Origin: Maribacter hydrothermalis
Lineage (GTDB): Bacteria > Bacteroidota > Bacteroidia > Flavobacteriales > Flavobacteriaceae
Direction: 5' to 3'
Assembly: GCF_001913155.1 (NCBI RefSeq)
Contig: NZ_CP018760.1
Span: 310,001-374,000 of the forward strand
Length of the DNA: 64,000 bases
In this document: one piece after another, positions 1-64,000 of the stretch
How positions within the stretch are numbered: position 1 is the first letter of the stretch
How the letters are laid out: every line of letters starts with the position of its first letter
Notes under the pieces: generated by a model
What the model saw: only the letters and a program-made list of their open reading frames with translations
Databases searched by the model: none
What the model was told of the DNA's origin: nothing
Translations under genes and position numbers: made by a program

Positions 1-1627
1 TATATTCATAAGAATCCTGACCTACGGTAAAATGATTTATAACACGTTCTATCATATTGGCAGAACGAACGCCCCTACCATAAGCAACTTCCATAATAAA
101 CTGATTAGATAGTACATATTTAATGGATGCCGTACCACTAAAGTTATGTTCGGTTCTTTTATCTAAATCTGGATACATCGCTGCAAAATCTGCTTCTGGA
201 TCTTTAATTTCAGAGGTAACATTATCATACCGTAAGCCCACGGTAGCCATTGTTTTAGAAGTTAAAGGATATTTGCTTTCTACAAACACACCCAAATCAT
301 TGATATAAGAATCTTGCCATACTTTGTCTATAAATTGAACAGGGGTGGCCAAAGGCCCCATAGCATTTCTTTTTACCAATCTAACACGGTTTCCGTCCCT
401 AGCAATAGCTAAATAATCAAGACCTGTATAAAGTGCCATTTTTTCAGTAGGCTTTAACTTAAATTCTAACTTACCTCCTGCAGTGGTAGCATCTATTTCA
501 GACAAAGCATCGGTCATCATAAAACTAGGCCGTTCCTTATTACTCATAATATGGTCCACATAGCTATAGTAGATTTTAGCATCTATATTTTCAACTAAAC
601 CTGTTAATCCTTTTAGCTTATAATCTAAAGAAAGTATACTGCTGTTGTCCTCGTCGGTATCCATAGGCAAACCTGCATGTAAAACATCACGGCCATACGA
701 TTGCCTCCAATGTGCTTGTAATCGTTGTTGACTAGAAAAATTATAACCCGCTTTTATTCCATAATCTAAACTTCTAAAAGAACTAGGAATTTCAACCCCA
801 TCGCCATCTTCATAATTTCCAAAATCACGAAAACCTACATTCCCGACAATATCATATTTTTCTGTTGCCTGTTGTAGTCTTGCCATAGATACTAAAGAGC
901 CGCCATTGCTTTCGTACCCTGTATTAACGCTCCCGTGCAGCCCAAAATCCTCTGCGGTAGGTTTTTGAGTTACCATGTTAACTATACCACCAAAAGTAGC
1001 TCCATAACGTACTGTATAGGGTCCTTTTATAATCTCTATTTTTTCTATTTCTTCGGGGATAACGTGCGTAGTAATAGGATCCATACGGTTAGGACAGGCA
1101 TTCATTGCCTTTGTACCTCCATCAAACTGAACATTTAACTGCTCATATTGTGTTGCCCTAAAACTTGGGTCAATGGCATAATTACCTCTTTTAATTAACG
1201 AGAAACCGTTAACATCATTAAATAAATCGGCAACATTTCTTGGTTGAACAATTTTCTTAACATAGTCATTAGTCTCTAAGGTAAGAACAGGGTCAATTTT
1301 TATATTCCCTGTAACCATAACTCCATTTATGGTAATGGGAGACTCTTGCATGGTAATAAAAATTGGCTCATTATTAACTTCTACCTGATGTTGTATTGTT
1401 TTGTACCCCATAAAAGAAATGGTCAATATCACATTTTCCCGGGTCGTTTTTAATTCAAAATCTCCATTAACATCTGAATATGTTGCGGATCCATTATTTG
1501 CCAGAATATGAGCCCCATTTAATGGTTCTTGGTTTACTTCTGAAACAATTTTTCCATTTAAATTTTGTGCGTTCAATAGGGGCGTCGATAATAATATCGC
1601 TAGCACCCAAAAATATTTTAGGTTCAT
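1..1627 (-). CDS. TonB-dependent receptor, copper (OprC/NosA) type, C-terminus outside window
   Basis: I translated the minus strand from the ATG at 1627 and it stays open to the window edge (about 542 codons), so the barrel end is missing. The N-terminus is a signal peptide ending near LLNAQ, then a CarboxypepD_reg-like beta domain (about residues 20-100), then a plug with KGPYTVRYGATFGG, then beta-barrel strands. The plug holds NACPNRMDP (Cys near residue 178, Met four later), the CxxxM motif known from the copper receptor OprC and from NosA. Family knowledge puts the protein in the outer membrane as an importer driven by TonB. The copper specificity is inferred from that motif. It lies 82 nt after the small Cys-rich gene and is probably in its operon. 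Confidence 0.85.
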   Translation of the reverse strand, partial: MNLKYFWVLAILLSTPLLNAQNLNGKIVSEVNQEPLNGAHILANNGSATYSDVNGDFELKTTRENVILTISFMGYKTIQHQVEVNNEPIFITMQESPITINGVMVTGNIKIDPVLTLETNDYVKKIVQPRNVADLFNDVNGFSLIKRGNYAIDPSFRATQYEQLNVQFDGGTKAMNACPNRMDPITTHVIPEEIEKIEIIKGPYTVRYGATFGGIVNMVTQKPTAEDFGLHGSVNTGYESNGGSLVSMARLQQATEKYDIVGNVGFRDFGNYEDGDGVEIPSSFRSLDYGIKAGYNFSSQQRLQAHWRQSYGRDVLHAGLPMDTDEDNSSILSLDYKLKGLTGLVENIDAKIYYSYVDHIMSNKERPSFMMTDALSEIDATTAGGKLEFKLKPTEKMALYTGLDYLAIARDGNRVRLVKRNAMGPLATPVQFIDKVWQDSYINDLGVFVESKYPLTSKTMATVGLRYDNVTSEIKDPEADFAAMYPDLDKRTEHNFSGTASIKYVLSNQFIMEVAYGRGVRSANMIERVINHFTVGQDSYEY

Positions 1628-1709
1628 TTTTAAAACTTTTAATTATATAGAAATACAGCCAAACACCTGAAATAGTGGCAATGGCAAAATTAGATTGAGG
1701 AAATTACTG

Positions 1710-2087
1710 TTAGAATTTAGGGGGATGGATTATACGCTCAGTGAAATGAAAACTATATAAAACGTTGTATTGTGGTTCAAGTAATGAGGTTACTTGTTTT
1801 TCTAGGAACATTGTGGAAATAAGGGGGCCAATAAAAAGCACTACTTCGTTTTTAAGCCATTCTAAATCGTATGGAATTTTCTCATCATCGGTATCCTGAG
1901 ATAACATTTTCGACAAGGCACACTCTCCATTACAATTCATTTCTGGCCGTGCTTTATTCTCACAAAAGCGCTCCACAAAATCATCGGTAAACAACGCATA
2001 ATAACTTATTACGCCGGCAGTTTTAAAACTACTTGCCAACGAAATAAACATAAATAGTATTGATATGGTAATACCGGACAATTTCAT
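1710..2087 (-). CDS. small Cys-containing membrane-anchored protein, partner of copper TonB receptor
   Basis: A 125-residue protein. It starts with a hydrophobic segment (about residues 1-25) that may be a signal anchor. The middle has FCENKARPEMNCNGECALSK, with three cysteines arranged as C-x10-C-x3-C, followed by a second hydrophobic stretch and a His at IIHPPKF near the C-terminus. I recall similar short proteins beside metal-related TonB receptors in Bacteroidota but know of no proven function. A role in metal (copper) handling is inferred from the cysteines and from the downstream CxxxM receptor. The ATG lies only 4 nt after an exact -7 box, so the transcript is probably near-leaderless. 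Confidence 0.7.
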   Translation of the reverse strand: MKLSGITISILFMFISLASSFKTAGVISYYALFTDDFVERFCENKARPEMNCNGECALSKMLSQDTDDEKIPYDLEWLKNEVVLFIGPLISTMFLEKQVTSLLEPQYNVLYSFHFTERIIHPPKF

Positions 2088-2091
2088 ACGG

Positions 2092-2136
2092 CAAAATTAA
2101 TGACCATTTTTGGTTTGGAATGTGACAAAAGTCACA
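2092..2136 (-). promoter_or_regulatory. Crp/Fnr-like operator plus -7 box for the copper-receptor operon
   Basis: TGTGACAAAAGTCACA (2121-2136) is a perfect 6+4+6 palindrome of Crp/Fnr type. The minus strand has TAATTTTG (2099-2092), an exact TAnnTTTG -7 box. The spacer between the GTGAC-N4-GTCAC core and the box is 22 bp, the same as at other promoters in this window. The layout suits a class II activator. The regulator is not in the window. Confidence 0.65.
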
Positions 2137-2270
2137 TACTTTAAATAATAATTATAAAGATTTTAGTGAACCCCCTTGTTCAAAATATCGTTACCATAGT
2201 ATTGTATTTAGATTACCTATAACGCCAAGAAATCTATTAATCTGTTAAATAAAGTTAAAGTAGCTTTTAT

Positions 2271-2314
2271 GTAACCTAGGTTACTTTTTAATTTTTAACT
2301 ATAAGTTAATTTTA
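2271..2314 (+). promoter_or_regulatory. Crp/Fnr-like operator and probable -7 box for peroxiredoxin operon
   Basis: GTAACCTAGGTTAC (2271-2284) is a 14-bp perfect palindrome. TAATTTTA (2307-2314), one base off TAnnTTTG, follows after 22 bp, and the peroxiredoxin ATG is 34 nt further on. The identical 14-mer recurs before cydA. Confidence 0.6.
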
Positions 2315-2348
2315 TGCTTAATTAATAAAATAATAAATACAATCTATT

Positions 2349-3014
2349 ATGAATAACGAGGAACTATTAAACAAAGAAATTATATCCATGCCTAGAATCG
2401 GAGATATGGCACCAGATTTTGAAGCTATTACTACCAAAGGTAAAATAAAAATGTCTGATTTTGCTAAGGATAAATGGATCGTAATGTTTTCACATCCTGC
2501 AGATTTTACTCCGGTATGTACTACTGAAATGAGCGGTTTTGCAACTAGAAAAAATGAATTTGATTCCTTAAATACGGAACTTTTAGGTTTAAGTATAGAC
2601 AGTGTACATGCCCATTTAGGTTGGGTACAAAATGTAAGGGAAAATACAGGAGTATATTTTGATTTTCCAATTATTGCGGATATTGACATGAAAGTGTCTA
2701 AATTATATGGTATGCTGCAACCTAATGAAAGTGAAACAGCAGCAGTAAGGGCCGTATTTTTTATCGACCCAACGAAAAAGATACGTTTAGTTATGTATTA
2801 CCCATTAAACGTAGGAAGAAATATGGACGAAATACTGCGCGCATTAGATGCTTTACAAACATCTGATAAGCACAAAGTATCCATGCCGTTAGATTGGAAA
2901 AGAGGAGATAAAGTAATTGTGTCACCACCAAAAACATTGGATGAACTTAACACTAGATTAAATGATGATTCCTTGGAAAAAGTAGATTGGTATTTAGCCA
3001 AAAAATCTTTATAA
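2349..3014 (+). CDS. 1-Cys peroxiredoxin (Prx6/AhpC-TSA family)
   Basis: 221 residues, the usual length for the Prx6 subgroup. The peroxidatic motif HPADFTPVCTTE puts the active Cys at residue 57, and it is the only cysteine in the protein, so it must be recycled by an outside thiol. The long C-terminal arm (after about residue 165, with SMPLDWKRGDKVIV) is typical of the 1-Cys class. It should reduce hydrogen peroxide, organic peroxides or persulfides in the cytoplasm. It opens an operon with a persulfide dioxygenase and Dps, which points to combined peroxide, sulfide and iron stress. The Crp/Fnr-like palindrome upstream suggests activation. Confidence 0.93.
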   Translation: MNNEELLNKEIISMPRIGDMAPDFEAITTKGKIKMSDFAKDKWIVMFSHPADFTPVCTTEMSGFATRKNEFDSLNTELLGLSIDSVHAHLGWVQNVRENTGVYFDFPIIADIDMKVSKLYGMLQPNESETAAVRAVFFIDPTKKIRLVMYYPLNVGRNMDEILRALDALQTSDKHKVSMPLDWKRGDKVIVSPPKTLDELNTRLNDDSLEKVDWYLAKKSL

Positions 3015-3019
3015 TTAAT

Positions 3020-3055
3020 GTATTGGTCAGAAACTTATATAGTGCTGACCAATAC
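3020..3055 (+). other. intercistronic 11-bp perfect stem-loop
   Basis: GTATTGGTCAG (3020-3030) pairs perfectly with CTGACCAATAC (3045-3055) around a 14-nt loop. It starts 5 nt after the peroxiredoxin stop. No T-run follows, so it is not a standard terminator. It could protect the 3' end of the peroxiredoxin mRNA or partly attenuate transcription into the next gene. Confidence 0.6.
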
Positions 3056-3085
3056 TATTAAAACTAATTTTCAAAAACTGTACTT

Positions 3086-4426
3086 ATGATTATAAAACAA
3101 TTTCAAGACAAGCCTTTAGCACATTATTCGTATGCTATTTTAAGTGGTAAAGAAATTGCGCTTGTTGATCCCTCTAGAGACCCAGAACCGTACTACCGTT
3201 TTGCAGAAGAAAACAACGCCAAAATCATTGCTGTTTTTGAGACGCACCCACATGCCGATTTTGTTAGTGGACATTTACAAATTCACGAAGAAACAGGAGC
3301 GAATATATATGTCAGTAAATTAGTTGGCGCAGAATATCCCCATAAAACGTTTGACGACGGAGACATTATGCAAATGAATAAAATAAAATTTACTGCAATT
3401 AATACGCCCGGCCATTCACCGGATAGTATTACAATAGTTGCAGAGGATGAAAACTCTAAACATGCCATGTTTACGGGTGACACTTTATTTATAGGTGATG
3501 TTGGTAGACCCGACCTAAGGGAAAATGCCGGTAATATGAGAGCAAAAAGAGAGCAATTGGCAGAAGCCATGTTCCATACCATGAAACATAAATTCAACCA
3601 TCTACCAAATGAGACCTTAGTATACCCAGCACATGGTGCAGGTTCATTATGTGGTAAAAATATGAGTAGCGATCCGTCTAGCACCTTGGGCAATGAACGT
3701 TTAAGTAATTGGGCTTTTAAAGATTTAACGAAGAAAGAGTTTGTAGAACATATACTACAGGACCAGCCCTTTATACCATACTATTTCGGATTTAATGTGG
3801 ATATCAATAAAGTAGGCGCGCTACCTATAAAACGTAGTATTGCTAAAATACCTTTACAGTTTGGCGCTTCTGAATTAAAAGATTCTATAGTTATCATAGA
3901 TACACGTGATACGGTAGATTTCAAAAAGAACCACTTTCCGAATTCCATAAATATTATGGCTCGTAACGAAGATGATAAAATTGAAACTTGGCTAGGCTCT
4001 ATCGTTACACCAGAAGAACCCTTTTATCTTGTTTTAGATAGTATCGATAAAAGAGCAGAAATACTGGAACGCATTGCCAAAATCGGATATGAAAACCAAA
4101 TAAAGGCCGTATTGACTATAGGAAACGAGGCTTTGGAGAAATTCGAAAATTTTGATCTAGATCGCTTTAAGAAAAATAGTAGTAAATTTACTATAGTAGA
4201 TATTAGAAATGCTAGCGAAGTCAGCGAAGCAGTGTTTTTTGATAATGCCATAAACATACCGCTCAACGATTTACGAAATTCAATTCATGATATCCCAACG
4301 GATAAGCCAATTGTGGTTCATTGCGCTGGTGGGTATAGAAGTGCTGCGGGCTCAAGTATACTATCAAAAGAAATTAAGGGTACAAAAGTGTACGACTTAA
4401 GTGATTCAATAAATAAGTTTAAATAA
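3086..4426 (+). CDS. CstB-like persulfide dioxygenase with pseudo-rhodanese and rhodanese domains
   Basis: 446 residues in three parts. Residues 1-230 are a metallo-beta-lactamase fold with metal motif THPHADFVSGH (His54, His56, Asp58, His63), TPGHSPDS and FTGDTLFIGDVGRPDL, as in ETHE1-type Fe(II) persulfide dioxygenases. Residues 265-350 are a rhodanese fold without the active Cys (YLVLDSIDKRAE where the loop should be). Residues 365-446 are an intact rhodanese with HCAGGYRSA. Length and order match staphylococcal CstB (MBL, pseudo-rhodanese, rhodanese), which turns persulfide into thiosulfate or sulfite. It probably works with the SQR encoded 13 kb downstream. Cytoplasmic, with no signal peptide. 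Confidence 0.9.
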   Translation: MIIKQFQDKPLAHYSYAILSGKEIALVDPSRDPEPYYRFAEENNAKIIAVFETHPHADFVSGHLQIHEETGANIYVSKLVGAEYPHKTFDDGDIMQMNKIKFTAINTPGHSPDSITIVAEDENSKHAMFTGDTLFIGDVGRPDLRENAGNMRAKREQLAEAMFHTMKHKFNHLPNETLVYPAHGAGSLCGKNMSSDPSSTLGNERLSNWAFKDLTKKEFVEHILQDQPFIPYYFGFNVDINKVGALPIKRSIAKIPLQFGASELKDSIVIIDTRDTVDFKKNHFPNSINIMARNEDDKIETWLGSIVTPEEPFYLVLDSIDKRAEILERIAKIGYENQIKAVLTIGNEALEKFENFDLDRFKKNSSKFTIVDIRNASEVSEAVFFDNAINIPLNDLRNSIHDIPTDKPIVVHCAGGYRSAAGSSILSKEIKGTKVYDLSDSINKFK

Positions 4427-4429
4427 AAT

Positions 4430-4912
4430 ATGATGAAGAATACAAACCTTACAAACATAGGATTAGACAAAAAAAGTACAAATGAGATCTCTAATCAATT
4501 AAATGACCTATTATCCAATTACCAAATGTTCTATATGAATTTAAGAGGTTTTCATTGGAATATTAAAGGAAAAAAGTTTTTTGAGCTTCACCTTAAATTC
4601 GAAGAATTGTATAATGACGCCGTTATAAAAATTGATGAAATTGCGGAACGTGTTTTAACCTTAAGCAATACGCCTATTCATACCTTTGCTAAGTATATTG
4701 AAAATTCAGAAATCAAGTCTGTTGAGAATGTAGTTGAAGGTGATAAAGCAGTAGATAATATTTTAGAAAGCTTATCAATTCTATTAAAAAAAGAAAGAGC
4801 TACACTTAAAACTGCTGCAGAAGCTGATGATGAAGGTACGGTTTCGCAAATGAGCGACTATATTGTTCAACAAGAAAAATTAGTGTGGATGTTATCTGCA
4901 TATAAGGATTAA
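4430..4912 (+). CDS. dps: Dps-family ferritin-like DNA-binding/iron-storage protein
   Basis: 160 residues, the standard Dps length. The ferroxidase signature is visible: GFHWNIKGKKFFELH, then FEELYND and DEIAERV, which supply the His, Asp and Glu ligands shared between subunits. The family forms 12-mers that oxidise Fe(II) with peroxide and shield DNA. The start is 3 nt after the stop of the CstB-like gene, so the two are almost certainly co-transcribed; the second Met at 4433 is an equally possible start. The strong terminator after it closes the operon. Confidence 0.92.
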   Translation: MMKNTNLTNIGLDKKSTNEISNQLNDLLSNYQMFYMNLRGFHWNIKGKKFFELHLKFEELYNDAVIKIDEIAERVLTLSNTPIHTFAKYIENSEIKSVENVVEGDKAVDNILESLSILLKKERATLKTAAEADDEGTVSQMSDYIVQQEKLVWMLSAYKD

Positions 4913-4937
4913 TATTCCCTTCTAAAAAAAACCTTAT

Positions 4938-4977
4938 AATCCTGAAAATTGTTTGAACAAATTTCAGGATTTTTTTA
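4938..4977 (+). terminator. rho-independent terminator after dps
   Basis: AATCCTGAAA (4938-4947) pairs with TTTCAGGATT (4962-4971), and a T-run to 4976 follows. Confidence 0.85.
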
Positions 4978-5085
4978 TGCAAGTATATTATTACCCTTAG
5001 TTACTATTTTAATTTTATAATTTTTGATTTAGTAATTTTAATCCCCTAATTGTTCCTCCCCTTATTTTTAAATTTCACCAAATAT

Positions 5086-5132
5086 GTAACCTAGGTTACC
5101 TTTAAAAATTAGCTGTTGGTTACCTTTGTAAC
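5086..5132 (+). promoter_or_regulatory. Crp/Fnr-like operator and -7 box for cydAB
   Basis: GTAACCTAGGTTAC (5086-5099) is identical to the palindrome before the peroxiredoxin gene. After 21 bp comes TACCTTTG (5121-5128), an exact TAnnTTTG box. This box lies inside GTTACCTTTGTAAC (5119-5132), a second inverted pair of the same half-site in opposite orientation, which could let the same regulator repress. The leader to the cydA ATG is about 30 nt. Confidence 0.65.
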
Positions 5133-5160
5133 ATTCAAAATATTGTAAAGTATATAGACT

Positions 5161-6492
5161 ATGGAAGACATGATTTTTTATGATAGACTGCAATTTGCAT
5201 TTACGATCACATTCCACTATATATTTCCTCAACTAACAATGGGCTTGTCTTTATTGATAGTTTATTTTAAATGGAAATATCTGAGAAATAAGGTTGAAAA
5301 GTATAATGATGCGGCTAAGTTTTTCATGAAAATATTTGCCATTAACTTTACCATGGGTGTGGTAACTGGCATACCTATGGAGTTCCAATTTGGTACAAAC
5401 TGGGCTAAATTTTCTGAACTCACAGGGGGCATTATAGGTCAGACCTTAGCCATGGAAGGCATGTTTTCATTTTTCTTAGAATCTTCCTTTTTAGTACTCT
5501 TTATTTTTGGTGAAAAATTAATGGGACAAAAACTACACCTCTTAACTGGCTTTCTTGTATTCTTAGGGTCTTGGGCTAGTGGATGGTTTATTTTAGCGAC
5601 CAATGCATGGATGCAGCACCCCGTTGGTTACGAAATATTGGAAAACGGTAAATTCGTTTTAGAAAACTTTTCTGCACTGTTTACCAATCCGTGGCTTTTA
5701 CCTGCTTTCTTACATAATCAACTGGCTTCTGTAGTCACTTCTTCTTTTGTTGTGGCCAGTATTGGTGCATTTTATATATTAAGAGAAAAGCAAGTTGAAC
5801 ATGGCAAACTGTTTTTAAAAACCGGAGTTATTTTTGGTTTGGTTTCTAGTATTTTGGTTGCTTTCCCTACGGGAGATTGGAATGCCAAAAATGTTGCCAA
5901 ATACCAACCTGCCGCTTTTGCTGCTATGGAAGGTATTTTTGAAACCGAGGATGCTGGGGCCGAAATTGTACTTATTGGACAACCCAATATGGTTGAGAAA
6001 AAACTAGATAACAAAATTGCCGTTCCCAATATATTAAGCTTTTTAACCTACCAAGAATGGGATAAACAAATTGTTGGGATGGATAAATTTGAAAAAGAAG
6101 AATTGCCAGACAATATTCCTGCACTTTATTATTCTTACCATATTATGGTAGGTTTAGGAACAGTTTTCATGGCAATTATGGCTTTATCGGCATTTTTATT
6201 ATGGCGTAAAAAACTGTACAACACAAAAGCATTACTTTGGACAATAATGTTTCTAGTACCATTTCCTTATATAGCAAACCTAACAGGTTGGTATACCGCA
6301 GAGTTAGGCAGACAACCGTATTTGGTTTACGGTTTGCTCAGAACTAGTGAAGGAATTTCTCCGACAGTTTCATCCGGTAATACGCTATTTACTTTACTTG
6401 GATTTGTTGCTTTATACATGCTACTAGGTCTATTGTTTTTAGTCCTTGTTGGCAAAACCATTAACGAAGGTCCAAAACCTAAATTACATTGA
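5161..6492 (+). CDS. cydA: cytochrome bd quinol oxidase subunit I
   Basis: 443 residues and multi-spanning. Haem and proton-path residues fall at family positions: His19 (FHYIFPQLT), Glu99 (AMEG) and Glu107 (FFLESS), His185 (FLHNQLAS), Met329 (YHIMVG) and the GRQP motif near residue 383. The Q-loop is short, as in the non-enterobacterial group of bd oxidases. It oxidises quinol in the inner membrane and reduces oxygen with high affinity. bd oxidases tolerate sulfide and NO, which fits the adjacent persulfide and SQR genes. It is the first gene of an operon with cydB, under a palindrome-bearing promoter. Confidence 0.97.
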   Translation: MEDMIFYDRLQFAFTITFHYIFPQLTMGLSLLIVYFKWKYLRNKVEKYNDAAKFFMKIFAINFTMGVVTGIPMEFQFGTNWAKFSELTGGIIGQTLAMEGMFSFFLESSFLVLFIFGEKLMGQKLHLLTGFLVFLGSWASGWFILATNAWMQHPVGYEILENGKFVLENFSALFTNPWLLPAFLHNQLASVVTSSFVVASIGAFYILREKQVEHGKLFLKTGVIFGLVSSILVAFPTGDWNAKNVAKYQPAAFAAMEGIFETEDAGAEIVLIGQPNMVEKKLDNKIAVPNILSFLTYQEWDKQIVGMDKFEKEELPDNIPALYYSYHIMVGLGTVFMAIMALSAFLLWRKKLYNTKALLWTIMFLVPFPYIANLTGWYTAELGRQPYLVYGLLRTSEGISPTVSSGNTLFTLLGFVALYMLLGLLFLVLVGKTINEGPKPKLH

Positions 6493-6494
6493 TT

Positions 6495-7568
6495 ATGGAA
6501 GTATTATGGTATATTTTAATTGCCATTGTTTTAGCTGTATTTTTTATTCTAGATGGCTATGATTTTGGCACAGGAATTATTCATTTATTCTTAGCTAAAA
6601 CTGAAAAAGACAAAGAAGTAATTGCTAAATCTGCTGGTTTATTCTGGGATTCTAATGAGGTTTGGTTAGTCGCAGCCGGTGGTATGCTTTTTATGGCATT
6701 CCCAACATTCTACGCATCGGTTTTTAGTGGATTTTATTTACCGCTTATTCTCGTTTTATGGCTGATAATTTTTAGAGCTATTGGTTTAGAATTAAGAGGG
6801 CAATTTAAATTTCAAATGTGGAAAGATATCTGGGACAAATCTTTCGGGGTTTCTAGCTTATTACTAGCTTTATTCTTTGGTATTGCCTTAGGTAATATTG
6901 TACGAGGGGTAAATTTAGGTGGTGTAGATAATGGAGTATCTGTTCATGAAGGACATTATTTCTTCTTACCCCTTTGGGATGGTAGCTTTAGCCCTTTAAC
7001 GGAACACCCAGGTGTTATAGATTGGTTCACCATTATTATTGGATTAATTTCTGTTGTAACGTTAGCTATACATGGTGCCAACTGGATTATTCTAAAAACT
7101 AATTCTACTATAAATCTCAAGCTTAAGAGAGTAATTTTTAGATTAAATATTGCATTAGCTATCCTTACCGTTTTTTCTTTATTTGTGTGGCAAATAGTGA
7201 ATCCAAATTCATTAGATAACTTTATTAACAAGCCTTATTTAATCGTCTTTCCTATTATTTATTTAACTGGTTTAATTGGATTATTTTTTATTAAAAAAAT
7301 CAAGAACGACAACCATGCTTTTGCCCTGTCTTCCTTATTAATTGTAGGGGGAATTACTTCCTCTTTAGCTTCCTTATTCCCAGTAATATTGCCATCTGTT
7401 AATGATACTCATGAACCTTTAACAATTTATAATACTGCAGCATCAGAATATGGTTTATCCGTTGCAATGTACTGGGGTATCATTGGGTTCATTCTTTTAT
7501 TTGTTTATATGATTATTCAAAAAAGGATGATGAAAGGTAAAATTGATCATATGGATTATGGCCATTAG
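6495..7568 (+). CDS. cydB: cytochrome bd quinol oxidase subunit II
   Basis: Membrane protein with the family motifs FFILDGYDFGTG near the N-terminus and SNEVWLVAAGG near residue 57. I start it at the ATG at 6495, 2 nt after the cydA stop; the TTG at 6489 overlaps the end of cydA and is less likely. It is the partner that packs against CydA in the bd heterodimer. Length about 357 residues, normal for the family. No cydX/ybgE-type small subunit follows on the same strand in a form I recognise, though the next gene is a small membrane protein. Confidence 0.96.
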   Translation: MEVLWYILIAIVLAVFFILDGYDFGTGIIHLFLAKTEKDKEVIAKSAGLFWDSNEVWLVAAGGMLFMAFPTFYASVFSGFYLPLILVLWLIIFRAIGLELRGQFKFQMWKDIWDKSFGVSSLLLALFFGIALGNIVRGVNLGGVDNGVSVHEGHYFFLPLWDGSFSPLTEHPGVIDWFTIIIGLISVVTLAIHGANWIILKTNSTINLKLKRVIFRLNIALAILTVFSLFVWQIVNPNSLDNFINKPYLIVFPIIYLTGLIGLFFIKKIKNDNHAFALSSLLIVGGITSSLASLFPVILPSVNDTHEPLTIYNTAASEYGLSVAMYWGIIGFILLFVYMIIQKRMMKGKIDHMDYGH

Positions 7569-7583
7569 CAAATAGCGATTATT

Positions 7584-7883
7584 ATGACAGGTACATTAAT
7601 TTCTTTACTTAGTATTCTTATAGGTATAGTTGCCGCTAATGTCTTTGGTAATTTTAAAAAAAATTATTCTTTTGGCGTTACCGGCAATACGGTAATTGGT
7701 GTTTTTGGTAGTATTCTATGTATTAAAACCTTTGGTCGATTAGGTTTCAACCCTTGGTCAATAATGAATAATGGTGATTTTAATGGTTTCCTGTTAATCA
7801 TCAATTTAGTAGTATCGGCTATTGGTGGTGCAATGGGACTTGTATTAGCAAAAATGCTCACTAAAAGATTTAATAAATCTTAA
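7584..7883 (+). CDS. small membrane protein, Transgly_assoc/GlsB-like
   Basis: 99 residues with about three hydrophobic segments (residues 3-22, 30-50, 70-92). The stretch FGVTGNTVIGVFGSIL resembles the glycine-rich loop of YeaQ/GlsB/Transgly_assoc stress proteins, but the match is partial. It starts 15 nt after cydB on the same strand, so it is probably the third gene of the cyd operon. Its function is unknown; assistance to the bd oxidase or a membrane-stress role are both guesses. Confidence 0.7.
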   Translation: MTGTLISLLSILIGIVAANVFGNFKKNYSFGVTGNTVIGVFGSILCIKTFGRLGFNPWSIMNNGDFNGFLLIINLVVSAIGGAMGLVLAKMLTKRFNKS

Positions 7884-7948
7884 TAACATTCTATTCCTTT
7901 ACCGTATACCAATATCATTTATATTGCTTAGTTACAAAGATTTGGATA

Positions 7949-8071
7949 CTATGCTACTTTATCATCTTTCTTCTTATTAAGCTTATAAATAAGCCATATA
8001 AAACCCACTACAAAATGAAGTATAATAATACCTGCAACAATATAAATTATCGTGTTTGAACTACTTCTCAT
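7949..8071 (-). CDS. 40-residue single-span membrane protein
   Basis: ATG at 8071, stop TAG at 7951-7949. The peptide has a short polar N-terminus (MRSSSN), one hydrophobic span of about 22 residues (IIYIVAGIIILHFVVGFIWL) and a basic tail (YKLNKKKDDK), a good small transmembrane protein by positive-inside logic. I recall similar tiny proteins with a HFxxGFxxLIYKL core in Bacteroidota genomes. Its function is unknown. It is oriented against the cyd operon. No ribosome-binding site or promoter was evident, so it is supported mainly by the protein-like sequence. Confidence 0.5.
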   Translation of the reverse strand: MRSSSNTIIYIVAGIIILHFVVGFIWLIYKLNKKKDDKVA

Positions 8072-8237
8072 CTTTAATCTATCTTATAAAAACACCTTCA
8101 AAACTAAGTATCTTTTATAAATAGAACTATGATATTTGCTTCTATTTTAAGTGGATAACTTCATAAAATTGCTCCTCCACACCTACTCTAAATAATACAA
8201 TAAATAATGAAACCAGTATGCGTTTTAATATTTTTTG

Positions 8238-8261
8238 TATATTTGTTAACCATTTGGTTAA
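8238..8261 (+). promoter_or_regulatory. -7 box with abutting TetR-type operator
   Basis: TATATTTG (8238-8245) is an exact -7 box. TTAACCATTTGGTTAA (8246-8261) follows with no gap and has 7-bp inverted arms around 2 nt. It sits over the expected transcription start, 12 nt before the tetR ATG, a layout that suits autorepression of the exporter operon. Confidence 0.65.
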
Positions 8262-8273
8262 ACTATATAGTTA

Positions 8274-8876
8274 ATGCAAGATTTAAATACAGAGCAAAAT
8301 ATTTTGAATGCAGCAATTTTGGTATTTCAAAGAAAGGGAATGGCGGGTGCTCGAATGCAAGAAATAGCTGATGAAGCGAAAATTAACAAGGCAATGTTAC
8401 ATTACTATTTCCGTAATAAGCAGCTGTTATTCGAAGCTGTTTTTATGCAGGCATTTAGTCAATTGGCTCCACAATTGAATTTAATATTTGCATCAAATGA
8501 CACCGTTTTTGAGAAAATCAGAAAATTCAATTCCAACTATATTGATTTCATTTTAAAGAACCCATATCTACCAACTTTCATTATACAAGAGCTCAACAAC
8601 AATCCTGAATTTGTAAAGAAATTTATGGTACATGGAAATAAGCCAGACCCTAATCCTTTCTTGTTACAAATTGAGAAAGAAATAACACTTGGAAAGATTA
8701 AAAAAATAAAACCAAAGCAACTTTTGCTAAACCTATTGTCCTTATCCGTTTTTCCATTTGTTGCAAAAACTATGTTGAAATTGGTAATGGATGTATCTGA
8801 CCAAGAATTTTTGGAATTAATGGAAGAACGTAAAACATTGATTTCAGAACAAATTATAAATAGTATTAAAGTATGA
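8274..8876 (+). CDS. TetR/AcrR-family transcriptional regulator
   Basis: 200 residues. The N-terminal helix-turn-helix (about residues 8-55) is clear: ILNAAILVFQRKGMAGARMQ, then HYYFRNKQLLFEAVF. The rest is an all-helical ligand-binding domain. It heads an operon for a YbhFSR-like ABC exporter and lies directly behind a palindrome on its own -7 box, so it most likely represses its own operon and is released by an exported compound. The next gene's true start is 60 nt beyond this stop. Confidence 0.93.
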   Translation: MQDLNTEQNILNAAILVFQRKGMAGARMQEIADEAKINKAMLHYYFRNKQLLFEAVFMQAFSQLAPQLNLIFASNDTVFEKIRKFNSNYIDFILKNPYLPTFIIQELNNNPEFVKKFMVHGNKPDPNPFLLQIEKEITLGKIKKIKPKQLLLNLLSLSVFPFVAKTMLKLVMDVSDQEFLELMEERKTLISEQIINSIKV

Positions 8877-8935
8877 TACCAAATACGATACATTCACCAT
8901 TAAGGAAGATTAAGTCATTATATAAACCTTTGAAA

Positions 8936-10213
8936 ATGTATAGGCTTTTAGTTTTACTTGTATTTATTTTACCAAGTATGGCTGCAGCACAGCAAACCAT
9001 ATCAATAGATGACTGCTTTAAGCTAGTAGTAGAAAATTACCCGCTTACAAAACAAACTATTTTACTTAACGAACAATCTCGTTTAGATATTGAAGCAATT
9101 AATAAAGGTAAACTACCTATGTTAGGTATAAATGCACAAGCTACTTACCAATCTGATGTTACTAGCTTACCTATTCAGCTACCAAACATTTCTGTTGACC
9201 CTCCAAATAAAGATCAGTATAGAGCTACTGTTGATATAAACCAATTACTATACAATGGCGGATTGATAAATGCTTCATCTAAAGTTGTTAAAGCCAATAA
9301 CGACATAAAACAACAAGAAGTAAACGTTAGTTTGTACGGGTTAAAAAATCAAATTAACCAACTCTACCTTTCTGTTTTATTACTACAGGAAAACAACAAT
9401 CTTTTGGCCGCTAAAGAAGAGCAATTACAAACACGGCTAAATGAAGTTATAGCGGGTGTAAAATTTGGTACGCTTTTACCATCATCTGCAGACGCCTTAA
9501 AAGTTGAGCTTATAAAAATAAAACAGAATTTTGCCGAGCTTCATTATACTAAATCGGGTTTATTGCAAAAATTATCGTTACTCATAGGTAAGCAACTTAA
9601 TGACGATGTAAACTTAATTAGGCCTAGTGTAGTCAATGTTGTGGAAACCAAAAACCAAAGGCCTGAAATTACCCTTTTTAACCTTCAAACCGAAAAAATA
9701 GAGTTCTCTACTGAATTACTAAAAAAATCAAAACTTCCTAAAATTAGTGCTTTTGCCCAAGGTGGTTATGGTAATCCCGGATTGAACATGTTAGATAATA
9801 ATTTTAATACATTTTACATGACAGGCCTACGATTAAATTGGAATGCTTTTGACTGGAAAAAGAACGAAACCGAAAAACAGTCACTTCAAATCAATAAAGA
9901 CATAATAGAAACCGAGAAAGAGACTTTTGAACTAAACACTAATTTAGAACTTGCCAATATTGCATCGGAAATTCATAAAATGGAAGAACTAATTTCCTAT
10001 GACGAAGCAATTATACCTGTGCGTGAAAAAATGGTGAAATCGGCAGAATCTCAACTGAAAAATGGGGTTATCACCTCCTCCATTTTTATTACAGAATTCA
10101 CCAACATGCACGAAGCAAAAAGCAACTTAGTCTTACACAAAACTCAATTGCTTTTAAAACAGATACAATATCAAATTACTCAAGGAAATTATGGTTCTAA
10201 CAACCTAAACTAA
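8936..10213 (+). CDS. TolC-family outer-membrane efflux protein
   Basis: I start at the ATG at 8936 because it gives a proper signal peptide (MYRLLVLLVFILPSMAAAQQ); the longest frame from 8873 adds 21 residues that overlap tetR and do not look like a signal. About 425 residues with two repeats of long alpha-helical segments (such as LYLSVLLLQENNNLLAAKEE and the later STELLKKSKLPKISAFAQGG), the TolC fold. It should form the outer-membrane channel for the HlyD and ABC proteins that follow. Confidence 0.92.
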   Translation: MYRLLVLLVFILPSMAAAQQTISIDDCFKLVVENYPLTKQTILLNEQSRLDIEAINKGKLPMLGINAQATYQSDVTSLPIQLPNISVDPPNKDQYRATVDINQLLYNGGLINASSKVVKANNDIKQQEVNVSLYGLKNQINQLYLSVLLLQENNNLLAAKEEQLQTRLNEVIAGVKFGTLLPSSADALKVELIKIKQNFAELHYTKSGLLQKLSLLIGKQLNDDVNLIRPSVVNVVETKNQRPEITLFNLQTEKIEFSTELLKKSKLPKISAFAQGGYGNPGLNMLDNNFNTFYMTGLRLNWNAFDWKKNETEKQSLQINKDIIETEKETFELNTNLELANIASEIHKMEELISYDEAIIPVREKMVKSAESQLKNGVITSSIFITEFTNMHEAKSNLVLHKTQLLLKQIQYQITQGNYGSNNLN

Positions 10214-10219
10214 CATGAA

Positions 10220-11104
10220 ATGAAAAAAACAAATCTCATATTTTTTACCTCTATTTTAGCGCTTCTTTTGTCTTGTAATAATAATGAAGACCGGGCTGAT
10301 GGTTATGGAAATTTTGAAGCCACGGAAATTACTGTTTCGGCAGAAGCAAATGGTAAAATTCAGTTTTTTAATATAGAAGAAGGCGCCGTTTTAAAAGAAA
10401 ATATGATTGTTGGGGTAATAGATACCATTCAATTATCGCTTAAACGGGAGCAATTAATAGCGGCTAAAAATATTATTTTCTCAAAATCCCGTAATGTGCT
10501 ATCGCAAAGAGAAGTACTTCGCGAGCAAATAAAAGTTGCAAGCAAAGAGCAGAAACGTGTCGAAAATCTTATTAAAGAAAATGCAGCAACGCCTAAGCAA
10601 TTAGATGACGTCAACGGACAAATTGATATTCTAAAACAACAAATAAATAGTGTTGAAACTCAAAATGCCCCTATCGTTAACGAAGTTAAAAGTGTTGAGG
10701 TACAAATTCAGCAAATTGAAGACCAAATTCAAAAAAGTATCATTAAAAACCCTATTAACGGCACTGTTCTGGTAAAATATGCCGAACCTTATGAGCTAAC
10801 GACTTTTGGAAAACCACTATATAAAATTGCAGATTTAAATGAAATGGAACTCCGTGTTTATATCGGTGAAACTCAATTAGCAAGTCTAGAAATAGGACAA
10901 GAAGTAGCTGTAAAAATAGATACTGCCAATGATATGAAATCTTATACCGGCATAATATCTTGGATTTCAGATACCGCAGAATTTACCCCAAAAATTATAC
11001 AAACAAAAGAAGAACGCGTGAATTTAGTGTATGGCGTTAAAATAAAGGTGAAAAATGATGGCAGTTTAAAAATTGGAATGCCAGCCGAAATGTGGCTTCA
11101 ATAG
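10220..11104 (+). CDS. HlyD/YbhG-like membrane fusion lipoprotein
   Basis: 294 residues. The lipobox LLLSCNNN puts the lipidated Cys near residue 19. A biotinyl-lipoyl half-motif (FEATEITVSAEANGKIQFFN), a long coiled coil (about residues 75-170, rich in Gln, Glu and Lys) and a second half with IIKNPINGTVLVKYAEPYE follow, then a beta-barrel domain. This is the periplasmic adaptor between the TolC protein and the ABC permeases. It starts 6 nt after the TolC stop. Confidence 0.92.
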   Translation: MKKTNLIFFTSILALLLSCNNNEDRADGYGNFEATEITVSAEANGKIQFFNIEEGAVLKENMIVGVIDTIQLSLKREQLIAAKNIIFSKSRNVLSQREVLREQIKVASKEQKRVENLIKENAATPKQLDDVNGQIDILKQQINSVETQNAPIVNEVKSVEVQIQQIEDQIQKSIIKNPINGTVLVKYAEPYELTTFGKPLYKIADLNEMELRVYIGETQLASLEIGQEVAVKIDTANDMKSYTGIISWISDTAEFTPKIIQTKEERVNLVYGVKIKVKNDGSLKIGMPAEMWLQ

Positions 11105-11150
11105 TCCAGTAATAGCTTCTGGTAGCAGTGAAAACTATAAAACAAACCAA

Positions 11151-11539
11151 ATGAGAAACGCACAAACAATAGCAATTGTACTTGCTGGAATAATAGGCTT
11201 AATGTCTGTTATTACTGGTTTATCAGTGCTTTTGGGACTAAAAGAAGTCGGTTATATGGTTTTGAACTGGTTGGTAGTCTATAATGTGGTTTTGGGGTTT
11301 CTGTCTATAGTTGCGGCTTTGTAATTAGGAAATACATTACTGTTGCCAAGAAAATAATCGTCCTAATTCTTTGTCTACATACAGCAATATTAAACTACCT
11401 CTACTTTTTTAGTGAAAGTGTGGCCACAGAAAGTATTAAAGCCATGATTTTTAGAGTAGTTGTCTGGTTGCTAATTTTCTTTTTGATTAACCGAATAAAA
11501 ACTACAAATTCAAACACAATTCAAACGGAAAAGTCATGA
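11151..11539 (+). pseudogene. small membrane protein broken by a -1 frameshift
   Basis: Frame one runs ATG 11151 to TAA 11324 (57 residues, ending NVVLGFLSIVAAL) with two hydrophobic spans. A second frame without its own good start continues from about 11315 to TGA 11539: FVIRKYITVAKK, then LCLHTAILNYLYFFSESVA and SIKAMIFRVVVWLLIFF, then a polar tail. Read through, the two make one approximately 129-residue four-span protein of a Bacteroidota family I recall (LYFFSE..A..SIKAM..R). One base lost near 11313-11317 explains the break (GCGGGC read as GCGGC). The second frame ends in the ATGA overlap with the next gene, which supports it as real coding. A sequencing error or a recent mutation are both possible. 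Confidence 0.75.
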
Positions 11540-12021
11540 AAAAAACACTAATTATTGCGGCTGTAACACTAGGGATTATAGGTTGTAAACAGGACAAAAA
11601 GGCAAGCCCTGAAAAGCTTCAAATAACCAACGAACCCCAAAAAATTGAGGGTACTTCTGGTGAAACCAAAAAACCAAACGATGCATGGGTAAACAATATC
11701 GTGCTAAATAACAACATCAAATGGAATGCGAATAAAGAGACCACTGAGGGTGTTATGACGATGCTATCGTTAATTAACGAAGACAAGAAATGGAATACCA
11801 TCGAATATAAAAAACTGGGCAATCGCTTAAACGAAGTTAAAAACATGGTAGTCAAAGAATGTACTATGAAAGGAGCGTCTCACGACAACCTTCATGTTTG
11901 GTTACTTCCGCTTATCGAAAAAATAGAAATGTTACAAAATGTAGAAAGTACGAATGAAGGGAATTACTTGACTTCGAATATCAAAAATCACTTAGAAGGG
12001 TATTATGATTATTTCAACTAA
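11536..12021 (+). CDS. hypothetical lipoprotein
   Basis: 161 residues. The signal with lipobox LGIIGCKQD puts the lipidated Cys near residue 17. The mature part is soluble and helical; the conserved-looking stretch runs from WVNNIVLNNNIKWNANKETT to HDNLHVWLLPLIEKIEML. I do not recognise a family with known function. Its ATG overlaps the stop of the frameshifted gene (ATGA), and the ABC ATPase follows 36 nt later, so it belongs to the exporter operon and may be an accessory envelope lipoprotein. Confidence 0.75.
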   Translation: MKKTLIIAAVTLGIIGCKQDKKASPEKLQITNEPQKIEGTSGETKKPNDAWVNNIVLNNNIKWNANKETTEGVMTMLSLINEDKKWNTIEYKKLGNRLNEVKNMVVKECTMKGASHDNLHVWLLPLIEKIEMLQNVESTNEGNYLTSNIKNHLEGYYDYFN

Positions 12022-12057
12022 TGGCAAAAGCTAAGGCATTATTAATTTAAAAACGAA

Positions 12058-12960
12058 ATGAGCATAATTGTAAATAATATAAGTAAATCGTACAAAAAGG
12101 TAAAAGCTTTAGATGCTATTTCCTTTGAAGTAAAACCGGGAGAATTATTTGGCCTAATAGGTCCTGATGGGGCGGGCAAAACTACGTTATTTAGAATTCT
12201 TACGACGTTACTTGTAGCGGATAAAGGCGAAGCGACTGTTGCCGGTTATGATGTGATTAGTGGTTACAAAGCCATTCGAAATCATGTGGGCTATATGCCT
12301 GGTCGGTTTTCACTTTACCAAGACCTTACCATTGAAGAAAATCTTAATTTTTTCGCCACCATTTTCGGAACTACTGTTGAAGAAAATTACGATTTAATCA
12401 AAGACATTTATATTCAAATAGAACCGTTCAAGAATAGAAGGGCTGGGAAATTATCGGGCGGAATGAAACAAAAACTTGCTTTGTGTTGCGCTTTAATACA
12501 CAAACCAAAAGTGTTGTTTTTAGATGAACCTACAACGGGTGTAGACCCAGTATCTAGAAAGGAGTTTTGGGAAATGCTAAAACGATTACAAAAAAAAGAC
12601 ATTACCATATTGGTGTCCACACCTTATATGGATGAAGCTGCCCTTTGTGATCGTATTGCTTTAATAACAGACGGACAAATTTTACAATTAAGCACACCAG
12701 AGGAAATTATTTCATCTTTTCCTAAGAAAATATTCAAAGTTAAAGCGGCTGAAACCTATCAACTAATTAAAGATTTGAAAGAATTCCCAAAAACCCACAG
12801 CGCATATCCTTTTGGAGAATACATGCATTTTACAAGTAATGCGCCCGATTTCAAGACCGAAAATCTGATTCAATTTTTGAAAGATAAAAAGCATACAAAT
12901 ATTGAAGTTTTTGAGACAGCGCCTACTATTGAGGATAGCTTTATGGAATTATCAAAATGA
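12058..12960 (+). CDS. ABC exporter ATP-binding protein (YbhF N-half-like)
   Basis: 300 residues. Walker A GPDGAGKTT, signature LSGGMKQKL, Walker B VLFLDEPTTGVDP. A C-terminal extension of about 80 residues follows the ATPase core, as in drug-type (DrrA/CcmA) ATPases. It resembles the first half of E. coli YbhF. It overlaps the second ATPase by 4 nt (ATGA), so the two YbhF halves are made as separate but coupled chains. Confidence 0.93.
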   Translation: MSIIVNNISKSYKKVKALDAISFEVKPGELFGLIGPDGAGKTTLFRILTTLLVADKGEATVAGYDVISGYKAIRNHVGYMPGRFSLYQDLTIEENLNFFATIFGTTVEENYDLIKDIYIQIEPFKNRRAGKLSGGMKQKLALCCALIHKPKVLFLDEPTTGVDPVSRKEFWEMLKRLQKKDITILVSTPYMDEAALCDRIALITDGQILQLSTPEEIISSFPKKIFKVKAAETYQLIKDLKEFPKTHSAYPFGEYMHFTSNAPDFKTENLIQFLKDKKHTNIEVFETAPTIEDSFMELSK

Positions 12961-13691
12961 AAAATACACATGTCATATCGGTAGAAAATTTAACCAAAGT
13001 ATTTGGTGACTTCTTTGCGGTCAACAATATCTCTTTTCATGTTGCAAAAGGAGAAGTTTTTGGTTTTTTAGGTGCTAACGGTGCTGGGAAAACTACAGCA
13101 ATGAAAATGCTAATTGGAATTTCTAAACCCACATCTGGGGAAGCTATGGTTGCTGGTTTTGATGTAAAAACACACCCTGAAGAAGTGAAGAAAAATATAG
13201 GATATATGAGCCAGCGTTTTTCATTATACAATGACTTAACTATACGGGAAAACATCACTTTTTTTGGTGGTATTTATGGTCTTAAAAAAAATGATATTAA
13301 AAAGAAATCTCAAGACCTTATTGATGAGCTGAATTTGCATGAAGAGGCAGATAAACTGGTAGGTTCTTTACCCTTGGGTTGGAAACAAAAAGTGGCCTTT
13401 TCTGTATCGTTATTACATAATCCACAAATTATTTTTTTAGATGAACCTACAGGTGGTGTCGACCCTATTACTCGAAGACAGTTTTGGGAAATGATTTATA
13501 GAGAAGCAGATAAGGGTAAAACTATTTTCGTTACTACACATTATATGGATGAGGCAGAATACTGTGACCGAGTCTCGATTATGGTAGCCGGTAAAATAGA
13601 AGCATTAGATACCCCTAAGAATTTAAAGGAACAGTATAACGTAGCATCTATGAACGAAGTTTTTTTAAAGCTGGCTAGAAATCTTGAATAA
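12957..13691 (+). CDS. ABC exporter ATP-binding protein (YbhF C-half-like)
   Basis: 244 residues. Walker A GANGAGKTT, Walker B IIFLDEPTGGVDP. The signature is altered to LPLGWKQK instead of LSGGxxQ, a variant known from the second ATPase half of YbhF; the pair is therefore likely to be asymmetric, with one standard and one altered ATP site. It is translationally coupled to the first ATPase. Confidence 0.93.
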   Translation: MKNTHVISVENLTKVFGDFFAVNNISFHVAKGEVFGFLGANGAGKTTAMKMLIGISKPTSGEAMVAGFDVKTHPEEVKKNIGYMSQRFSLYNDLTIRENITFFGGIYGLKKNDIKKKSQDLIDELNLHEEADKLVGSLPLGWKQKVAFSVSLLHNPQIIFLDEPTGGVDPITRRQFWEMIYREADKGKTIFVTTHYMDEAEYCDRVSIMVAGKIEALDTPKNLKEQYNVASMNEVFLKLARNLE

Positions 13692-13700
13692 ACATTTAAA

Positions 13701-14807
13701 ATGAAACGATTCGTTGGATTTGTAAAAAAGGAGTTTTATCACATTTTTCGTGATAGGCGCTCTCTATTCATCTTATTTGGTATGCCAATAGTTCAAGTAA
13801 TGCTTTTTGGTTTTGCAATAACCAATGAAATAAATAATGTAGATATTGCTATTCTTGATCATTCTAAAGATGCAAGTACAAAAGAAATAATAGAAAAAAT
13901 TTCTGCCTCCAAGTATTTTAGTGTCAAAGATTATTTAGATAATGAAAACGAAATTGAAACCGCTTTTAAAAAAGGAAAAATTAAAGCCGTTTTAAACTTC
14001 GAGAAAGATTTTAGCAAAAAATTACAAACCGAAAATCAAGCAACCATTCAGATTTTAACTGATGCTACAGACCCAAATACAGCAAATACAATCAGTAATT
14101 ATACTGGAGCAATTTTACAAAATTACCAAGAGCTGATTAATAAGGACATTGTGACTCCTTATCAAATTAATACACAAACACAGTTGTTCTACAATAAGGA
14201 ATTAAAAAGTGTTTTCATGTTTGTTCCTGGCGTAATGACCATCATATTAATGCTAGTTTCAGCTATGATGACCTCCATTTCTATTACTAGAGAAAAGGAA
14301 TTGGGCACTATGGAAATACTCTTGGTTTCTCCTTTAAAACCTTTACAAGTAATCATTGGTAAAGTAGTTCCCTATATTTTTCTATCTGTCATCAACGCAA
14401 TCATAATTATTCTCCTAAGCATATTTATTTTTAAAATGCCCATTGCAGGTAATTACTTTTTACTAGCTGCGGAAACTATTTTATTTATAATAAATGCGTT
14501 GTCATTAGGCATTTTAATTTCCACTGTTTCGGCATCACAACAAACGGCAATGATGATTTCACTTATGGGGTTAATGCTACCTGTTATTTTATTATCGGGC
14601 TTTATATTCCCGATTACAAGCATGCCGCTTCCACTTCAAGTAATTAGCAACATTATCCCTGCCAAGTGGTTCATTATTATTTTAAAAGGAATTATGCTAA
14701 AAGGTGTAGGATTAGCCTACCTCTGGAAAGAAACTTTGATATTAATAGGTATGACTTTATTCTTTATCGCAATAAGCGTAAAAAAATATAAAACCCGACT
14801 GGAATAA
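13701..14807 (+). CDS. ABC-2 type permease (YbhS-like)
   Basis: 368 residues. One N-terminal transmembrane helix (about residues 25-45), a large periplasmic domain to about residue 170, then five C-terminal helices with FVPGVMTIILMLVSAMMTS and REKELGTMEILLVSPLKP, the ABC2_membrane hallmark. It forms the inner-membrane channel with the next gene. Its last base is the first base of the next start (TAATG). Confidence 0.93.
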   Translation: MKRFVGFVKKEFYHIFRDRRSLFILFGMPIVQVMLFGFAITNEINNVDIAILDHSKDASTKEIIEKISASKYFSVKDYLDNENEIETAFKKGKIKAVLNFEKDFSKKLQTENQATIQILTDATDPNTANTISNYTGAILQNYQELINKDIVTPYQINTQTQLFYNKELKSVFMFVPGVMTIILMLVSAMMTSISITREKELGTMEILLVSPLKPLQVIIGKVVPYIFLSVINAIIIILLSIFIFKMPIAGNYFLLAAETILFIINALSLGILISTVSASQQTAMMISLMGLMLPVILLSGFIFPITSMPLPLQVISNIIPAKWFIIILKGIMLKGVGLAYLWKETLILIGMTLFFIAISVKKYKTRLE

Positions 14808-15928
14808 TGAATACAATCTTATACATTATTCAGAAAGAATTTAAGCAAATCTTTAGAAATAAAGCTATGCTTCCTATCATATTTGTGTTGCCATTAATAC
14901 AATTAGTCATCCTATCTAACGCTGCTACTTTCGAAGTTAAGAACGTAAAGTTTGGATATATTGATCATGATAAAACTTCCTTTTCAAGAGATTTAATTGA
15001 AAAATTCAATGCTTCTAAGTACTTCAATGTCATTTCTAATTTTCCATCTGCTAAACTCGCTAATGCCGATATGTTAGAAGGCTATGTAGATGTTGTTTTG
15101 GAAATACCTCTTCATTTTGAAAAAAATTTATTAAAAGAAAAAAAGACTGGATTATCTGTAAAAATTAACGCTATTGACGGGGCGGCCGCAGGAGTTGAAA
15201 ATGTTTATGTAAACCAAATAATACAAAAATTCAATGCCAATGCTAGAGCTGAATTGGTAATGACTGATTCCGGTAAGTATAAAATACAGCGCATTACAAC
15301 TATACCTTCATTTTGGTACAACGAGACCTTAAATTATAAAACGTTTATGGTGCCTGGTATTTTGGTGTTATTGGTTACTATGATCACACTTTTTCTCTCA
15401 GGAATGAATATTGTACGAGAAAAAGAAATTGGCACATTAGAGCAAATTAATGTAACCCCAATTAAAAAATATCAATTTATTATTGGCAAGTTATTTCCGT
15501 TTTTAATTCTTGGACTTGTACTTTTAACGGTAGGGTTAATTATTGCTAAACTTCTTTTTAATATTCCTATTTTAGGAAGTATTCCACTTATGTATGGCTA
15601 TACAATTATCTACATTCTAGTTATATTAGGCATTGGTCTTTTCATATCTAACTTTACGGATACCCAACAACAGGCAATGTTCATCGCTTGGTTTTTTATG
15701 GTGATTTTTATTTTAATGAGTGGTCTTTTCACCCCAATAGAAAGTATGCCGCAATGGGCACAAATACTAACAGAGTTTAACCCTGTTAAATATTTTGTAG
15801 AGGTTATGCGTATGGTCATGTTAAAAGGGGCTGGTATAACTGAAATCTATCCTCAAATATTTAAAACTATTGTTTACGCATTAATTATGAATGTTTTAGC
15901 GGTATGGAGTTATAAAAAAACCACTTGA
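14807..15928 (+). CDS. ABC-2 type permease (YbhR-like)
   Basis: 373 residues with the same layout as its neighbour: N-terminal helix, periplasmic domain, then MVPGILVLLVTMITLFLSGM and REKEIGTLEQINVTPIKK and four more helices. The two permeases are only distantly alike, which fits a heterodimer. Its TGA overlaps the next ATG (TGATG at 15926-15930). Confidence 0.93.
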   Translation: MNTILYIIQKEFKQIFRNKAMLPIIFVLPLIQLVILSNAATFEVKNVKFGYIDHDKTSFSRDLIEKFNASKYFNVISNFPSAKLANADMLEGYVDVVLEIPLHFEKNLLKEKKTGLSVKINAIDGAAAGVENVYVNQIIQKFNANARAELVMTDSGKYKIQRITTIPSFWYNETLNYKTFMVPGILVLLVTMITLFLSGMNIVREKEIGTLEQINVTPIKKYQFIIGKLFPFLILGLVLLTVGLIIAKLLFNIPILGSIPLMYGYTIIYILVILGIGLFISNFTDTQQQAMFIAWFFMVIFILMSGLFTPIESMPQWAQILTEFNPVKYFVEVMRMVMLKGAGITEIYPQIFKTIVYALIMNVLAVWSYKKTT

Positions 15929-16665
15929 TGAAAAATAACAATAACCATCGTTTACAGACCGAAGAATCATTATTTCTACGAGGGCCGTTGTCTAGGTTCA
16001 AAGAGCTATTCTTTTCGTTTAGAGTCATGTTCAGCTTTATCAAAGCCTTTAGAAAAATGCATTTTATTGGTCCCTGTGTTACTGTTTTTGGTTCAGCACG
16101 ATTTAATGAGTCGAATCCATTCTATGTTCAGGCCGAGGCGGTAGGCGCGTCTTTGGCAAATTTAGGATTTACGGTAATGACAGGTGGTGGACCTGGTATC
16201 ATGGAAGCCGCGAACAAGGGAGCTTACGAAGCGGGCGGATATTCGGTAGGTTGCAATATTATACTTCCTTTTGAACAAAAGCAGAATCCGTATTTGCATA
16301 AATGGATAGACATTCGTTACTTTTTTGTCCGGAAATTTCTATTGATAAAATATTCTTACGCCTTTGTAGTAATGCCTGGAGGAATGGGGACTTTGGATGA
16401 ACTCTTCGAATCCATTACGTTGATACAGACTAAAATGATACATGATTTCCCTATCGTTATTTTCGGTTCAGAGTATCATAAAGAACTCTGCCATCACATT
16501 CAGATTATGGCTGAGAATGAAAGTATTAGTCCCGAGGACATGAAACTATTATTCGTGACCGATTCTGTAGAAGAAATGGCAGAACACATCAAAACCCACG
16601 CCATCAAAAAATTCAAATTGGTCAAAAAAGCACATAAGCCAAAAAAATGGATGGGTGAAGGTTAG
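15928..16665 (+). CDS. LOG-family (YvdD/Rossmann, TIGR00730-like) protein
   Basis: The two LOG motifs are present: GGGPGIMEAANKGAYEAGG and PGGMGTLDELFE. Family members act as cytokinin-activating phosphoribohydrolases or nucleotide-5'-monophosphate hydrolases. This one is about 245 residues with an N-terminal extension of about 45 residues before the Rossmann core. I start at ATG 15928, which overlaps the permease stop; the TTG at 15925 is the only longer option. Its link to an ABC exporter is by operon position only. Confidence 0.88.
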   Translation: MKNNNNHRLQTEESLFLRGPLSRFKELFFSFRVMFSFIKAFRKMHFIGPCVTVFGSARFNESNPFYVQAEAVGASLANLGFTVMTGGGPGIMEAANKGAYEAGGYSVGCNIILPFEQKQNPYLHKWIDIRYFFVRKFLLIKYSYAFVVMPGGMGTLDELFESITLIQTKMIHDFPIVIFGSEYHKELCHHIQIMAENESISPEDMKLLFVTDSVEEMAEHIKTHAIKKFKLVKKAHKPKKWMGEG

Positions 16666-17565
16666 ATGAAACAACTTAAGTACATATTGATATTGCCTTT
16701 TCTTTTTATAGGAACGATTTATGGACAACAGCAAATCGACAGCCTACCCAACATTGATTTGGCAAAAATCGCGCGTGTAAACCAAAAGGATAGTTACATT
16801 ACTTTTCCCACAGACATCGGTAATCTACCTCCGTTAATGTTCGAAGCCAACGTAAATCCGAATTTTATTATCAGAAATAGGAAAGAATCGAACCTAATGG
16901 CAGTACTAACTTCGCAGATTATGATTAGAATGTATAATGAAAATTCTTATCCTGTAAAAACACCCAGCTATATTCCCCAGATAACTTTTTACTATCTAAC
17001 AGGTGATAAAAATCCTGCAAACCATTATACGATTTTTGGAAAGTTTGCCCACCATTCCAACGGACAGGACGGCGATTTTTATACTACTCAAGGCGAAATT
17101 AATATCCAAAATGGCAACTTCGCTACCAATTTCTTAGAATTGGGGTTTATAAAAACTGGGTTCAGCAAAACATTGAACGCTACAAAATTTTTCAAAAGCT
17201 CGTTTGAAATACATCCCCGAAGTTGGATGTTAGAAGAACTACATGGGCAATATAGTGGCTTTCGATGGCATAATGCTTTTTTTGCCTACAAGCTTCCTAT
17301 GAAAATGGGACATAGAGGATCAATAAAAGCTGATTTTTCATTAAAGGCAGAAACTACTTGGCTAATAGACAATATTAACGATTGGGACACCTTTAATCTA
17401 AAAAGATTCAACATTGGATTGACGTTTTACTATCATCCCAAATTCTTAGAGGACATTGGTTTTTTTATTCAATTATACCACGGCGTAGATTATTACAATA
17501 TCAATTTTCAAAATCGGTTAGATATTATCCGATTTGGGATAATGACCGAGCTGTTACGATTTTGA
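16666..17565 (+). CDS. outer-membrane beta-barrel protein, phospholipase A-like
   Basis: 299 residues. A signal peptide (cleavage after IYGQ) is followed by alternating aromatic strands ending in an aromatic-Phe tail (ELLRF), typical of barrels. FAHHSNGQDG resembles the HxSNG catalytic segment of OMPLA (PldA), though the third catalytic Asn cannot be placed with certainty. It starts directly after the LOG stop (0 nt gap) and closes the exporter operon. If active it would hydrolyse phospholipids misplaced in the outer leaflet. Confidence 0.6.
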   Translation: MKQLKYILILPFLFIGTIYGQQQIDSLPNIDLAKIARVNQKDSYITFPTDIGNLPPLMFEANVNPNFIIRNRKESNLMAVLTSQIMIRMYNENSYPVKTPSYIPQITFYYLTGDKNPANHYTIFGKFAHHSNGQDGDFYTTQGEINIQNGNFATNFLELGFIKTGFSKTLNATKFFKSSFEIHPRSWMLEELHGQYSGFRWHNAFFAYKLPMKMGHRGSIKADFSLKAETTWLIDNINDWDTFNLKRFNIGLTFYYHPKFLEDIGFFIQLYHGVDYYNINFQNRLDIIRFGIMTELLRF

Positions 17566-17589
17566 ATCGGTTGCATTACAATTCCTTAT

Positions 17590-17633
17590 GTAACAAAGGT
17601 TACTGTATTTGGTTTTTAAAAGGATGAACTTTA
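17590..17633 (+). promoter_or_regulatory. Crp/Fnr-like palindrome upstream of SQR
   Basis: GTAACAAAGGTTAC (17590-17603) has the same GTAAC-N4-GTTAC core as the promoters of the peroxiredoxin and cyd operons. The box expected 22 bp further on is a poor match (GAACTTTA, 17626-17633), so the operator is better supported than the promoter. Confidence 0.5.
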
Positions 17634-17713
17634 TCGTAATCGAAAAGAAAAACCTGACCAAAATCATTCTACATTTCTTTTCGATGATAAGTTTAATTTC
17701 AAAATTCTAAAAA

Positions 17714-19168
17714 ATGTCAAAAATAGTCATATTAGGTGCTGGAATTTCGGGTCATGTAGCTGCGGCACATCTTCGAAGAAAATTATCCAAACAACACGAA
17801 GTTTTAGTGGTTTCTCCAAATAGCAATTACCAATGGATACCCTCTAATATTTGGGTTGGTATTGGTCGTATGAAGTCTGAAGAAATACTATTTCCTTTAG
17901 CGCCTTTATACAAGAAAAAAAGTATTGGTTTTAAACAAGCAAAAGTCACCACTTTTCATCCAGAAGGTGATGCTGAAACACCAAACCCTTTTGTAAAAGT
18001 TGAATATGTAAATGGCGAACAAAAAGGTAAAACTGAAAATATTACCTACGATTATCTTATTAATGCAACAGGACCAAAATTAGCCTTTGATATGACAGAA
18101 GGGTTAAACCCTGGCACAAATAAGGCATATTCAGTTTGTACTTATACCCATGCAGAACATGCATGGCATGCTTTAAATGACTTGATTCAGCAGATGAAAC
18201 AGGGTAAAAAAGCAAAAATATTAATTGGAACGGGACACGCAAAATCTACTTGCCAAGGTGCGGCTTTCGAATACATTTTAAATGTAGAACAAGAGTTAAG
18301 GAGACATAATGTACGTGACAAGGCTGAAGTAATTTGGATTGCCAATGAGCATCAGTTAGGTGATTTTGGTATGGATGGTATGCTCCTTAGCTACGGTAAC
18401 AACATCATGAAATCTAGCGAAATGGTGGAAATGGTTTTTGAAGACCGTGGAATTAAATGGATTATAGGTGCCGGAGTCAATAAAATTGAAGATGGAGTAG
18501 CACACTATGAAACGCTAGATGGCGAGTATAAATCTGAGACATACGATTTTGCTATGTTAATACCTGCATTCTCTGGTCATGGTTTTAAAGCCTTTGACAA
18601 AAATAATCAAGATATTACTGAAAAACTTTTTAAAGGTTTTATGCTTGTAGATGCTGATTATTCCCCTAAACCCTATGAAGAATGGAGCGTACAAGATTGG
18701 CCAGAAACGTATCAAAATCCGTCGTACAAAAACATATTTGCCCCTGGTATTGCTTTTGCACCTCCACATGCAATTTCAAAACCACGGGTAAGTAAGAATG
18801 GAACAGCTATATCTCCTGCCCCACCTCGTACAGGAATGCCATCTGGTATTACTGCAAAATTAGTGGCAGATAATATTATTGATACTATTAATGGAAAAAA
18901 AGATTTACACCATAAAGGCTCTTTAGGCAATATGGGTGCGGCATGTATTGCATCTGCCGGTTATGGAATAACAAAAGGAAGTGGTGTTAGTATTACCACC
19001 TACCCCATTGTGCCAGATTATAACAAGTATCCTGATACACAGGGCAGGCAATTGGGCAAAACATTTGGAGAAATTGGCTTAGCCGGTCACTGGTTAAAAT
19101 TAGCACTGCATTATGCTTTTATATATAAAGCAAAAATGAAGCCTTTTTGGTGGCTAATTCCTGAATAG
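17714..19168 (+). CDS. sqr: sulfide:quinone oxidoreductase (FAD-dependent)
   Basis: 484 residues. The N-terminal FAD-binding motif IVILGAGISGHVAAAHL is followed by the SQR-type stretch PNSNYQWIPSNIWVGIG. Candidate redox cysteines are Cys142, Cys180 (KSTCQGAAFEY) and Cys411 (GAACIASAGYG). A C-terminal amphipathic region (HWLKLALHYAFIYKAKMKPF) should anchor it to the inner membrane. It oxidises sulfide to persulfide or polysulfide and passes electrons to quinone. Its product is the substrate of the CstB-like enzyme at 3 kb, and the reduced quinone can be drained by the bd oxidase. Confidence 0.88.
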   Translation: MSKIVILGAGISGHVAAAHLRRKLSKQHEVLVVSPNSNYQWIPSNIWVGIGRMKSEEILFPLAPLYKKKSIGFKQAKVTTFHPEGDAETPNPFVKVEYVNGEQKGKTENITYDYLINATGPKLAFDMTEGLNPGTNKAYSVCTYTHAEHAWHALNDLIQQMKQGKKAKILIGTGHAKSTCQGAAFEYILNVEQELRRHNVRDKAEVIWIANEHQLGDFGMDGMLLSYGNNIMKSSEMVEMVFEDRGIKWIIGAGVNKIEDGVAHYETLDGEYKSETYDFAMLIPAFSGHGFKAFDKNNQDITEKLFKGFMLVDADYSPKPYEEWSVQDWPETYQNPSYKNIFAPGIAFAPPHAISKPRVSKNGTAISPAPPRTGMPSGITAKLVADNIIDTINGKKDLHHKGSLGNMGAACIASAGYGITKGSGVSITTYPIVPDYNKYPDTQGRQLGKTFGEIGLAGHWLKLALHYAFIYKAKMKPFWWLIPE

Positions 19169-19222
19169 TTTCAAGTACTACATCTTGGATAACTCGAAAG
19201 AATAAAACTTAAAACCAAAAAA

Positions 19223-19363
19223 ATGACACAAAGAATATCAAAATCGAAACGCTTTTATATGATGAACCCTATCATTCAGTTTTTTAAGTTCATCTGGTTA
19301 AGCATAAAAATAATGTTAGTTGTGGCTAGAGGTCATGGCGGTACCAGAAAAGCTAATAATTAA
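19223..19363 (+). CDS. 46-residue SQR-associated small protein
   Basis: ATG 19223, TAA 19361-19363. It has a basic N-terminus (MTQRISKSKRFY), a hydrophobic middle (IIQFFKFIWLSIKIMLVVA) and a C-terminal GHGGTRK tail. I recall near-identical short proteins beside SQR in Bacteroidota, but without a known function. Its stop codon overlaps the start of the next gene (TAATG), which strongly supports translation. It is probably a membrane helper of SQR. Confidence 0.7.
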   Translation: MTQRISKSKRFYMMNPIIQFFKFIWLSIKIMLVVARGHGGTRKANN

Positions 19364-19557
19364 TGAATAAGAAAACACTTCTTATAACCACTATAGGCAT
19401 AGTCATCGGCGCTATAGCCGGTTATCTATACTATGCCGAAATCGGATGCATAAGTGGTACGTGCGCTATAACTTCCAAACCATTAAACAGTACATTATAT
19501 GGTGGATTGATGGGTGGATTATTTTGTAACATCTTTATTAAACCATCAAAAAAGTAA
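19363..19557 (+). CDS. DUF6132-like small membrane protein
   Basis: 64 residues with two hydrophobic helices around a Cys-containing loop: GCISGTCAITSKPLNSTLYG. The C-x4-C spacing and ITSxPxxS pattern match small Bacteroidota proteins named DUF6132. It is coupled by TAATG to the small gene upstream. The cysteines and the place after SQR suggest a sulfur or rhodanese-related membrane role, but this is inference. Confidence 0.8.
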   Translation: MNKKTLLITTIGIVIGAIAGYLYYAEIGCISGTCAITSKPLNSTLYGGLMGGLFCNIFIKPSKK

Positions 19558-19599
19558 GTGTAAAAATTATATAAAAATTTGATTGATTGGTTGTTTAAC

Positions 19600-19630
19600 A
19601 AGGCACTTCTGTGAGGAATTGCCTTTTTTC
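19600..19630 (+). terminator. terminator after the SQR operon
   Basis: AAGGCA (19600-19605) pairs with TGCCTT (19620-19625), followed by a T-rich run. The stem is short but well placed, 43 nt after the last stop. Confidence 0.65.
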
Positions 19631-19673
19631 TTTTTATCCAAAAAATAGCAATTATTTTATTATTCTTCCTTCG

Positions 19674-19717
19674 GTAACATTAGTTACTGTACAGTCCTTT
19701 TTGCCGAACTAATTTTG
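19674..19717 (+). promoter_or_regulatory. Crp/Fnr-like operator and exact -7 box for the RND operon
   Basis: GTAACATTAGTTAC (19674-19687), then 22 bp, then TAATTTTG (19710-19717), an exact TAnnTTTG. The ATG is 10 nt beyond, giving a very short leader. Confidence 0.65.
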
Positions 19718-19727
19718 TATCAAATAA

Positions 19728-21041
19728 ATGAATACGATGAAGTACAAATTAATAGGACTTTTATTATTCGGCTTTTATTCGGCACTGGCGCAAGAAACTA
19801 TATCTGTTTCAAAAGAAGAAGTGTTAACCAAAGTAAAAGAGAACAATAACACCCTTAAAATAGCACAGCAAGATGTGTTATCAGCAAAGGGTGACTACAA
19901 TCAAACCAATGCTATTTTATTGCCCAATATTAGCGTTTCACATACGGCAATTGCGACAACTAATCCTTTAATGGCATTTGGTTCAAAATTAAATCAGGAA
20001 ATATTAACTGCTGCAGATTTTAATCCAGATTTATTAAATGACCCAAGTCAAATTGAAGATTATTCAACCAGAATCGAAATACAACAACCCTTAATAAATT
20101 TCGATGGTATATATCAGCGAAAAGCTGCAAAGGCTAAACTCACCGCTAGTGAACTACAGTCCGGCCGCACAGAAGATTACTTAGCTCTTGAAGTTGAAAA
20201 AGCGTATATGCAATTGCAACTCGCTTATAAAACCGTAGCAGTTTTAGAGAAAGCTCAAGAAACTGCTTTAGAAAATAAACGTATTGCTAACAATAGTTAT
20301 AAGCAAGGTTATTTACAAAAATCTGATGTTCTTTCTGTAGAAGTAAGAGTTACCGAGATTGATAATCAATTACAGTATGCAAAAAGTAACATATTAAATG
20401 CTAGCAACTACCTATCAGTTTTAATGAATGCTGATGAGAACGACATTTTAAAACCATCGGATTCATTATCCATTACTAATTACGCGACTGCAACGGCTGT
20501 AAACCTATCTGAAAACAGGAAAGATATTTTAGCAATGAATTTGGCTTCAGAAGCTTATAGACAAATGCATAAAGCAGACCAAATGGCTTTCTTACCTCGT
20601 TTAAATGCTTTTGGCACTTATGAGTTACATGACGATGAAATTTTTCAAGGTCAAGCGCAAGGGTATTTATTCGGAGCAGAATTAAAATGGAACCTTTTTG
20701 AGGGTAGCAAACGCTTTGGAAAATCTCAAAAGAGCAAAGCGGAGTATGATAAATCTAAATTACAATTAGAGCAGTATAAATCTGAAAGTCAACTAGAGCT
20801 TAACAAAGCGAAAAGAGGTTTTGAAGATGCTCAAAATAAATTAAAACTTACAAAACTAGCGTTAGACCAATCGGAAGAATCATTGCGTATACGCACCAAT
20901 AGATTTGAACAAGGCTTAGAAAAAACTACAGATTTGCTCATGTCCGAAACCCAATATTCTCAAAAGCAATTAGAATATTACGCTACAATTTTTCAACATA
21001 ATTACGCCTTGGCGTATGTACAGTTTTTAACGAAAGAATAG
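19728..21041 (+). CDS. TolC-family outer-membrane efflux protein
   Basis: 437 residues. A signal peptide ends near GFYSALAQ; the paired helical repeats of TolC follow (LEVEKAYMQLQLAYKTVAVL and the C-terminal QLELNKAKRGFEDAQNKLKL). It is the outer-membrane component of the RND pump encoded by the next two genes. ATG 19728 and ATG 19737 are both usable starts; the -7 box at 19710-19717 allows either. Confidence 0.93.
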   Translation: MNTMKYKLIGLLLFGFYSALAQETISVSKEEVLTKVKENNNTLKIAQQDVLSAKGDYNQTNAILLPNISVSHTAIATTNPLMAFGSKLNQEILTAADFNPDLLNDPSQIEDYSTRIEIQQPLINFDGIYQRKAAKAKLTASELQSGRTEDYLALEVEKAYMQLQLAYKTVAVLEKAQETALENKRIANNSYKQGYLQKSDVLSVEVRVTEIDNQLQYAKSNILNASNYLSVLMNADENDILKPSDSLSITNYATATAVNLSENRKDILAMNLASEAYRQMHKADQMAFLPRLNAFGTYELHDDEIFQGQAQGYLFGAELKWNLFEGSKRFGKSQKSKAEYDKSKLQLEQYKSESQLELNKAKRGFEDAQNKLKLTKLALDQSEESLRIRTNRFEQGLEKTTDLLMSETQYSQKQLEYYATIFQHNYALAYVQFLTKE

Positions 21042-21073
21042 GATTTCACAATTACTAAATACCAAACATAAAG

Positions 21074-22156
21074 ATGAAAAATAAAAAATATATAATCACA
21101 GCCATTTTAGGTGCAACAATCTTGTTCTCTAGTTGTGGTAGCGATGATAAAAAAGCGGTAGTTGATAATTCACCTGCTATTGCTGTTCAAATAAAAACAG
21201 TTTCTGAAGATAGTAGTAATCCCTTTTTAACAGTTAGTGGTAAAATTGAAGCTGCCAAGAGTGCAAACATTAGCACTAGAATGATGGGGTATGTAGATAA
21301 AATATATGTTGGTGTTGGTGATAAGGTGCAAAACGGACAGTTATTAATGAGCGTTAACAATGCTGATGTTTCTGCGCAATTAGCACAGGTAAATGCCGGT
21401 ATAACTGAAGCTGAAGCGGCGTATACCAATGCAGAAAAAGACTTTAACAGATTTACTACACTATTTAAAGAAAATAGTGCCTCACAAAAAGAGCTAGATG
21501 ATATCACTGCCAATTACAATATGGCAAAAGCAAGAGTGGAATCTGCTAAACAAATGAAAAACGGGGTTAACGCTCAAATGGGATATGCCAATATTCGTGC
21601 TCCTTTTAACGGTGTGGTAACGAATAAATTTATTAATGCAGGCGATATGGCAAACCCAGGTATGGCTTTAATGGAAGTAGAATCTCCAGGAACATATCAA
21701 GTACTTGCTATGGTACCTGAATCTGAAATTATTGCCATTAAAAATGATACCGAAGTTAGTGTTCAAATAAAAGCATTAAATAAAAGTATTAAGGGGAAAG
21801 TTACAGAAGTAAGTACCTCATCTAAAAATACCGGTGGTCAATATCTTGTAAAAGTCATTTTAGATAAAACCGATGCACAGGTACTTTCTGGAATGTACGC
21901 AACAGTACAATTTCCTATTGCACGAAAAACAACAAGTTCTGCTGTAATGATTCCTTTAGATGCCATTGTAAAGAAAGGTCAGTTATCCGGAATTTACACG
22001 GTAAGCCAAAGTAATACTGCCTTATTACGCTGGTTGCGATTAGGAAGAACTTTTGGGGATCAAGTGGAAGTATTATCTGGTCTATCGGCAGACGAGCAAT
22101 ATATCGTTTCTGCTGAGGGGAAATTATTTAACGGCGCCAAAATCTCAAATCAATAA
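21074..22156 (+). CDS. RND efflux membrane fusion lipoprotein
   Basis: 360 residues. Lipobox LFSSCGSD puts the lipid Cys near residue 21. It has the first lipoyl half (GKIEAAKSANISTRMMGYVD), the coiled coil around residues 95-150, the second half (NIRAPFNGVVTNKFINAGDM) and a beta-barrel and MP domain. It links the TolC protein with the RND pump. Confidence 0.94.
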   Translation: MKNKKYIITAILGATILFSSCGSDDKKAVVDNSPAIAVQIKTVSEDSSNPFLTVSGKIEAAKSANISTRMMGYVDKIYVGVGDKVQNGQLLMSVNNADVSAQLAQVNAGITEAEAAYTNAEKDFNRFTTLFKENSASQKELDDITANYNMAKARVESAKQMKNGVNAQMGYANIRAPFNGVVTNKFINAGDMANPGMALMEVESPGTYQVLAMVPESEIIAIKNDTEVSVQIKALNKSIKGKVTEVSTSSKNTGGQYLVKVILDKTDAQVLSGMYATVQFPIARKTTSSAVMIPLDAIVKKGQLSGIYTVSQSNTALLRWLRLGRTFGDQVEVLSGLSADEQYIVSAEGKLFNGAKISNQ

Positions 22157-22164
22157 ACGAGTCT

Positions 22165-22260
22165 GGGTTAGGGATTGTAGCGGTTACCCCACAGGCATTT
22201 TTTATGCCGAGGAGTAAAAGCGAAAAGCCCGACCACCTGTCTTTCGCAGGTGGTAACACA
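22165..22260 (+). repeat. probable dispersed Flavobacteriaceae intergenic repeat
   Basis: The unit begins GGGATTGTAGCGG, has a short GGCATTTTTTATGCC hairpin, then GCGAAAAGCCCGACC and ends in an 8-bp stem (ACCACCTG 22232-22239, CAGGTGGT 22247-22254). I recall the phrase pair 'GGGATTGTAGCGG ... GCGAAAAGCCCGACC' as common between genes in flavobacteria. It lies between the fusion protein and the pump genes, so it is transcribed. Only one copy was seen here, so the repeat status rests on recall. Confidence 0.5.
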
Positions 22261-22279
22261 CAAATAAAATAAAGAAATA

Positions 22280-25200
22280 ATGAAGGAAGGTTTAGCTGGT
22301 AAAATTGCCAAAATATTCATAGGCAGCAAGTTAACGGTGCTTTTAATGATTGTTTTCATGGTCATTGGGGTATACAGTTCGTTTTTAATCCCTAGGGAAG
22401 AAGAACCGCAAATTGATGTGCCTATGGCAGACATTTTTGTTGGCTACCCTGGAGCAAGTCCCGCTGAAGTAGAATCGCGCGTAATCAAACCTTTAGAGAA
22501 ATTAATCTCTAACATTAAAGGGGTGGAATATGTGTATTCAACCTCAATGAAAGAGCAAGGCATGGTCATTGTTCAATTTTATGTGGGCGAAGATATTGAA
22601 CGTTCATTTGTAAAATTGTACAACGAAATCAATAAACATATGGACGAAATGCCACAAGGTGTCACCTTCCCTTTGGTAAAAACCCGTGCTATTGATGATG
22701 TACCTATGCTTGGACTAACCTTATGGAGCGAGAACTATGATGGGTACCAGTTAAGCCAAATGGCACAAGAACTGGAAAGCGAAATCAAGAAAGTAAATGA
22801 TGTAGCTATAACGCATAAAATTGGAAACCAAGACCGTCAATTACGTGTTGTTTTAGATAAGGATAAACTTGCCGCTAGCGGATTGGATTTCTTATCTGTT
22901 GCTGAAATGATAAAGGCTAATAATGCCCAATTGAGTTCTGGTAGTTTTGATAAGAATGATACGGAGTTCTTAGTAAATACGGGTAATTTTTTGGCTTCAG
23001 TTACCGATGTTGAAAACCTTGTTGTCGGTGTTCAACAAAATCGGCCTATATATTTAAAGCAAATTGCAAACATTATTGACGGACCAGAAGTTCCTCAAAG
23101 TTATGTGTCTTTAGGGTTTGGCGGAGCAAGTGATAAAGTAGCTGATTACAAATCTGAATACCCAGCGGTTACTATCTCTGTGGCGAAAAGAAAAGGTGCC
23201 GATGCAATGAAAATTGCAGACATTGTTATTGATAAAGTTGAACACTTACGTACCACTTTAATACCAGATGATGTACATATAGAAATCACTAGAAACTATG
23301 GTGAAACAGCATCTCATAAAGTGTCTGAACTTTTATTACACTTAATTGGTTCAATCATTGCCGTGACACTTGTTGTTATGTTGGCCATGGGCTGGCGCGG
23401 TGGTTTGGTGGTGTTCTTATCCGTACCCATCACATTTGCATTAACACTGTTGAGCTATTATATGCTTGACTATACATTAAACAGAATTACCCTTTTTGCT
23501 TTAGTTTTTGTAACGGGTATTGTGGTAGATGACTCCATTATTATAGCCGAGAATATGCACCGGCATTTTAAAATGAAACGGCTACCCTTTAAACAAGCCG
23601 CACTATATGCAATTAACGAAGTTGGTAACCCTACTATTTTAGCAACCTTTACCGTAATAGCTTCTGTACTACCAATGGCATTCGTATCTGGACTTATGGG
23701 ACCATATATGGCACCTATGCCTATTGGGGCTTCTATTGCCATGATTTTATCTCTTTTCGTGGCTTTGACTATAACGCCTTATTTAGGGTATATTTTCTTA
23801 AGAGAAAAAGATAAAAAAGGTGACGTAGAAAAAGTAGAAAAACCATTAGAGGAAACCTATATCTACAAAATTTATAACAAATATGAACGCCCCCTAATTG
23901 AAAACAAAAGCAAACGTTGGTTGTTTTTAGGACTGACTTTTCTTCTACTTATGGGCTCAATGGTATTGTTCTTTACCAAATCTGTAGCTGTAAAAATGCT
24001 TCCTTTTGATAACAAAAATGAGTTTCAAGTGGTGATTGATATGCCTGAGGGGACTACCCTTGAACGTACAGGCGTGGTAGCTCAAGAAATTTCTCAATAT
24101 TTATCTACTAGACCAGAAGTTGTTAATTATCAAAATTATGTGGGTACCTCTGCTCCTATCACTTTTAACGGATTAGTGCGCCATTACGATTTACGTGGTG
24201 GTAGTAATATGGCGGATATTCAGGTAAACCTTGTTGATAAGGAAGAACGTTCTGCTCAAAGTCATGATATTGCTAGTTTACTGCGCCCGGATATTCAGAA
24301 AATAGCCGCTAAGTATAATGCCAATGTTAAGTTAGTTGAAGTTCCGCCAGGACCTCCTGTGCTTTCTACAATTGTAGCGGAAGTATATGGACCTGATTAT
24401 GAGGAACAAATAAAAATTGCAAACAGCGTACAAGATATTCTGAAAAACACTGATGATGTTGTTGATATCGATTGGTTAGTGGAAGCTGATCAAACCGAGT
24501 ATAAATTCGAGATCAATAAAGAAAAAGCAATGCTTTACGGTGTAGCTCCCCAACAAATTGCCTACACCATGAACATGGCACTTTCTAACAGGGCTATTAC
24601 CAATTTGTATGATGAGAATGCTATAAATCAGGTTGGTTTGGTTTTGGCTTTAGATGAAAAAGAAAAGTCAACTATTACAGATATTTCGCAACTAAAAATT
24701 ACCTCTAAGCAGGGTACAATGGTGCCTATTGCCGATTTAGTGGATATTAAAGAAACCATCAGTGCCAAGAGTATTTACCGTAAAAATCAAAAACGTGTAG
24801 TATACGTAATGGCAGACATGGCAGGGAAATTAGAGAGTCCGGCATATGCTATTTTAGGTATGGAAGAAAAACTTAAAGAGATAGCCTTACCAAAAGGTTA
24901 TAGTATTAACGAAATGTATTTAGGCCAGCCAGATTTTGAAGATGACTATACCGTTAAGTGGGATGGGGAATGGCAAATTACACTTGAAGTTTTTCGTGAT
25001 TTAGGAATTGCCTTTATGGGAGCTATCGTTCTGATTTATATTTTGATTGTAGGTTGGTTTCAAAACTTTAAAGCCCCAATCGTAATGATGGTAGCTATAC
25101 CCTTATCCTTAATAGGTATTGTTTTAGGACACTGGATTATGGGCGCATTCTTTACTGCTACTTCTTTTATAGGTATGATTGCCCTGGCAGGTATTATGGT

Positions 25201-25513
25201 CCGGAATTCGGTACTACTTATAGATTTTATTAATCTACGTTTAGCTGAAGGTGTACCTATAAAGCAAGCTGCTATTGAAGCTGGTGCGGTACGAACAACC
25301 CCTATACTATTAACTGCCGGCACCGTAGTTATTGGAGCTTTCGTCATCTTATTTGATCCTATATTTCAAGGTTTGGCCATTTCTTTAATGGGTGGAACAA
25401 TTGTATCTACCGTTCTTACTTTATTGGTGGTGCCATTAGTGTACTATATGATAGAAAAAAAGAATTATCCAGAAGTTGAAATGCAAGAAAATGAAAATAA
25501 TGTGCAACAATAA
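22280..25513 (+). CDS. RND efflux pump, AcrB-type inner-membrane permease
   Basis: 1077 residues, the normal length. It shows the N-terminal helix, PREEEPQIDVPMADIFVGYP, two large periplasmic domains and two six-helix bundles. The proton-relay Asp pair is in VVDDSIIIAENMH (helix 4), and the second half has GMIALAGIMVRNSVLLIDF. It should be a proton-driven trimer exporting lipophilic compounds through the fusion protein and the TolC protein. Which compound is unknown; the regulatory link with sulfide and bd oxidase genes suggests a redox-stress metabolite or metal-linked toxin. Confidence 0.95.
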   Translation: MKEGLAGKIAKIFIGSKLTVLLMIVFMVIGVYSSFLIPREEEPQIDVPMADIFVGYPGASPAEVESRVIKPLEKLISNIKGVEYVYSTSMKEQGMVIVQFYVGEDIERSFVKLYNEINKHMDEMPQGVTFPLVKTRAIDDVPMLGLTLWSENYDGYQLSQMAQELESEIKKVNDVAITHKIGNQDRQLRVVLDKDKLAASGLDFLSVAEMIKANNAQLSSGSFDKNDTEFLVNTGNFLASVTDVENLVVGVQQNRPIYLKQIANIIDGPEVPQSYVSLGFGGASDKVADYKSEYPAVTISVAKRKGADAMKIADIVIDKVEHLRTTLIPDDVHIEITRNYGETASHKVSELLLHLIGSIIAVTLVVMLAMGWRGGLVVFLSVPITFALTLLSYYMLDYTLNRITLFALVFVTGIVVDDSIIIAENMHRHFKMKRLPFKQAALYAINEVGNPTILATFTVIASVLPMAFVSGLMGPYMAPMPIGASIAMILSLFVALTITPYLGYIFLREKDKKGDVEKVEKPLEETYIYKIYNKYERPLIENKSKRWLFLGLTFLLLMGSMVLFFTKSVAVKMLPFDNKNEFQVVIDMPEGTTLERTGVVAQEISQYLSTRPEVVNYQNYVGTSAPITFNGLVRHYDLRGGSNMADIQVNLVDKEERSAQSHDIASLLRPDIQKIAAKYNANVKLVEVPPGPPVLSTIVAEVYGPDYEEQIKIANSVQDILKNTDDVVDIDWLVEADQTEYKFEINKEKAMLYGVAPQQIAYTMNMALSNRAITNLYDENAINQVGLVLALDEKEKSTITDISQLKITSKQGTMVPIADLVDIKETISAKSIYRKNQKRVVYVMADMAGKLESPAYAILGMEEKLKEIALPKGYSINEMYLGQPDFEDDYTVKWDGEWQITLEVFRDLGIAFMGAIVLIYILIVGWFQNFKAPIVMMVAIPLSLIGIVLGHWIMGAFFTATSFIGMIALAGIMVRNSVLLIDFINLRLAEGVPIKQAAIEAGAVRTTPILLTAGTVVIGAFVILFDPIFQGLAISLMGGTIVSTVLTLLVVPLVYYMIEKKNYPEVEMQENENNVQQ

Positions 25514-25525
25514 AAACAACTAATT

Positions 25526-25837
25526 ATGAAATTATTGATTGTAACCGTGGTATTAGAATTCGAAAAAGAAATTCTAAAACTATTTAAAAAATCCAACATT
25601 GATAGTTTTAGTGAAAGTCGTATAGATGGTCATAAAAACTTAACATCTATGGTTCGTACAGCAAGTTGGTTTCCTAGTGAAAAGGGAGGAATAGAATCTA
25701 GCCTTTTCTTCTCTTTTACCGAAAACGAAAATATTGATAAACTGTTTCAACTTATTAAAGAATTTAATCTAAATCTGGAAACAAATAACTCCATAAAGGC
25801 AGTGGTGGTTCCCATTGAAAAATCAATTTTATCTTAA
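25526..25837 (+). CDS. hypothetical small cytosolic protein, possibly PII-like
   Basis: 103 residues, no signal or membrane segment. Alternating strands and helices (MKLLIVTVVLEFEKEILKLF, then SSLFFSFTENENIDKLFQLI, then IKAVVVPIEK) look like a ferredoxin-like or PII-like fold, as in DUF3240 proteins found after efflux pumps. No catalytic motif. It follows the pump gene by 12 nt and is followed by a YgaP-like protein, so a sensing role for the pump operon is a guess. Confidence 0.65.
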   Translation: MKLLIVTVVLEFEKEILKLFKKSNIDSFSESRIDGHKNLTSMVRTASWFPSEKGGIESSLFFSFTENENIDKLFQLIKEFNLNLETNNSIKAVVVPIEKSILS

Positions 25838-25849
25838 AAAAAATTCAGC

Positions 25850-26038
25850 ATGTTAAACACATATTTTAGAGTTATAGTAGGCACAATGGTATTATTGAGC
25901 GTTGTATTAGCCGTTTATGTACATATAAACTGGCTTTGGTTTACCGTATTTATAGGCGTAAATCTTATTCAATCAGCATTTACGAAATGGTGTTTGTTGG
26001 AAACGATTCTATTAAAATTAGGTGTCAAGAAAAAATAG
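25850..26038 (+). CDS. DUF2892/YgaP-type small membrane protein
   Basis: 62 residues with two transmembrane helices (about residues 5-24 and 28-47). NWLWFTVFIGVNLIQSAFTKWCLLETILLKLGVK matches the DUF2892 (YgaP transmembrane) family, in which the Cys before the last helix is typical. In other bacteria this domain is fused to or lies near rhodanese, which fits the sulfur theme. Last gene of the RND operon. Confidence 0.88.
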   Translation: MLNTYFRVIVGTMVLLSVVLAVYVHINWLWFTVFIGVNLIQSAFTKWCLLETILLKLGVKKK

Positions 26039-26284
26039 GAGACAGATTTTCTTTTTTTTAAAAAATCCATATTTAAATTCCTTGGTAATAATTCACCTTT
26101 TAATTTTTAAAAATATCAGGTAACTATATATTGATTTTCAACATATTATATAATTTTTAAGTGCTTATAATATTGAAAATCTAATACCAATTGAAAGTTA
26201 GTATCTTGTCATTGTAACAGCGTTAACAAAAGATTTATTTTCTTTGCACTTCTTTAAGTTCCTAATAACAAGAAATAATTAACA

Positions 26285-26845
26285 ATGAATTTACTATATG
26301 ACCCTTGGCCTTGGTATGTGGCCGGACCTTTAATTGCACTTACCATGTTTATACTACTTTTTGTAGGAAAAAAATTTGGTATGTCCTCTAACCTTAGCAC
26401 AGTTTGCTCAATTGGTGGTGCTGGTAAATACTCTGATTTTTTTAAATTCGATTGGAAAGCAGATCGTTGGAATTTAGTTGTTGTTCTTGGTGCTGTCATT
26501 GGTGGCTTTATTGCTTCTAAATACATGTCTTATAATACAGTGAAGATTAATCCTGATATTGCACAACAGCTTTCTACAGACTATGGAATTGAAAGTGCTG
26601 GGCAGGCATATTTACCACCTGAACTTTTTGCCTCTCAACAACTTACAGACCCGTTTGTATTAGCTGTTTTAATTATCGGAGGATTCTTAGTGGGCTTCGG
26701 TGCACGTTATGCTGGTGGTTGTACCAGTGGTCATGCCATATCTGGACTCAGCAATTTACAGTTACCATCCTTAATTGCCGTTATCGGTTTCTTTATTGGC
26801 GGCTTAGTAATGATTCACCTTTTATTCCCCCTAATTTTTAGCTAG
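26285..26845 (+). CDS. YeeE/YedE (TsuA-like) sulfur transporter, first half
   Basis: 186 residues with about five membrane helices. The key motif GARYAGGCTSGHAISGLSNL has the conserved Cys of the YeeE/YedE family, shown in TsuA to relay thiosulfate. It is the N-terminal half; the second half follows 1 nt later. Probable substrate: thiosulfate or related reduced sulfur. Confidence 0.93.
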   Translation: MNLLYDPWPWYVAGPLIALTMFILLFVGKKFGMSSNLSTVCSIGGAGKYSDFFKFDWKADRWNLVVVLGAVIGGFIASKYMSYNTVKINPDIAQQLSTDYGIESAGQAYLPPELFASQQLTDPFVLAVLIIGGFLVGFGARYAGGCTSGHAISGLSNLQLPSLIAVIGFFIGGLVMIHLLFPLIFS

Positions 26846-26846
26846 T

Positions 26847-27260
26847 ATGAAGTATTTAAGTTATTTGACCATAGGTATATTTTTCGGTATCATCATGTAC
26901 AAATCTGAAGCTGCATCATGGTTTCGTATATATGAGATGTTTCAATTTGGCTCCTTTCACATGTATGGCATCATAGGCTCTGCGCTTGTACTCGGAGTAA
27001 TAGGAATTCAGCTTATTAAAAAGTTCAACATAAAAGCAATCGGTGGTACAGAAATGAACTTGCAGCCAAAGGAAAAAGGTGTTACAAATTATTTAATAGG
27101 TGGAATCATTTTCGGATTAGGCTGGGCTTTGGCAGGTGCTTGCCCCGGACCAATGTATGTACTCGCTGGCGCAGGTTACTACGCTATTCTTGTTGTTATT
27201 GGCGGAGCTCTTTTAGGTACGTTCGTGTACGGATTAGTAAAAAATAAATTACCTCACTAA
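26847..27260 (+). CDS. YeeE/YedE sulfur transporter, second half (DUF6691-type)
   Basis: 137 residues with about four helices and the second conserved motif GWALAGACPGPMYVLAGAG, whose Cys pairs functionally with that of the first half. Together they equal one full-length YeeE, so this is a split transporter. It ends 14 nt before the stop of the convergent minus-strand gene. Confidence 0.93.
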   Translation: MKYLSYLTIGIFFGIIMYKSEAASWFRIYEMFQFGSFHMYGIIGSALVLGVIGIQLIKKFNIKAIGGTEMNLQPKEKGVTNYLIGGIIFGLGWALAGACPGPMYVLAGAGYYAILVVIGGALLGTFVYGLVKNKLPH

Positions 27261-27274
27261 ATTAATAAAGTGAT

Positions 27275-29029
27275 TTAGCCTTCGGCGGAGAGTTTTGGTG
27301 ATAACCATAACCATCCCATACCTATTAAAAATAGGATATAAAATAAAAGTACTGAGATAGGTCGGTTTTCTACAACTGTCCTATTTTTTTTAATATCAAT
27401 GCCAAACTGCTTTGCATTAGAAACTATATTTTTTGATACGATTAAAGTTTTCCAATCGTTGGCATCATATACATAGTAGGAAAATTGTAAAGTACTGTCA
27501 GTTTCTATTTCTAACCTATTCCACCCTCTTTTCTTCGGATACGTAGTGCCTGAATATTTAAAGAGTACTGTTGAATTTTGAAGCAATGGTACACGATTTC
27601 CTTCAGTATTCTTGACGGATAGTTCTTCTAAACCTGTTCGTAACTCAAAATTAAAAGGTGCTCCTATTTTAGGCAATTCCGTTTGCGATTGCCACTCCAC
27701 CGCCAAGGCTTTTTGCTTTACAATCTTATCTAAAATCTGGGTCCATATTCTTGCATATGCCTGCTCTTCTCCTTTTAGCAATAACTGATAACTATTTAAC
27801 AATGTTGTAGTTGCCACTCTACCTAAGCCCAATTGTTTGTAATAGGATAAATTACCAGATTCATCAGCATTGATAGAATTTAAAGCAAATGCTTCATTAA
27901 ACCTGAATGGATTTTTTTCTACGGTAATATTCGTATTTGGTAATTTAATTTCATTTATCCCGTCTCTTTCAAAACTAAAATAAGAAGTGTTTGCATCGAA
28001 ATTGAATAACAACTCGCTAGGCTGAATAAATAACCCTAATCCGTTTTCACGAATGCTATTTTCAAAATGACTTTTGACAGATTTTACAAAATTGAAATAG
28101 GTTTCCGTATCTGTAATAACAACATCGAACTGATTTAAAGATTCCTCCGTAAATTGATAAACGGGCGATGCCTTCGTATTAAAATATTCAAACTTGTACT
28201 TGTCTTTGGTAAGCTGACTACGTACTGTAACCTCATAACCGGCATCGGCTAAAAAATTCTTTAGGTATTTCGTTTCAAACGTGGGAAAGTTGTATATAAT
28301 TAAGATGCTTACCGGTTCTTTTTCTCGAATTGTAATCGGTAGCGGATTCGATGCTAGCAAATTACCTACACTATCTTTTTCGGCTATTTGATAGACAAAA
28401 TTACCACTCGCCTTTGGTATTGTTTTTAAAGAGAAATGATGATTAACTTCTTCTTTAAAAGGTATAGAATCCAAACCATTACCACGTGAATCTTGTAATA
28501 CCAACTGAGTACTTAACTTTGGTTTTGAGTACATTCCCGTAACCCGATATTCATCGCCTAAAACAAGTTGATTTGTAAAGTTTAACAGCGTAATTCCTGA
28601 CGGAATTTCATTAGGTATATAGGTTGTGGGAATGCTATCAAACGCATGAAAATCATACTCCTCTACTCCATTACCGACAATGATGACGCTTGTAAGTGAA
28701 TCCAAAGCCTTAAGAACCGATTTTTTAGAATTGTATTCCACAGGCTGAATACCCTTAAAAACTGCTTCTAAACTATCTTTCTGCTTTTCATTAAAGCCTT
28801 CGGTTAACAGAAGTCCTTGTCTATTCTGCATTTCGACCTCTTTCGTTGGTTTTAAAACAATGAAGACCAAAGCAAGAACAGTTACTAATGCAACTATAGT
28901 ATTTACTACCAACCTGCCCTTGTTTCGTGTTTTCCATTCTTTAAAAACGAAAGCTACAAATACCAGCAGACCACCTAAGAAAATGGGAATCATTAATTCT
29001 TGCTGTAAAAAGGAGAAACCATCAATCAT
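27275..29029 (-). CDS. membrane protein of MoxR/Bat cluster (BatA-like remote homologue)
   Basis: 584 residues. N-terminal hydrophobic pair (about residues 10-30 and 40-60), a long extracytoplasmic part with strand-rich repeats and a glutamine-amidotransferase-like segment (ILIIYNFPTFETKYLKNFLA), and one C-terminal helix (VLLFYILFLIGMGWLWL). It is the last gene of the cluster and overlaps the DUF4175 gene by 8 nt. No catalytic motif seen; a role in an envelope complex with the MoxR ATPase is inferred from context. Confidence 0.8.
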   Translation of the reverse strand: MIDGFSFLQQELMIPIFLGGLLVFVAFVFKEWKTRNKGRLVVNTIVALVTVLALVFIVLKPTKEVEMQNRQGLLLTEGFNEKQKDSLEAVFKGIQPVEYNSKKSVLKALDSLTSVIIVGNGVEEYDFHAFDSIPTTYIPNEIPSGITLLNFTNQLVLGDEYRVTGMYSKPKLSTQLVLQDSRGNGLDSIPFKEEVNHHFSLKTIPKASGNFVYQIAEKDSVGNLLASNPLPITIREKEPVSILIIYNFPTFETKYLKNFLADAGYEVTVRSQLTKDKYKFEYFNTKASPVYQFTEESLNQFDVVITDTETYFNFVKSVKSHFENSIRENGLGLFIQPSELLFNFDANTSYFSFERDGINEIKLPNTNITVEKNPFRFNEAFALNSINADESGNLSYYKQLGLGRVATTTLLNSYQLLLKGEEQAYARIWTQILDKIVKQKALAVEWQSQTELPKIGAPFNFELRTGLEELSVKNTEGNRVPLLQNSTVLFKYSGTTYPKKRGWNRLEIETDSTLQFSYYVYDANDWKTLIVSKNIVSNAKQFGIDIKKNRTVVENRPISVLLFYILFLIGMGWLWLSPKLSAEG

Positions 29030-31241
29030 AAACTTCCAATTGTTTTAGAAATAGTGAATTGATTTCATCCATATACGCCCTTTCAGCTCCAGGTTTTTGG
29101 GGTGTTTGTGGCAATGCCAAAAACAGTCCTTTTTGAACAAACCTATAGTTTTCGATTGTTCTACCTGTATTGTTTTCAATTCTTTTTAGCCCTTGTAATA
29201 CCTGTAAATACTTCCCCGGATTCTTAATCGCCAATTGTGCCAATTCATTGCCTGCAGCGGTAAAAAGGGTATTATCAGTCTCATTGTAATCACTTTCTTT
29301 TTGTACCAATTGCTCTAAACGGCTTACTACCTCTTCAATGGCTTTAAAAGGTCGTTCTGCCGTAATAGTCTCATTTTTACTGTAATTTTTAATATCCTTT
29401 ATTTTGCCGGTAAGTCTGCTATCTTCCTTAATCGGTGGCGGGTCAAAACCTATTCGGTGTACATAAATACGGGCACTGTTCTTTATTTCTTGAATATATT
29501 TTAAGGCATCATATTGAAATGGTAAAGACTTTTCCGGCTCATACAATCGCAAATGTAATTCGGCATCCCACATAATGCTTAATGCCTTTCGCAATTTCGT
29601 TTTCAGCGATTCTTCAAATAATGTAGATTCCTCTGGGTCATCGTGATTATGAATGTAGTCATGCAACGGGTCTTCAGCCTCTTCTGCTTTTTCAGCGGCA
29701 ACTAAATTATGCTCGTTATCGCCATCGTGGTCGTGCGAGTATTCTTTTAAGATATTTTCTTGATCTTCAGGATGATCATGGTCTTCACCTTCTTCAAGAC
29801 TTTCGATCCCGCTGGGAGCTTCTTCCATCTCAGATTCATCGCCCATGAACTGTCCGTACTTTAAACGCAATGCTTTTTGGTCAAATCCGAGTTCATTACT
29901 TCTCGACTTAAATTCCTTGCTAGTAATGTTCGGTTTGTCTTTTATCAGCTTCTCGGTATCTATAATAAGTTGACGCTGACTTCTAAAATAATCTGGCATT
30001 TGGTCTACGCCTAAAGTTCCTTCTACACCAAATTGCTCACCAACCGTATCTTTAATCACGGCGAAATAAGTTTCACTTCGTGCTACGTTTCGTTTAAGTT
30101 GTTTTTCATCAAAGGCTTCGATATAGAAATAGAGCTCATCGCCTACTTCCATTTTCAGGGCATTTAAATCCAGTGTTTTGGTTGCTCGTATAGATTTGGT
30201 TCCTTTAGAGATGGTTTCCTTGAAATTTAATTTCTCTTCTCTAAATTTCACAGATTCCCCAGTACCCTTACTTACCGTTGCGATAATGTAGCCTTCATCA
30301 ATTCCAAAATCATCGGTTATTGAACTTCGCAGTTGTACCACCTTCTTATCTGAAAAATCAAAATACGTGTACTGTTCCAATCCAATAATTTCTATTTCTG
30401 GCGGATTATCAGCTATCGCTTCCAACGAAAACAAATCAGATGTAAATTCTGTTCCTTCTTCATTTTTAAAATTGAAACTATAAAACCCTGATTCTGTTAA
30501 AGGCAACTGAATTTGATAATCAGCCCCAACTTGTTGTAAAGGTTTTAATTCGCCCATTACATCTAAAACGGGTTCAATAACAGTGTTATCAAACTGAAAT
30601 TTCCATAAAATGTTAGCGCCTGTAACTGCCTTAATATTTGGGTCCGTCGTAGTTTTACTTCCCAATCTTGTATATGACGGATAAGTAACCCTAATTTCCT
30701 GCTTCTCAATTGCCGGAATACTACTTTTCTCCAATACACTGTCTATTGCAACGAACTGAATTTGCTCTGTATTCTTCGGATTGTTCAATGCATTATCAAC
30801 GCCACTAAACACCTCTAACTTATGAAGTACAAAACCAAGAATAATACACCCTAACATCACTAACAAAGCTTGTTTTAAAGCGTTCGGCGGAGTTATAGCA
30901 CCTAATCTTTTAGTTAACTCTTCCGATACTTTATAGCGTTGTAGCTTGGCTAAATTGGGTAAGGAATCTTCGGGTTGCAATAACAGCCCTGTACTGAAAG
31001 ATGCTTCCGAAACATGGGCATCTATAAATGAACTTGTAGTATGTAAATTGTGCTGCCAAGGTTTTTTCAGCAGTATAAACACTACTAATCCCACAACGAA
31101 TGCTGCTAAGCCAACTAGTAAATTTTTAGTTATAAAATAGCATAGTATAGCAATGCCCAAAGCGTACAGAACAGCTTCAGCATATGACAGCAGTTGCCAT
31201 CGCTTTTGAAACTTCATTAAATGTAGTTTGCCCGTCTCCAT
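29022..31241 (-). CDS. DUF4175-like membrane protein with His/Asp/Glu-rich loop
   Basis: 739 residues. Two N-terminal helices (about residues 18-60) and one near 110-130; the rest is a large soluble part with Ig-like strands and C-terminal helices, as in DUF4175 of the Bacteroidota Bat loci. Residues about 470-540 are packed with acidic residues and His (EDHDHPEDQE, YSHDHDGDNEH, HDYIHNHDDPEE). This stretch looks like a metal-binding or disordered linker. It starts exactly at the base where the BatA-like gene ends (TAATG-type overlap), so translation is coupled. Confidence 0.82.
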   Translation of the reverse strand: METGKLHLMKFQKRWQLLSYAEAVLYALGIAILCYFITKNLLVGLAAFVVGLVVFILLKKPWQHNLHTTSSFIDAHVSEASFSTGLLLQPEDSLPNLAKLQRYKVSEELTKRLGAITPPNALKQALLVMLGCIILGFVLHKLEVFSGVDNALNNPKNTEQIQFVAIDSVLEKSSIPAIEKQEIRVTYPSYTRLGSKTTTDPNIKAVTGANILWKFQFDNTVIEPVLDVMGELKPLQQVGADYQIQLPLTESGFYSFNFKNEEGTEFTSDLFSLEAIADNPPEIEIIGLEQYTYFDFSDKKVVQLRSSITDDFGIDEGYIIATVSKGTGESVKFREEKLNFKETISKGTKSIRATKTLDLNALKMEVGDELYFYIEAFDEKQLKRNVARSETYFAVIKDTVGEQFGVEGTLGVDQMPDYFRSQRQLIIDTEKLIKDKPNITSKEFKSRSNELGFDQKALRLKYGQFMGDESEMEEAPSGIESLEEGEDHDHPEDQENILKEYSHDHDGDNEHNLVAAEKAEEAEDPLHDYIHNHDDPEESTLFEESLKTKLRKALSIMWDAELHLRLYEPEKSLPFQYDALKYIQEIKNSARIYVHRIGFDPPPIKEDSRLTGKIKDIKNYSKNETITAERPFKAIEEVVSRLEQLVQKESDYNETDNTLFTAAGNELAQLAIKNPGKYLQVLQGLKRIENNTGRTIENYRFVQKGLFLALPQTPQKPGAERAYMDEINSLFLKQLEVYD

Positions 31242-32536
31242 TACTGTTTGCGTTTATATGCCACGATGCGTTCTACCAATAACAATAATAGCAGCATTAA
31301 CCATAAATACGGATTCACATTCCAGCTCGCTAATTGTTTTTCTTTTTCGTCGCTGGCAACATATGTGGTTTCCAATTCGGATGCTGTAACCGAACGATTA
31401 TCCACCTTAGCCAACAATTCTTCAAACTCCTGATTTACATCTAGAATCGCTAACAACTTCTCTGTTAACCGCTCTGATACTGCATTTTCAGAGTTGATAT
31501 GCTTAGTCAAATAATAGATGTTATCCTCTCCCCCAGCTGTTATGATAGATTGCGCCATTGCATCTTCTTTCCAAACTAGTAGCTTCTTACTCATTTCTGG
31601 TTGTTTTTTATCGCTTAACCAAATGATGACATCCGCTTCCTTGTTTTCAAGTCCTTCGCTATCCAATTTAGAAATTACTTTGATATCCCTATCCAAATAC
31701 ATTGACAGTGCCTTTAAGGATGCTTCTATATAGGTCTTATTCCCCTTTAAACTATCGGAATAATAAAGCGAGACTTCTAAGGTTTTTTGAGTGACAACAG
31801 GAACTTTTTGTTCCGGATTAAATTTTGAAATCGCCAGACTATCACCAGCAGAAATAAGTGCATAGTCTTCTCCTAAGGTTATCATCTTACTAGTAATCTT
31901 TGTTGCATCAGGAGTGCTCAAACCTATATATAATTGTAATCCGTCATCCTTTTTATAAGCCAGTAACGGGTGTTCTTTTGATAAGGCGGAGTCGATTACA
32001 ATCCAATTAATATCATGTTTGGTTTCTGGTCTTGCTCCTTTTAATCCGCTTGCAAATCCCGTTGTAAAGACCACGATACTGTCGGTGTTTAAATCATCCA
32101 TTTCCGATGCTAATGCCCAATAATCTTGAACAGCACTAGTCTTTGTTATTTGTTCCTCCTCATTTCTTACTGGTAGATTCTTTTTTAAAAGTCTTATTTC
32201 CTGACTTTCATCTAATGCATTAAATCGGGACATGAAATAGGCGTACTGCGTGAGTTCGGGTTCTACTATATAAGTTAGGCTTTTGTTACTCACTTTTGAA
32301 TGCCATTGTGGTTTTGCCATCAATACCACCAATAGCGAAATAATCCCCATGCGCAACAATAACAACCACCATTCATTCAATTGAATGCTGTTTGATTGTT
32401 TCGATTTTGATTCTGATAACAACTGAACACTGCCAACCTTAATCGTCTTTGCCTCCTTCTTACTCCATAAATGGATGGCAATTGGAACCAGAAGTCCCAA
32501 TAAAGCCCATAAATACAAAGGATTTGCAAATGACAT
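31241..32536 (-). CDS. BatA-like protein with N-terminal double membrane span
   Basis: 431 residues. It begins with the BatA signature (FANPLYLWALLGLLVPIAIHLW, then the second helix LLLLRMGIISLLVVLMAKPQW), has a long periplasmic part and ends in one helix (PYLWLMLLLLLLVERIVAYK). No vWA metal site is visible. In Bacteroides and Francisella, Bat proteins act with MoxR in stress tolerance; the function here is unproven. Confidence 0.85.
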   Translation of the reverse strand: MSFANPLYLWALLGLLVPIAIHLWSKKEAKTIKVGSVQLLSESKSKQSNSIQLNEWWLLLLRMGIISLLVVLMAKPQWHSKVSNKSLTYIVEPELTQYAYFMSRFNALDESQEIRLLKKNLPVRNEEEQITKTSAVQDYWALASEMDDLNTDSIVVFTTGFASGLKGARPETKHDINWIVIDSALSKEHPLLAYKKDDGLQLYIGLSTPDATKITSKMITLGEDYALISAGDSLAISKFNPEQKVPVVTQKTLEVSLYYSDSLKGNKTYIEASLKALSMYLDRDIKVISKLDSEGLENKEADVIIWLSDKKQPEMSKKLLVWKEDAMAQSIITAGGEDNIYYLTKHINSENAVSERLTEKLLAILDVNQEFEELLAKVDNRSVTASELETTYVASDEKEKQLASWNVNPYLWLMLLLLLLVERIVAYKRKQ

Positions 32537-32537
32537 A

Positions 32538-33437
32538 TTAGCTGAGTCTTTTTCGTTGTTTTAAAAATAATTGAAGTGCTTCACCCAAGGGTGCATCCAT
32601 TCTAAATACATGATGGTCAATTCCATTGGACAGCAGTTCTTCCTTGATTTTTTTTAGCCTGCTTTCAAGAGCATTTAAGTATTCGGTTTTCGCTTGTTCG
32701 GTATCCACTTTTATGCGCGCTCCTGTTTCCCAATCTTCAAAAGTGATATTAGAACCGTAATTGAAATCCATTTCTGCAGCTCCCATAATTTGCAATACCA
32801 CAACCTCGTTTCTGGCGGATTTCAATCCTTTAATAAATTTTGAAATCTCCTCGCTGGTTTCATACATATCCGTCAAGAAAAAAATCAGTTCCTTCCCTCC
32901 TCTATTTGGTATGCATTTGTTAGAAATGTTGGTTGCCGGCCACTTACCTGTGTTAGAAAGCTTAATCAATTCTAACAGCAACCTGTTGTAATGCTTTTTA
33001 TCAGCTTTTGGATATATACTGACTACATCACTTTCGTTTAGTGCAAAAAGTCCCACGGCATCACCTTGTTTGTGTGCCATATATGCCAAGGTTGCTACCA
33101 GCACCCTTACAAAATCTACCTTTGAGAGTTCTGCTTCTTTATGTAACATTGATGCACTGGCATCTACGATGAACTTAAGGGTCACCTGACTTTCAATTTC
33201 CGATTGCTTAATATAATACCTGCCAGAACGTGCCAACATTTTCCAATCCAGTAATCGTAAATCGTCTCCGGGTTCGTAGCCTCTGTATTGACTAAATTCC
33301 ATACCAGGACCCACACTAGCACTTCTATTTAAACCAGATGTAAAACCTTCAACTACTATTCTAGATATCAGTGATAATCCGGATACGGTATTGATGACTT
33401 CTGGTTTTAATAAATCGTGATAGTCTTGTTTTGCCAT
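32538..33437 (-). CDS. DUF58 protein (vWA-like, MoxR partner)
   Basis: 299 residues. The DUF58 hallmark EFSQYRGYEPGDDLRLLDWK and ARSGRYYIKQSE are present near residues 40-75, then a vWA-like core with FIVDASASMLHK (the DxSxS metal site). No membrane helix. Soluble partner of the MoxR ATPase encoded directly upstream. Confidence 0.93.
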   Translation of the reverse strand: MAKQDYHDLLKPEVINTVSGLSLISRIVVEGFTSGLNRSASVGPGMEFSQYRGYEPGDDLRLLDWKMLARSGRYYIKQSEIESQVTLKFIVDASASMLHKEAELSKVDFVRVLVATLAYMAHKQGDAVGLFALNESDVVSIYPKADKKHYNRLLLELIKLSNTGKWPATNISNKCIPNRGGKELIFFLTDMYETSEEISKFIKGLKSARNEVVVLQIMGAAEMDFNYGSNITFEDWETGARIKVDTEQAKTEYLNALESRLKKIKEELLSNGIDHHVFRMDAPLGEALQLFLKQRKRLS

Positions 33438-33459
33438 GTACTCAATAATGAAGCATTAT

Positions 33460-34464
33460 TTACTTGCCTTTTATTTCTATCGTATTCAATAAATGAGTTG
33501 CTACTTTATCTGAAGTGATGCCTTCCGCTTCTGCCCTAAAATTCACCAAAACTCTATGGCGAAGTACTGGTAGCGCCACGCTTTTAATATCATTCAATGT
33601 AACGGCTAAACGACCTTCTAACAAGGCATTAGCCTTTGCCGTTAAGATCATTGCTTGACCTGCACGCGGACCTGCACCCCAATCTACCCAGTCTTTTACA
33701 TAAGCATCAGTCGTAGTTTCTGGGCGTGTTGCACGGATAATATCGCTCACAAAACTGATGAGTGCATCACTAATGGATACCTCTCTTACCAGCTCTTGCA
33801 GGCGTACAATATCATCCCCAGAAATGACTTTGTTCAGCTTCTTCTTGAATGTTCCCGTGGTGGCTTTTAGTATTGCTTCTTCGTCTTGTTTTGTTGGGTA
33901 TCCTATTTTGATGTACAATAAGAATCTGTCTTGCTGTGCTTCCGGCAAAACGAACGTTCCTGATTGCTCTATCGGGTTTTGTGTGGCTAGAATAAAAAAG
34001 GGTTTATCCAAAGGATAGGTTTTATCTCCGTAGGTTACCTCAAATTCTTGCATCGCTTCCAACAATGCAGCTTGTGTTTTTGGTGGTGTACGGTTTATTT
34101 CATCCGCCAGAATAATATTAGAAAAAATGGGTCCTTTATTGAACTTGAAGAACTTTTTGCCTGTGGTATGGTCTTCCTCTAGAATCTCGGTTCCAATAAT
34201 ATCCGAAGGCATTAAATCGGGCGTAAACTGTATTCTTTTAAACTTTAAATCGATAGCATTCGCCAAAGTTCTGATCATTAAAGTTTTTGCCAAACCGGGA
34301 ACGCCTTCTAACAATGCATGACCACCGGCTAAAAATGTAATCAATAATTGTGATACGGTTTCTTCTTGCCCAATAATCACTTTTCCAATTTCCTGCTTTA
34401 GGGCGCTCAATTTACCGGAGAGCATTTCTACCTCATCTGCAATGCGTTGTAATTCTTTATCCAT
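33460..34464 (-). CDS. moxR: MoxR-family AAA+ ATPase
   Basis: 334 residues. Walker A GVPGLAKT, Walker B ILADEINRTPPKTQA, the sensor and arginine-finger regions, and a C-terminal lid. MoxR ATPases act as chaperones that mature or remodel complexes, usually with vWA proteins, here DUF58 and the BatA-like proteins. Cytoplasmic, acting at the inner face of the membrane. Confidence 0.95.
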   Translation of the reverse strand: MDKELQRIADEVEMLSGKLSALKQEIGKVIIGQEETVSQLLITFLAGGHALLEGVPGLAKTLMIRTLANAIDLKFKRIQFTPDLMPSDIIGTEILEEDHTTGKKFFKFNKGPIFSNIILADEINRTPPKTQAALLEAMQEFEVTYGDKTYPLDKPFFILATQNPIEQSGTFVLPEAQQDRFLLYIKIGYPTKQDEEAILKATTGTFKKKLNKVISGDDIVRLQELVREVSISDALISFVSDIIRATRPETTTDAYVKDWVDWGAGPRAGQAMILTAKANALLEGRLAVTLNDIKSVALPVLRHRVLVNFRAEAEGITSDKVATHLLNTIEIKGK

Positions 34465-34476
34465 TCAAAAATGTGT

Positions 34477-35097
34477 TTATGAGGTTAGGGCGTACATGAC
34501 GATGTTGACCCCAAACCGTGTATTGTCTATTTTGTACCAACGTTTGTTTCTAAAATCATAATCCCACTCGCAACCGTAGTCTTTGTTGCTATACAGCACC
34601 GCAATTCTGCCATTTACCACAATCGCTTTTAAATAATCGTGCACCAGATCATCTCCCCAACCATTCAGTTCTTGCGATGTGGTGGGCGGACCATCTTCAA
34701 AATCAAAGAATATCGTATAGATTTCGTGGTCGTTGGGTATTTTTTTTAATGCGGACGGACCAAATATTTCTTCCATTTGCCGCTCGAAAGATTTTGCGAA
34801 CAAGCCGTCAATATCGTGATTGCAATCATCTGCGAAAACGAATCCTCCGTTACGCACATATTTTTCAAAATTCTCTTTTTCCTTTTTAGTAAATTCCACC
34901 AATTTGTGTCCCGAGATATAGCAAAACGGACTCTTAAAAATATCATCGCTTGCCAGCGAAATAATCTTTTCTTGAGTATTTACTTTCAACGTGGTGTATT
35001 CCACTAATGAATTCAACAAATTAGAAGGCATGCGTTGGTCCACATCCCAATCGCCAGATTCATACTGTAACCTTGTAAAAAAAAATTCGTTGTTCAA
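34477..35097 (-). CDS. DUF4159-family protein, probable TTG start at 35097
   Basis: The longest frame begins at a TTG at 35154, but that N-terminus is encoded by a transcription terminator (35121-35165). I therefore start at the TTG at 35097, which has AGGA 8-11 nt upstream and gives MNNEFFFTRLQYESGDWDVD, 206 residues and the usual beginning of this family. It has the DUF4159 pattern (CYISGHKLVEFTKKEKENF, YVRNGGFVFADDCNHD), a glutamine-amidotransferase-like fold without signal peptide. It leads the MoxR/DUF58/Bat cluster. Nine consecutive T's in the FFF stretch could cause slippage. Confidence 0.8.
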   Translation of the reverse strand: MNNEFFFTRLQYESGDWDVDQRMPSNLLNSLVEYTTLKVNTQEKIISLASDDIFKSPFCYISGHKLVEFTKKEKENFEKYVRNGGFVFADDCNHDIDGLFAKSFERQMEEIFGPSALKKIPNDHEIYTIFFDFEDGPPTTSQELNGWGDDLVHDYLKAIVVNGRIAVLYSNKDYGCEWDYDFRNKRWYKIDNTRFGVNIVMYALTS

Positions 35098-35120
35098 AAG
35101 TGTCCTATTTTTAAAAGCTG

Positions 35121-35165
35121 CAAAAAGAAAACTGGTTGTCGTGATGCAACACAAACAACCAGTTT
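35121..35165 (-). terminator. strong terminator between tldE and the DUF4159 gene
   Basis: On the minus strand AAACTGGTTGT (35165-35155) pairs with ACAACCAGTTT (35139-35129) over 11 bp, and TTTTCTTTTT follows directly. It separates the tldDE unit from the MoxR/Bat unit and lies across the longest possible N-terminus of the next gene. Confidence 0.88.
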
Positions 35166-35184
35166 AAAATAGTATTAATATGAT

Positions 35185-36501
35185 TTATACCGCATCTGAA
35201 AGACTGGTAAAAGTAAAGTCTCGAATCTTCATATACGGAATTAAATTACCATCAATTCGTACTTGTTTGCCTAGTGTTTCTAAATTGTTCAGCATGATGA
35301 TAGGGCTCTCATTAAACCTAAAGTTTTTTACAGGATATTTAATTTCTCCGTTTTCAATGTAAAACGTTCCATCTCTTGTTAGTCCTGTGTATAGTAACGT
35401 TTGTGGATCTACGCTACGTATGTACCATAAACGTGTTACCAAAATTCCTTTTTTTGTACTCTTAATCAGTTCTTCTAAGCTTGCATCGCCGCCTGCCATT
35501 ATTGCGTTAGATGGAAAAGGAACTGGCTCAACACCTTTCTCTTTTGCCCAAAACCGGTCATAAGCTAAGTTTTTTACAACTCCGTTTTCTATCCAACTTG
35601 TTTTCTTTAAAGGTTGTCCTTCCCCGTTCCAAGTGGATGTTGGTACTTCTGTATTCAACGGATCTGAATAAATGCTAACACGTTCATCAACAATTTTTTG
35701 TCCTAACTTATTTTTACCGTCTGCAGCAGACATAAAACTTCTACCCTCATCTGCAGAACGAGCATCTAAAGAGCGAAACATATTACGCAATAAATCTGCT
35801 GAAGCAGCTGGTTCCAAAATCACTGTGTATTTTCCTGGCTCAATTGCTTTTGCTTCTTTTGATAAAATCGCTTTATCAATAGCAGTCATTGCCGCCTCAT
35901 CGGCATCAAACTTTGATACATCGTTAAAATCCCTTGAAACCCAACCAGAACCTGTACCATCATTTGTACGCATAGTTACGGTAAACTCTAAATCTGTAGA
36001 TTGATTATAGGCAAACAATCCTTTTGAATTGATCATTGCGCTAAAACCGGCGGAGTCATTTAAAAATCCTGCTGCCGTTACATCTTTTGCATCTGCAGGT
36101 ACAATACTTTTACTTGACACTTCTGCCCTATACTCAGGAGTTATATTTGCTGTAGATTCACTATATGTTATAGACTCATCATACATCTGCGGGCCTAAAG
36201 GTTCCATAAACTCAGGATTCTCAGGGGAAAGATTCGCCAGCTCTTCCGCTCTTCTTACTACTTTTTCCAATGATGCATCATCGAACTCATCTATAGTTGC
36301 CGTACCTGATTTTTTTCCAAAACTAGATTGTACAGCTAAACTTTGATTGGAGCTAAAACCAGATGTAGACACTGTATTTCTTGCGTACCTGATATTGCCG
36401 CTATTATAGCCGCTTAAGTTAATTTCACAGGCATCGGCTTTGGAAAAGCTCAATGCTTTCTCCAATATTTTTCTTGCTTCTTCTTTTGTATAAATTGCCA
36501 T
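35185..36501 (-). CDS. tldE: TldE/PmbA-like metalloprotease subunit
   Basis: 438 residues. It matches the TldE/PmbA half of the TldD-TldE protease and has no HExxxH, as expected for the non-catalytic partner. The N-terminus (MAIYTKEEARKILEKALSFS) has no signal peptide. In E. coli the pair matures microcin B17 and degrades unfolded peptides. It follows the tldD gene by 30 nt. The TldD partner carries a Tat-type leader while this one does not, see findings. Confidence 0.92.
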   Translation of the reverse strand: MAIYTKEEARKILEKALSFSKADACEINLSGYNSGNIRYARNTVSTSGFSSNQSLAVQSSFGKKSGTATIDEFDDASLEKVVRRAEELANLSPENPEFMEPLGPQMYDESITYSESTANITPEYRAEVSSKSIVPADAKDVTAAGFLNDSAGFSAMINSKGLFAYNQSTDLEFTVTMRTNDGTGSGWVSRDFNDVSKFDADEAAMTAIDKAILSKEAKAIEPGKYTVILEPAASADLLRNMFRSLDARSADEGRSFMSAADGKNKLGQKIVDERVSIYSDPLNTEVPTSTWNGEGQPLKKTSWIENGVVKNLAYDRFWAKEKGVEPVPFPSNAIMAGGDASLEELIKSTKKGILVTRLWYIRSVDPQTLLYTGLTRDGTFYIENGEIKYPVKNFRFNESPIIMLNNLETLGKQVRIDGNLIPYMKIRDFTFTSLSDAV

Positions 36502-36531
36502 TGTTGTTCTTTTTTTAGTGTGAACCTATAC

Positions 36532-38172
36532 TTAAATAGATCTACCTGTGTTTATTACGTTTACATCATTGAACCTAGCAGTAGAACTACCGTGAGACAC
36601 TGCACTAGATTGAGAAGGTTGCCCTTTACCATCAAAGAAAGTACCGAACAAACGGTAATCGCTTTCATCACAAATCTTAACACATGAATTCCAAAATTCT
36701 TGGGTGTTGGACTGGTACGCCACATCTTCTAACATACCGACAATTTCTCCGTTCTTAATCTCATAAAACACCGTACCACCAAATTGGAAATTATATCGTT
36801 GTTGATCAATAGAATATGAACCACGACCTGCAATATAAATTCCTTTTTCTACATCTTTAATCATCTCGGAAATAGAATACTTATCCTTTCCTGGTTCTAA
36901 AGAAACGTTTGGCATACGTTGAAACTGAACATCGTCCCAACTTTGTGCATAGCAGCAACCGTGAGATTCATTCTGGTCTATCATGTGAACTTGGTCGCGT
37001 ATGGCTTGGAAATTAGTTAAAATACCATTACGCACTAAATCCCATTTTTTAGTTTTCACTCCCTCATCATCATACCCAACAGCACCTAATGAGCCAACTT
37101 GGGTTTTATCCGCAACTAAATTTACGACATCACTACCGTACTTGAAGTTTCCTGATTTTAATTTATCTAACGATGCAAAACTTGTACCCGCGTAATTTGC
37201 CTCATAACCTAGAACACGATCCAACTCTAATGGGTGGCCTACAGATTCGTGAATAGTCAATCCTAAGTGATTCGGTTCTAAAACCAAATCGTACTTACCT
37301 GCATCAACAGATTTTGCAGTTAATTTTTCCTTTGCCTGCTTAGCCGCAACGGTAGCATCTTCTACCATATCATAGCTATTTCTGTACAAACGTAGTCCTG
37401 CCGGCCCTTCAAGCTTTTCTGATTCTAATCCGTCCATATACTCATAGCCCATACCAACAGGGGCACTCATATTTTCTCTTGTTTTAAAAGTTCCCGCAGA
37501 TTTATCGATTGCGGTTACCCTAAAGGTTGGCCACAACCTATGAATATCTTGATCTATATATGAACCGTCGGTTGAAGCAAAATACTTCTGTTCGTTAATC
37601 ATAAACAACGCAGAGTTGACGTAATCTGCACCATTTTCTAATGCCGCAGCATTGGCGCTTAATAATAGGTCTACCTTCTCTGAAACAGGAACTTCTTTAA
37701 AATCTTTCTTTATCGGTGTTTTCCAAGATACCTCTCCATATGCATTTACTGGTGCTAACTTTACCGGCTCTTTTTGAATTTTGGAATTTGCTTTTGCAAT
37801 TGCTACCGCTTGTTCGGTTGCTTTTTTAATTCCGTCTGCAGTAACACTATTGGTTGATGCAAAACCCCAAGTGCCATTTGCAATTACACGAATACCAATA
37901 CCAAAAGACTCTGTATTTACTACATTTTGTACTTTGTCTTCTCTTGTGAATACATACTGATTTAAGTATCTTCCTATTCTAGCATCAGCGTATGTAGCTC
38001 CTAACGACTTTGCCGTATTAAGAGCAACATCTGCCATGTTTTTTTTTATCAAGGCATCCATACCCGGTTCCAGTAAAGCTTCCGTCGGGATATCTTTTCC
38101 TAGCAATAATGACGGCATCATTAATGCTCCGGCGCCCAACCCGGCGTACTGTACAAAATCTCTTCTTTTCAT
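36532..38172 (-). CDS. tldD: TldD-like metalloprotease with Tat signal
   Basis: 546 residues. The catalytic motif LTIHESVGHPLELDR (HExxxH, near residue 307) is intact. The N-terminus MKRRDFVQYAGLGAGALMMP is a textbook twin-arginine leader, so the enzyme should be exported folded. E. coli TldD is cytosolic and about 480 residues, so the extra length is mainly the leader. It should form the catalytic half of the TldD/TldE complex. Confidence 0.93.
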   Translation of the reverse strand: MKRRDFVQYAGLGAGALMMPSLLLGKDIPTEALLEPGMDALIKKNMADVALNTAKSLGATYADARIGRYLNQYVFTREDKVQNVVNTESFGIGIRVIANGTWGFASTNSVTADGIKKATEQAVAIAKANSKIQKEPVKLAPVNAYGEVSWKTPIKKDFKEVPVSEKVDLLLSANAAALENGADYVNSALFMINEQKYFASTDGSYIDQDIHRLWPTFRVTAIDKSAGTFKTRENMSAPVGMGYEYMDGLESEKLEGPAGLRLYRNSYDMVEDATVAAKQAKEKLTAKSVDAGKYDLVLEPNHLGLTIHESVGHPLELDRVLGYEANYAGTSFASLDKLKSGNFKYGSDVVNLVADKTQVGSLGAVGYDDEGVKTKKWDLVRNGILTNFQAIRDQVHMIDQNESHGCCYAQSWDDVQFQRMPNVSLEPGKDKYSISEMIKDVEKGIYIAGRGSYSIDQQRYNFQFGGTVFYEIKNGEIVGMLEDVAYQSNTQEFWNSCVKICDESDYRLFGTFFDGKGQPSQSSAVSHGSSTARFNDVNVINTGRSI

Positions 38173-38496
38173 GTGTTCGTTTTAAATTGGTTCTATAAGG
38201 TATCCATTTTTGAAAATAGATAATACTTAAATCTATAAAATCAGTTAATGATTATTCAATAGGTTATTAATTAGTTTACTATTATTCTAACTCCTTAAAA
38301 ATAGAAAGGGTTTTACAACAATTATGTTAACCTTAACATAAATTATAACTTAAAACTAACTTTTTGAGAAATACTCAATTTATAATATAACTTTTTTAAT
38401 AATAATAACAATTAGCGCAAACCGTTCATTAAAAAATGTTACGTTTTGTTAATTATATTACTAATATAGTAACATTTATATATATTTGTATCATCT
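38173..38496. other. 324-nt AT-rich divergent intergenic region
   Basis: It separates the minus-strand tldD from the plus-strand tetR. It holds the operator and -7 box near 38435-38488. I found no reading frame or RNA gene in the rest and no exact -7 box for tldD. Confidence 0.6.
38435..38488 (+). promoter_or_regulatory. inverted repeat and -7 box of the TetR/ABC operon
   Basis: AATGTTAC (38435-38442) and GTAACATT (38469-38476) form an 8-bp inverted repeat spaced by 26 bp. An inner pair, TGTTA and TAACA, lies within the same span. TATATTTG (38481-38488), an exact TAnnTTTG, lies 4 bp beyond and 8 nt before the ATG. The layout suits repression by the adjacent TetR protein. Confidence 0.55.
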
Positions 38497-39090
38497 ATGA
38501 AAGTAAAGGCAGATAAAAAAACAAAGAGCTACTTGGCAATTTTAGAGGCTAGTAAACATCTTTTTTGGAAATACGGTATAACAAAAGTAACGGTAGAAGA
38601 AATATGTAAACAGGCCAAAGTAAGTAAAATGACCTTTTACAGAAATTTTGAAAATAAGTTGAATGTCGCTGAAGTTGTTTTAAAGAAATTGGCGGACAAA
38701 GGGCTTTCAGATTATAACAACATCATGACTTTAGATATACAATTCAATGAAAAAATTCATCGAATTGTACAAATGAAATATGATAGTTCAGAAAATTTAA
38801 GTGAAGATTTCATAAAGGATATTTACGGTGCGGAAGATCCAAAATTAAAAAATATTTTAAATGAAGCACAGGTAAAATCTTCAGTAGTCCTTCATAAAGA
38901 TTTCTCGAATGCTCAGAAAAGTGGTGAAATACGCCAAGACCTAAAAATTGACTTTGTTATATATATGATTAATAGCTTAAATGAAAAATTGGTTGATGAT
39001 AGATTAACATCAATGTATGGCAACACCCAGGAACTAGCAGTTGAACTAACAAATTTTATTTTTTACGGCATTATGCCCAGAAATAACTAA
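38497..39090 (+). CDS. TetR/AcrR-family regulator
   Basis: 197 residues. The HTH is clear (SYLAILEASKHLFWKYGITK, then SKMTFYRNFENKLNVAEVV), with a helical ligand domain after it. It opens the operon with the barrel, ABC and LolA-like genes; its stop overlaps the next start (TAATG at 39088-39092). It probably represses this operon through the inverted repeat just upstream. Confidence 0.93.
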   Translation: MKVKADKKTKSYLAILEASKHLFWKYGITKVTVEEICKQAKVSKMTFYRNFENKLNVAEVVLKKLADKGLSDYNNIMTLDIQFNEKIHRIVQMKYDSSENLSEDFIKDIYGAEDPKLKNILNEAQVKSSVVLHKDFSNAQKSGEIRQDLKIDFVIYMINSLNEKLVDDRLTSMYGNTQELAVELTNFIFYGIMPRNN

Positions 39091-40223
39091 TGAGAAAACT
39101 TAATAAAGCAGTTATCCTATTTCTTTTTATCGCCTTTCAAAGCTACTGTCAAAATAACGTAGAATTTGATGGGCAGCTATCCGTTTTTGGAAATTTAAGC
39201 CCTGATAGTGAATTAGAACTACAATTTGGCGCTCGTTATATTCCTGAACTAGAATATCAAATAAAATTAGATTCAACAAGTAATCTAGATTTTCAAGCCT
39301 CAGTAAATTTAGATGCCAACTCTGCTTTTAGTCCGTTCTACAAATCAAGAGAAGATGGTAATATAGACCCATATCGGGTTTGGGCAAGATATTCTACACA
39401 GCAGTTCGAATTACGTGCCGGCCTTCAGAAAATTGATTTTGGTTCCGCTACCATGCTACGCCCATTACAATGGTTTAATCAAATAGACCCACGAGATCCC
39501 CTAGCGCTAACAAATGGTGTTTATGGACTATTAAGTAGGTACTACTTTACAAACAATGCCAATGTATGGGCCTGGGTACTATATGGGAACGAAAGAACAA
39601 GAGGATTTGATGCAATAAAAACCTATGATAAAAGACCAGAGTATGGCGGTAGAGTTCAATATCCGGTTCCCAAGGGTGAACTAGCTCTTTCTTATCATCA
39701 TAGAACTGCGGACCCTAGAGATCTATTTGGGCCCATGCAAGTTGACCAAATTGCAGAGGATAAATTCGGAATTGATGGAAAATGGGACGTAGAAGTTGGA
39801 CTTTGGTTTGAAGCAACCTACAGTCTTAAATCTGAAAACATTGGTATTTTAACCAACCAATCTCTGATGAATTTTGGCATTGATTACACTTTCGGAATTG
39901 GAAATGGTTTGGGTATTATCCTTGAACATTTAATTTCTTCTTATGATGACAAGGCTTTTAAATATGTTAATAACAATCATATTTCAGCACTAAATGCCAC
40001 TTATCCCTTAACCATGTACGACAATATAAGTACTGTAGTTTATCACGACTGGGCTTCTAAAAATGCAACTTTCTTTTTAAACTACGAGCATCAATTTAGC
40101 AAATTAACGGGATACGTAATGGCATATTACAACCCCGTAACACAACAGGGACTTCAAGAGAATGAACTAGTCAATACTAACTCAGGACCTGGCATTCGTT
40201 TAATGCTAGTTTATAATCATTAA
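39090..40223 (+). CDS. outer-membrane beta-barrel protein (DUF1302/alginate-export-like)
   Basis: 377 residues. A signal peptide ends at SYCQ; the rest is amphipathic strands with aromatic ends. The stretch WARYSTQQFELRAGLQKIDFG, then ATMLRPLQWFNQIDPRDPLA recalls barrels of the DUF1302 and alginate-export type, which are often linked to LolA-like or RND lipid export systems. It is the likely outer-membrane part of the transport system encoded by the next genes. Confidence 0.75.
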   Translation: MRKLNKAVILFLFIAFQSYCQNNVEFDGQLSVFGNLSPDSELELQFGARYIPELEYQIKLDSTSNLDFQASVNLDANSAFSPFYKSREDGNIDPYRVWARYSTQQFELRAGLQKIDFGSATMLRPLQWFNQIDPRDPLALTNGVYGLLSRYYFTNNANVWAWVLYGNERTRGFDAIKTYDKRPEYGGRVQYPVPKGELALSYHHRTADPRDLFGPMQVDQIAEDKFGIDGKWDVEVGLWFEATYSLKSENIGILTNQSLMNFGIDYTFGIGNGLGIILEHLISSYDDKAFKYVNNNHISALNATYPLTMYDNISTVVYHDWASKNATFFLNYEHQFSKLTGYVMAYYNPVTQQGLQENELVNTNSGPGIRLMLVYNH

Positions 40224-40233
40224 TAGTAACGTT

Positions 40234-40947
40234 ATGAGCAACAAAAGTATCATTAAAATTGAAAACGTCACCAAGCGCTTTAAAGTTGGTGAGGGCGAAT
40301 TTACTGCTTTAGAGAATATTAACCTTACATTAAAAGAAAGCGAGTTTGCTGGTTTGGTTGGACCTAGCGGTTCTGGAAAAACTACTTTATTAAATATTAT
40401 GGGTTCTTTAGACAAGCCTACTGAAGGTAAGGCTATAATAATGGATAAAAACATTTCAGAGCTTTCCCATAAAGAATCCGCAGAACTTAGAAATCTGCAC
40501 ATCGGTTTTATTTTTCAGGTATATAACCTATTACCTGTTTACACTGTTTTTGAAAATGTTGAATTTGCTTTAATTCTTCAAGGGAAAAGTACTTCAGAAA
40601 GAAAAAAAGCTGTCATGGAAGCCTTAGAATGGGTTGGATTAGAAAAAATGGCAAATAAAAAACCATCTAAGCTTTCTGGAGGTGAAGGCCAACGCGTAGC
40701 TATAGCAAGAGCTATGGTAAAAAGACCAGATATCGTTCTTGCAGATGAACCTACAGCAAACTTAGATGCAGAAAATGCACATGCCATCCTAAAAACTATG
40801 AAACTTTTGAATAGAGAGTTAAAAACCACTTTTCTATTCTCTACACACGATGAAAAAGTAATGGGCTACCTAGACCGGTTAATTCATTTACGAGACGGAA
40901 AATTAGATTATGACGAAATTGTAGAACCTACTAGCATTGTACTATGA
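40234..40947 (+). CDS. LolD/MacB-type ABC ATP-binding protein
   Basis: 237 residues. Walker A GPSGSGKTT, Q-loop FIFQVYNLLPVYTVFENVEF, signature LSGGEGQRVAIARA, Walker B IVLADEPTANLD. This sequence type (LolD/FtsE/MacB) drives FtsX-type permeases, which act as mechanotransmitters and not as channels. It overlaps the next permease gene by 4 nt. Confidence 0.95.
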   Translation: MSNKSIIKIENVTKRFKVGEGEFTALENINLTLKESEFAGLVGPSGSGKTTLLNIMGSLDKPTEGKAIIMDKNISELSHKESAELRNLHIGFIFQVYNLLPVYTVFENVEFALILQGKSTSERKKAVMEALEWVGLEKMANKKPSKLSGGEGQRVAIARAMVKRPDIVLADEPTANLDAENAHAILKTMKLLNRELKTTFLFSTHDEKVMGYLDRLIHLRDGKLDYDEIVEPTSIVL

Positions 40948-42101
40948 AATTAGCACTACAACTAGCCTATAAAAACCTTGTTGGTGCAGGCCTACGCACA
41001 TGGCTAAATGTAATTGTTTTATCTTTTGCCTTTGTAGTTATCATTTTTTATAATGGAATGATAAATGGTTGGAACGAGCAGGCTATGCGAGATAATATAG
41101 CTTGGGAATATGCTAACGGACATTTACTACACGAAAACTATGACCCATTAGACCCTTTCTCATTGGAAGATGGTCACGCTAAAATCCCTTCAGAAGTAGC
41201 TTCTAAGAAATTGACGCCTATACTAATAAGACAAGGTTCCATTTATCCTGAAGGTAGAATGATATCTATCGCTCTCAAAGGAATAGATCATAATCAAAAC
41301 ACCATAAAACTTCCCACGCATCTTTTAAAAGAAAGCAAAGCCAATATTCCCGCTATAATAGGTAAAAGAATGGCTGATGCCGCTAATTTAAAACAGGGTG
41401 ATGTAGTGTTGCTAAGATGGCGAGATAAAAATGGAACTTTTGATGCTGCCAATATCACCATAACCAATATTTTCGATACTAATGTAAGTACTATAGATAA
41501 AGGTCAAATTTGGGTTTCTTTAGATAAATTGTGGCAAATGACAGGGTTAACTAACCATGCAACATTATTTCTGAACAACTCTGAATCTGTAGTTAGCATT
41601 GATGGGTGGAAATTTAAAAGTCAAAAAGATCTAACAAAATCTCTTACAGATATTATAGAAACTAAACAGGTAAGTGGTTCCATAATGTACATTCTATTAT
41701 TAGCTATTGCCCTATTGGCAATTTTTGACACTCAAGTATTATCAATTTTTCGAAGACAACGTGAAATTGGCACCTATATAGCTATGGGAATGACTCGCTG
41801 GCAAGTTGTAAAATTATTTACGGTCGAAGGTTCAATGTATAGTATTTTGGCAACAATTGTGGGATGTATTTACGGTATACCATTGTTTATTTATATGACC
41901 CATACTGGTATTGGAATACCTGCTGCCTCCCAAGATATGGGGGTTACTATAAGTGACAGGATTTATCCCGTATATGGCATTGGTTTAATATTAGGAACGA
42001 TATTAATTGTAGTAATCTCTGCAACAATCGTGAGCTTTATGCCTGCAAGAAAAATAGCTAAAATGAATCCTGTTGATGCTTTAAAAGGCAAGATGCAGTA
42101 A
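40944..42101 (+). CDS. FtsX/LolE-type ABC permease
   Basis: 385 residues. One N-terminal helix (about residues 18-40), a periplasmic MacB_PCD-like domain, and three C-terminal helices with IFRRQREIGTYIAMGMTRWQ, the FtsX core. It forms a heterodimer candidate with the second permease at 43 kb. In LolCDE such proteins extract lipoproteins from the inner membrane. Confidence 0.93.
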   Translation: MKLALQLAYKNLVGAGLRTWLNVIVLSFAFVVIIFYNGMINGWNEQAMRDNIAWEYANGHLLHENYDPLDPFSLEDGHAKIPSEVASKKLTPILIRQGSIYPEGRMISIALKGIDHNQNTIKLPTHLLKESKANIPAIIGKRMADAANLKQGDVVLLRWRDKNGTFDAANITITNIFDTNVSTIDKGQIWVSLDKLWQMTGLTNHATLFLNNSESVVSIDGWKFKSQKDLTKSLTDIIETKQVSGSIMYILLLAIALLAIFDTQVLSIFRRQREIGTYIAMGMTRWQVVKLFTVEGSMYSILATIVGCIYGIPLFIYMTHTGIGIPAASQDMGVTISDRIYPVYGIGLILGTILIVVISATIVSFMPARKIAKMNPVDALKGKMQ

Positions 42102-42117
42102 CAAAATTACACAAGAA

Positions 42118-42921
42118 ATGAAAAGAATACAGCTTTTTGAATTTGAAGATTTTAATTGGTTTCCTAAAACAATTAGGTCTGGTATGACCAATTTAATTGT
42201 AGTTCTTCATAAAATGATGGGTACCAAAGAAGTCATCGCCAACTTATTATTAGATTGTAGAAAAGCTTATCCTTTCTCAAAAATAGTAGATATGGGTTCA
42301 GGTTCTGGTGGAATAATTCCAGATGCTGTTGACATACTTAATGCTCAGAATATAGAAAACCCCATAGCGTTATTGCTAACAGACTTGCATCCAAATACAG
42401 AAATGATTGAGCATATAAAAAATTCTGGACATAAAAATGTTACGTATAGCTCAATTCCGTTAGATGCTACCAACTTAACTGAAGCCCCGTCTGGGCTAAA
42501 AACCATGTTGAATAGTTTTCATCATATGCCACCAAAAAAGGCCAAAGCAATACTAAAAACTGCTCAAGACAATCAACAGCCCATACTCATTTATGAAATG
42601 GCACAAAATACAATTCCTTTAATATTATGGTGGGTACTTTTACCACTATCCTTGGTCATTCTTTTTATTATGGCATTATTACTGACCCCATTTTCTAAGC
42701 CCCTTACTGGTAAGCAATTGCTCTTTACTTATATAATACCAATAATACCAATTTGTTATGCGTGGGACGGACAAGCATCAATGCCGCGCACCTACACTTC
42801 TAAGGATATTGAATTGATGTTGAAAGAAATAAAAAATGAAAATTATAAATGGAAAATTAGTCCTGCTAAAAAAGCAAATGGTAAGAGTTCTGGCTATTAT
42901 ATTCTAGGGCTTCCTAAATGA
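42118..42921 (+). CDS. membrane-embedded class I SAM methyltransferase-like protein
   Basis: 267 residues. The N-terminal half has a Rossmann SAM motif (IVDMGSGSGGIIPDA) and LLTDLHPNTEMIEHI. The middle has a hydrophobic hairpin (about residues 160-210, LILWWVLLPLSLVILFIMAL), and a soluble C-terminus ends it. I know no close family with this insertion. Placement between the two permease genes (gaps of 16 and 45 nt) suggests it modifies the transported lipid or lipoprotein or an anchored partner. The function is a guess; the fold call is moderate. Confidence 0.7.
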   Translation: MKRIQLFEFEDFNWFPKTIRSGMTNLIVVLHKMMGTKEVIANLLLDCRKAYPFSKIVDMGSGSGGIIPDAVDILNAQNIENPIALLLTDLHPNTEMIEHIKNSGHKNVTYSSIPLDATNLTEAPSGLKTMLNSFHHMPPKKAKAILKTAQDNQQPILIYEMAQNTIPLILWWVLLPLSLVILFIMALLLTPFSKPLTGKQLLFTYIIPIIPICYAWDGQASMPRTYTSKDIELMLKEIKNENYKWKISPAKKANGKSSGYYILGLPK

Positions 42922-42966
42922 GAAATCTAAAAAGGACTCGGATAACGCATTAAAAGGAAAATTACA

Positions 42967-44241
42967 ATGATAAAGTTTTTATTGAAAGGTATTATGGGAG
43001 ACAAGAATCGTAGTCTTCTTCCCATCATCATCGTTACAATTGGTGTATCCCTTACCGTTTTACTCAGCGGATATATCAAAGGTGCAATGGGTGATATTAT
43101 CGATCAAAACGCACGCTTCGATACTGGTCATGTAAAGGTAATGACCAAGGCTTATGCAGAGAATAAAGATCAATTACCTAATGATTTAGCCATACTCGGT
43201 GTTGATTCACTTTTACAGCAATTAAAAAATAACTACCCAGAAATGAACTGGGTTAAGCGTACTAAATTCGGAGGTATTATAGACGTACCGGATGCAAATG
43301 GAGAAACAAAAGGACAAGGACCAGCTTCGGGGATGGCGTTTGAACTTTTTTCAAAAACATCTGGCGAGATTAAAAGAATGAACTTACAGACCGCTATCGT
43401 TAAGGGAGCACTTCCTACAAAATCTGGCGAAGCATTAATTGGACAAGAATTTATAGAAAAGCTAGGGCTTAATATTGGTGATGAAGTTACCTATTTTGGC
43501 TCTACCATGAACGGCAGCATGACATTTAAAAATTTTAAAGTCACAGGTTCTATTCGTTTTGGTACTCCCGCATTAGACAAAGGAGCTATCATAGTAGATA
43601 TTACAGATGCTCAAAAAATGCTTGATATGGAAAATGCATCAGGGGAAATATTAGGCTACCAACCAAACGAAATTTATAACGATGAAAAGGCAAAACAACT
43701 CGCAGATTCCTTTAATAATTCCGTAGGTAATACAACGGATGAATATGCTCCTATTATGCTACCCTTAAAGGACCAGAATAACTTGGCTAGCTATTTGGAT
43801 TATGTGGATGTGTATACTGGACTTTTCGTTACTATTTTTATTATTGTTATGTCCATTGTATTATGGAATACTGGATTGTTAGGAGGTTTGCGTCGTTATC
43901 AAGAATTTGGCATTCGTCTTGCTTTAGGTGAAGCAAAGGGACATATTTATAGAACTATGATTTATGAAGCGGTTCTTATCGGTGTTATAGGCTCAATTCT
44001 TGGAAGTCTTGTAGGACTCGCTTTTACTTATTACATGCAAGTTGTTGGTATAGATATTGGAGAAATGTTAGAAAACAGTTCCATGTTAATGCCTTCTGTT
44101 ATTAGAGCTAAAGTTACTCCTTCATTATTTTATATTGGTTTTATTCCTGGTTTATTCGCTATGGTTTTAGGGACTGCACTTTCGGGAATCGGAATATATA
44201 AAAGAGAAACTGCAACACTATTTAAAGAACTAGAGGTATAA
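42967..44241 (+). CDS. FtsX/LolC-type ABC permease
   Basis: 424 residues. N-terminal helix, a periplasmic domain of about 250 residues, then three helices with LGGLRRYQEFGIRLALGEAK, the FtsX-type motif. Longer than the first permease, as in LolC/LolE pairs. It lies 11 nt before the LolA-like gene. Confidence 0.93.
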   Translation: MIKFLLKGIMGDKNRSLLPIIIVTIGVSLTVLLSGYIKGAMGDIIDQNARFDTGHVKVMTKAYAENKDQLPNDLAILGVDSLLQQLKNNYPEMNWVKRTKFGGIIDVPDANGETKGQGPASGMAFELFSKTSGEIKRMNLQTAIVKGALPTKSGEALIGQEFIEKLGLNIGDEVTYFGSTMNGSMTFKNFKVTGSIRFGTPALDKGAIIVDITDAQKMLDMENASGEILGYQPNEIYNDEKAKQLADSFNNSVGNTTDEYAPIMLPLKDQNNLASYLDYVDVYTGLFVTIFIIVMSIVLWNTGLLGGLRRYQEFGIRLALGEAKGHIYRTMIYEAVLIGVIGSILGSLVGLAFTYYMQVVGIDIGEMLENSSMLMPSVIRAKVTPSLFYIGFIPGLFAMVLGTALSGIGIYKRETATLFKELEV

Positions 44242-44252
44242 AATAATTAAAT

Positions 44253-45008
44253 ATGAATACAATCAAATTGAAATTTAAAGCAACGACATTTATTACAATT
44301 ATTTTTGGAAGTATACTGATTTCTTCTGCACAAGATGGCATTGCGATTTTAAAAAAAGTAGATGCAAATATGTCTTCGGATACTCAAATATCTGAATCAC
44401 AAATGATTATCCATGGCAAACGAAATAGTAGAACTGTAGTTTCTAAAGGATATGCCGAAGGCGATAAACGATCATTTTCAGAATACCTATCTCCAGCACG
44501 TGAAAAAGGAACTAAAATGCTTAAGCTAGAGGATCGATTATGGATTTACTCCCCTTCAACAGACCGAACGATTCAGCTTTCTGGGCATATGCTACGCCAG
44601 TCTGTTATGGGGTCAGATTTGTCATATGAAGATATGATGGAGGACCGTAAATTAGAAGAAATGTATACAGTTAAGGTTGTTGGTGAAGAAATTATCCAAA
44701 ATAGAAAAGTATGGATTTTGGATATGGAAGCTAACGTTGAAGACGTATCTTATGTTAAACGTAAAGCATGGATTGATCAAGAGCGTTTTGTTCCCCTTAA
44801 AGAAGAATTGTATGCAAAAAGCGGACAACTATTAAAATTAGTGGTAATGAGTGAAATTGAAAAAATTGATGGTCGTTGGTATCCTAAAAAAATGAATTAC
44901 AAAGATGCTTTAAAAGATGGTAAAGGAACTGATTTTATACTTACTAATATTCAATTCAATGCCGAAATCCCCCAGCATTTATTCAGTAAGGCTGCATTGA
45001 AGAAATAA
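44253..45008 (+). CDS. LolA-like outer-membrane lipoprotein-sorting protein (PF17131-type)
   Basis: 251 residues. A signal peptide ends near LISSAQ. The mature part has FSEYLSPAREKGTKMLKLED and DRTIQLSGHMLRQSVMGSDL, hallmarks of the LolA-like lipoprotein-sorting family, which forms an open beta-sheet cup for acyl chains. It should carry a lipid or lipoprotein across the periplasm from the ABC complex to the barrel protein. Confidence 0.9.
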   Translation: MNTIKLKFKATTFITIIFGSILISSAQDGIAILKKVDANMSSDTQISESQMIIHGKRNSRTVVSKGYAEGDKRSFSEYLSPAREKGTKMLKLEDRLWIYSPSTDRTIQLSGHMLRQSVMGSDLSYEDMMEDRKLEEMYTVKVVGEEIIQNRKVWILDMEANVEDVSYVKRKAWIDQERFVPLKEELYAKSGQLLKLVVMSEIEKIDGRWYPKKMNYKDALKDGKGTDFILTNIQFNAEIPQHLFSKAALKK

Positions 45009-45092
45009 GAAGGAATTTTACTCAATTAAAACTGTAATTTTAATATCTTTCATAACAATTAACTATTCTAATCAACTTAAAATCAAAATATT

Positions 45093-45464
45093 ATGAAAAA
45101 ATTTACTTTTGTATGTATTTTCTTAGGATTCGCATCTCAGGCTTTCGCTCAACTTGACGAAAAACAATTGGCTGGTAGTTGGAACTATATTGTTGAAACA
45201 GAACAAGGTCCTATGACAGGAATTTTAAATTTTGTTTCTACTGAAGATGGACTTTCAGGAAAAGTTACTAGTGATGACGGTCAATCTTGGGTAATGGATG
45301 CTTTAGAAATAATTGAAAATAATAGTTTAAATTTTGTAATCACTCCACAAGGTGAAACTTTCAAAACCAATTTAATTTTTAAAGGTAAAACCTTTACAGG
45401 CACTTCCGGACCATCCTATGCACCTTACAAAGTATCTGGAGTAAAAGCTAGAATTATAAAATAG
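45093..45464 (+). CDS. small secreted protein of unknown function
   Basis: 123 residues. A signal peptide (cleavage near AFAQ) precedes a beta-rich domain of about 100 residues (LAGSWNYIVETEQGPMTGIL, then SGKVTSDDGQSWVMDA) that resembles a calycin-like or lipocalin-like barrel by eye. No catalytic residues identified. Eighty-four nt separate it from the LolA-like gene, so it may have its own promoter. Confidence 0.7.
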   Translation: MKKFTFVCIFLGFASQAFAQLDEKQLAGSWNYIVETEQGPMTGILNFVSTEDGLSGKVTSDDGQSWVMDALEIIENNSLNFVITPQGETFKTNLIFKGKTFTGTSGPSYAPYKVSGVKARIIK

Positions 45465-45497
45465 ACAGCTCAGAAAACTAAAAGATACATAAAGAAA

Positions 45498-46724
45498 ATG
45501 AAAAATCAATTAAACATATTATTAGTAGGTATTAGCTTTTTTGCACTGGCCATATCTTGTAAAACAAATGTAAATACATCTGTAATTACAACAACTGAAA
45601 ATGAAGCGCCGATAGTTATCTCTCCAGATTCGCTAAACGCTGCTACCATAAAATTACATAACCATGTAGATGAGCGCGAATTACCTGGCACACATATGAG
45701 AGTAATCAAGGATGGCGAAGTTATCTATGACGATAAATATGGGAACATTGATGTGGCCAATTCCATACCTACACAAGAAAATTCATTGTACCGAATTTTT
45801 TCTATGACAAAGCCCATAACAGCTGTAGCAATTATGTCTCTTTATGATCAAGGAAAACTAACTCTTGATGATAAAGTTTCTAAATATATTCCAGAGTTTG
45901 CACAAACTCTTGTTTACAAAGAAGTAGATGGTAAACACAGCACGGAGCCACAAAAAAATGAAATGACTATTCGCCATTTACTAACTCATACCTCAGGAAT
46001 CCCTTACGGTTGGGAAGAGAGTTATACGGATTCAATTTATGCAACTAAACAGTTTATGTATAAAGACTGGACCATAGAAGAAATGACTAAAGATTTGGCT
46101 ACTGTGCCTTTAAAATTTCAACCAGGTACTAAGTATAACTATGGTTTGGGTATTGATGTTGCTGGATACATCGTAGAAGTTGTTTCTGGTAAGAAATTAG
46201 ATGACTACTTTAAATCTATGATTTTTGATCCTTTAAAAATGGATGACACCGCATTTTATGTTCCAAATAATAAAAAAGGTCAAATGGTTGTTTTATACAC
46301 CCATGATGAAAATGGAAAAATAAAGATTCCAGACAATGCTTTTGAAGTAACCGCACCGCCAAAATTACTATTAGGTGGAGCAGGCTTGTTTTCTACCTTA
46401 GGTGATTATGAAAAATTCTGCAGAATGCTATTGAATAAAGGCGAATTGAATGGTAAACGCGTATTATCTGAAAAAGCGGTACAACTAATTATGTCCGATC
46501 AATTTGGTCCAGAAGTAGAGACAGAACCGGGTATGGGTCATGGTCTTTCGGGTACTGTAGATCTTGCAACTGGTGAATATAGCTGGGGCGGCGCTGCAGC
46601 AACTAAATTTTGGATAAACCCTAGCAATAATTTAATAGTCATTGGATATACTCAATTGATGGGCGGGCATACAGAATATGCTACCGAATTTAAGGCTACC
46701 ATTGATAATTCATTATCTAATTAA
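45498..46724 (+). CDS. serine hydrolase lipoprotein (beta-lactamase/EstB-like)
   Basis: 408 residues. Lipobox AISCKTN puts the lipid Cys near residue 21. SxxK is in FSMTKPITAVAIM; the family Tyr falls in PGTKYNYGLGIDVAGYI, and the third motif region is SWGGAAATKF. Members hydrolyse esters or peptides (class C beta-lactamase fold); the substrate here is unknown. Its outer-membrane location is inferred from the lipid anchor. Confidence 0.92.
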   Translation: MKNQLNILLVGISFFALAISCKTNVNTSVITTTENEAPIVISPDSLNAATIKLHNHVDERELPGTHMRVIKDGEVIYDDKYGNIDVANSIPTQENSLYRIFSMTKPITAVAIMSLYDQGKLTLDDKVSKYIPEFAQTLVYKEVDGKHSTEPQKNEMTIRHLLTHTSGIPYGWEESYTDSIYATKQFMYKDWTIEEMTKDLATVPLKFQPGTKYNYGLGIDVAGYIVEVVSGKKLDDYFKSMIFDPLKMDDTAFYVPNNKKGQMVVLYTHDENGKIKIPDNAFEVTAPPKLLLGGAGLFSTLGDYEKFCRMLLNKGELNGKRVLSEKAVQLIMSDQFGPEVETEPGMGHGLSGTVDLATGEYSWGGAAATKFWINPSNNLIVIGYTQLMGGHTEYATEFKATIDNSLSN

Positions 46725-46791
46725 ACTAGATCTTCATTAATCTTTTAGCAATTTGGCATTATAAAAGTTAATAAGTAAAATTTTGTAATTT

Positions 46792-46829
46792 AAAAGGAGT
46801 CTTAAAAATAAATTTGCGACTCCTTTTTT
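46792..46829 (+). terminator. rho-independent terminator
   Basis: AAAAGGAGTC (46792-46801) pairs with GACTCCTTTT (46818-46827), and T's follow on the plus strand. It ends the region C operon; the mirror strand also has a run of T's, so it may also serve the convergent minus-strand operon. Confidence 0.85.
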
Positions 46830-46855
46830 ATATCCTTCTTAGGTAGAAGAATTAT

Positions 46856-47842
46856 TTATGCGGACTTTTCAATCAGCTTTTTGGTTGCCATAATCCCTTC
46901 TTCATTACTTACATAACCTTCAATTCCTTGTGCATGCATTAAGCCACCTTCGTACTCAATACCAATAATTCCGTCGAATCCTGATTTTTCAATAATGTTG
47001 AAAATTCTTTTAAAATCCATTTCGGTCTCATTTCCCTTAGCATCGAATTTATGTGTCTTAGCACTTACACCTTTGGCATAGGGCATTAATTCTTCTATCC
47101 CCAAATACATATCATATTTTTCTAAACATTTGGTATTCATATACCCAGCAATATCCATGGTTTCTGGTTTTGTACGGTTTATACAGAAATTTCCAAAATC
47201 CGGAAGAACACCTGCCCTTTTGTGGTTTACTTCTTTCATAATATTTGCCAACCATTTACCGTTACAGGAATGCCCCACATGGTTTTCTACTATTATATTC
47301 ATTTCATGGTCATCGCCATACTCCAATAATTTGCTATATCCTTCTAAAGCAGCCTCTGCAACTTTTTCGGCAGAACCTGTTTGCTCCAAACCTCCTAAAT
47401 TTACACGAATTGAGCTACACCCTAACACTTTTGCTGCATCAACAAACTTATAATGACTCTCTACTGCATGTGCTCTTTTAACTTTATCAAGGTCTGCTAT
47501 GTTTTCATCATCTACCATAATTAAATGATTGCTTACGCCAAGGTCATCAGTTCGCATCTTTAATTCTTTAAAGAATGATGCATCCTTCATTTTATCAGCA
47601 AAAAACATTGAAACATATTCTACAATGTTTACTCCGAATTCTTTTTGGGCCCTTGCTGGAAATTCCAACGTATTATGCTTTCCTGTAAAAAACTCAGACG
47701 CCAGTGAAAACTGAGCCAATGATATTGGGTAATTTACTTTACTACTAACATTAGCATAAAGGGATTCTGGTAATGCCGTAATGAACCCAGCACCTACAGC
47801 GCCTAAACCTAATTGTTTTACAAATTTTCTTCTATTTCCCAT
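46856..47842 (-). CDS. sugar phosphate isomerase/epimerase-like TIM barrel with Tat signal
   Basis: 328 residues. N-terminus MGNRRKFVKQLGLGAVGAGF is a twin-arginine leader. The rest is an AP-endonuclease-2-type TIM barrel with metal-binding stretches VENHVGHSCNG, LPDFGNFCIN, AKTHKFDA and GIEYEG. It is the last gene of the sugar-oxidation operon, 25 nt after the ThuA gene, and probably isomerises a periplasmic sugar or keto-sugar made by the dehydrogenase. Confidence 0.88.
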   Translation of the reverse strand: MGNRRKFVKQLGLGAVGAGFITALPESLYANVSSKVNYPISLAQFSLASEFFTGKHNTLEFPARAQKEFGVNIVEYVSMFFADKMKDASFFKELKMRTDDLGVSNHLIMVDDENIADLDKVKRAHAVESHYKFVDAAKVLGCSSIRVNLGGLEQTGSAEKVAEAALEGYSKLLEYGDDHEMNIIVENHVGHSCNGKWLANIMKEVNHKRAGVLPDFGNFCINRTKPETMDIAGYMNTKCLEKYDMYLGIEELMPYAKGVSAKTHKFDAKGNETEMDFKRIFNIIEKSGFDGIIGIEYEGGLMHAQGIEGYVSNEEGIMATKKLIEKSA

Positions 47843-47867
47843 TTTATTGTACTTTAAAGATTATAAT

Positions 47868-48734
47868 TTACTCATCGAATTTCCCTGTCCAACGTACAGC
47901 ATTTTCAAGCATTTTCAAATGTTCAGGTTCTTTAAAAGCGCTTCCTTGGTGTCCTAAAGCCGAGTAGAATACTCTGCCTTCTCCTAAATTATTATACCAT
48001 ACTATTGGATGATCATTTCCCATTCCAAAATCTTTATCGGAAACCATATATTTAATATTTCCGCTCATGTTGACATTGGTCTCATCTAAAGTATAAAGTA
48101 TGGAAAAACCTTTTTTACGCGGGCTATCAAGAAACACATACCATTCTTCTTCCCGGTCCCATTTTATTGGTAGGTTATTGGTCAATACTGAATTTCCTTC
48201 TTCCATATTCAAGGTTCCTTTTTGAAATTGAGGATCCAAAGAGTGATGGGAAAAAAGCGTACCTATTACATTTTGTTCGTACCAATCCCATTGATGCGAA
48301 TTATCGCCAGATGCATGTATACCAATATACCCCCCACCATTTTCCAAATAGTTTTTAAAATTTTGGCGTTGCTCTTCGTCCAATACTTTTCCACTACAAT
48401 TATTCCAAATAACCACATTGAATTTTTGAAGCTGTTCCGGGTTAAAAACAGCCCCATTATCAGTAGAAAAGAAAGCCCAATCATTTTCCTTTGCCATTTT
48501 TTCGAAGGCAGGAATAGCGCCATCTATCGCTTCTCCATGCCTAAATCCGTTAGTTTTGGAAAATAACAATACTGCTTTTCCAGATAGATCTGTAGGTAGT
48601 TCCGGTGGTTTACTATCGTAAAAATTGATTCCGTATCGTGCTTTGTACACGAAAACGCCCATTGCCATAAATAATAATAAAACCAATCCGAAAATAGATA
48701 GGAGTACAATTTTTAACTTACGCTTAATTTTCAT
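47868..48734 (-). CDS. ThuA-domain protein
   Basis: 288 residues. One N-terminal helix anchors it (about residues 8-30). The ThuA-like fold (class I glutamine amidotransferase-like) shows VLLFSKTNGFRHGEAIDGAI, VVIWNNCSGKVLD, and GGGYIGIHASGDN. It is a paralogue of the first domain of the large fusion directly upstream. ThuA proteins are linked to trehalose and disaccharide use. Confidence 0.92.
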   Translation of the reverse strand: MKIKRKLKIVLLSIFGLVLLLFMAMGVFVYKARYGINFYDSKPPELPTDLSGKAVLLFSKTNGFRHGEAIDGAIPAFEKMAKENDWAFFSTDNGAVFNPEQLQKFNVVIWNNCSGKVLDEEQRQNFKNYLENGGGYIGIHASGDNSHQWDWYEQNVIGTLFSHHSLDPQFQKGTLNMEEGNSVLTNNLPIKWDREEEWYVFLDSPRKKGFSILYTLDETNVNMSGNIKYMVSDKDFGMGNDHPIVWYNNLGEGRVFYSALGHQGSAFKEPEHLKMLENAVRWTGKFDE

Positions 48735-48772
48735 TTAACTTATTAATTTTTATTAAAATAGTTTAAATCTTG

Positions 48773-51700
48773 TTAAAGAGATTTATTAGAAAATTCTAAC
48801 CAATCAACAATACCCACAAGGGCTCCTTCATCTTTATCTTTCGTCTTAAATACAAGATAAAGATCTTGCCTTCCTGTTACAGATTTGCTAAAATTTGTTT
48901 TAAGCTCTTTTAAACCAAATTCAGTTAAGCCAACCTCTACATTTATGGTTCCTAAAAGCGCTCCATCTTGACTGCCTATACGAAATTCAACATCTCCGCC
49001 TTTTACTATGCCAGGTGCAATCGCAAAATTGCCTGTAACTGCTTTTACCCCAGTTAAATCCATATCCTTAAACATAAAATAACCGTCTTTCATTCCAATA
49101 GCGATACCTAGCGGTTCATCTAGGTCAGGTATGGTACCTGCCGGCACATTCATTCTTTGAGCGGTGCCATCGTCAAAAGTTTCACCTTCAACTTTAGGAT
49201 ATCTAAGTAAAAATGTCTTTTGGGCATTTAGACCTTCTATTTCACCACCACCCATATCGGTATAACTAGCCGTTAACACATAAGTGCCTTTTGTTTTACT
49301 TCCAATATGTTGGTTACTTGTATAACTACCCGCAGGTGGATATTTAGACTTTACCGGTGCTGCCGACTGTGAAAGGCTAAGAATATATTCTGCCATTTGT
49401 TTTGCTTCGGTTACACTTAAATCTGGGTGTGCCGCCATGGGTATTTCACCCCAATTACCACTTCCTCCATTTATAATTTTGTTAGCCAACATACTCGATG
49501 CTTGTTGGGTTGTAGCATATTTATCGGCAATATCAATATAAGAAGGCCCTATGGATTTATCCTTTTCTTTGTGACAAGAAATACAGTCTGAACTGCCCAT
49601 TAATGTTTTACCAACCGAAGCGTAAGCAGCATCTGCCATATTTGCGTGGTCTTTAGCAGCGAGTACCTTATCACTACCCTCTGCTAAATAATCAAAAGAA
49701 ACAATAATGCGCGATGCATCTAAGGTCCCATCAGATAATTTACCATCCTCAGCGTCGTTTACATCTACATTATATTTAATATCTATTGGGGCATCTGGCC
49801 AATAGAAACTGCCATTTCCACCAGTAATCTCCCAAGTAAGCTCCGGCAATTCGTTACCAACCATAATTTCGGTTTCACTATTTGCAACATTACCTTCAGA
49901 ATCCGTTACTTCTAAGTTTACCTTGAATTTACCAGATGTGTTGAATGTATATACTGGATTAATTTCTGAAGACTCTTCACTTCCATCACCAAATGTCCAT
50001 TTGTATGTAAGCGCATCTCCATCATAATCAATTGAATTTCTTCCGGCAAAATTTACGGTCAACGGATCTGCGCCTATAGTTTTATCTGCTGCAATCTCTG
50101 CTTTTGGAGCTCTATTGCCATTTATATATTCTATTCTTGAGAGCGTAGCGTTCGCATTTTGTGAGAACCAGCCTGTACCGTATTCCAATATATAAAGTGC
50201 GCCATCAGGACCAAAAATCATGTCGATAGTATTGTTGAACTTCATATTGGGTAGGATCTGTGTCATTTTTTCAAATGAACCATCTTCCTTCATTGTCACA
50301 GCAAAAATCCAACCACGCATCCAATCATAAGCCAACAATTTACCATCAAAAAAATCGGGCCAATTTAGTCCACTATCCGCATAATCTTCGCTATAATAAA
50401 TTGGACCGGCCATTGCATTTCTTGAACCAGTTCCCAAAGCGGGGAATTTATCTGAAGTAGCATAGGGATAATAAATCATTGCAGGTTGTGATGGTGGCAA
50501 CTCCCGTAAGCCTGTATTGTTTGGCGATTCATTAATAGGTTGTAATGAATCATATAATGCACCTGTAGTGTCGGTTTTAAAATCACGCTTATTGTATGCC
50601 TGATTATCGGCAATTAAGTACGGCCATCCAAAATTACCTGCCTTCTGTGCTTGATTTATTTCATCATACCCTTTAGGTCCTAAATTTAAAGAATCATTAT
50701 TTCCATCAGGCCCAACTTCACCCCAATACAAGAAACCGGTTCTTGAATCTACTGAAATACGATACGGATTTCTGTTTCCCATAACATAAATCTCCGGTCT
50801 TGTTTTAGGCGTTCCTTTTGGAAAAAGATTTCCTTCAGGTATACTATATGTTCCATCTACTTCCGGCTTAATACGTAATATTTTACCTCTTAAATCATTT
50901 GTGTTACCTGCCGATTTTTGGGCATCCCAGCCATATCTTCCCTCCCTATTGTCTAAAGGTGAATACCCGTCTACTCTAGGGCTAGTATTATCTCCTGTAG
51001 ATAGATAGAGATAACCATCTGGCCCAAACTCAATGGAACCTGCAGAATGACAGCATTCTTCTCGTTGAGTTACTACATTTAATAGAATTTTTTCTGATGT
51101 AAGGTCAAAGGAACCATTCTTTAATTCAAAACGGGATAAATTTTGATTGTTTTCTCCCTTATTTTCAGAATAGTATAGGTAAATCCAGTTATTCTCTTTG
51201 TAATTTGGATCTACTGCCAAACCTAACAGACCATCTTCCAATCCTGAGAAAACTTCTAAGGTTGTTATCAATGAATCTTTGCTTTTTTCAAGATCATAAA
51301 TATGAATACCTCCCTTTCTTTCAATATATATGATTTTATCATCACTTAGAAAATCAAGCTCCATTGGCTCATTCAAATTCTGTGTAAACATCGTTTTCAT
51401 AAATCGATTTTCTTCGGGAACCAATTCGGCATATGCCCTACTATAATCTACCGGCTGCCCAAGACCTATAGCATACTTAATACCGCCTAATAAATGACTT
51501 AAAAATTTAGAATCTAAAAATTGTTCATCGGTATGACCCATACCTGTATAAAATGACCTACCACCGTCATATTCTTTATACCATGCTATTGGGTGATTAG
51601 CGCCATTTGTACCACCGTTATAAGTAGATTCATCTACCGTAATTAAAACTTGGTTGGTAGGGTCTATGGCTTTAAAATTATACCATTCATCTGCTACCGT

Positions 51701-52231
51701 CCATGTACTTGGCAACGAATCTGTTGCGGCATGATTTGGCTGAACAACCTTCACAGCCCCTTCTTGAACATTAGGGTTCATAGGGTGACTATCGAAATAG
51801 GCACCTGCTAATTTTCCGTACCATGGCCAACCATATTCTGTATCCGTTGCGGCATGTATTCCTACATAACCCCCACCAGCTTGAATAAAACGCTCCATTT
51901 GGCTTTGTTGTACGGGATCTAAAACATTACCTGTAGTATTTAAGAATACCACTGCCATAAAATCTTTTAAATTATTTTCATTAAAATCTTCCGCGTTTTC
52001 GGTAGCGACAACGGTAAAACCATTAGTTTCTCCTAATTTTTTAATGGCTTCAATTCCTGGTTCAATAGATTCATGTCTATAACCTTCAGTTTTTGAAAAT
52101 ACAAGTACTTTTTGTTCAGCAGGTTTTAGCATAAAATATGCGGCTACTGCAATAATTGCAATTAGAATTCCTAATACGGCAAGGACCCGTAAAATTCTTC
52201 TTTTGGTTCTTCCTTTTTTTGGTGTGGTCAT
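48773..52231 (-). CDS. ThuA / PQQ-type sugar dehydrogenase / PKD / cytochrome c / CBM6 fusion
   Basis: About 1152 residues. I start at ATG 52231; the longer GTG start at 52261 lies inside an operator palindrome. Order by rough residue number: membrane anchor 15-35, ThuA 40-260, soluble glucose/sorbosone dehydrogenase-like propeller 285-690 (AVDPNYKENNWIYLYYSE and EIYVMGNRNPYRISVDSRTG), PKD 707-790, cytochrome c with CISCH near 882, CBM6-like sheet 1013-1152. It should oxidise a sugar in the periplasm and pass electrons to the cytochrome. First gene of a three-gene operon. Confidence 0.93.
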   Translation of the reverse strand: MTTPKKGRTKRRILRVLAVLGILIAIIAVAAYFMLKPAEQKVLVFSKTEGYRHESIEPGIEAIKKLGETNGFTVVATENAEDFNENNLKDFMAVVFLNTTGNVLDPVQQSQMERFIQAGGGYVGIHAATDTEYGWPWYGKLAGAYFDSHPMNPNVQEGAVKVVQPNHAATDSLPSTWTVADEWYNFKAIDPTNQVLITVDESTYNGGTNGANHPIAWYKEYDGGRSFYTGMGHTDEQFLDSKFLSHLLGGIKYAIGLGQPVDYSRAYAELVPEENRFMKTMFTQNLNEPMELDFLSDDKIIYIERKGGIHIYDLEKSKDSLITTLEVFSGLEDGLLGLAVDPNYKENNWIYLYYSENKGENNQNLSRFELKNGSFDLTSEKILLNVVTQREECCHSAGSIEFGPDGYLYLSTGDNTSPRVDGYSPLDNREGRYGWDAQKSAGNTNDLRGKILRIKPEVDGTYSIPEGNLFPKGTPKTRPEIYVMGNRNPYRISVDSRTGFLYWGEVGPDGNNDSLNLGPKGYDEINQAQKAGNFGWPYLIADNQAYNKRDFKTDTTGALYDSLQPINESPNNTGLRELPPSQPAMIYYPYATSDKFPALGTGSRNAMAGPIYYSEDYADSGLNWPDFFDGKLLAYDWMRGWIFAVTMKEDGSFEKMTQILPNMKFNNTIDMIFGPDGALYILEYGTGWFSQNANATLSRIEYINGNRAPKAEIAADKTIGADPLTVNFAGRNSIDYDGDALTYKWTFGDGSEESSEINPVYTFNTSGKFKVNLEVTDSEGNVANSETEIMVGNELPELTWEITGGNGSFYWPDAPIDIKYNVDVNDAEDGKLSDGTLDASRIIVSFDYLAEGSDKVLAAKDHANMADAAYASVGKTLMGSSDCISCHKEKDKSIGPSYIDIADKYATTQQASSMLANKIINGGSGNWGEIPMAAHPDLSVTEAKQMAEYILSLSQSAAPVKSKYPPAGSYTSNQHIGSKTKGTYVLTASYTDMGGGEIEGLNAQKTFLLRYPKVEGETFDDGTAQRMNVPAGTIPDLDEPLGIAIGMKDGYFMFKDMDLTGVKAVTGNFAIAPGIVKGGDVEFRIGSQDGALLGTINVEVGLTEFGLKELKTNFSKSVTGRQDLYLVFKTKDKDEGALVGIVDWLEFSNKSL

Positions 52232-52247
52232 TGTTGATGTATATAAA

Positions 52248-52270
52248 TGAGTGAATTTCACTCAAATATA
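52248..52270 (-). promoter_or_regulatory. operator palindrome on the -7 box of the sugar-oxidation operon
   Basis: TGAGTGAATTTCACTCA (52248-52264) is a perfect 8+1+8 palindrome. On the minus strand TATATTTG (52270-52263) is an exact -7 box whose last bases overlap it. A repressor bound here would block the start. The divergent NUDIX regulator is the likely ligand-responsive binder. Confidence 0.65.
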
Positions 52271-52340
52271 GAAAAATAGTTTAATAATTATAATTTTTAA
52301 GTTTATATTCGTTTATAATTCAAACCATTACCGTTATTTA

Positions 52341-53111
52341 ATGTCCCAATTTTCAGAAGAAACCATAACACTTATTCGCCAAGAGCTTAAAAAGTGCATT
52401 CCACAATTATCTATAAACTGTGTTATTTTTAGATTTAACGGCGAGCATTTACAAGTACCCATTGTACAACCTGTACAAGCAGATATTTGGAATATTCCAG
52501 GAGGTTACATTTATCAAAATGAAGGAATTAATGAAGCGGCAAAACGCATACTTTTTGAACAAACAGAAATAAACAATTTACTACTTAGTCAGTTCGGAAC
52601 TTTTGGTTCGGCTCAACGAGAATTTTCTGAAGAAATAAAGGGATATTCAAGTTTAGGCTTTCCTGAAGATATTATTAAACATGTATCTCAACGTTTTGTA
52701 ACCATAGGATATTATAGCATTGTTGGTCAAAAACAGAAAGATTTAAAAACCGGTCCGTTTTTTAAAGAGGTAAAATGGGTAAATGTGAATGAAACAAAAT
52801 CGTTGGCCTTAGATCACTCGCATTTGGTTTCTGAAGCTTTACTAATGCTTAGAGCAGAACTACAAAGCAAGCCATTACTTGCTAGCTTTATGCCAGAATC
52901 ATTCACAATTCCTGAATTGCAAAAACTCTATGAAGCTATTCTTGGAAGACCAGTGGATCGCGGAAATTTTAGACAGCGAATTTTAAAAACGAAAATATTA
53001 ATTAAGGTAGGAACAGCCACAAAAACAGGTAGCAGACCTCCAATTGTTTATAAGTTAGATACTAAGAAATACCTTGATTCATTGACCCAGGATATGAAAT
53101 TAGGATTCTAA
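52341..53111 (+). CDS. NUDIX-family transcriptional regulator (NrtR/AraR-like), inactive NUDIX
   Basis: 256 residues. The NUDIX box keeps the G-x5-E spacing and the Arg (GYIYQNE, then AAKR), but the REUxEExGU positions read RILFEQTEI, so catalytic Glu residues are replaced. The C-terminal winged helix (FTIPELQKLYEAILGR, then RGNFRQRILK) binds DNA. This is the design of the sugar-responsive NrtR/AraR regulators of Bacteroidota. It is divergent from the sugar-oxidation operon and likely controls it. Confidence 0.88.
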   Translation: MSQFSEETITLIRQELKKCIPQLSINCVIFRFNGEHLQVPIVQPVQADIWNIPGGYIYQNEGINEAAKRILFEQTEINNLLLSQFGTFGSAQREFSEEIKGYSSLGFPEDIIKHVSQRFVTIGYYSIVGQKQKDLKTGPFFKEVKWVNVNETKSLALDHSHLVSEALLMLRAELQSKPLLASFMPESFTIPELQKLYEAILGRPVDRGNFRQRILKTKILIKVGTATKTGSRPPIVYKLDTKKYLDSLTQDMKLGF

Positions 53112-53161
53112 AATTCATGATATATTAAATATTCAATTAGCTACATTTTTCTATATTAAAA

Positions 53162-53911
53162 TTACCGATGCATCTTATCCAAAATCTCTATAATCTCGGT
53201 TTTCTTACGCACTGAAACTGGTACATTTTCTCCGTTTTTTAACATTAAATAACCACCATCGGTTTTGATATAGGCACTAATGCATTGCAGGTTAACCAAA
53301 TGACTTTGGTGTACTCGCACAAAATCGTGACTACTTAATAAATCGGCAAAGTACTTTAGGGTCTTTGTTACGAATATCTTGCGTTTGTCTTGAAGATGAA
53401 AAATGGTGTTATTACTGTCAGATTCGCACCGAATGATATCATCTAAACTGACAATGATAATTTGGTCTAGCGTATGTAACGATATCTTATTCGGCTTTTT
53501 CTCCGGAGCCTCAATGGTTTCCTTTAATATCTGCAATCGCTCTTTATTAGGCTGCAACTGCTCTTTTGCACGAGCAATTGCTAAACTTAAATGGTCATTT
53601 GAATATGGCTTTAAAACATAGTCGATTGCTGCGAACTTGAAGGCTCTTATCGCGAACTCATCACTCGCTGTTACGAATATGATTTTCGATTTTAAATCGG
53701 GGAAAATTTCCAGAATATCAAAGCCTGTACCATCACCAAGCATGATATCCAAGAATAGAATATCGGGCTGATTTTTACGTAGCACTTTTGCGGCTTCCAC
53801 TACACTCTGTGCCGTTGCGATGATTTCAATATCTGGGTGTTGCGTCTCAATATCCCGCTTTAAAAGGGTTAAGGCGTCAATCATATCTTCTACTATTATC
53901 GCTGTATGCAT
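53162..53911 (-). CDS. LytTR-family response regulator
   Basis: 249 residues. The receiver domain (residues 1-120) has the phospho-acceptor Asp55 in ILFLDIML. The LytTR domain (about 150-248) shows IISLHTLDQIIIVSLDDIIR-type strands and FVRVHQSHLVNL. It binds direct repeats near promoters. It is 6 nt downstream of its sensor kinase and last in the operon. Two promoters next to it carry matching direct repeats. Confidence 0.95.
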   Translation of the reverse strand: MHTAIIVEDMIDALTLLKRDIETQHPDIEIIATAQSVVEAAKVLRKNQPDILFLDIMLGDGTGFDILEIFPDLKSKIIFVTASDEFAIRAFKFAAIDYVLKPYSNDHLSLAIARAKEQLQPNKERLQILKETIEAPEKKPNKISLHTLDQIIIVSLDDIIRCESDSNNTIFHLQDKRKIFVTKTLKYFADLLSSHDFVRVHQSHLVNLQCISAYIKTDGGYLMLKNGENVPVSVRKKTEIIEILDKMHR

Positions 53912-53917
53912 AGGTCT

Positions 53918-56900
53918 TTAATAATCTGTTAGTAATGGTATTTTAAAGCTAATTTTGGTACCGCCAATACTACCGTCTTCATTTTTAATCTCGCTGATTT
54001 TCAAGGTATTGTTACCGGCAATAGATTCCAACCGCTCTTTCGTTACCGTCAACGCCATAGATTGATGGTCTGTTTTTGGTTTTTCGTTCTGCGATTTAAA
54101 AATACCCATTCCGTTGTCAATAATACTGCACTGTAAATGGCTTTTTGTGGTGGTAAAGGCTATTTCTAATTCTCCTGCTCTTTCTCCTTTTAATATTCCG
54201 TGTCTAATGGCATTTTCTACAAAAGGCTGAATCAACATTGGCGGAATCAATATCTCTTCGGCATCGGGATTGGTATCTACACTGAAAGAACATTCAAATG
54301 GTTTTTGAGCCATTAATTGTTCTACTTCCACATAATGTCGTAATGCCTTTATTTCTTGATCTAAACTTATGTGTTCTTTTCTAGAATTCTGTAAGGTTTC
54401 GCGAAGCAAAATGGCAAAACTATTAATTGTAGTATCCATCTTTTCGGGCTTGTTGCCTGCCATGGCTTTCACCCCATTTAATACATTAAATATAAAATGC
54501 GGATTCATCTGTAATTGCAATGCCTTTTGCTCTAAAGTAAGCAGATAGTTCTGAGTTTTTAAATGCTCTTGAGCGGCTCTGTTTTTTGCTTTTATCCTAC
54601 GGATATAAAACAAACCTATTCCCAACAATACCAATATTGTCAATGTCAAAACCGACCACTGAAACCAGTCCTTTTTGTATAGGGGACTATCGATAAAAAA
54701 ACTGAATGTAATTGGCTCGCTTTCTTGCCATCTGTAATTTCTAGATTGCGCCGAAAAGGTATGGGCTCCGTAAGCGAGTCCCGCGAAATTTTGTTTGTTC
54801 TCCTTTACCCACGGGCTCCATTCGATATCATCTAATTTTGTTCTGTATTCCACCTCATTTGGGTGGTCTACATCTACCGTTCTAAACGAGAAACCTAATT
54901 GTGTTTGTTCGGGAGTTAATTGCAATATTTTGTTACTATTCGTCCAATCTTTTAAAACTAAAGAATCTATATTTTTATAACGTTCTTCAACGCCCGTAAA
55001 ATATACGGTTGGCGGTGCTGCCGTTTTTTTGCTTTCACTAGGAATATGTTTAGTAAGTCCATAAATTGCACCAAACCAGATATTACCATTAGCATCTTTG
55101 TCAACAGCATTTAAGCAGGTTTCAATGCCTAAAAATCCGTCATTTCTACCAAAATGGTACACATCTACAATTTCGTTTTCTGGGTTCAATTCTATTTTAT
55201 CGACTCCCCTTTCTGAACCTGCCCACAAATAGCCTTGTTCATCGAAAATGAGCTGATAGATATTATTTGAAGATAAATTCTTGCTTCCTTTTAATTGTTG
55301 AAAATTAACGGGATTGGTACTTTTAGCATACCAAATACCTTTACCCGAAGTACCTAAATAAATCGTTTCGTCATGAAACAAAATAGTACCGATTGCGGTT
55401 TGCTGTTCTAGACCGGTTTCAATACTCGTCACCTTATTATTTTCAATATAGCCTAAATGACCATTTTGTGTGGAATACCAGAGTTTACCATCAGGACCTT
55501 TAACCATGCCTTTTATTAGCATGTCAGTAATTCCATTTCGCTTCGAAAAAGTTTTTCTAACCACAAGGCTATCATTGTCTGAATAGTAATTGAATTTTAC
55601 GATACCGTGGGCATAGGTCGCTGCCCATATAAAATCATCATCGGCAATTACCGTACGCACCCAATCTGACGGAAAACCTTTGCTTTCATCAATAATATGA
55701 TTGGTGGTTCTTTCTACAGAAACCGTGTCAATATTTATTAAAAAGGTTTCACTCGACGAGAACACCAAACTGTCGACCATTTTAGTCTCTCGAAATAGCA
55801 ATCCCCTATTATCTGAACCTGCCCAAAGATTCCCTTTTGAATCGCTAGTTATGGTTTTGATTTTTACATCGAAAAAAGTGCTTTCATTAGGTAGTGGATG
55901 AATGCCTAGCGAATCAACCTTTGTTAGTCCGGCTTCCGAAGTAGACAACCATAACCCGTCAGCAGCATTATGTACCGCATATATACGATTGCCTTTTAAG
56001 CCAGTACTTTGGTCGTAGTGCTTAAAATTGTTCTGAAAGTACTTGTAGAGTCCGCCACCAGAACTTGCAATCCACAAGTTTCCATTATCATCTTCCATGA
56101 TTTTTCTGATATGCGGAGTAGCTAAGCCGTTAGCCGTATTAAGTCGTTTTAGCTCTGAGAATTTAGTGGTTTCTACCACCGTAATACCATCATTATCAGT
56201 GGCTATCCAAAGCTCATCCGTATTATGAATGGACATGGAATTTATACGCGATGGTTCGGGCATCAGAAACTGGTCAGCAGTATTCTCTTTAACCATTATA
56301 AATACACCGTCATCAAAAGTTGCCGCCAATATTTTGTTGTTATGTTGTATGACGGACTTAAAGTTATTCGCCTCAACCTTAATTTTTTCAGTGGCGGATT
56401 CGCTCAATGCATTAAGTTTCCACAAACCGTTATTTGTAGCCAACCAGTAGTAATTTCCATCAAAAAGTATTGAATTAATTTCGCTGGAATCTATTTCAGC
56501 ATTTATAGAAATCTTGCATAGTTTCTTATTTTTTGAGTAGCTGTAAAGTCCTTTTTTAGTACCTACATACAACACATTTTCAGCGGTGTTAAATTGTAGT
56601 ATTTGTGGGGAATTATAATTTACAAAGTTGTTCTTTACTTTTATGGAAAGTCCTTTTTTGGTACCTACAAAAAGGGAATCGTTTGCGGTATGTAAAGCAT
56701 CAATGTAATTGGAAAGTAATCCGTCACTTTCATTCCAAACTTCGAAGTTTTCTCCGTCAAAATTTGCTAATCCTCCACCTTGCGTTCCTAACCACAAATA
56801 ACCCATTGCATCTTGCAGCACATCATATACTTGAGATTGCGGTAAACCATCTGCAATGGTATATGCCCGTAGCTGACTGTTTTGCGCAGCTAAGTGCATT

Positions 56901-56950
56901 GTTCCTAATAAACAAAATACCAATACGAAGTATTTACTAAGCAGATTCAA
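53918..56950 (-). CDS. LytS-type sensor histidine kinase with beta-propeller sensor
   Basis: 1010 residues. Signal peptide, then two periplasmic Reg_prop beta-propellers (YTIADGLPQSQVYDVLQDAM, GYLWLGTQGGGLANFD), a Y_Y_Y domain (about 680-750), one membrane span (about 760-785), a coiled coil and an HisKA_3/PF06580-type kinase with QMNPHFIFNVLNG (His near 816) and the ATP lid IDNGMGI. The propeller region should sense something in the periplasm. It works with the LytTR regulator that follows. Confidence 0.95.
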   Translation of the reverse strand: MNLLSKYFVLVFCLLGTMHLAAQNSQLRAYTIADGLPQSQVYDVLQDAMGYLWLGTQGGGLANFDGENFEVWNESDGLLSNYIDALHTANDSLFVGTKKGLSIKVKNNFVNYNSPQILQFNTAENVLYVGTKKGLYSYSKNKKLCKISINAEIDSSEINSILFDGNYYWLATNNGLWKLNALSESATEKIKVEANNFKSVIQHNNKILAATFDDGVFIMVKENTADQFLMPEPSRINSMSIHNTDELWIATDNDGITVVETTKFSELKRLNTANGLATPHIRKIMEDDNGNLWIASSGGGLYKYFQNNFKHYDQSTGLKGNRIYAVHNAADGLWLSTSEAGLTKVDSLGIHPLPNESTFFDVKIKTITSDSKGNLWAGSDNRGLLFRETKMVDSLVFSSSETFLINIDTVSVERTTNHIIDESKGFPSDWVRTVIADDDFIWAATYAHGIVKFNYYSDNDSLVVRKTFSKRNGITDMLIKGMVKGPDGKLWYSTQNGHLGYIENNKVTSIETGLEQQTAIGTILFHDETIYLGTSGKGIWYAKSTNPVNFQQLKGSKNLSSNNIYQLIFDEQGYLWAGSERGVDKIELNPENEIVDVYHFGRNDGFLGIETCLNAVDKDANGNIWFGAIYGLTKHIPSESKKTAAPPTVYFTGVEERYKNIDSLVLKDWTNSNKILQLTPEQTQLGFSFRTVDVDHPNEVEYRTKLDDIEWSPWVKENKQNFAGLAYGAHTFSAQSRNYRWQESEPITFSFFIDSPLYKKDWFQWSVLTLTILVLLGIGLFYIRRIKAKNRAAQEHLKTQNYLLTLEQKALQLQMNPHFIFNVLNGVKAMAGNKPEKMDTTINSFAILLRETLQNSRKEHISLDQEIKALRHYVEVEQLMAQKPFECSFSVDTNPDAEEILIPPMLIQPFVENAIRHGILKGERAGELEIAFTTTKSHLQCSIIDNGMGIFKSQNEKPKTDHQSMALTVTKERLESIAGNNTLKISEIKNEDGSIGGTKISFKIPLLTDY

Positions 56951-56991
56951 ATATGTGTTCTATTTTAAGTAATTATCTAACGTTATTATGT

Positions 56992-58023
56992 CTATAATAT
57001 TTGATATAATAAAGGGTCTTGTATGTTTGTGCTTTGGTACTCGTTGGCATCATTAGACTTCAAAATAGGTGCTAATATGCAGAGTACGGTTGTTTTTCCT
57101 TTTATTATTAGTTTGTTTTCTTTGATAGTGCTTCTCCATCTAAAACTTTCTATAGGAATGTTCAATTTAAACAGTACCTCAGCCATTTCTGGGGATTCTG
57201 AAATCCAATCCATAATTGCTTCTTTGTCTTCTAAAGTAGGTATATCATCCTCCGAATCAAAAGTAAATTCCCAATCTACCGGAATATTGAATTTGAAACT
57301 ATAGGCTTTACCAAACGAAGATTCCTGTCTCGTTTTTAGTGCTGTAAACCAATCGATATTAACCGTCGGATACGCTTGCTTGAACTCTTTGGATAAATGC
57401 GCCGGACCTAAAGATTCCGCCGTTGGATAATATCCATAATAGGGTTTTGCCAAATAATGGTCTGCATATTTACCACCGAATACATTGAAATAGGGCGATG
57501 CTACAACTTCATCTGCTTTGAAGGTATTTTTCAATTCTTGAAGTAAAGGTTGATTTTCTCCCAATCCGCAGGAATGAAAAATGATTTTAGAATCGCTTGT
57601 AACACCATCACAGATGGTTTCCATTTTATTCTCACTTATTGCATCTTGCAAACTCCTTTCTGTAATGCGTTCTCCAGTTCTTGTTGTCTTTAACGACATG
57701 CCCAACCAGGCGTTACTATGACTTACAATATGAATTTCGTTATACCTTATTTGGTTCTCCCCTGCACTATTTAGATATTTTACTATCTCATCAATAGCAA
57801 AAAGACTGTCTACAACTGACATTCTTTGCTTTTCAAAGTACTGCTTGGCATTGCCATAATAGGTGTTATCACCTTCATCAAAACCAGCAATAAAAACGAT
57901 GGATTCTTGTACCACTTCTTTTTTAGAAGGTGGAGCAAGTGCCGCTCCCGACTGTTGCGAAAACGGCTTCTTACTACCTAACATTAGCACATAAACCAAT
58001 ACTATAATTAAACACTTATTCAT
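56992..58023 (-). CDS. secreted caspase-like (clan CD/DUF4347-like) protein
   Basis: 343 residues with signal peptide. A His/Cys pair sits in the right order for a caspase-type fold: IHIVSHSNAWLG (His102) and, after a strand, KIIFHSCGLG (His150, Cys152). The layout (strand-His-loop-LG, helix, strand-Cys-G) resembles DUF4347 and clostripain-like folds, though HSN stands where HG is usual. It may be a protease or an inactive relative. It lies inside the two-component operon (gaps of 9 and 41 nt). Confidence 0.6.
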   Translation of the reverse strand: MNKCLIIVLVYVLMLGSKKPFSQQSGAALAPPSKKEVVQESIVFIAGFDEGDNTYYGNAKQYFEKQRMSVVDSLFAIDEIVKYLNSAGENQIRYNEIHIVSHSNAWLGMSLKTTRTGERITERSLQDAISENKMETICDGVTSDSKIIFHSCGLGENQPLLQELKNTFKADEVVASPYFNVFGGKYADHYLAKPYYGYYPTAESLGPAHLSKEFKQAYPTVNIDWFTALKTRQESSFGKAYSFKFNIPVDWEFTFDSEDDIPTLEDKEAIMDWISESPEMAEVLFKLNIPIESFRWRSTIKENKLIIKGKTTVLCILAPILKSNDANEYQSTNIQDPLLYQIL

Positions 58024-58032
58024 AGCTATTTT

Positions 58033-58926
58033 TTAAAAGTCTATACTAACTACAGCACTATCTTTGATTTGATTAGTTTCTTCTTTTTTAATCAACTTAG
58101 ATCCGTTCCAGATATACTTTGTTGTAATGAACTCCACATTGTTCTGAGCCATAGCATCATCTAGCGTTTTGATGTTTTTTGTAATCGTTGTTTTTAACAA
58201 AATAGTACTCTTAACACCTTGCATATCCGACGGAAAAACAAAAGACTCGGTCTTTAAATAATTGGTATCTGCGTAGTCAATTAAGTCCGCCACTTTTTTG
58301 AATCTACCATTGTTCCAGAACAAGTAGCTCTTACCTACTTGGTAACCAGTATCTACATCGGCTAAATCTACCGTAATTACATCTTCAACATTAAACAAAC
58401 CTAAACTACCGTGGTTTTGAATGTGAACCGGAATGGCTGCCAAACTATCCAATACCATTTTATCTAATTGTTGACCGTTTTTAAAGGCACGTAATTGATA
58501 TTTAGTTTCGGTAACTCCCGCTTCATTTTTAGCGCTGCTTTGATAACCGTACACAAACTTTACTTGGTTGTCCGCAATACTGCCGAAGGATTTCTGAGCT
58601 ATCATTCCGCCCCACACCCATCCGGTTTCATTGCCTGTGGTTACGCGGTACCAGTGACTTTTGATTCCGTCTATTTCTATAGCATAAAGACTTTTTTCCC
58701 ATAAGACCATTTTAGTACCGATATTAAGTAACGTTACTTTTTTACTGCGCACCGATGGCTTTTCGCGAAGAAATACTTTGTGAGCCAATAGATACTCATA
58801 CGTTAATTCTTCAGCGGGAATTTTTTTGTCCATCACTTCAAATTCTACTTGATCTACGCTTTGGGCGAAGATGTTTACAAATGCAAATAAGCATAGGAAT
58901 AAGGCACTTTTCTTTAAATTTTTCAT
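58033..58926 (-). CDS. secreted SH3b-domain protein
   Basis: 297 residues. A signal peptide is followed by a bacterial SH3 domain (about residues 50-115: VFLREKPSVRSKKVTLLNIG, then GNETGWVWGGMIA), then a strand-rich C-terminus of unknown type. SH3b domains bind peptidoglycan or peptides. It follows the operon's first gene by 24 nt and precedes the caspase-like gene. Confidence 0.8.
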   Translation of the reverse strand: MKNLKKSALFLCLFAFVNIFAQSVDQVEFEVMDKKIPAEELTYEYLLAHKVFLREKPSVRSKKVTLLNIGTKMVLWEKSLYAIEIDGIKSHWYRVTTGNETGWVWGGMIAQKSFGSIADNQVKFVYGYQSSAKNEAGVTETKYQLRAFKNGQQLDKMVLDSLAAIPVHIQNHGSLGLFNVEDVITVDLADVDTGYQVGKSYLFWNNGRFKKVADLIDYADTNYLKTESFVFPSDMQGVKSTILLKTTITKNIKTLDDAMAQNNVEFITTKYIWNGSKLIKKEETNQIKDSAVVSIDF

Positions 58927-58950
58927 GTTTCTAAATTTTAAGGGTTATTA

Positions 58951-59511
58951 CTAATTAATTGCTGTTATAGCGTCTTCAGTATCAAAATCATCGTCGTTCC
59001 AGGCAATGCTTCTAAGTACTTTAATTTCTTTAATTGTAGCTGTTTCCGTGTATTGTAATGCGGCTCTTAATATGGTTCCTTCCTTGCCAAATAACTGATT
59101 AGGAAAAATGTAGTGTATATCCGTAATAGGTTCGTAGGCATACTCGTTTTTAATACCTGGCAAGGAAATGAAATCATTATCGTTACTTACCAAATAATAG
59201 TACTCTTCTGTGCTTGAACAGCAAGCATTATATTCGACCGTTACTTTTAAAATTTCATTGATATCCTCTAAATCCGGATTGCTTAAAACCGAGATGCGTA
59301 TTTCATCTAACAAACCGAAATCCGAGATAGATAATGTTGCTACATGACTTTCTGGGTTGTTCGTAACAATGACATCTACCAACCAGATATCTTCCTCTTG
59401 TTGACCACTACTTCTTTGGTTGGTGACATCGTATTTATCGGTTAATTGAAACTCTTGTGCATTCGTGATATACATGCTAAATATGAAGGCTAAAAGGATG
59501 AATTTTCTCAT
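58951..59511 (-). CDS. secreted protein of unknown function, first gene of the two-component operon
   Basis: 186 residues. A signal peptide ends at ITNAQ; the mature protein is beta-rich with an acidic tail (DDDFDTEDAI) and has a Cys-Cys pair (NACCSSTEEY). No family recognised. It starts the five-gene operon that ends in the kinase and regulator, directly under the direct-repeat promoter. Confidence 0.75.
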   Translation of the reverse strand: MRKFILLAFIFSMYITNAQEFQLTDKYDVTNQRSSGQQEEDIWLVDVIVTNNPESHVATLSISDFGLLDEIRISVLSNPDLEDINEILKVTVEYNACCSSTEEYYYLVSNDNDFISLPGIKNEYAYEPITDIHYIFPNQLFGKEGTILRAALQYTETATIKEIKVLRSIAWNDDDFDTEDAITAIN

Positions 59512-59545
59512 GATATAATTTTTTAGTTGTTTTGTTTCTATACTA

Positions 59546-59616
59546 CTAAATTACAGCAGAGACAGGGCTTTTATGAGGCTGTTTTAGTATTCGTAGCCGT
59601 TCATCTAGTTTTCGTT
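59546..59616 (-). promoter_or_regulatory. LytTR-type direct repeat and -7 box of the two-component operon
   Basis: On the minus strand AACGAAAACTA (59616-59606) and TACGAATACTA (59595-59585) repeat with a 21-bp period. After 31 bp comes TAATTTAG (59553-59546), one base off TAnnTTTG. Repeats two helical turns apart are what LytTR regulators bind. Confidence 0.7.
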
Positions 59617-59712
59617 GAACAGTGTGTATTTATTAAGTTTACACCTGGTTTTTACTAGGTTTTTTATAAAGAAAAAGAGCCCCGTAAAAAAGTATGGATT
59701 AGATAATATAGA

Positions 59713-59759
59713 AAGGCACGAAGTAATCTACCAACTAGTTAGAGATTGCTTCGTGCCTT
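59713..59759. repeat. long palindromic dispersed repeat copy
   Basis: AAGGCACGAAGTAATCT and AGATTGCTTCGTGCCTT form a 17-bp stem with one G-U pair. The flank TTGCAATGG beyond 59759 completes the recognisable 'CATTGCnAGGCACGAAGCAATCT' element that I recall as a common bacterial intergenic repeat. It lies after the VIT-vWA gene. It encodes nothing convincing. Confidence 0.65.
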
Positions 59760-59803
59760 GCAATGGCGTTTTAAAAAAACTGCTTACTGAAAACTAATAC
59801 TAC

Positions 59804-61951
59804 CTACTTTTTTATCGTTAAAGTCATCTCTTTTTTAACGGATTTTAAAGTAATTTTCTCAAATTCCAATAACATGCTTTCATCAACAGACCAGCGACCA
59901 TTTTCTAGTTTTTCTATGCCAATCACTTTACCATCTGCATTGAATTGTATACGTAGGCTTTCATACTTTTTTAAATAATTTGTTACCAATTTACTATACA
60001 TCACTTTGAACTCCATCGTTAATTGTCTTTTTACATTCTTCTCTATTTCATTATTAAAATCTAGGTTGAAAGAGCGCTTGAATTTGCTAGTCTCTTTGAC
60101 GGCTGCTTCTGCTCCTACGGCTGAATTATTTACATAATTTGGCATTGGTAACGGCTGTTTTACTTTTGTCAGGGTTCCATCTTTATTCACTATGGCTTCA
60201 TCTACCGCTACGAAAGATGTGTAATTGGTCAACAAATTGTATTTCAATCCTAATGCTACGACCTCATCTTTTACGTCTTCATTGAACAAATTGTTATAAT
60301 CATCTAACTCCGCTATTTTCTTTCTTGCCCACAAATAACCCAATGCTTTGTTTTGCTTGCTTAATTGCCCGTCAGACACATTGTACACTTGTCTAAATCG
60401 CTTCTTGCCTTGGTAACCAGTTACGATAATTTCACCCTCTGCCATGCCTCTATATTTTCCATGAATAACCACCGGTCTAGCGGCAAATACATCAGGTATA
60501 CTTTTTTGGGCAAGGTCATACATATCAAATCCTTTCGATTCTATTTTTACTCTGGTCAACAAGGGTGTAGCAATGTATTTTGCAAATTCTTCCGCTACTT
60601 CTGCAGCTTCTTCCGATGTCGTTGCAATGAAAGATTCACTGTTGGAAACCTTCGCCATACCTTCTATTAAATATCTATTGACGCTAGACCCTATTCCGAA
60701 GGTGAATACATTTGCTCGATCTAAGTTATTGCCTATCAATTCAAAGGCTTCTTTTTCTACACTAACATATCCGTCGGTAATTACTACCATAGACCTTGCA
60801 ACGTTCATTTCTTTTCTTGGTAGTTTATAAGCTTCACGCAATGCACTTAGCAACTGCGTACCGCCACCGCCTTGACCTTCGGATAAAAAACGAATGGCTG
60901 CTTCAATATTCTGCTCGGTCGATTCTACTGGTGTCGCACTAAACATAGTTGAACTAGAAGCGAATAACTGAACATTGAAGGTGTCGCTCATTCGTAAATT
61001 GCAAAGTAAGTTTCGCATTAATTGTCTTGAAACTTCCAATGGATAACCGTTCATTGATCCCGAAACATCTACAATAAACAGATATTCTCGTGCCGGAATA
61101 TCATGTAATTCCACATTTTTATTTGGTTCCATTTGATAAGTAAAGAAGTTTTCATCTTCTCCCTCGTACAGTAATAATCCCGTTTGAATTTGATTTCCCC
61201 TTAGATTATAATTCAATATGAAATCTCTGTTCGAGGGATTCTTATTTTCTTCGGATAAAAAGACTTCGGCTGTTTTTGAATTAGGATGATTCACCGTTAC
61301 TTTATGACTGCTGCTATTAATATTCTGAATAATCATGCCCGCATTTAGGGTTACCGACATATCAAAATCAAAACTATCGGCTATGCCCTTCGCCGAATAT
61401 GGCATATTGAAACTCTCTTCATTTTTAGTACTCTCACCCGTAAACCTAGGACCTACAACTCCTGGTGCTACAAATTGATATTCCCCATTTACAGGCACTA
61501 ATATTTCTGTGTAATAGATATCTATGGCAATTTCATCGCCAGGCATAATATTACCTACGTTCATTTTAAAAACATTGGGTCTATCTTGGTCTAACTTCGC
61601 TGCTCGTTTACCTTCTTCCAAAGCAGCATCATACACTTTTTGAGCTTCTTGTTTTTCAAATATTTTGGCATTCACAATTCTATTGCCAATAGTCATCTGC
61701 ATTTTATGAACCGCTGCTTGTGTAGAAAGCGGAAATACATATTTCGCTTCTACAGCCCCGGTTCCTTTATTCTGATATACTTGCGTAATTTGAACATGAG
61801 CAACCGTACCAGCTATATTTACAGTTGTTTCTGATGACTTTAAAGGAATGATAGCATCTTCTGTGGATACCAACAAATACGGACTTTCATTATCTTGTGA
61901 GAAACCTGTAAAGCAGGTTATGCATAGTAAAAAGATGTACAGTAGTTTCAT
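59804..61951 (-). CDS. secreted VIT-vWA domain protein
   Basis: 715 residues with signal peptide (cleavage near TGFSQ). VIT domain (about 25-155, ETTVNIAGTVAHVQITQVYQ, then GKRAAKLDQDRPNVFKMNVG), then a vWA domain (288-460) with an intact MIDAS DVSGSM (295-300), and a C-terminal domain. This is the inter-alpha-trypsin-inhibitor heavy chain layout. No sortase or membrane anchor was seen. It has the same promoter repeat as the adjacent two-component operon. Confidence 0.92.
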   Translation of the reverse strand: MKLLYIFLLCITCFTGFSQDNESPYLLVSTEDAIIPLKSSETTVNIAGTVAHVQITQVYQNKGTGAVEAKYVFPLSTQAAVHKMQMTIGNRIVNAKIFEKQEAQKVYDAALEEGKRAAKLDQDRPNVFKMNVGNIMPGDEIAIDIYYTEILVPVNGEYQFVAPGVVGPRFTGESTKNEESFNMPYSAKGIADSFDFDMSVTLNAGMIIQNINSSSHKVTVNHPNSKTAEVFLSEENKNPSNRDFILNYNLRGNQIQTGLLLYEGEDENFFTYQMEPNKNVELHDIPAREYLFIVDVSGSMNGYPLEVSRQLMRNLLCNLRMSDTFNVQLFASSSTMFSATPVESTEQNIEAAIRFLSEGQGGGGTQLLSALREAYKLPRKEMNVARSMVVITDGYVSVEKEAFELIGNNLDRANVFTFGIGSSVNRYLIEGMAKVSNSESFIATTSEEAAEVAEEFAKYIATPLLTRVKIESKGFDMYDLAQKSIPDVFAARPVVIHGKYRGMAEGEIIVTGYQGKKRFRQVYNVSDGQLSKQNKALGYLWARKKIAELDDYNNLFNEDVKDEVVALGLKYNLLTNYTSFVAVDEAIVNKDGTLTKVKQPLPMPNYVNNSAVGAEAAVKETSKFKRSFNLDFNNEIEKNVKRQLTMEFKVMYSKLVTNYLKKYESLRIQFNADGKVIGIEKLENGRWSVDESMLLEFEKITLKSVKKEMTLTIKK

Positions 61952-61983
61952 GATCTTAGTTTTAGATTATTATTATTTGAAGT

Positions 61984-62054
61984 CAAATCTAATTGTGAAC
62001 TACGGGAGAAACCGGTGCCTTTTAGTATTCGTTGGGGTTAAACTAGAATTCGTT
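61984..62054 (-). promoter_or_regulatory. LytTR-type direct repeat and exact -7 box of the VIT-vWA gene
   Basis: On the minus strand AACGAATTCTA (62054-62044) and AACGAATACTA (62033-62023) have a 21-bp period. After 31 bp comes TAGATTTG (61991-61984), an exact TAnnTTTG. Spacing equals that of the promoter at 59.5 kb. Confidence 0.75.
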
Positions 62055-62129
62055 GAAAATTGCTACCATCCTTAAATGTTTAAGCTTTCAACAGATTTAT
62101 ATACGGTTGCAATACTAATTACCATTGTA

Positions 62130-62186
62130 TCTTAACAAAGTTGGGTTCAACCATTAATATAAAGGCTGAACCCAACTTTGTTGAGA
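62130..62186 (-). terminator. 20-bp hairpin behind the fucosidase gene
   Basis: AACAAAGTTGGGTTCA (62134-62149) pairs perfectly with TGAACCCAACTTTGTT (62167-62182), extended by TCTT/GAGA with one G-U. It starts 11 nt past the fucosidase stop. The minus strand has no T-run after it, so it may act as an mRNA 3' stabiliser or a poor terminator. Confidence 0.6.
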
Positions 62187-62197
62187 TTTTAAAAAAA

Positions 62198-64000
62198 CTA
62201 ATTCTTATAAAAATCTAGTTCCGCTATGGCAGAAGAGGTATTCGAACCTGTAATTTCATCACTTTCTAATTTTAAATATCTAGTAGAAAAAGCGGTTTTA
62301 AACTTATGTGTTCTAGGTGTTGGGTCATTAATTAAATTGCCAAACTCAAAACTTTCTATTTCCTTCCAACTTTTACCGTCAAGACTACTATAAATAGTTC
62401 CTTTTTCAAACATTCCAGAATTAAAATCCGTTGGTGGTGTATATTTAAAAGCACTAATTTCAGTTTCTTCTCCTATATCTAGAGAAACAAAATGATTGCC
62501 GTAACTATTCTCATCAGCTTGCCAAAACGTTCCTGTATTTTCATCCATTAGCATGTCAACAGTATGTTCTTTTAGTTCACTATCTACATTAAGAATTTTC
62601 CAGTTTTCTTTAAGAATACCAAAAGTATAATCTGATACACTCCCCAATTCTTCATTTAAAATGGCTACCGCCTTTATGTTACCATCTGCAAACTGAAATG
62701 GTTCTATATATTCTGCAGAATTTATATCGGGGACTTCACCTGTTGTTGTATAGACTATCTTTAATCCCTTATTTAGATTTTCACCTGGATTTTCGCCATT
62801 TGGATTCCATTTAAAATCGGCCATTTTTGGAGCGATGTTTACCATGCCTTCCTTGGACCTCTTTATTTCTAAAACAGGGGGTCTTGTCTTATAATAGTGG
62901 GCAGAAACATGTTGAATAACCGGTGTAGCTCTAAAATCTAGTATACGTAACCGTAATTTATTCGTTGTTACTTCGGGAAATCTAAGAATTCTTTTGTACC
63001 CAATATTTGTGCTTGTCAAAATCTCTGTCCATTGGTTATTTACCCATGCATCCAATGCATGACGGGACACACGTTCACCATGTCTTTTCACATCTTCTTG
63101 GATAACGAACCTATTGATCTTGATGTCCTTTGGAAGTTCAAATTCAAGCGTTAATTTATCATCATTTAAAACTAAAAAGGTATCCTCATCTTCATCTAAA
63201 ACGTTATTATATCCTTTGGCATTTTCTAATAAATTAGTACCATAGGTCTCTTCTATTCTTTGGCCCGTTTCTTTTAAAACTTGTACATCTTGTTCTGAGA
63301 ATTTTCCTTCTCTATTTGGGGGTATATTCAATAAGAAAATTGAATTACCGCCAACGGACCTTTCGTAGATATCAAAAACATCATCGGTATTTCTAACTTT
63401 TTGTTCGTTTTCATTTCTATAAAACCAACCCTCTCTAATAGATGTGTTTGTCTCTGCTGGCTGGTAATGTAGATATTTACCCTCCATAAGCCTATCTATA
63501 CTTCCAACATCTTCTGCGGTTATATCTGCAAATAAGTTCATTGTCCTTGGATCTTCATTATAGGGCACAACGTTCCACTCCGTATCTCTTGTTCCCCCAG
63601 CTTCATTGCCACACCAACGCGTACCTTCCTTTCCAAAAACTACCGCATTTGGAGCAAGCTCATTAATTAACTTCTTCCAATCTCTATAGTTATATTGTTG
63701 CCCTCCTTTTCTTTTTGGATGCGCACCATCAAACCAAACCTCATCTATTGGACCATATTCAGTTAACAGTTCAAATAATTGATTCAAAAAATATTCATTG
63801 TAGTCATCGACTTCAAATTCAAAAGTATTTTTATTTTCAAACGGTCTATCTTCAACTGGTCTTGGAATAGTTCGTAACGTATACTCGCTTAAATTTCCGT
63901 ATAAACCTTCCTTATTTTCTATTTGATACAAATCTGCAGGTGACAAATAAACACCTAGTTTTATTCCGTACTTTTTACATGATTGAGACAGTTCTCTTAA
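62198..64000 (-). CDS. GH29 alpha-L-fucosidase, N-terminus outside window
   Basis: At least 600 residues; the frame is open to the right edge, so the signal and the start of the (beta/alpha)8 barrel are missing. DEVWFDGAHP carries the GH29 nucleophile Asp, NIPPNREGKFSEQDV follows the barrel, and two discoidin-like (F5/8-type) strands regions end the protein (SRHALDAWVNNQWTEIL and RYLKLESDEITGSN). It removes fucose from algal or host glycans, probably in the periplasm or outside. It is probably part of a polysaccharide locus that continues to the right. Confidence 0.93.
   Translation of the reverse strand, partial: LRELSQSCKKYGIKLGVYLSPADLYQIENKEGLYGNLSEYTLRTIPRPVEDRPFENKNTFEFEVDDYNEYFLNQLFELLTEYGPIDEVWFDGAHPKRKGGQQYNYRDWKKLINELAPNAVVFGKEGTRWCGNEAGGTRDTEWNVVPYNEDPRTMNLFADITAEDVGSIDRLMEGKYLHYQPAETNTSIREGWFYRNENEQKVRNTDDVFDIYERSVGGNSIFLLNIPPNREGKFSEQDVQVLKETGQRIEETYGTNLLENAKGYNNVLDEDEDTFLVLNDDKLTLEFELPKDIKINRFVIQEDVKRHGERVSRHALDAWVNNQWTEILTSTNIGYKRILRFPEVTTNKLRLRILDFRATPVIQHVSAHYYKTRPPVLEIKRSKEGMVNIAPKMADFKWNPNGENPGENLNKGLKIVYTTTGEVPDINSAEYIEPFQFADGNIKAVAILNEELGSVSDYTFGILKENWKILNVDSELKEHTVDMLMDENTGTFWQADENSYGNHFVSLDIGEETEISAFKYTPPTDFNSGMFEKGTIYSSLDGKSWKEIESFEFGNLINDPTPRTHKFKTAFSTRYLKLESDEITGSNTSSAIAELDFYKN

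Follow-up and report, generated by a model that had tools for sequence, protein, structure and literature searches.

The LytTR response regulator encoded at 53162..53911 (reverse strand) of the window, a stretch of 64,000 nucleotides from Maribacter hydrothermalis, very probably binds as a dimer to matching direct-repeat pairs at two promoters and activates both its own operon and the gene for a VIT-vWA protein. The preliminary description had predicted direct control by this regulator, its own operon included, and this still appears to be the best explanation, given the co-occurrence of site and regulator, the presence of the site at promoters unlinked to the regulator gene, and the known architecture of LytTR promoters.

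Pattern scans placed one repeat pair, ACGAAAACTA-N11-ACGAATACTA (59585..59615, reverse strand), at the operon promoter and the other, ACGAATTCTA-N11-ACGAATACTA (62023..62053, reverse strand), at the VIT-vWA promoter. Their common pattern, ACGAAnnCTA-N11-ACGAAnnCTA, consists of two 10-bp direct repeats separated by 11 bp, that is, with a 21-bp period. The preliminary description had given the repeats as AACGAAnnCTA-type at both promoters; type and period were borne out at both, but the longer form does not fit the operon, where the proximal repeat starts TACGAA and the distal repeat is ACGAAAACTA. A −7-like box follows each pair on the same strand, TAATTTAG (59546..59553) at the operon and TAGATTTG (61984..61991) at the VIT-vWA gene, and at both promoters 31 nt separate the box from the final A of the proximal repeat. 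The flavobacterial −7 box has the consensus TAnnTTTG at −12 to −5 (PMC9723704, accessible text). TAGATTTG matches this consensus, and TAATTTAG is one base off, ending in TTAG, not TTTG; the 31-bp spacing given in the preliminary description was confirmed. The placement of both boxes at −12 to −5 is an assumption taken from the same report. Across 13 Maribacter loci (L156–L168), no TA..TTT[GA] box occurs within 60 nt past the operon site; such a box is present at most sites of other genera.

The operon (59511..53162, reverse strand) comprises five genes with intergenic gaps of 24, 9, 41, and 6 bp, and we infer that it is read as a single transcript. Its first gene (58951..59511) encodes a 186-aa protein without a Pfam or NCBIfam family match, and is followed by genes for a 297-aa SH3-domain protein (58033..58926; Pfam SH3_3, 2.7e-06), a 343-aa protein weakly similar to DUF4347 (56992..58023; 0.004, under the cut-off), a sensor histidine kinase in which the domain search found a Reg_prop beta-propeller (53918..56950; TTG start as listed), and the LytTR regulator, the predicted binder of both sites (Response_reg, 8.4e-16; LytTR, 2.1e-18; 66.8 bits for PF04397 against a cut-off of 22.6). 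In the family of the 343-aa protein, DUF4347 matches were obtained for 10 of 14 members (E up to 5; best, 6.2e-4), and a search of solved structures returned only two matches, at E 0.37; a structural model of the 343-aa protein has a mean pLDDT of 82.9. The cysteine two residues past the invariant His-150 of this family is absent from the three most distant members, as if some of them were inactive enzymes. The predicted target upstream, on the same strand, is a 715-aa VIT-vWA protein (59804..61951; Pfam VIT, 9.7e-33, plus VWA families), which also matches TIGR03788, the marine proteobacterial sortase target family, at 1.4e-113 but under the family cut-off. The proteobacterial TIGR03788 system also has its own two-component pair; a literature search on that system found nothing. 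Past the end of the VIT-vWA gene lies an inverted repeat (59708..59764, reverse strand) with 22-nt arms that are 86% complementary; it was unlisted by the terminator scan and is a possible end of the VIT-vWA transcript.

Relatives were collected as the best 80 of 274 loci from a scan of genome contigs with an alignment of the regulator, and these include loci of Maribacter, Algibacter, Psychroserpens, Bizionia, Tenacibaculum, Aquimarina, and others. In 76 of these best 80, a pair at ≤1 mismatch was found upstream; loci L173 and L177 have the site just beyond the stretch first scanned, and L170 and L174 start at contig ends. Over the same best 80 of 274 loci, pairs at 0, 1, and 2 mismatches numbered 97, 6, and 2, versus 0, 0, and 5 for the reversed pattern. 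The geometry was then read from a pool of the window, these 80 loci, and 26 further regions (L054–L063 and L125–L140), which together gave 141 sites, 127 of them distinct and 90 non-redundant at <80% mutual identity. In 80 of the 90, the offset to a box of the form TA..TT[TA][GA] is 31. The other 10 comprise sites with offset 32 (L172 and L127) or 30 (L126 and L128), five with a degenerate box at 31 (L217, L228, L132 at 9146, and both sites of L135), and a site of L140 at 4753 that lies within a reading frame and is likely a chance match, retained among the 90. The 31-nt spacing is thus not wholly rigid, being 30 or 32 at some sites. Column counts over the pooled sites revealed no conserved TTG at the −33 position.

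These features suggest how the two units could be controlled. The kinase and the regulator would form a two-component system, and the regulator, once activated, would dimerize on two 10-bp direct repeats that lie 21 bp, or two helical turns, apart. Counting from a box placed at −12 to −5, the pair would span about −74 to −44 with its center near −59, and the proximal repeat would occupy about −53 to −44. The bound regulator would then recruit RNA polymerase to a promoter that carries the −7 box and lacks a conserved −33 TTG, thereby switching on the VIT-vWA gene and the regulator's own five-gene operon, the latter in a positive feedback loop. Because AgrA, YpdB, and the LRS-like systems of Bacteroides have like geometry, we read the site, by analogy, as the LytTR dimer site of an activator; DNA binding, dimerization, the signal, and activation in preference to repression are all inferred. 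Negative autoregulation is common in general, and the regulator might instead bind both sites and repress. We regard repression as unlikely, because the pair would lie wholly upstream of the box, not over it, and the distance to the box is nearly fixed. The closest parallels also point to activation: according to the accessible text of the reports, AgrA sites lie near −60, upstream of the activated promoters P2 and P3 (PMC4227749), and the LRS repeats just 5′ of the promoter serve positive feedback (PMC6193735).

Regulator and site also co-occur across genomes. In a sample of 249 Flavobacteriaceae genomes, in which the ten best candidates per genome were scored, an orthologue of the regulator (E ≤ 1e-70) was present in 21, the window's own genome included. 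The 20 other orthologues are 63–97% identical to it, with D55 and the LytTR residues H201, Q202, and S203 invariant. A pair with at most two mismatches precedes the regulator operon in 21 of 21 genomes: 15 of them have it without mismatch, four (G093, G195, G224, and G235) with one, and two (G076 and G097) with two. We refined the motif by adding a three-base tail, RAA, and permitting one R in the proximal repeat. At ≤1 mismatch, this tailed motif matched 35 sites in 22 of the 249 genomes, versus 11 matches in 11 genomes for the reversed control; 19 of the 22 have the orthologue (Fisher p = 2.3e-23, kinship of genomes ignored). Exact matches were confined to 16 genomes, 16 of 16 with the orthologue (Fisher p = 3.2e-21, kinship again ignored). 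Two genomes with the orthologue, G113 and G224, were missed by the tailed pattern, and their sites were recovered by reading the regions. Three genomes without it (G154, G085, and G121) each carry a single one-mismatch site, and these sites can be background in view of the reversed-control matches. These 249 genomes and the 80 named loci overlap (for example, L171 and G036) and are therefore not independent sets.

Site, operon, and regulator are linked, so most of this co-occurrence is not independent either; promoters unlinked to the regulator are a cleaner test, though few in number. VIT-vWA orthologues (E ≤ 1e-40) were found in 11 of the 249 genomes, all among the 21 with the regulator, and the pair precedes the gene in 11 of 11 (10 exact; one mismatch in G235). 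In G050 and G179, the VIT-vWA gene and its site lie on a different contig from the regulator, and the retention of the site there is the cleanest evidence that it follows the regulator and not the neighborhood. Sites, geometry, conservation, and co-occurrence are thus all evident from the sequences themselves.

The co-occurrence also bears on which protein uses the sites. The genome of the window encodes 15 LytTR proteins, and another of these, or a code shared among LytTR proteins, could in principle be responsible; a one-mismatch site in G085 stands before another propeller kinase. From the co-occurrence, we judge such a binder very unlikely, somewhat more so than repression: 228 of the 249 genomes have no orthologue of the regulator and an exact match in none, even though the 20 orthologue-less genomes listed still had, at first look, 1 to 59 candidate relatives each. 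The regions of the 14 other LytTR proteins were also searched for repeats with a period of 20–23 (at least 8 of 10 positions alike) combined with TAnnTTTG, and matches were retained where they lay close to the start of a gene and not within a long frame. Only weak matches (8–9 of 10 alike, with offsets of 23–30) were found, in 3 of the 14 regions (L312, L315, and L323), and we do not generalize the geometry to these proteins. The G085 pair (L142:3340) lies 33 nt before its box, in a genome lacking the regulator orthologue, and perhaps belongs to a related system that uses a similar code.

Returning to control by the 53162 regulator, the rarity of the sites supports the earlier judgment that matching sequence, period, and distance are unlikely to arise by chance. 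Three matches at ≤3 mismatches occur in the window, two of which are the promoter sites, with 0 mismatches; 100 shuffles of the window gave a mean of 0.47 matches, and three were reached in 2 of the 100. Lone half-sites are frequent (31 matches at ≤1 mismatch, with 19.0 expected). In the whole genome (G000; 4,271,158 bp), the pair pattern matched twice exactly, once with one mismatch, six times with two, and 59 times with three; the loose matches are background, because the reversed-pattern control gave 165 at ≤3 mismatches. The only exact matches are the two promoter sites, whereas 0.00125 exact pairs genome-wide, and 1.4e-5 with TAnnTT at +31, are expected under a first-order Markov model fitted to the window. 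The pair is thus not common at unrelated places, and the refutation that the preliminary description had named on this count did not materialize. The one-mismatch match (G000:C1:527338; L144) lies within a 666-codon reading frame and was dismissed as chance. With motif and box set aside, the two promoters are alike at 32 of 83 positions, which makes a recent promoter copy unlikely. That the likeness is accidental, or the functionless trace of a copied promoter, hardly merits consideration: the two genes do adjoin, but exact sites far exceed expectation, the flanks of the pair differ as just noted, and across genera the motif is conserved while its flanks vary. No Rfam family reached the gathering score in 50000..64000; a phage near search with 59300..62300 and a viral_contigs scan with the exact refined motif each gave no match.

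The predicted regulon is small. Forty-one of the 80 loci led to 39 whole genomes (two of the loci come from the same genome), which were scanned with the tailed motif; 38 of the 39 have at least one site and none has more than three. The total is 68 sites, compared with 7 in the reversed-pattern control, and a few of the one-mismatch sites are accordingly expected to be background. A further candidate target encodes a membrane protein of 45–48 aa with one hydrophobic stretch, as judged by eye. In five Aquimarina genomes and in G177, an exact pair starts 128–135 bp before this gene (L266:2387, L267:2546, L268:2610, L269:2618, L271:8463, and L126:7742), and at the five Aquimarina sites, which are outside the 90-site pool, the box lies at 32. 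The gene was found in 19 copies in 12 of 17 genomes searched and is absent from the window's own genome; it is conserved, yet short enough to escape the usual length limits. An alternative in which the Aquimarina target is a non-coding RNA was dropped, since the stretch contains the conserved 45–48-aa frame. Only 6 of the 19 copies have the site; in the other 13, one in L287 among them, no pair with fewer than four mismatches occurs in the 350 nt upstream. Nearby copies without the site suggest that it was captured after duplication. Single extra candidates with the box at or beside +31 precede a 966-aa protein, a 746-aa protein (one mismatch), and two genes judged by eye to be lipoprotein-like. 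In L277, one VIT-vWA gene is preceded by two exact pairs (L277:15667 and L277:15371) that lie some 300 bp from each other, and the upstream pair precedes a 64-aa frame.

When six candidates per genome were scored in 395 genomes of the class, the regulator was detected at E ≤ 1e-80 in only four, two of them outside the family. In L328 and L329, which are from another family, the regulator is 56–58% identical, and the VIT-vWA protein, the DUF4347-like 343-aa protein, the propeller kinase, and the LytTR regulator are encoded by a single row of genes, which may be the older order. No pair was found in L328 at ≤3 mismatches, and the pair in L329 carries two mismatches and lacks a box at +31; within the genomes sampled, the site defined here is thus a Flavobacteriaceae feature. 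A tentative history, to which we give somewhat less than even credence, is that a dedicated Bacteroidota envelope module of VIT-vWA, DUF4347-like, propeller-kinase, and LytTR proteins, once a single gene row like that of L328 and L329, was split in the flavobacteria into two units that stayed joined by a duplicated site with near-fixed 31-bp spacing, and that other genes acquired the site afterward, among them, in Aquimarina, one of two tandem copies of the gene for the 45–48-aa membrane protein.

LytTR control through direct repeats, with autoregulation, is already known, but this regulon, with two sites in Maribacter, appears to be new: among the papers listed by the literature searches, judged mostly by titles and abstract openings, none defined a LytTR binding site in Flavobacteriaceae or described the regulon. 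The motif, the target genes, and the spacing are precise enough that one purified protein and a pair of reporters would suffice for a test. So small a regulon also opens a way to study envelope proteins that have received little attention, VIT-vWA and DUF4347-like, and that are co-inherited with their sensor.

Comparison with characterized systems was made from the accessible text of the reports cited. In the yhjX promoter of Escherichia coli, the YpdB site is a direct repeat of 10 bp whose two copies are separated by 11 bp, by our count on the printed oligonucleotide (PMC4847170). Like the Maribacter system, YpdB combines a LytS-type kinase with a LytTR regulator, a 21-bp period, and a very small regulon, and its motif is conserved across species and absent where the system is absent (PMC4847170, PMC5552118). 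It differs in its repeat sequence and in having GAF-domain sensors in place of a beta-propeller. According to the same two reports, BtsR and YpdB each control just one gene, and the accessible text names no site at the regulator's own operon. The LRS-like operons of Bacteroides thetaiotaomicron have 11-bp repeats with an 11-bp spacer, followed by 11 bp, TGTA, and 19 bp to TATCTTTG; the distance from repeats to box is therefore 34 bp, compared with 31 in Maribacter (PMC6193735). Both have direct repeats just 5′ of the promoter, autoregulating in the LRS-like operons and predicted to be so in Maribacter, but LRS pairs a membrane inhibitor with a kinase-less regulator (PMC6193735), the repeats are of another sequence, and the Maribacter sites show no conserved −33-like element; since a histidine kinase and receiver domains are present, we do not class the Maribacter system as LRS.

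AgrA of Staphylococcus aureus binds two direct repeats, centered at about −60, as a LytTR dimer (PMC4227749), and its conserved FFRCHNS corresponds to FVRVHQS in the Maribacter regulator in an alignment by eye. AgrA belongs to the Agr quorum-sensing system and acts at a different core promoter. The general LytTR repeat consensus has a GTT core, from which the Maribacter repeat appears to depart; AACGAATTCTA fits only the first four positions by eye. Other characteristic elements of a LytTR promoter are present in the Maribacter system, namely a regulator with a LytTR domain, two direct repeats of 9–11 bp that are 11–13 bp apart, and a set position of the repeats directly 5′ of the core promoter.
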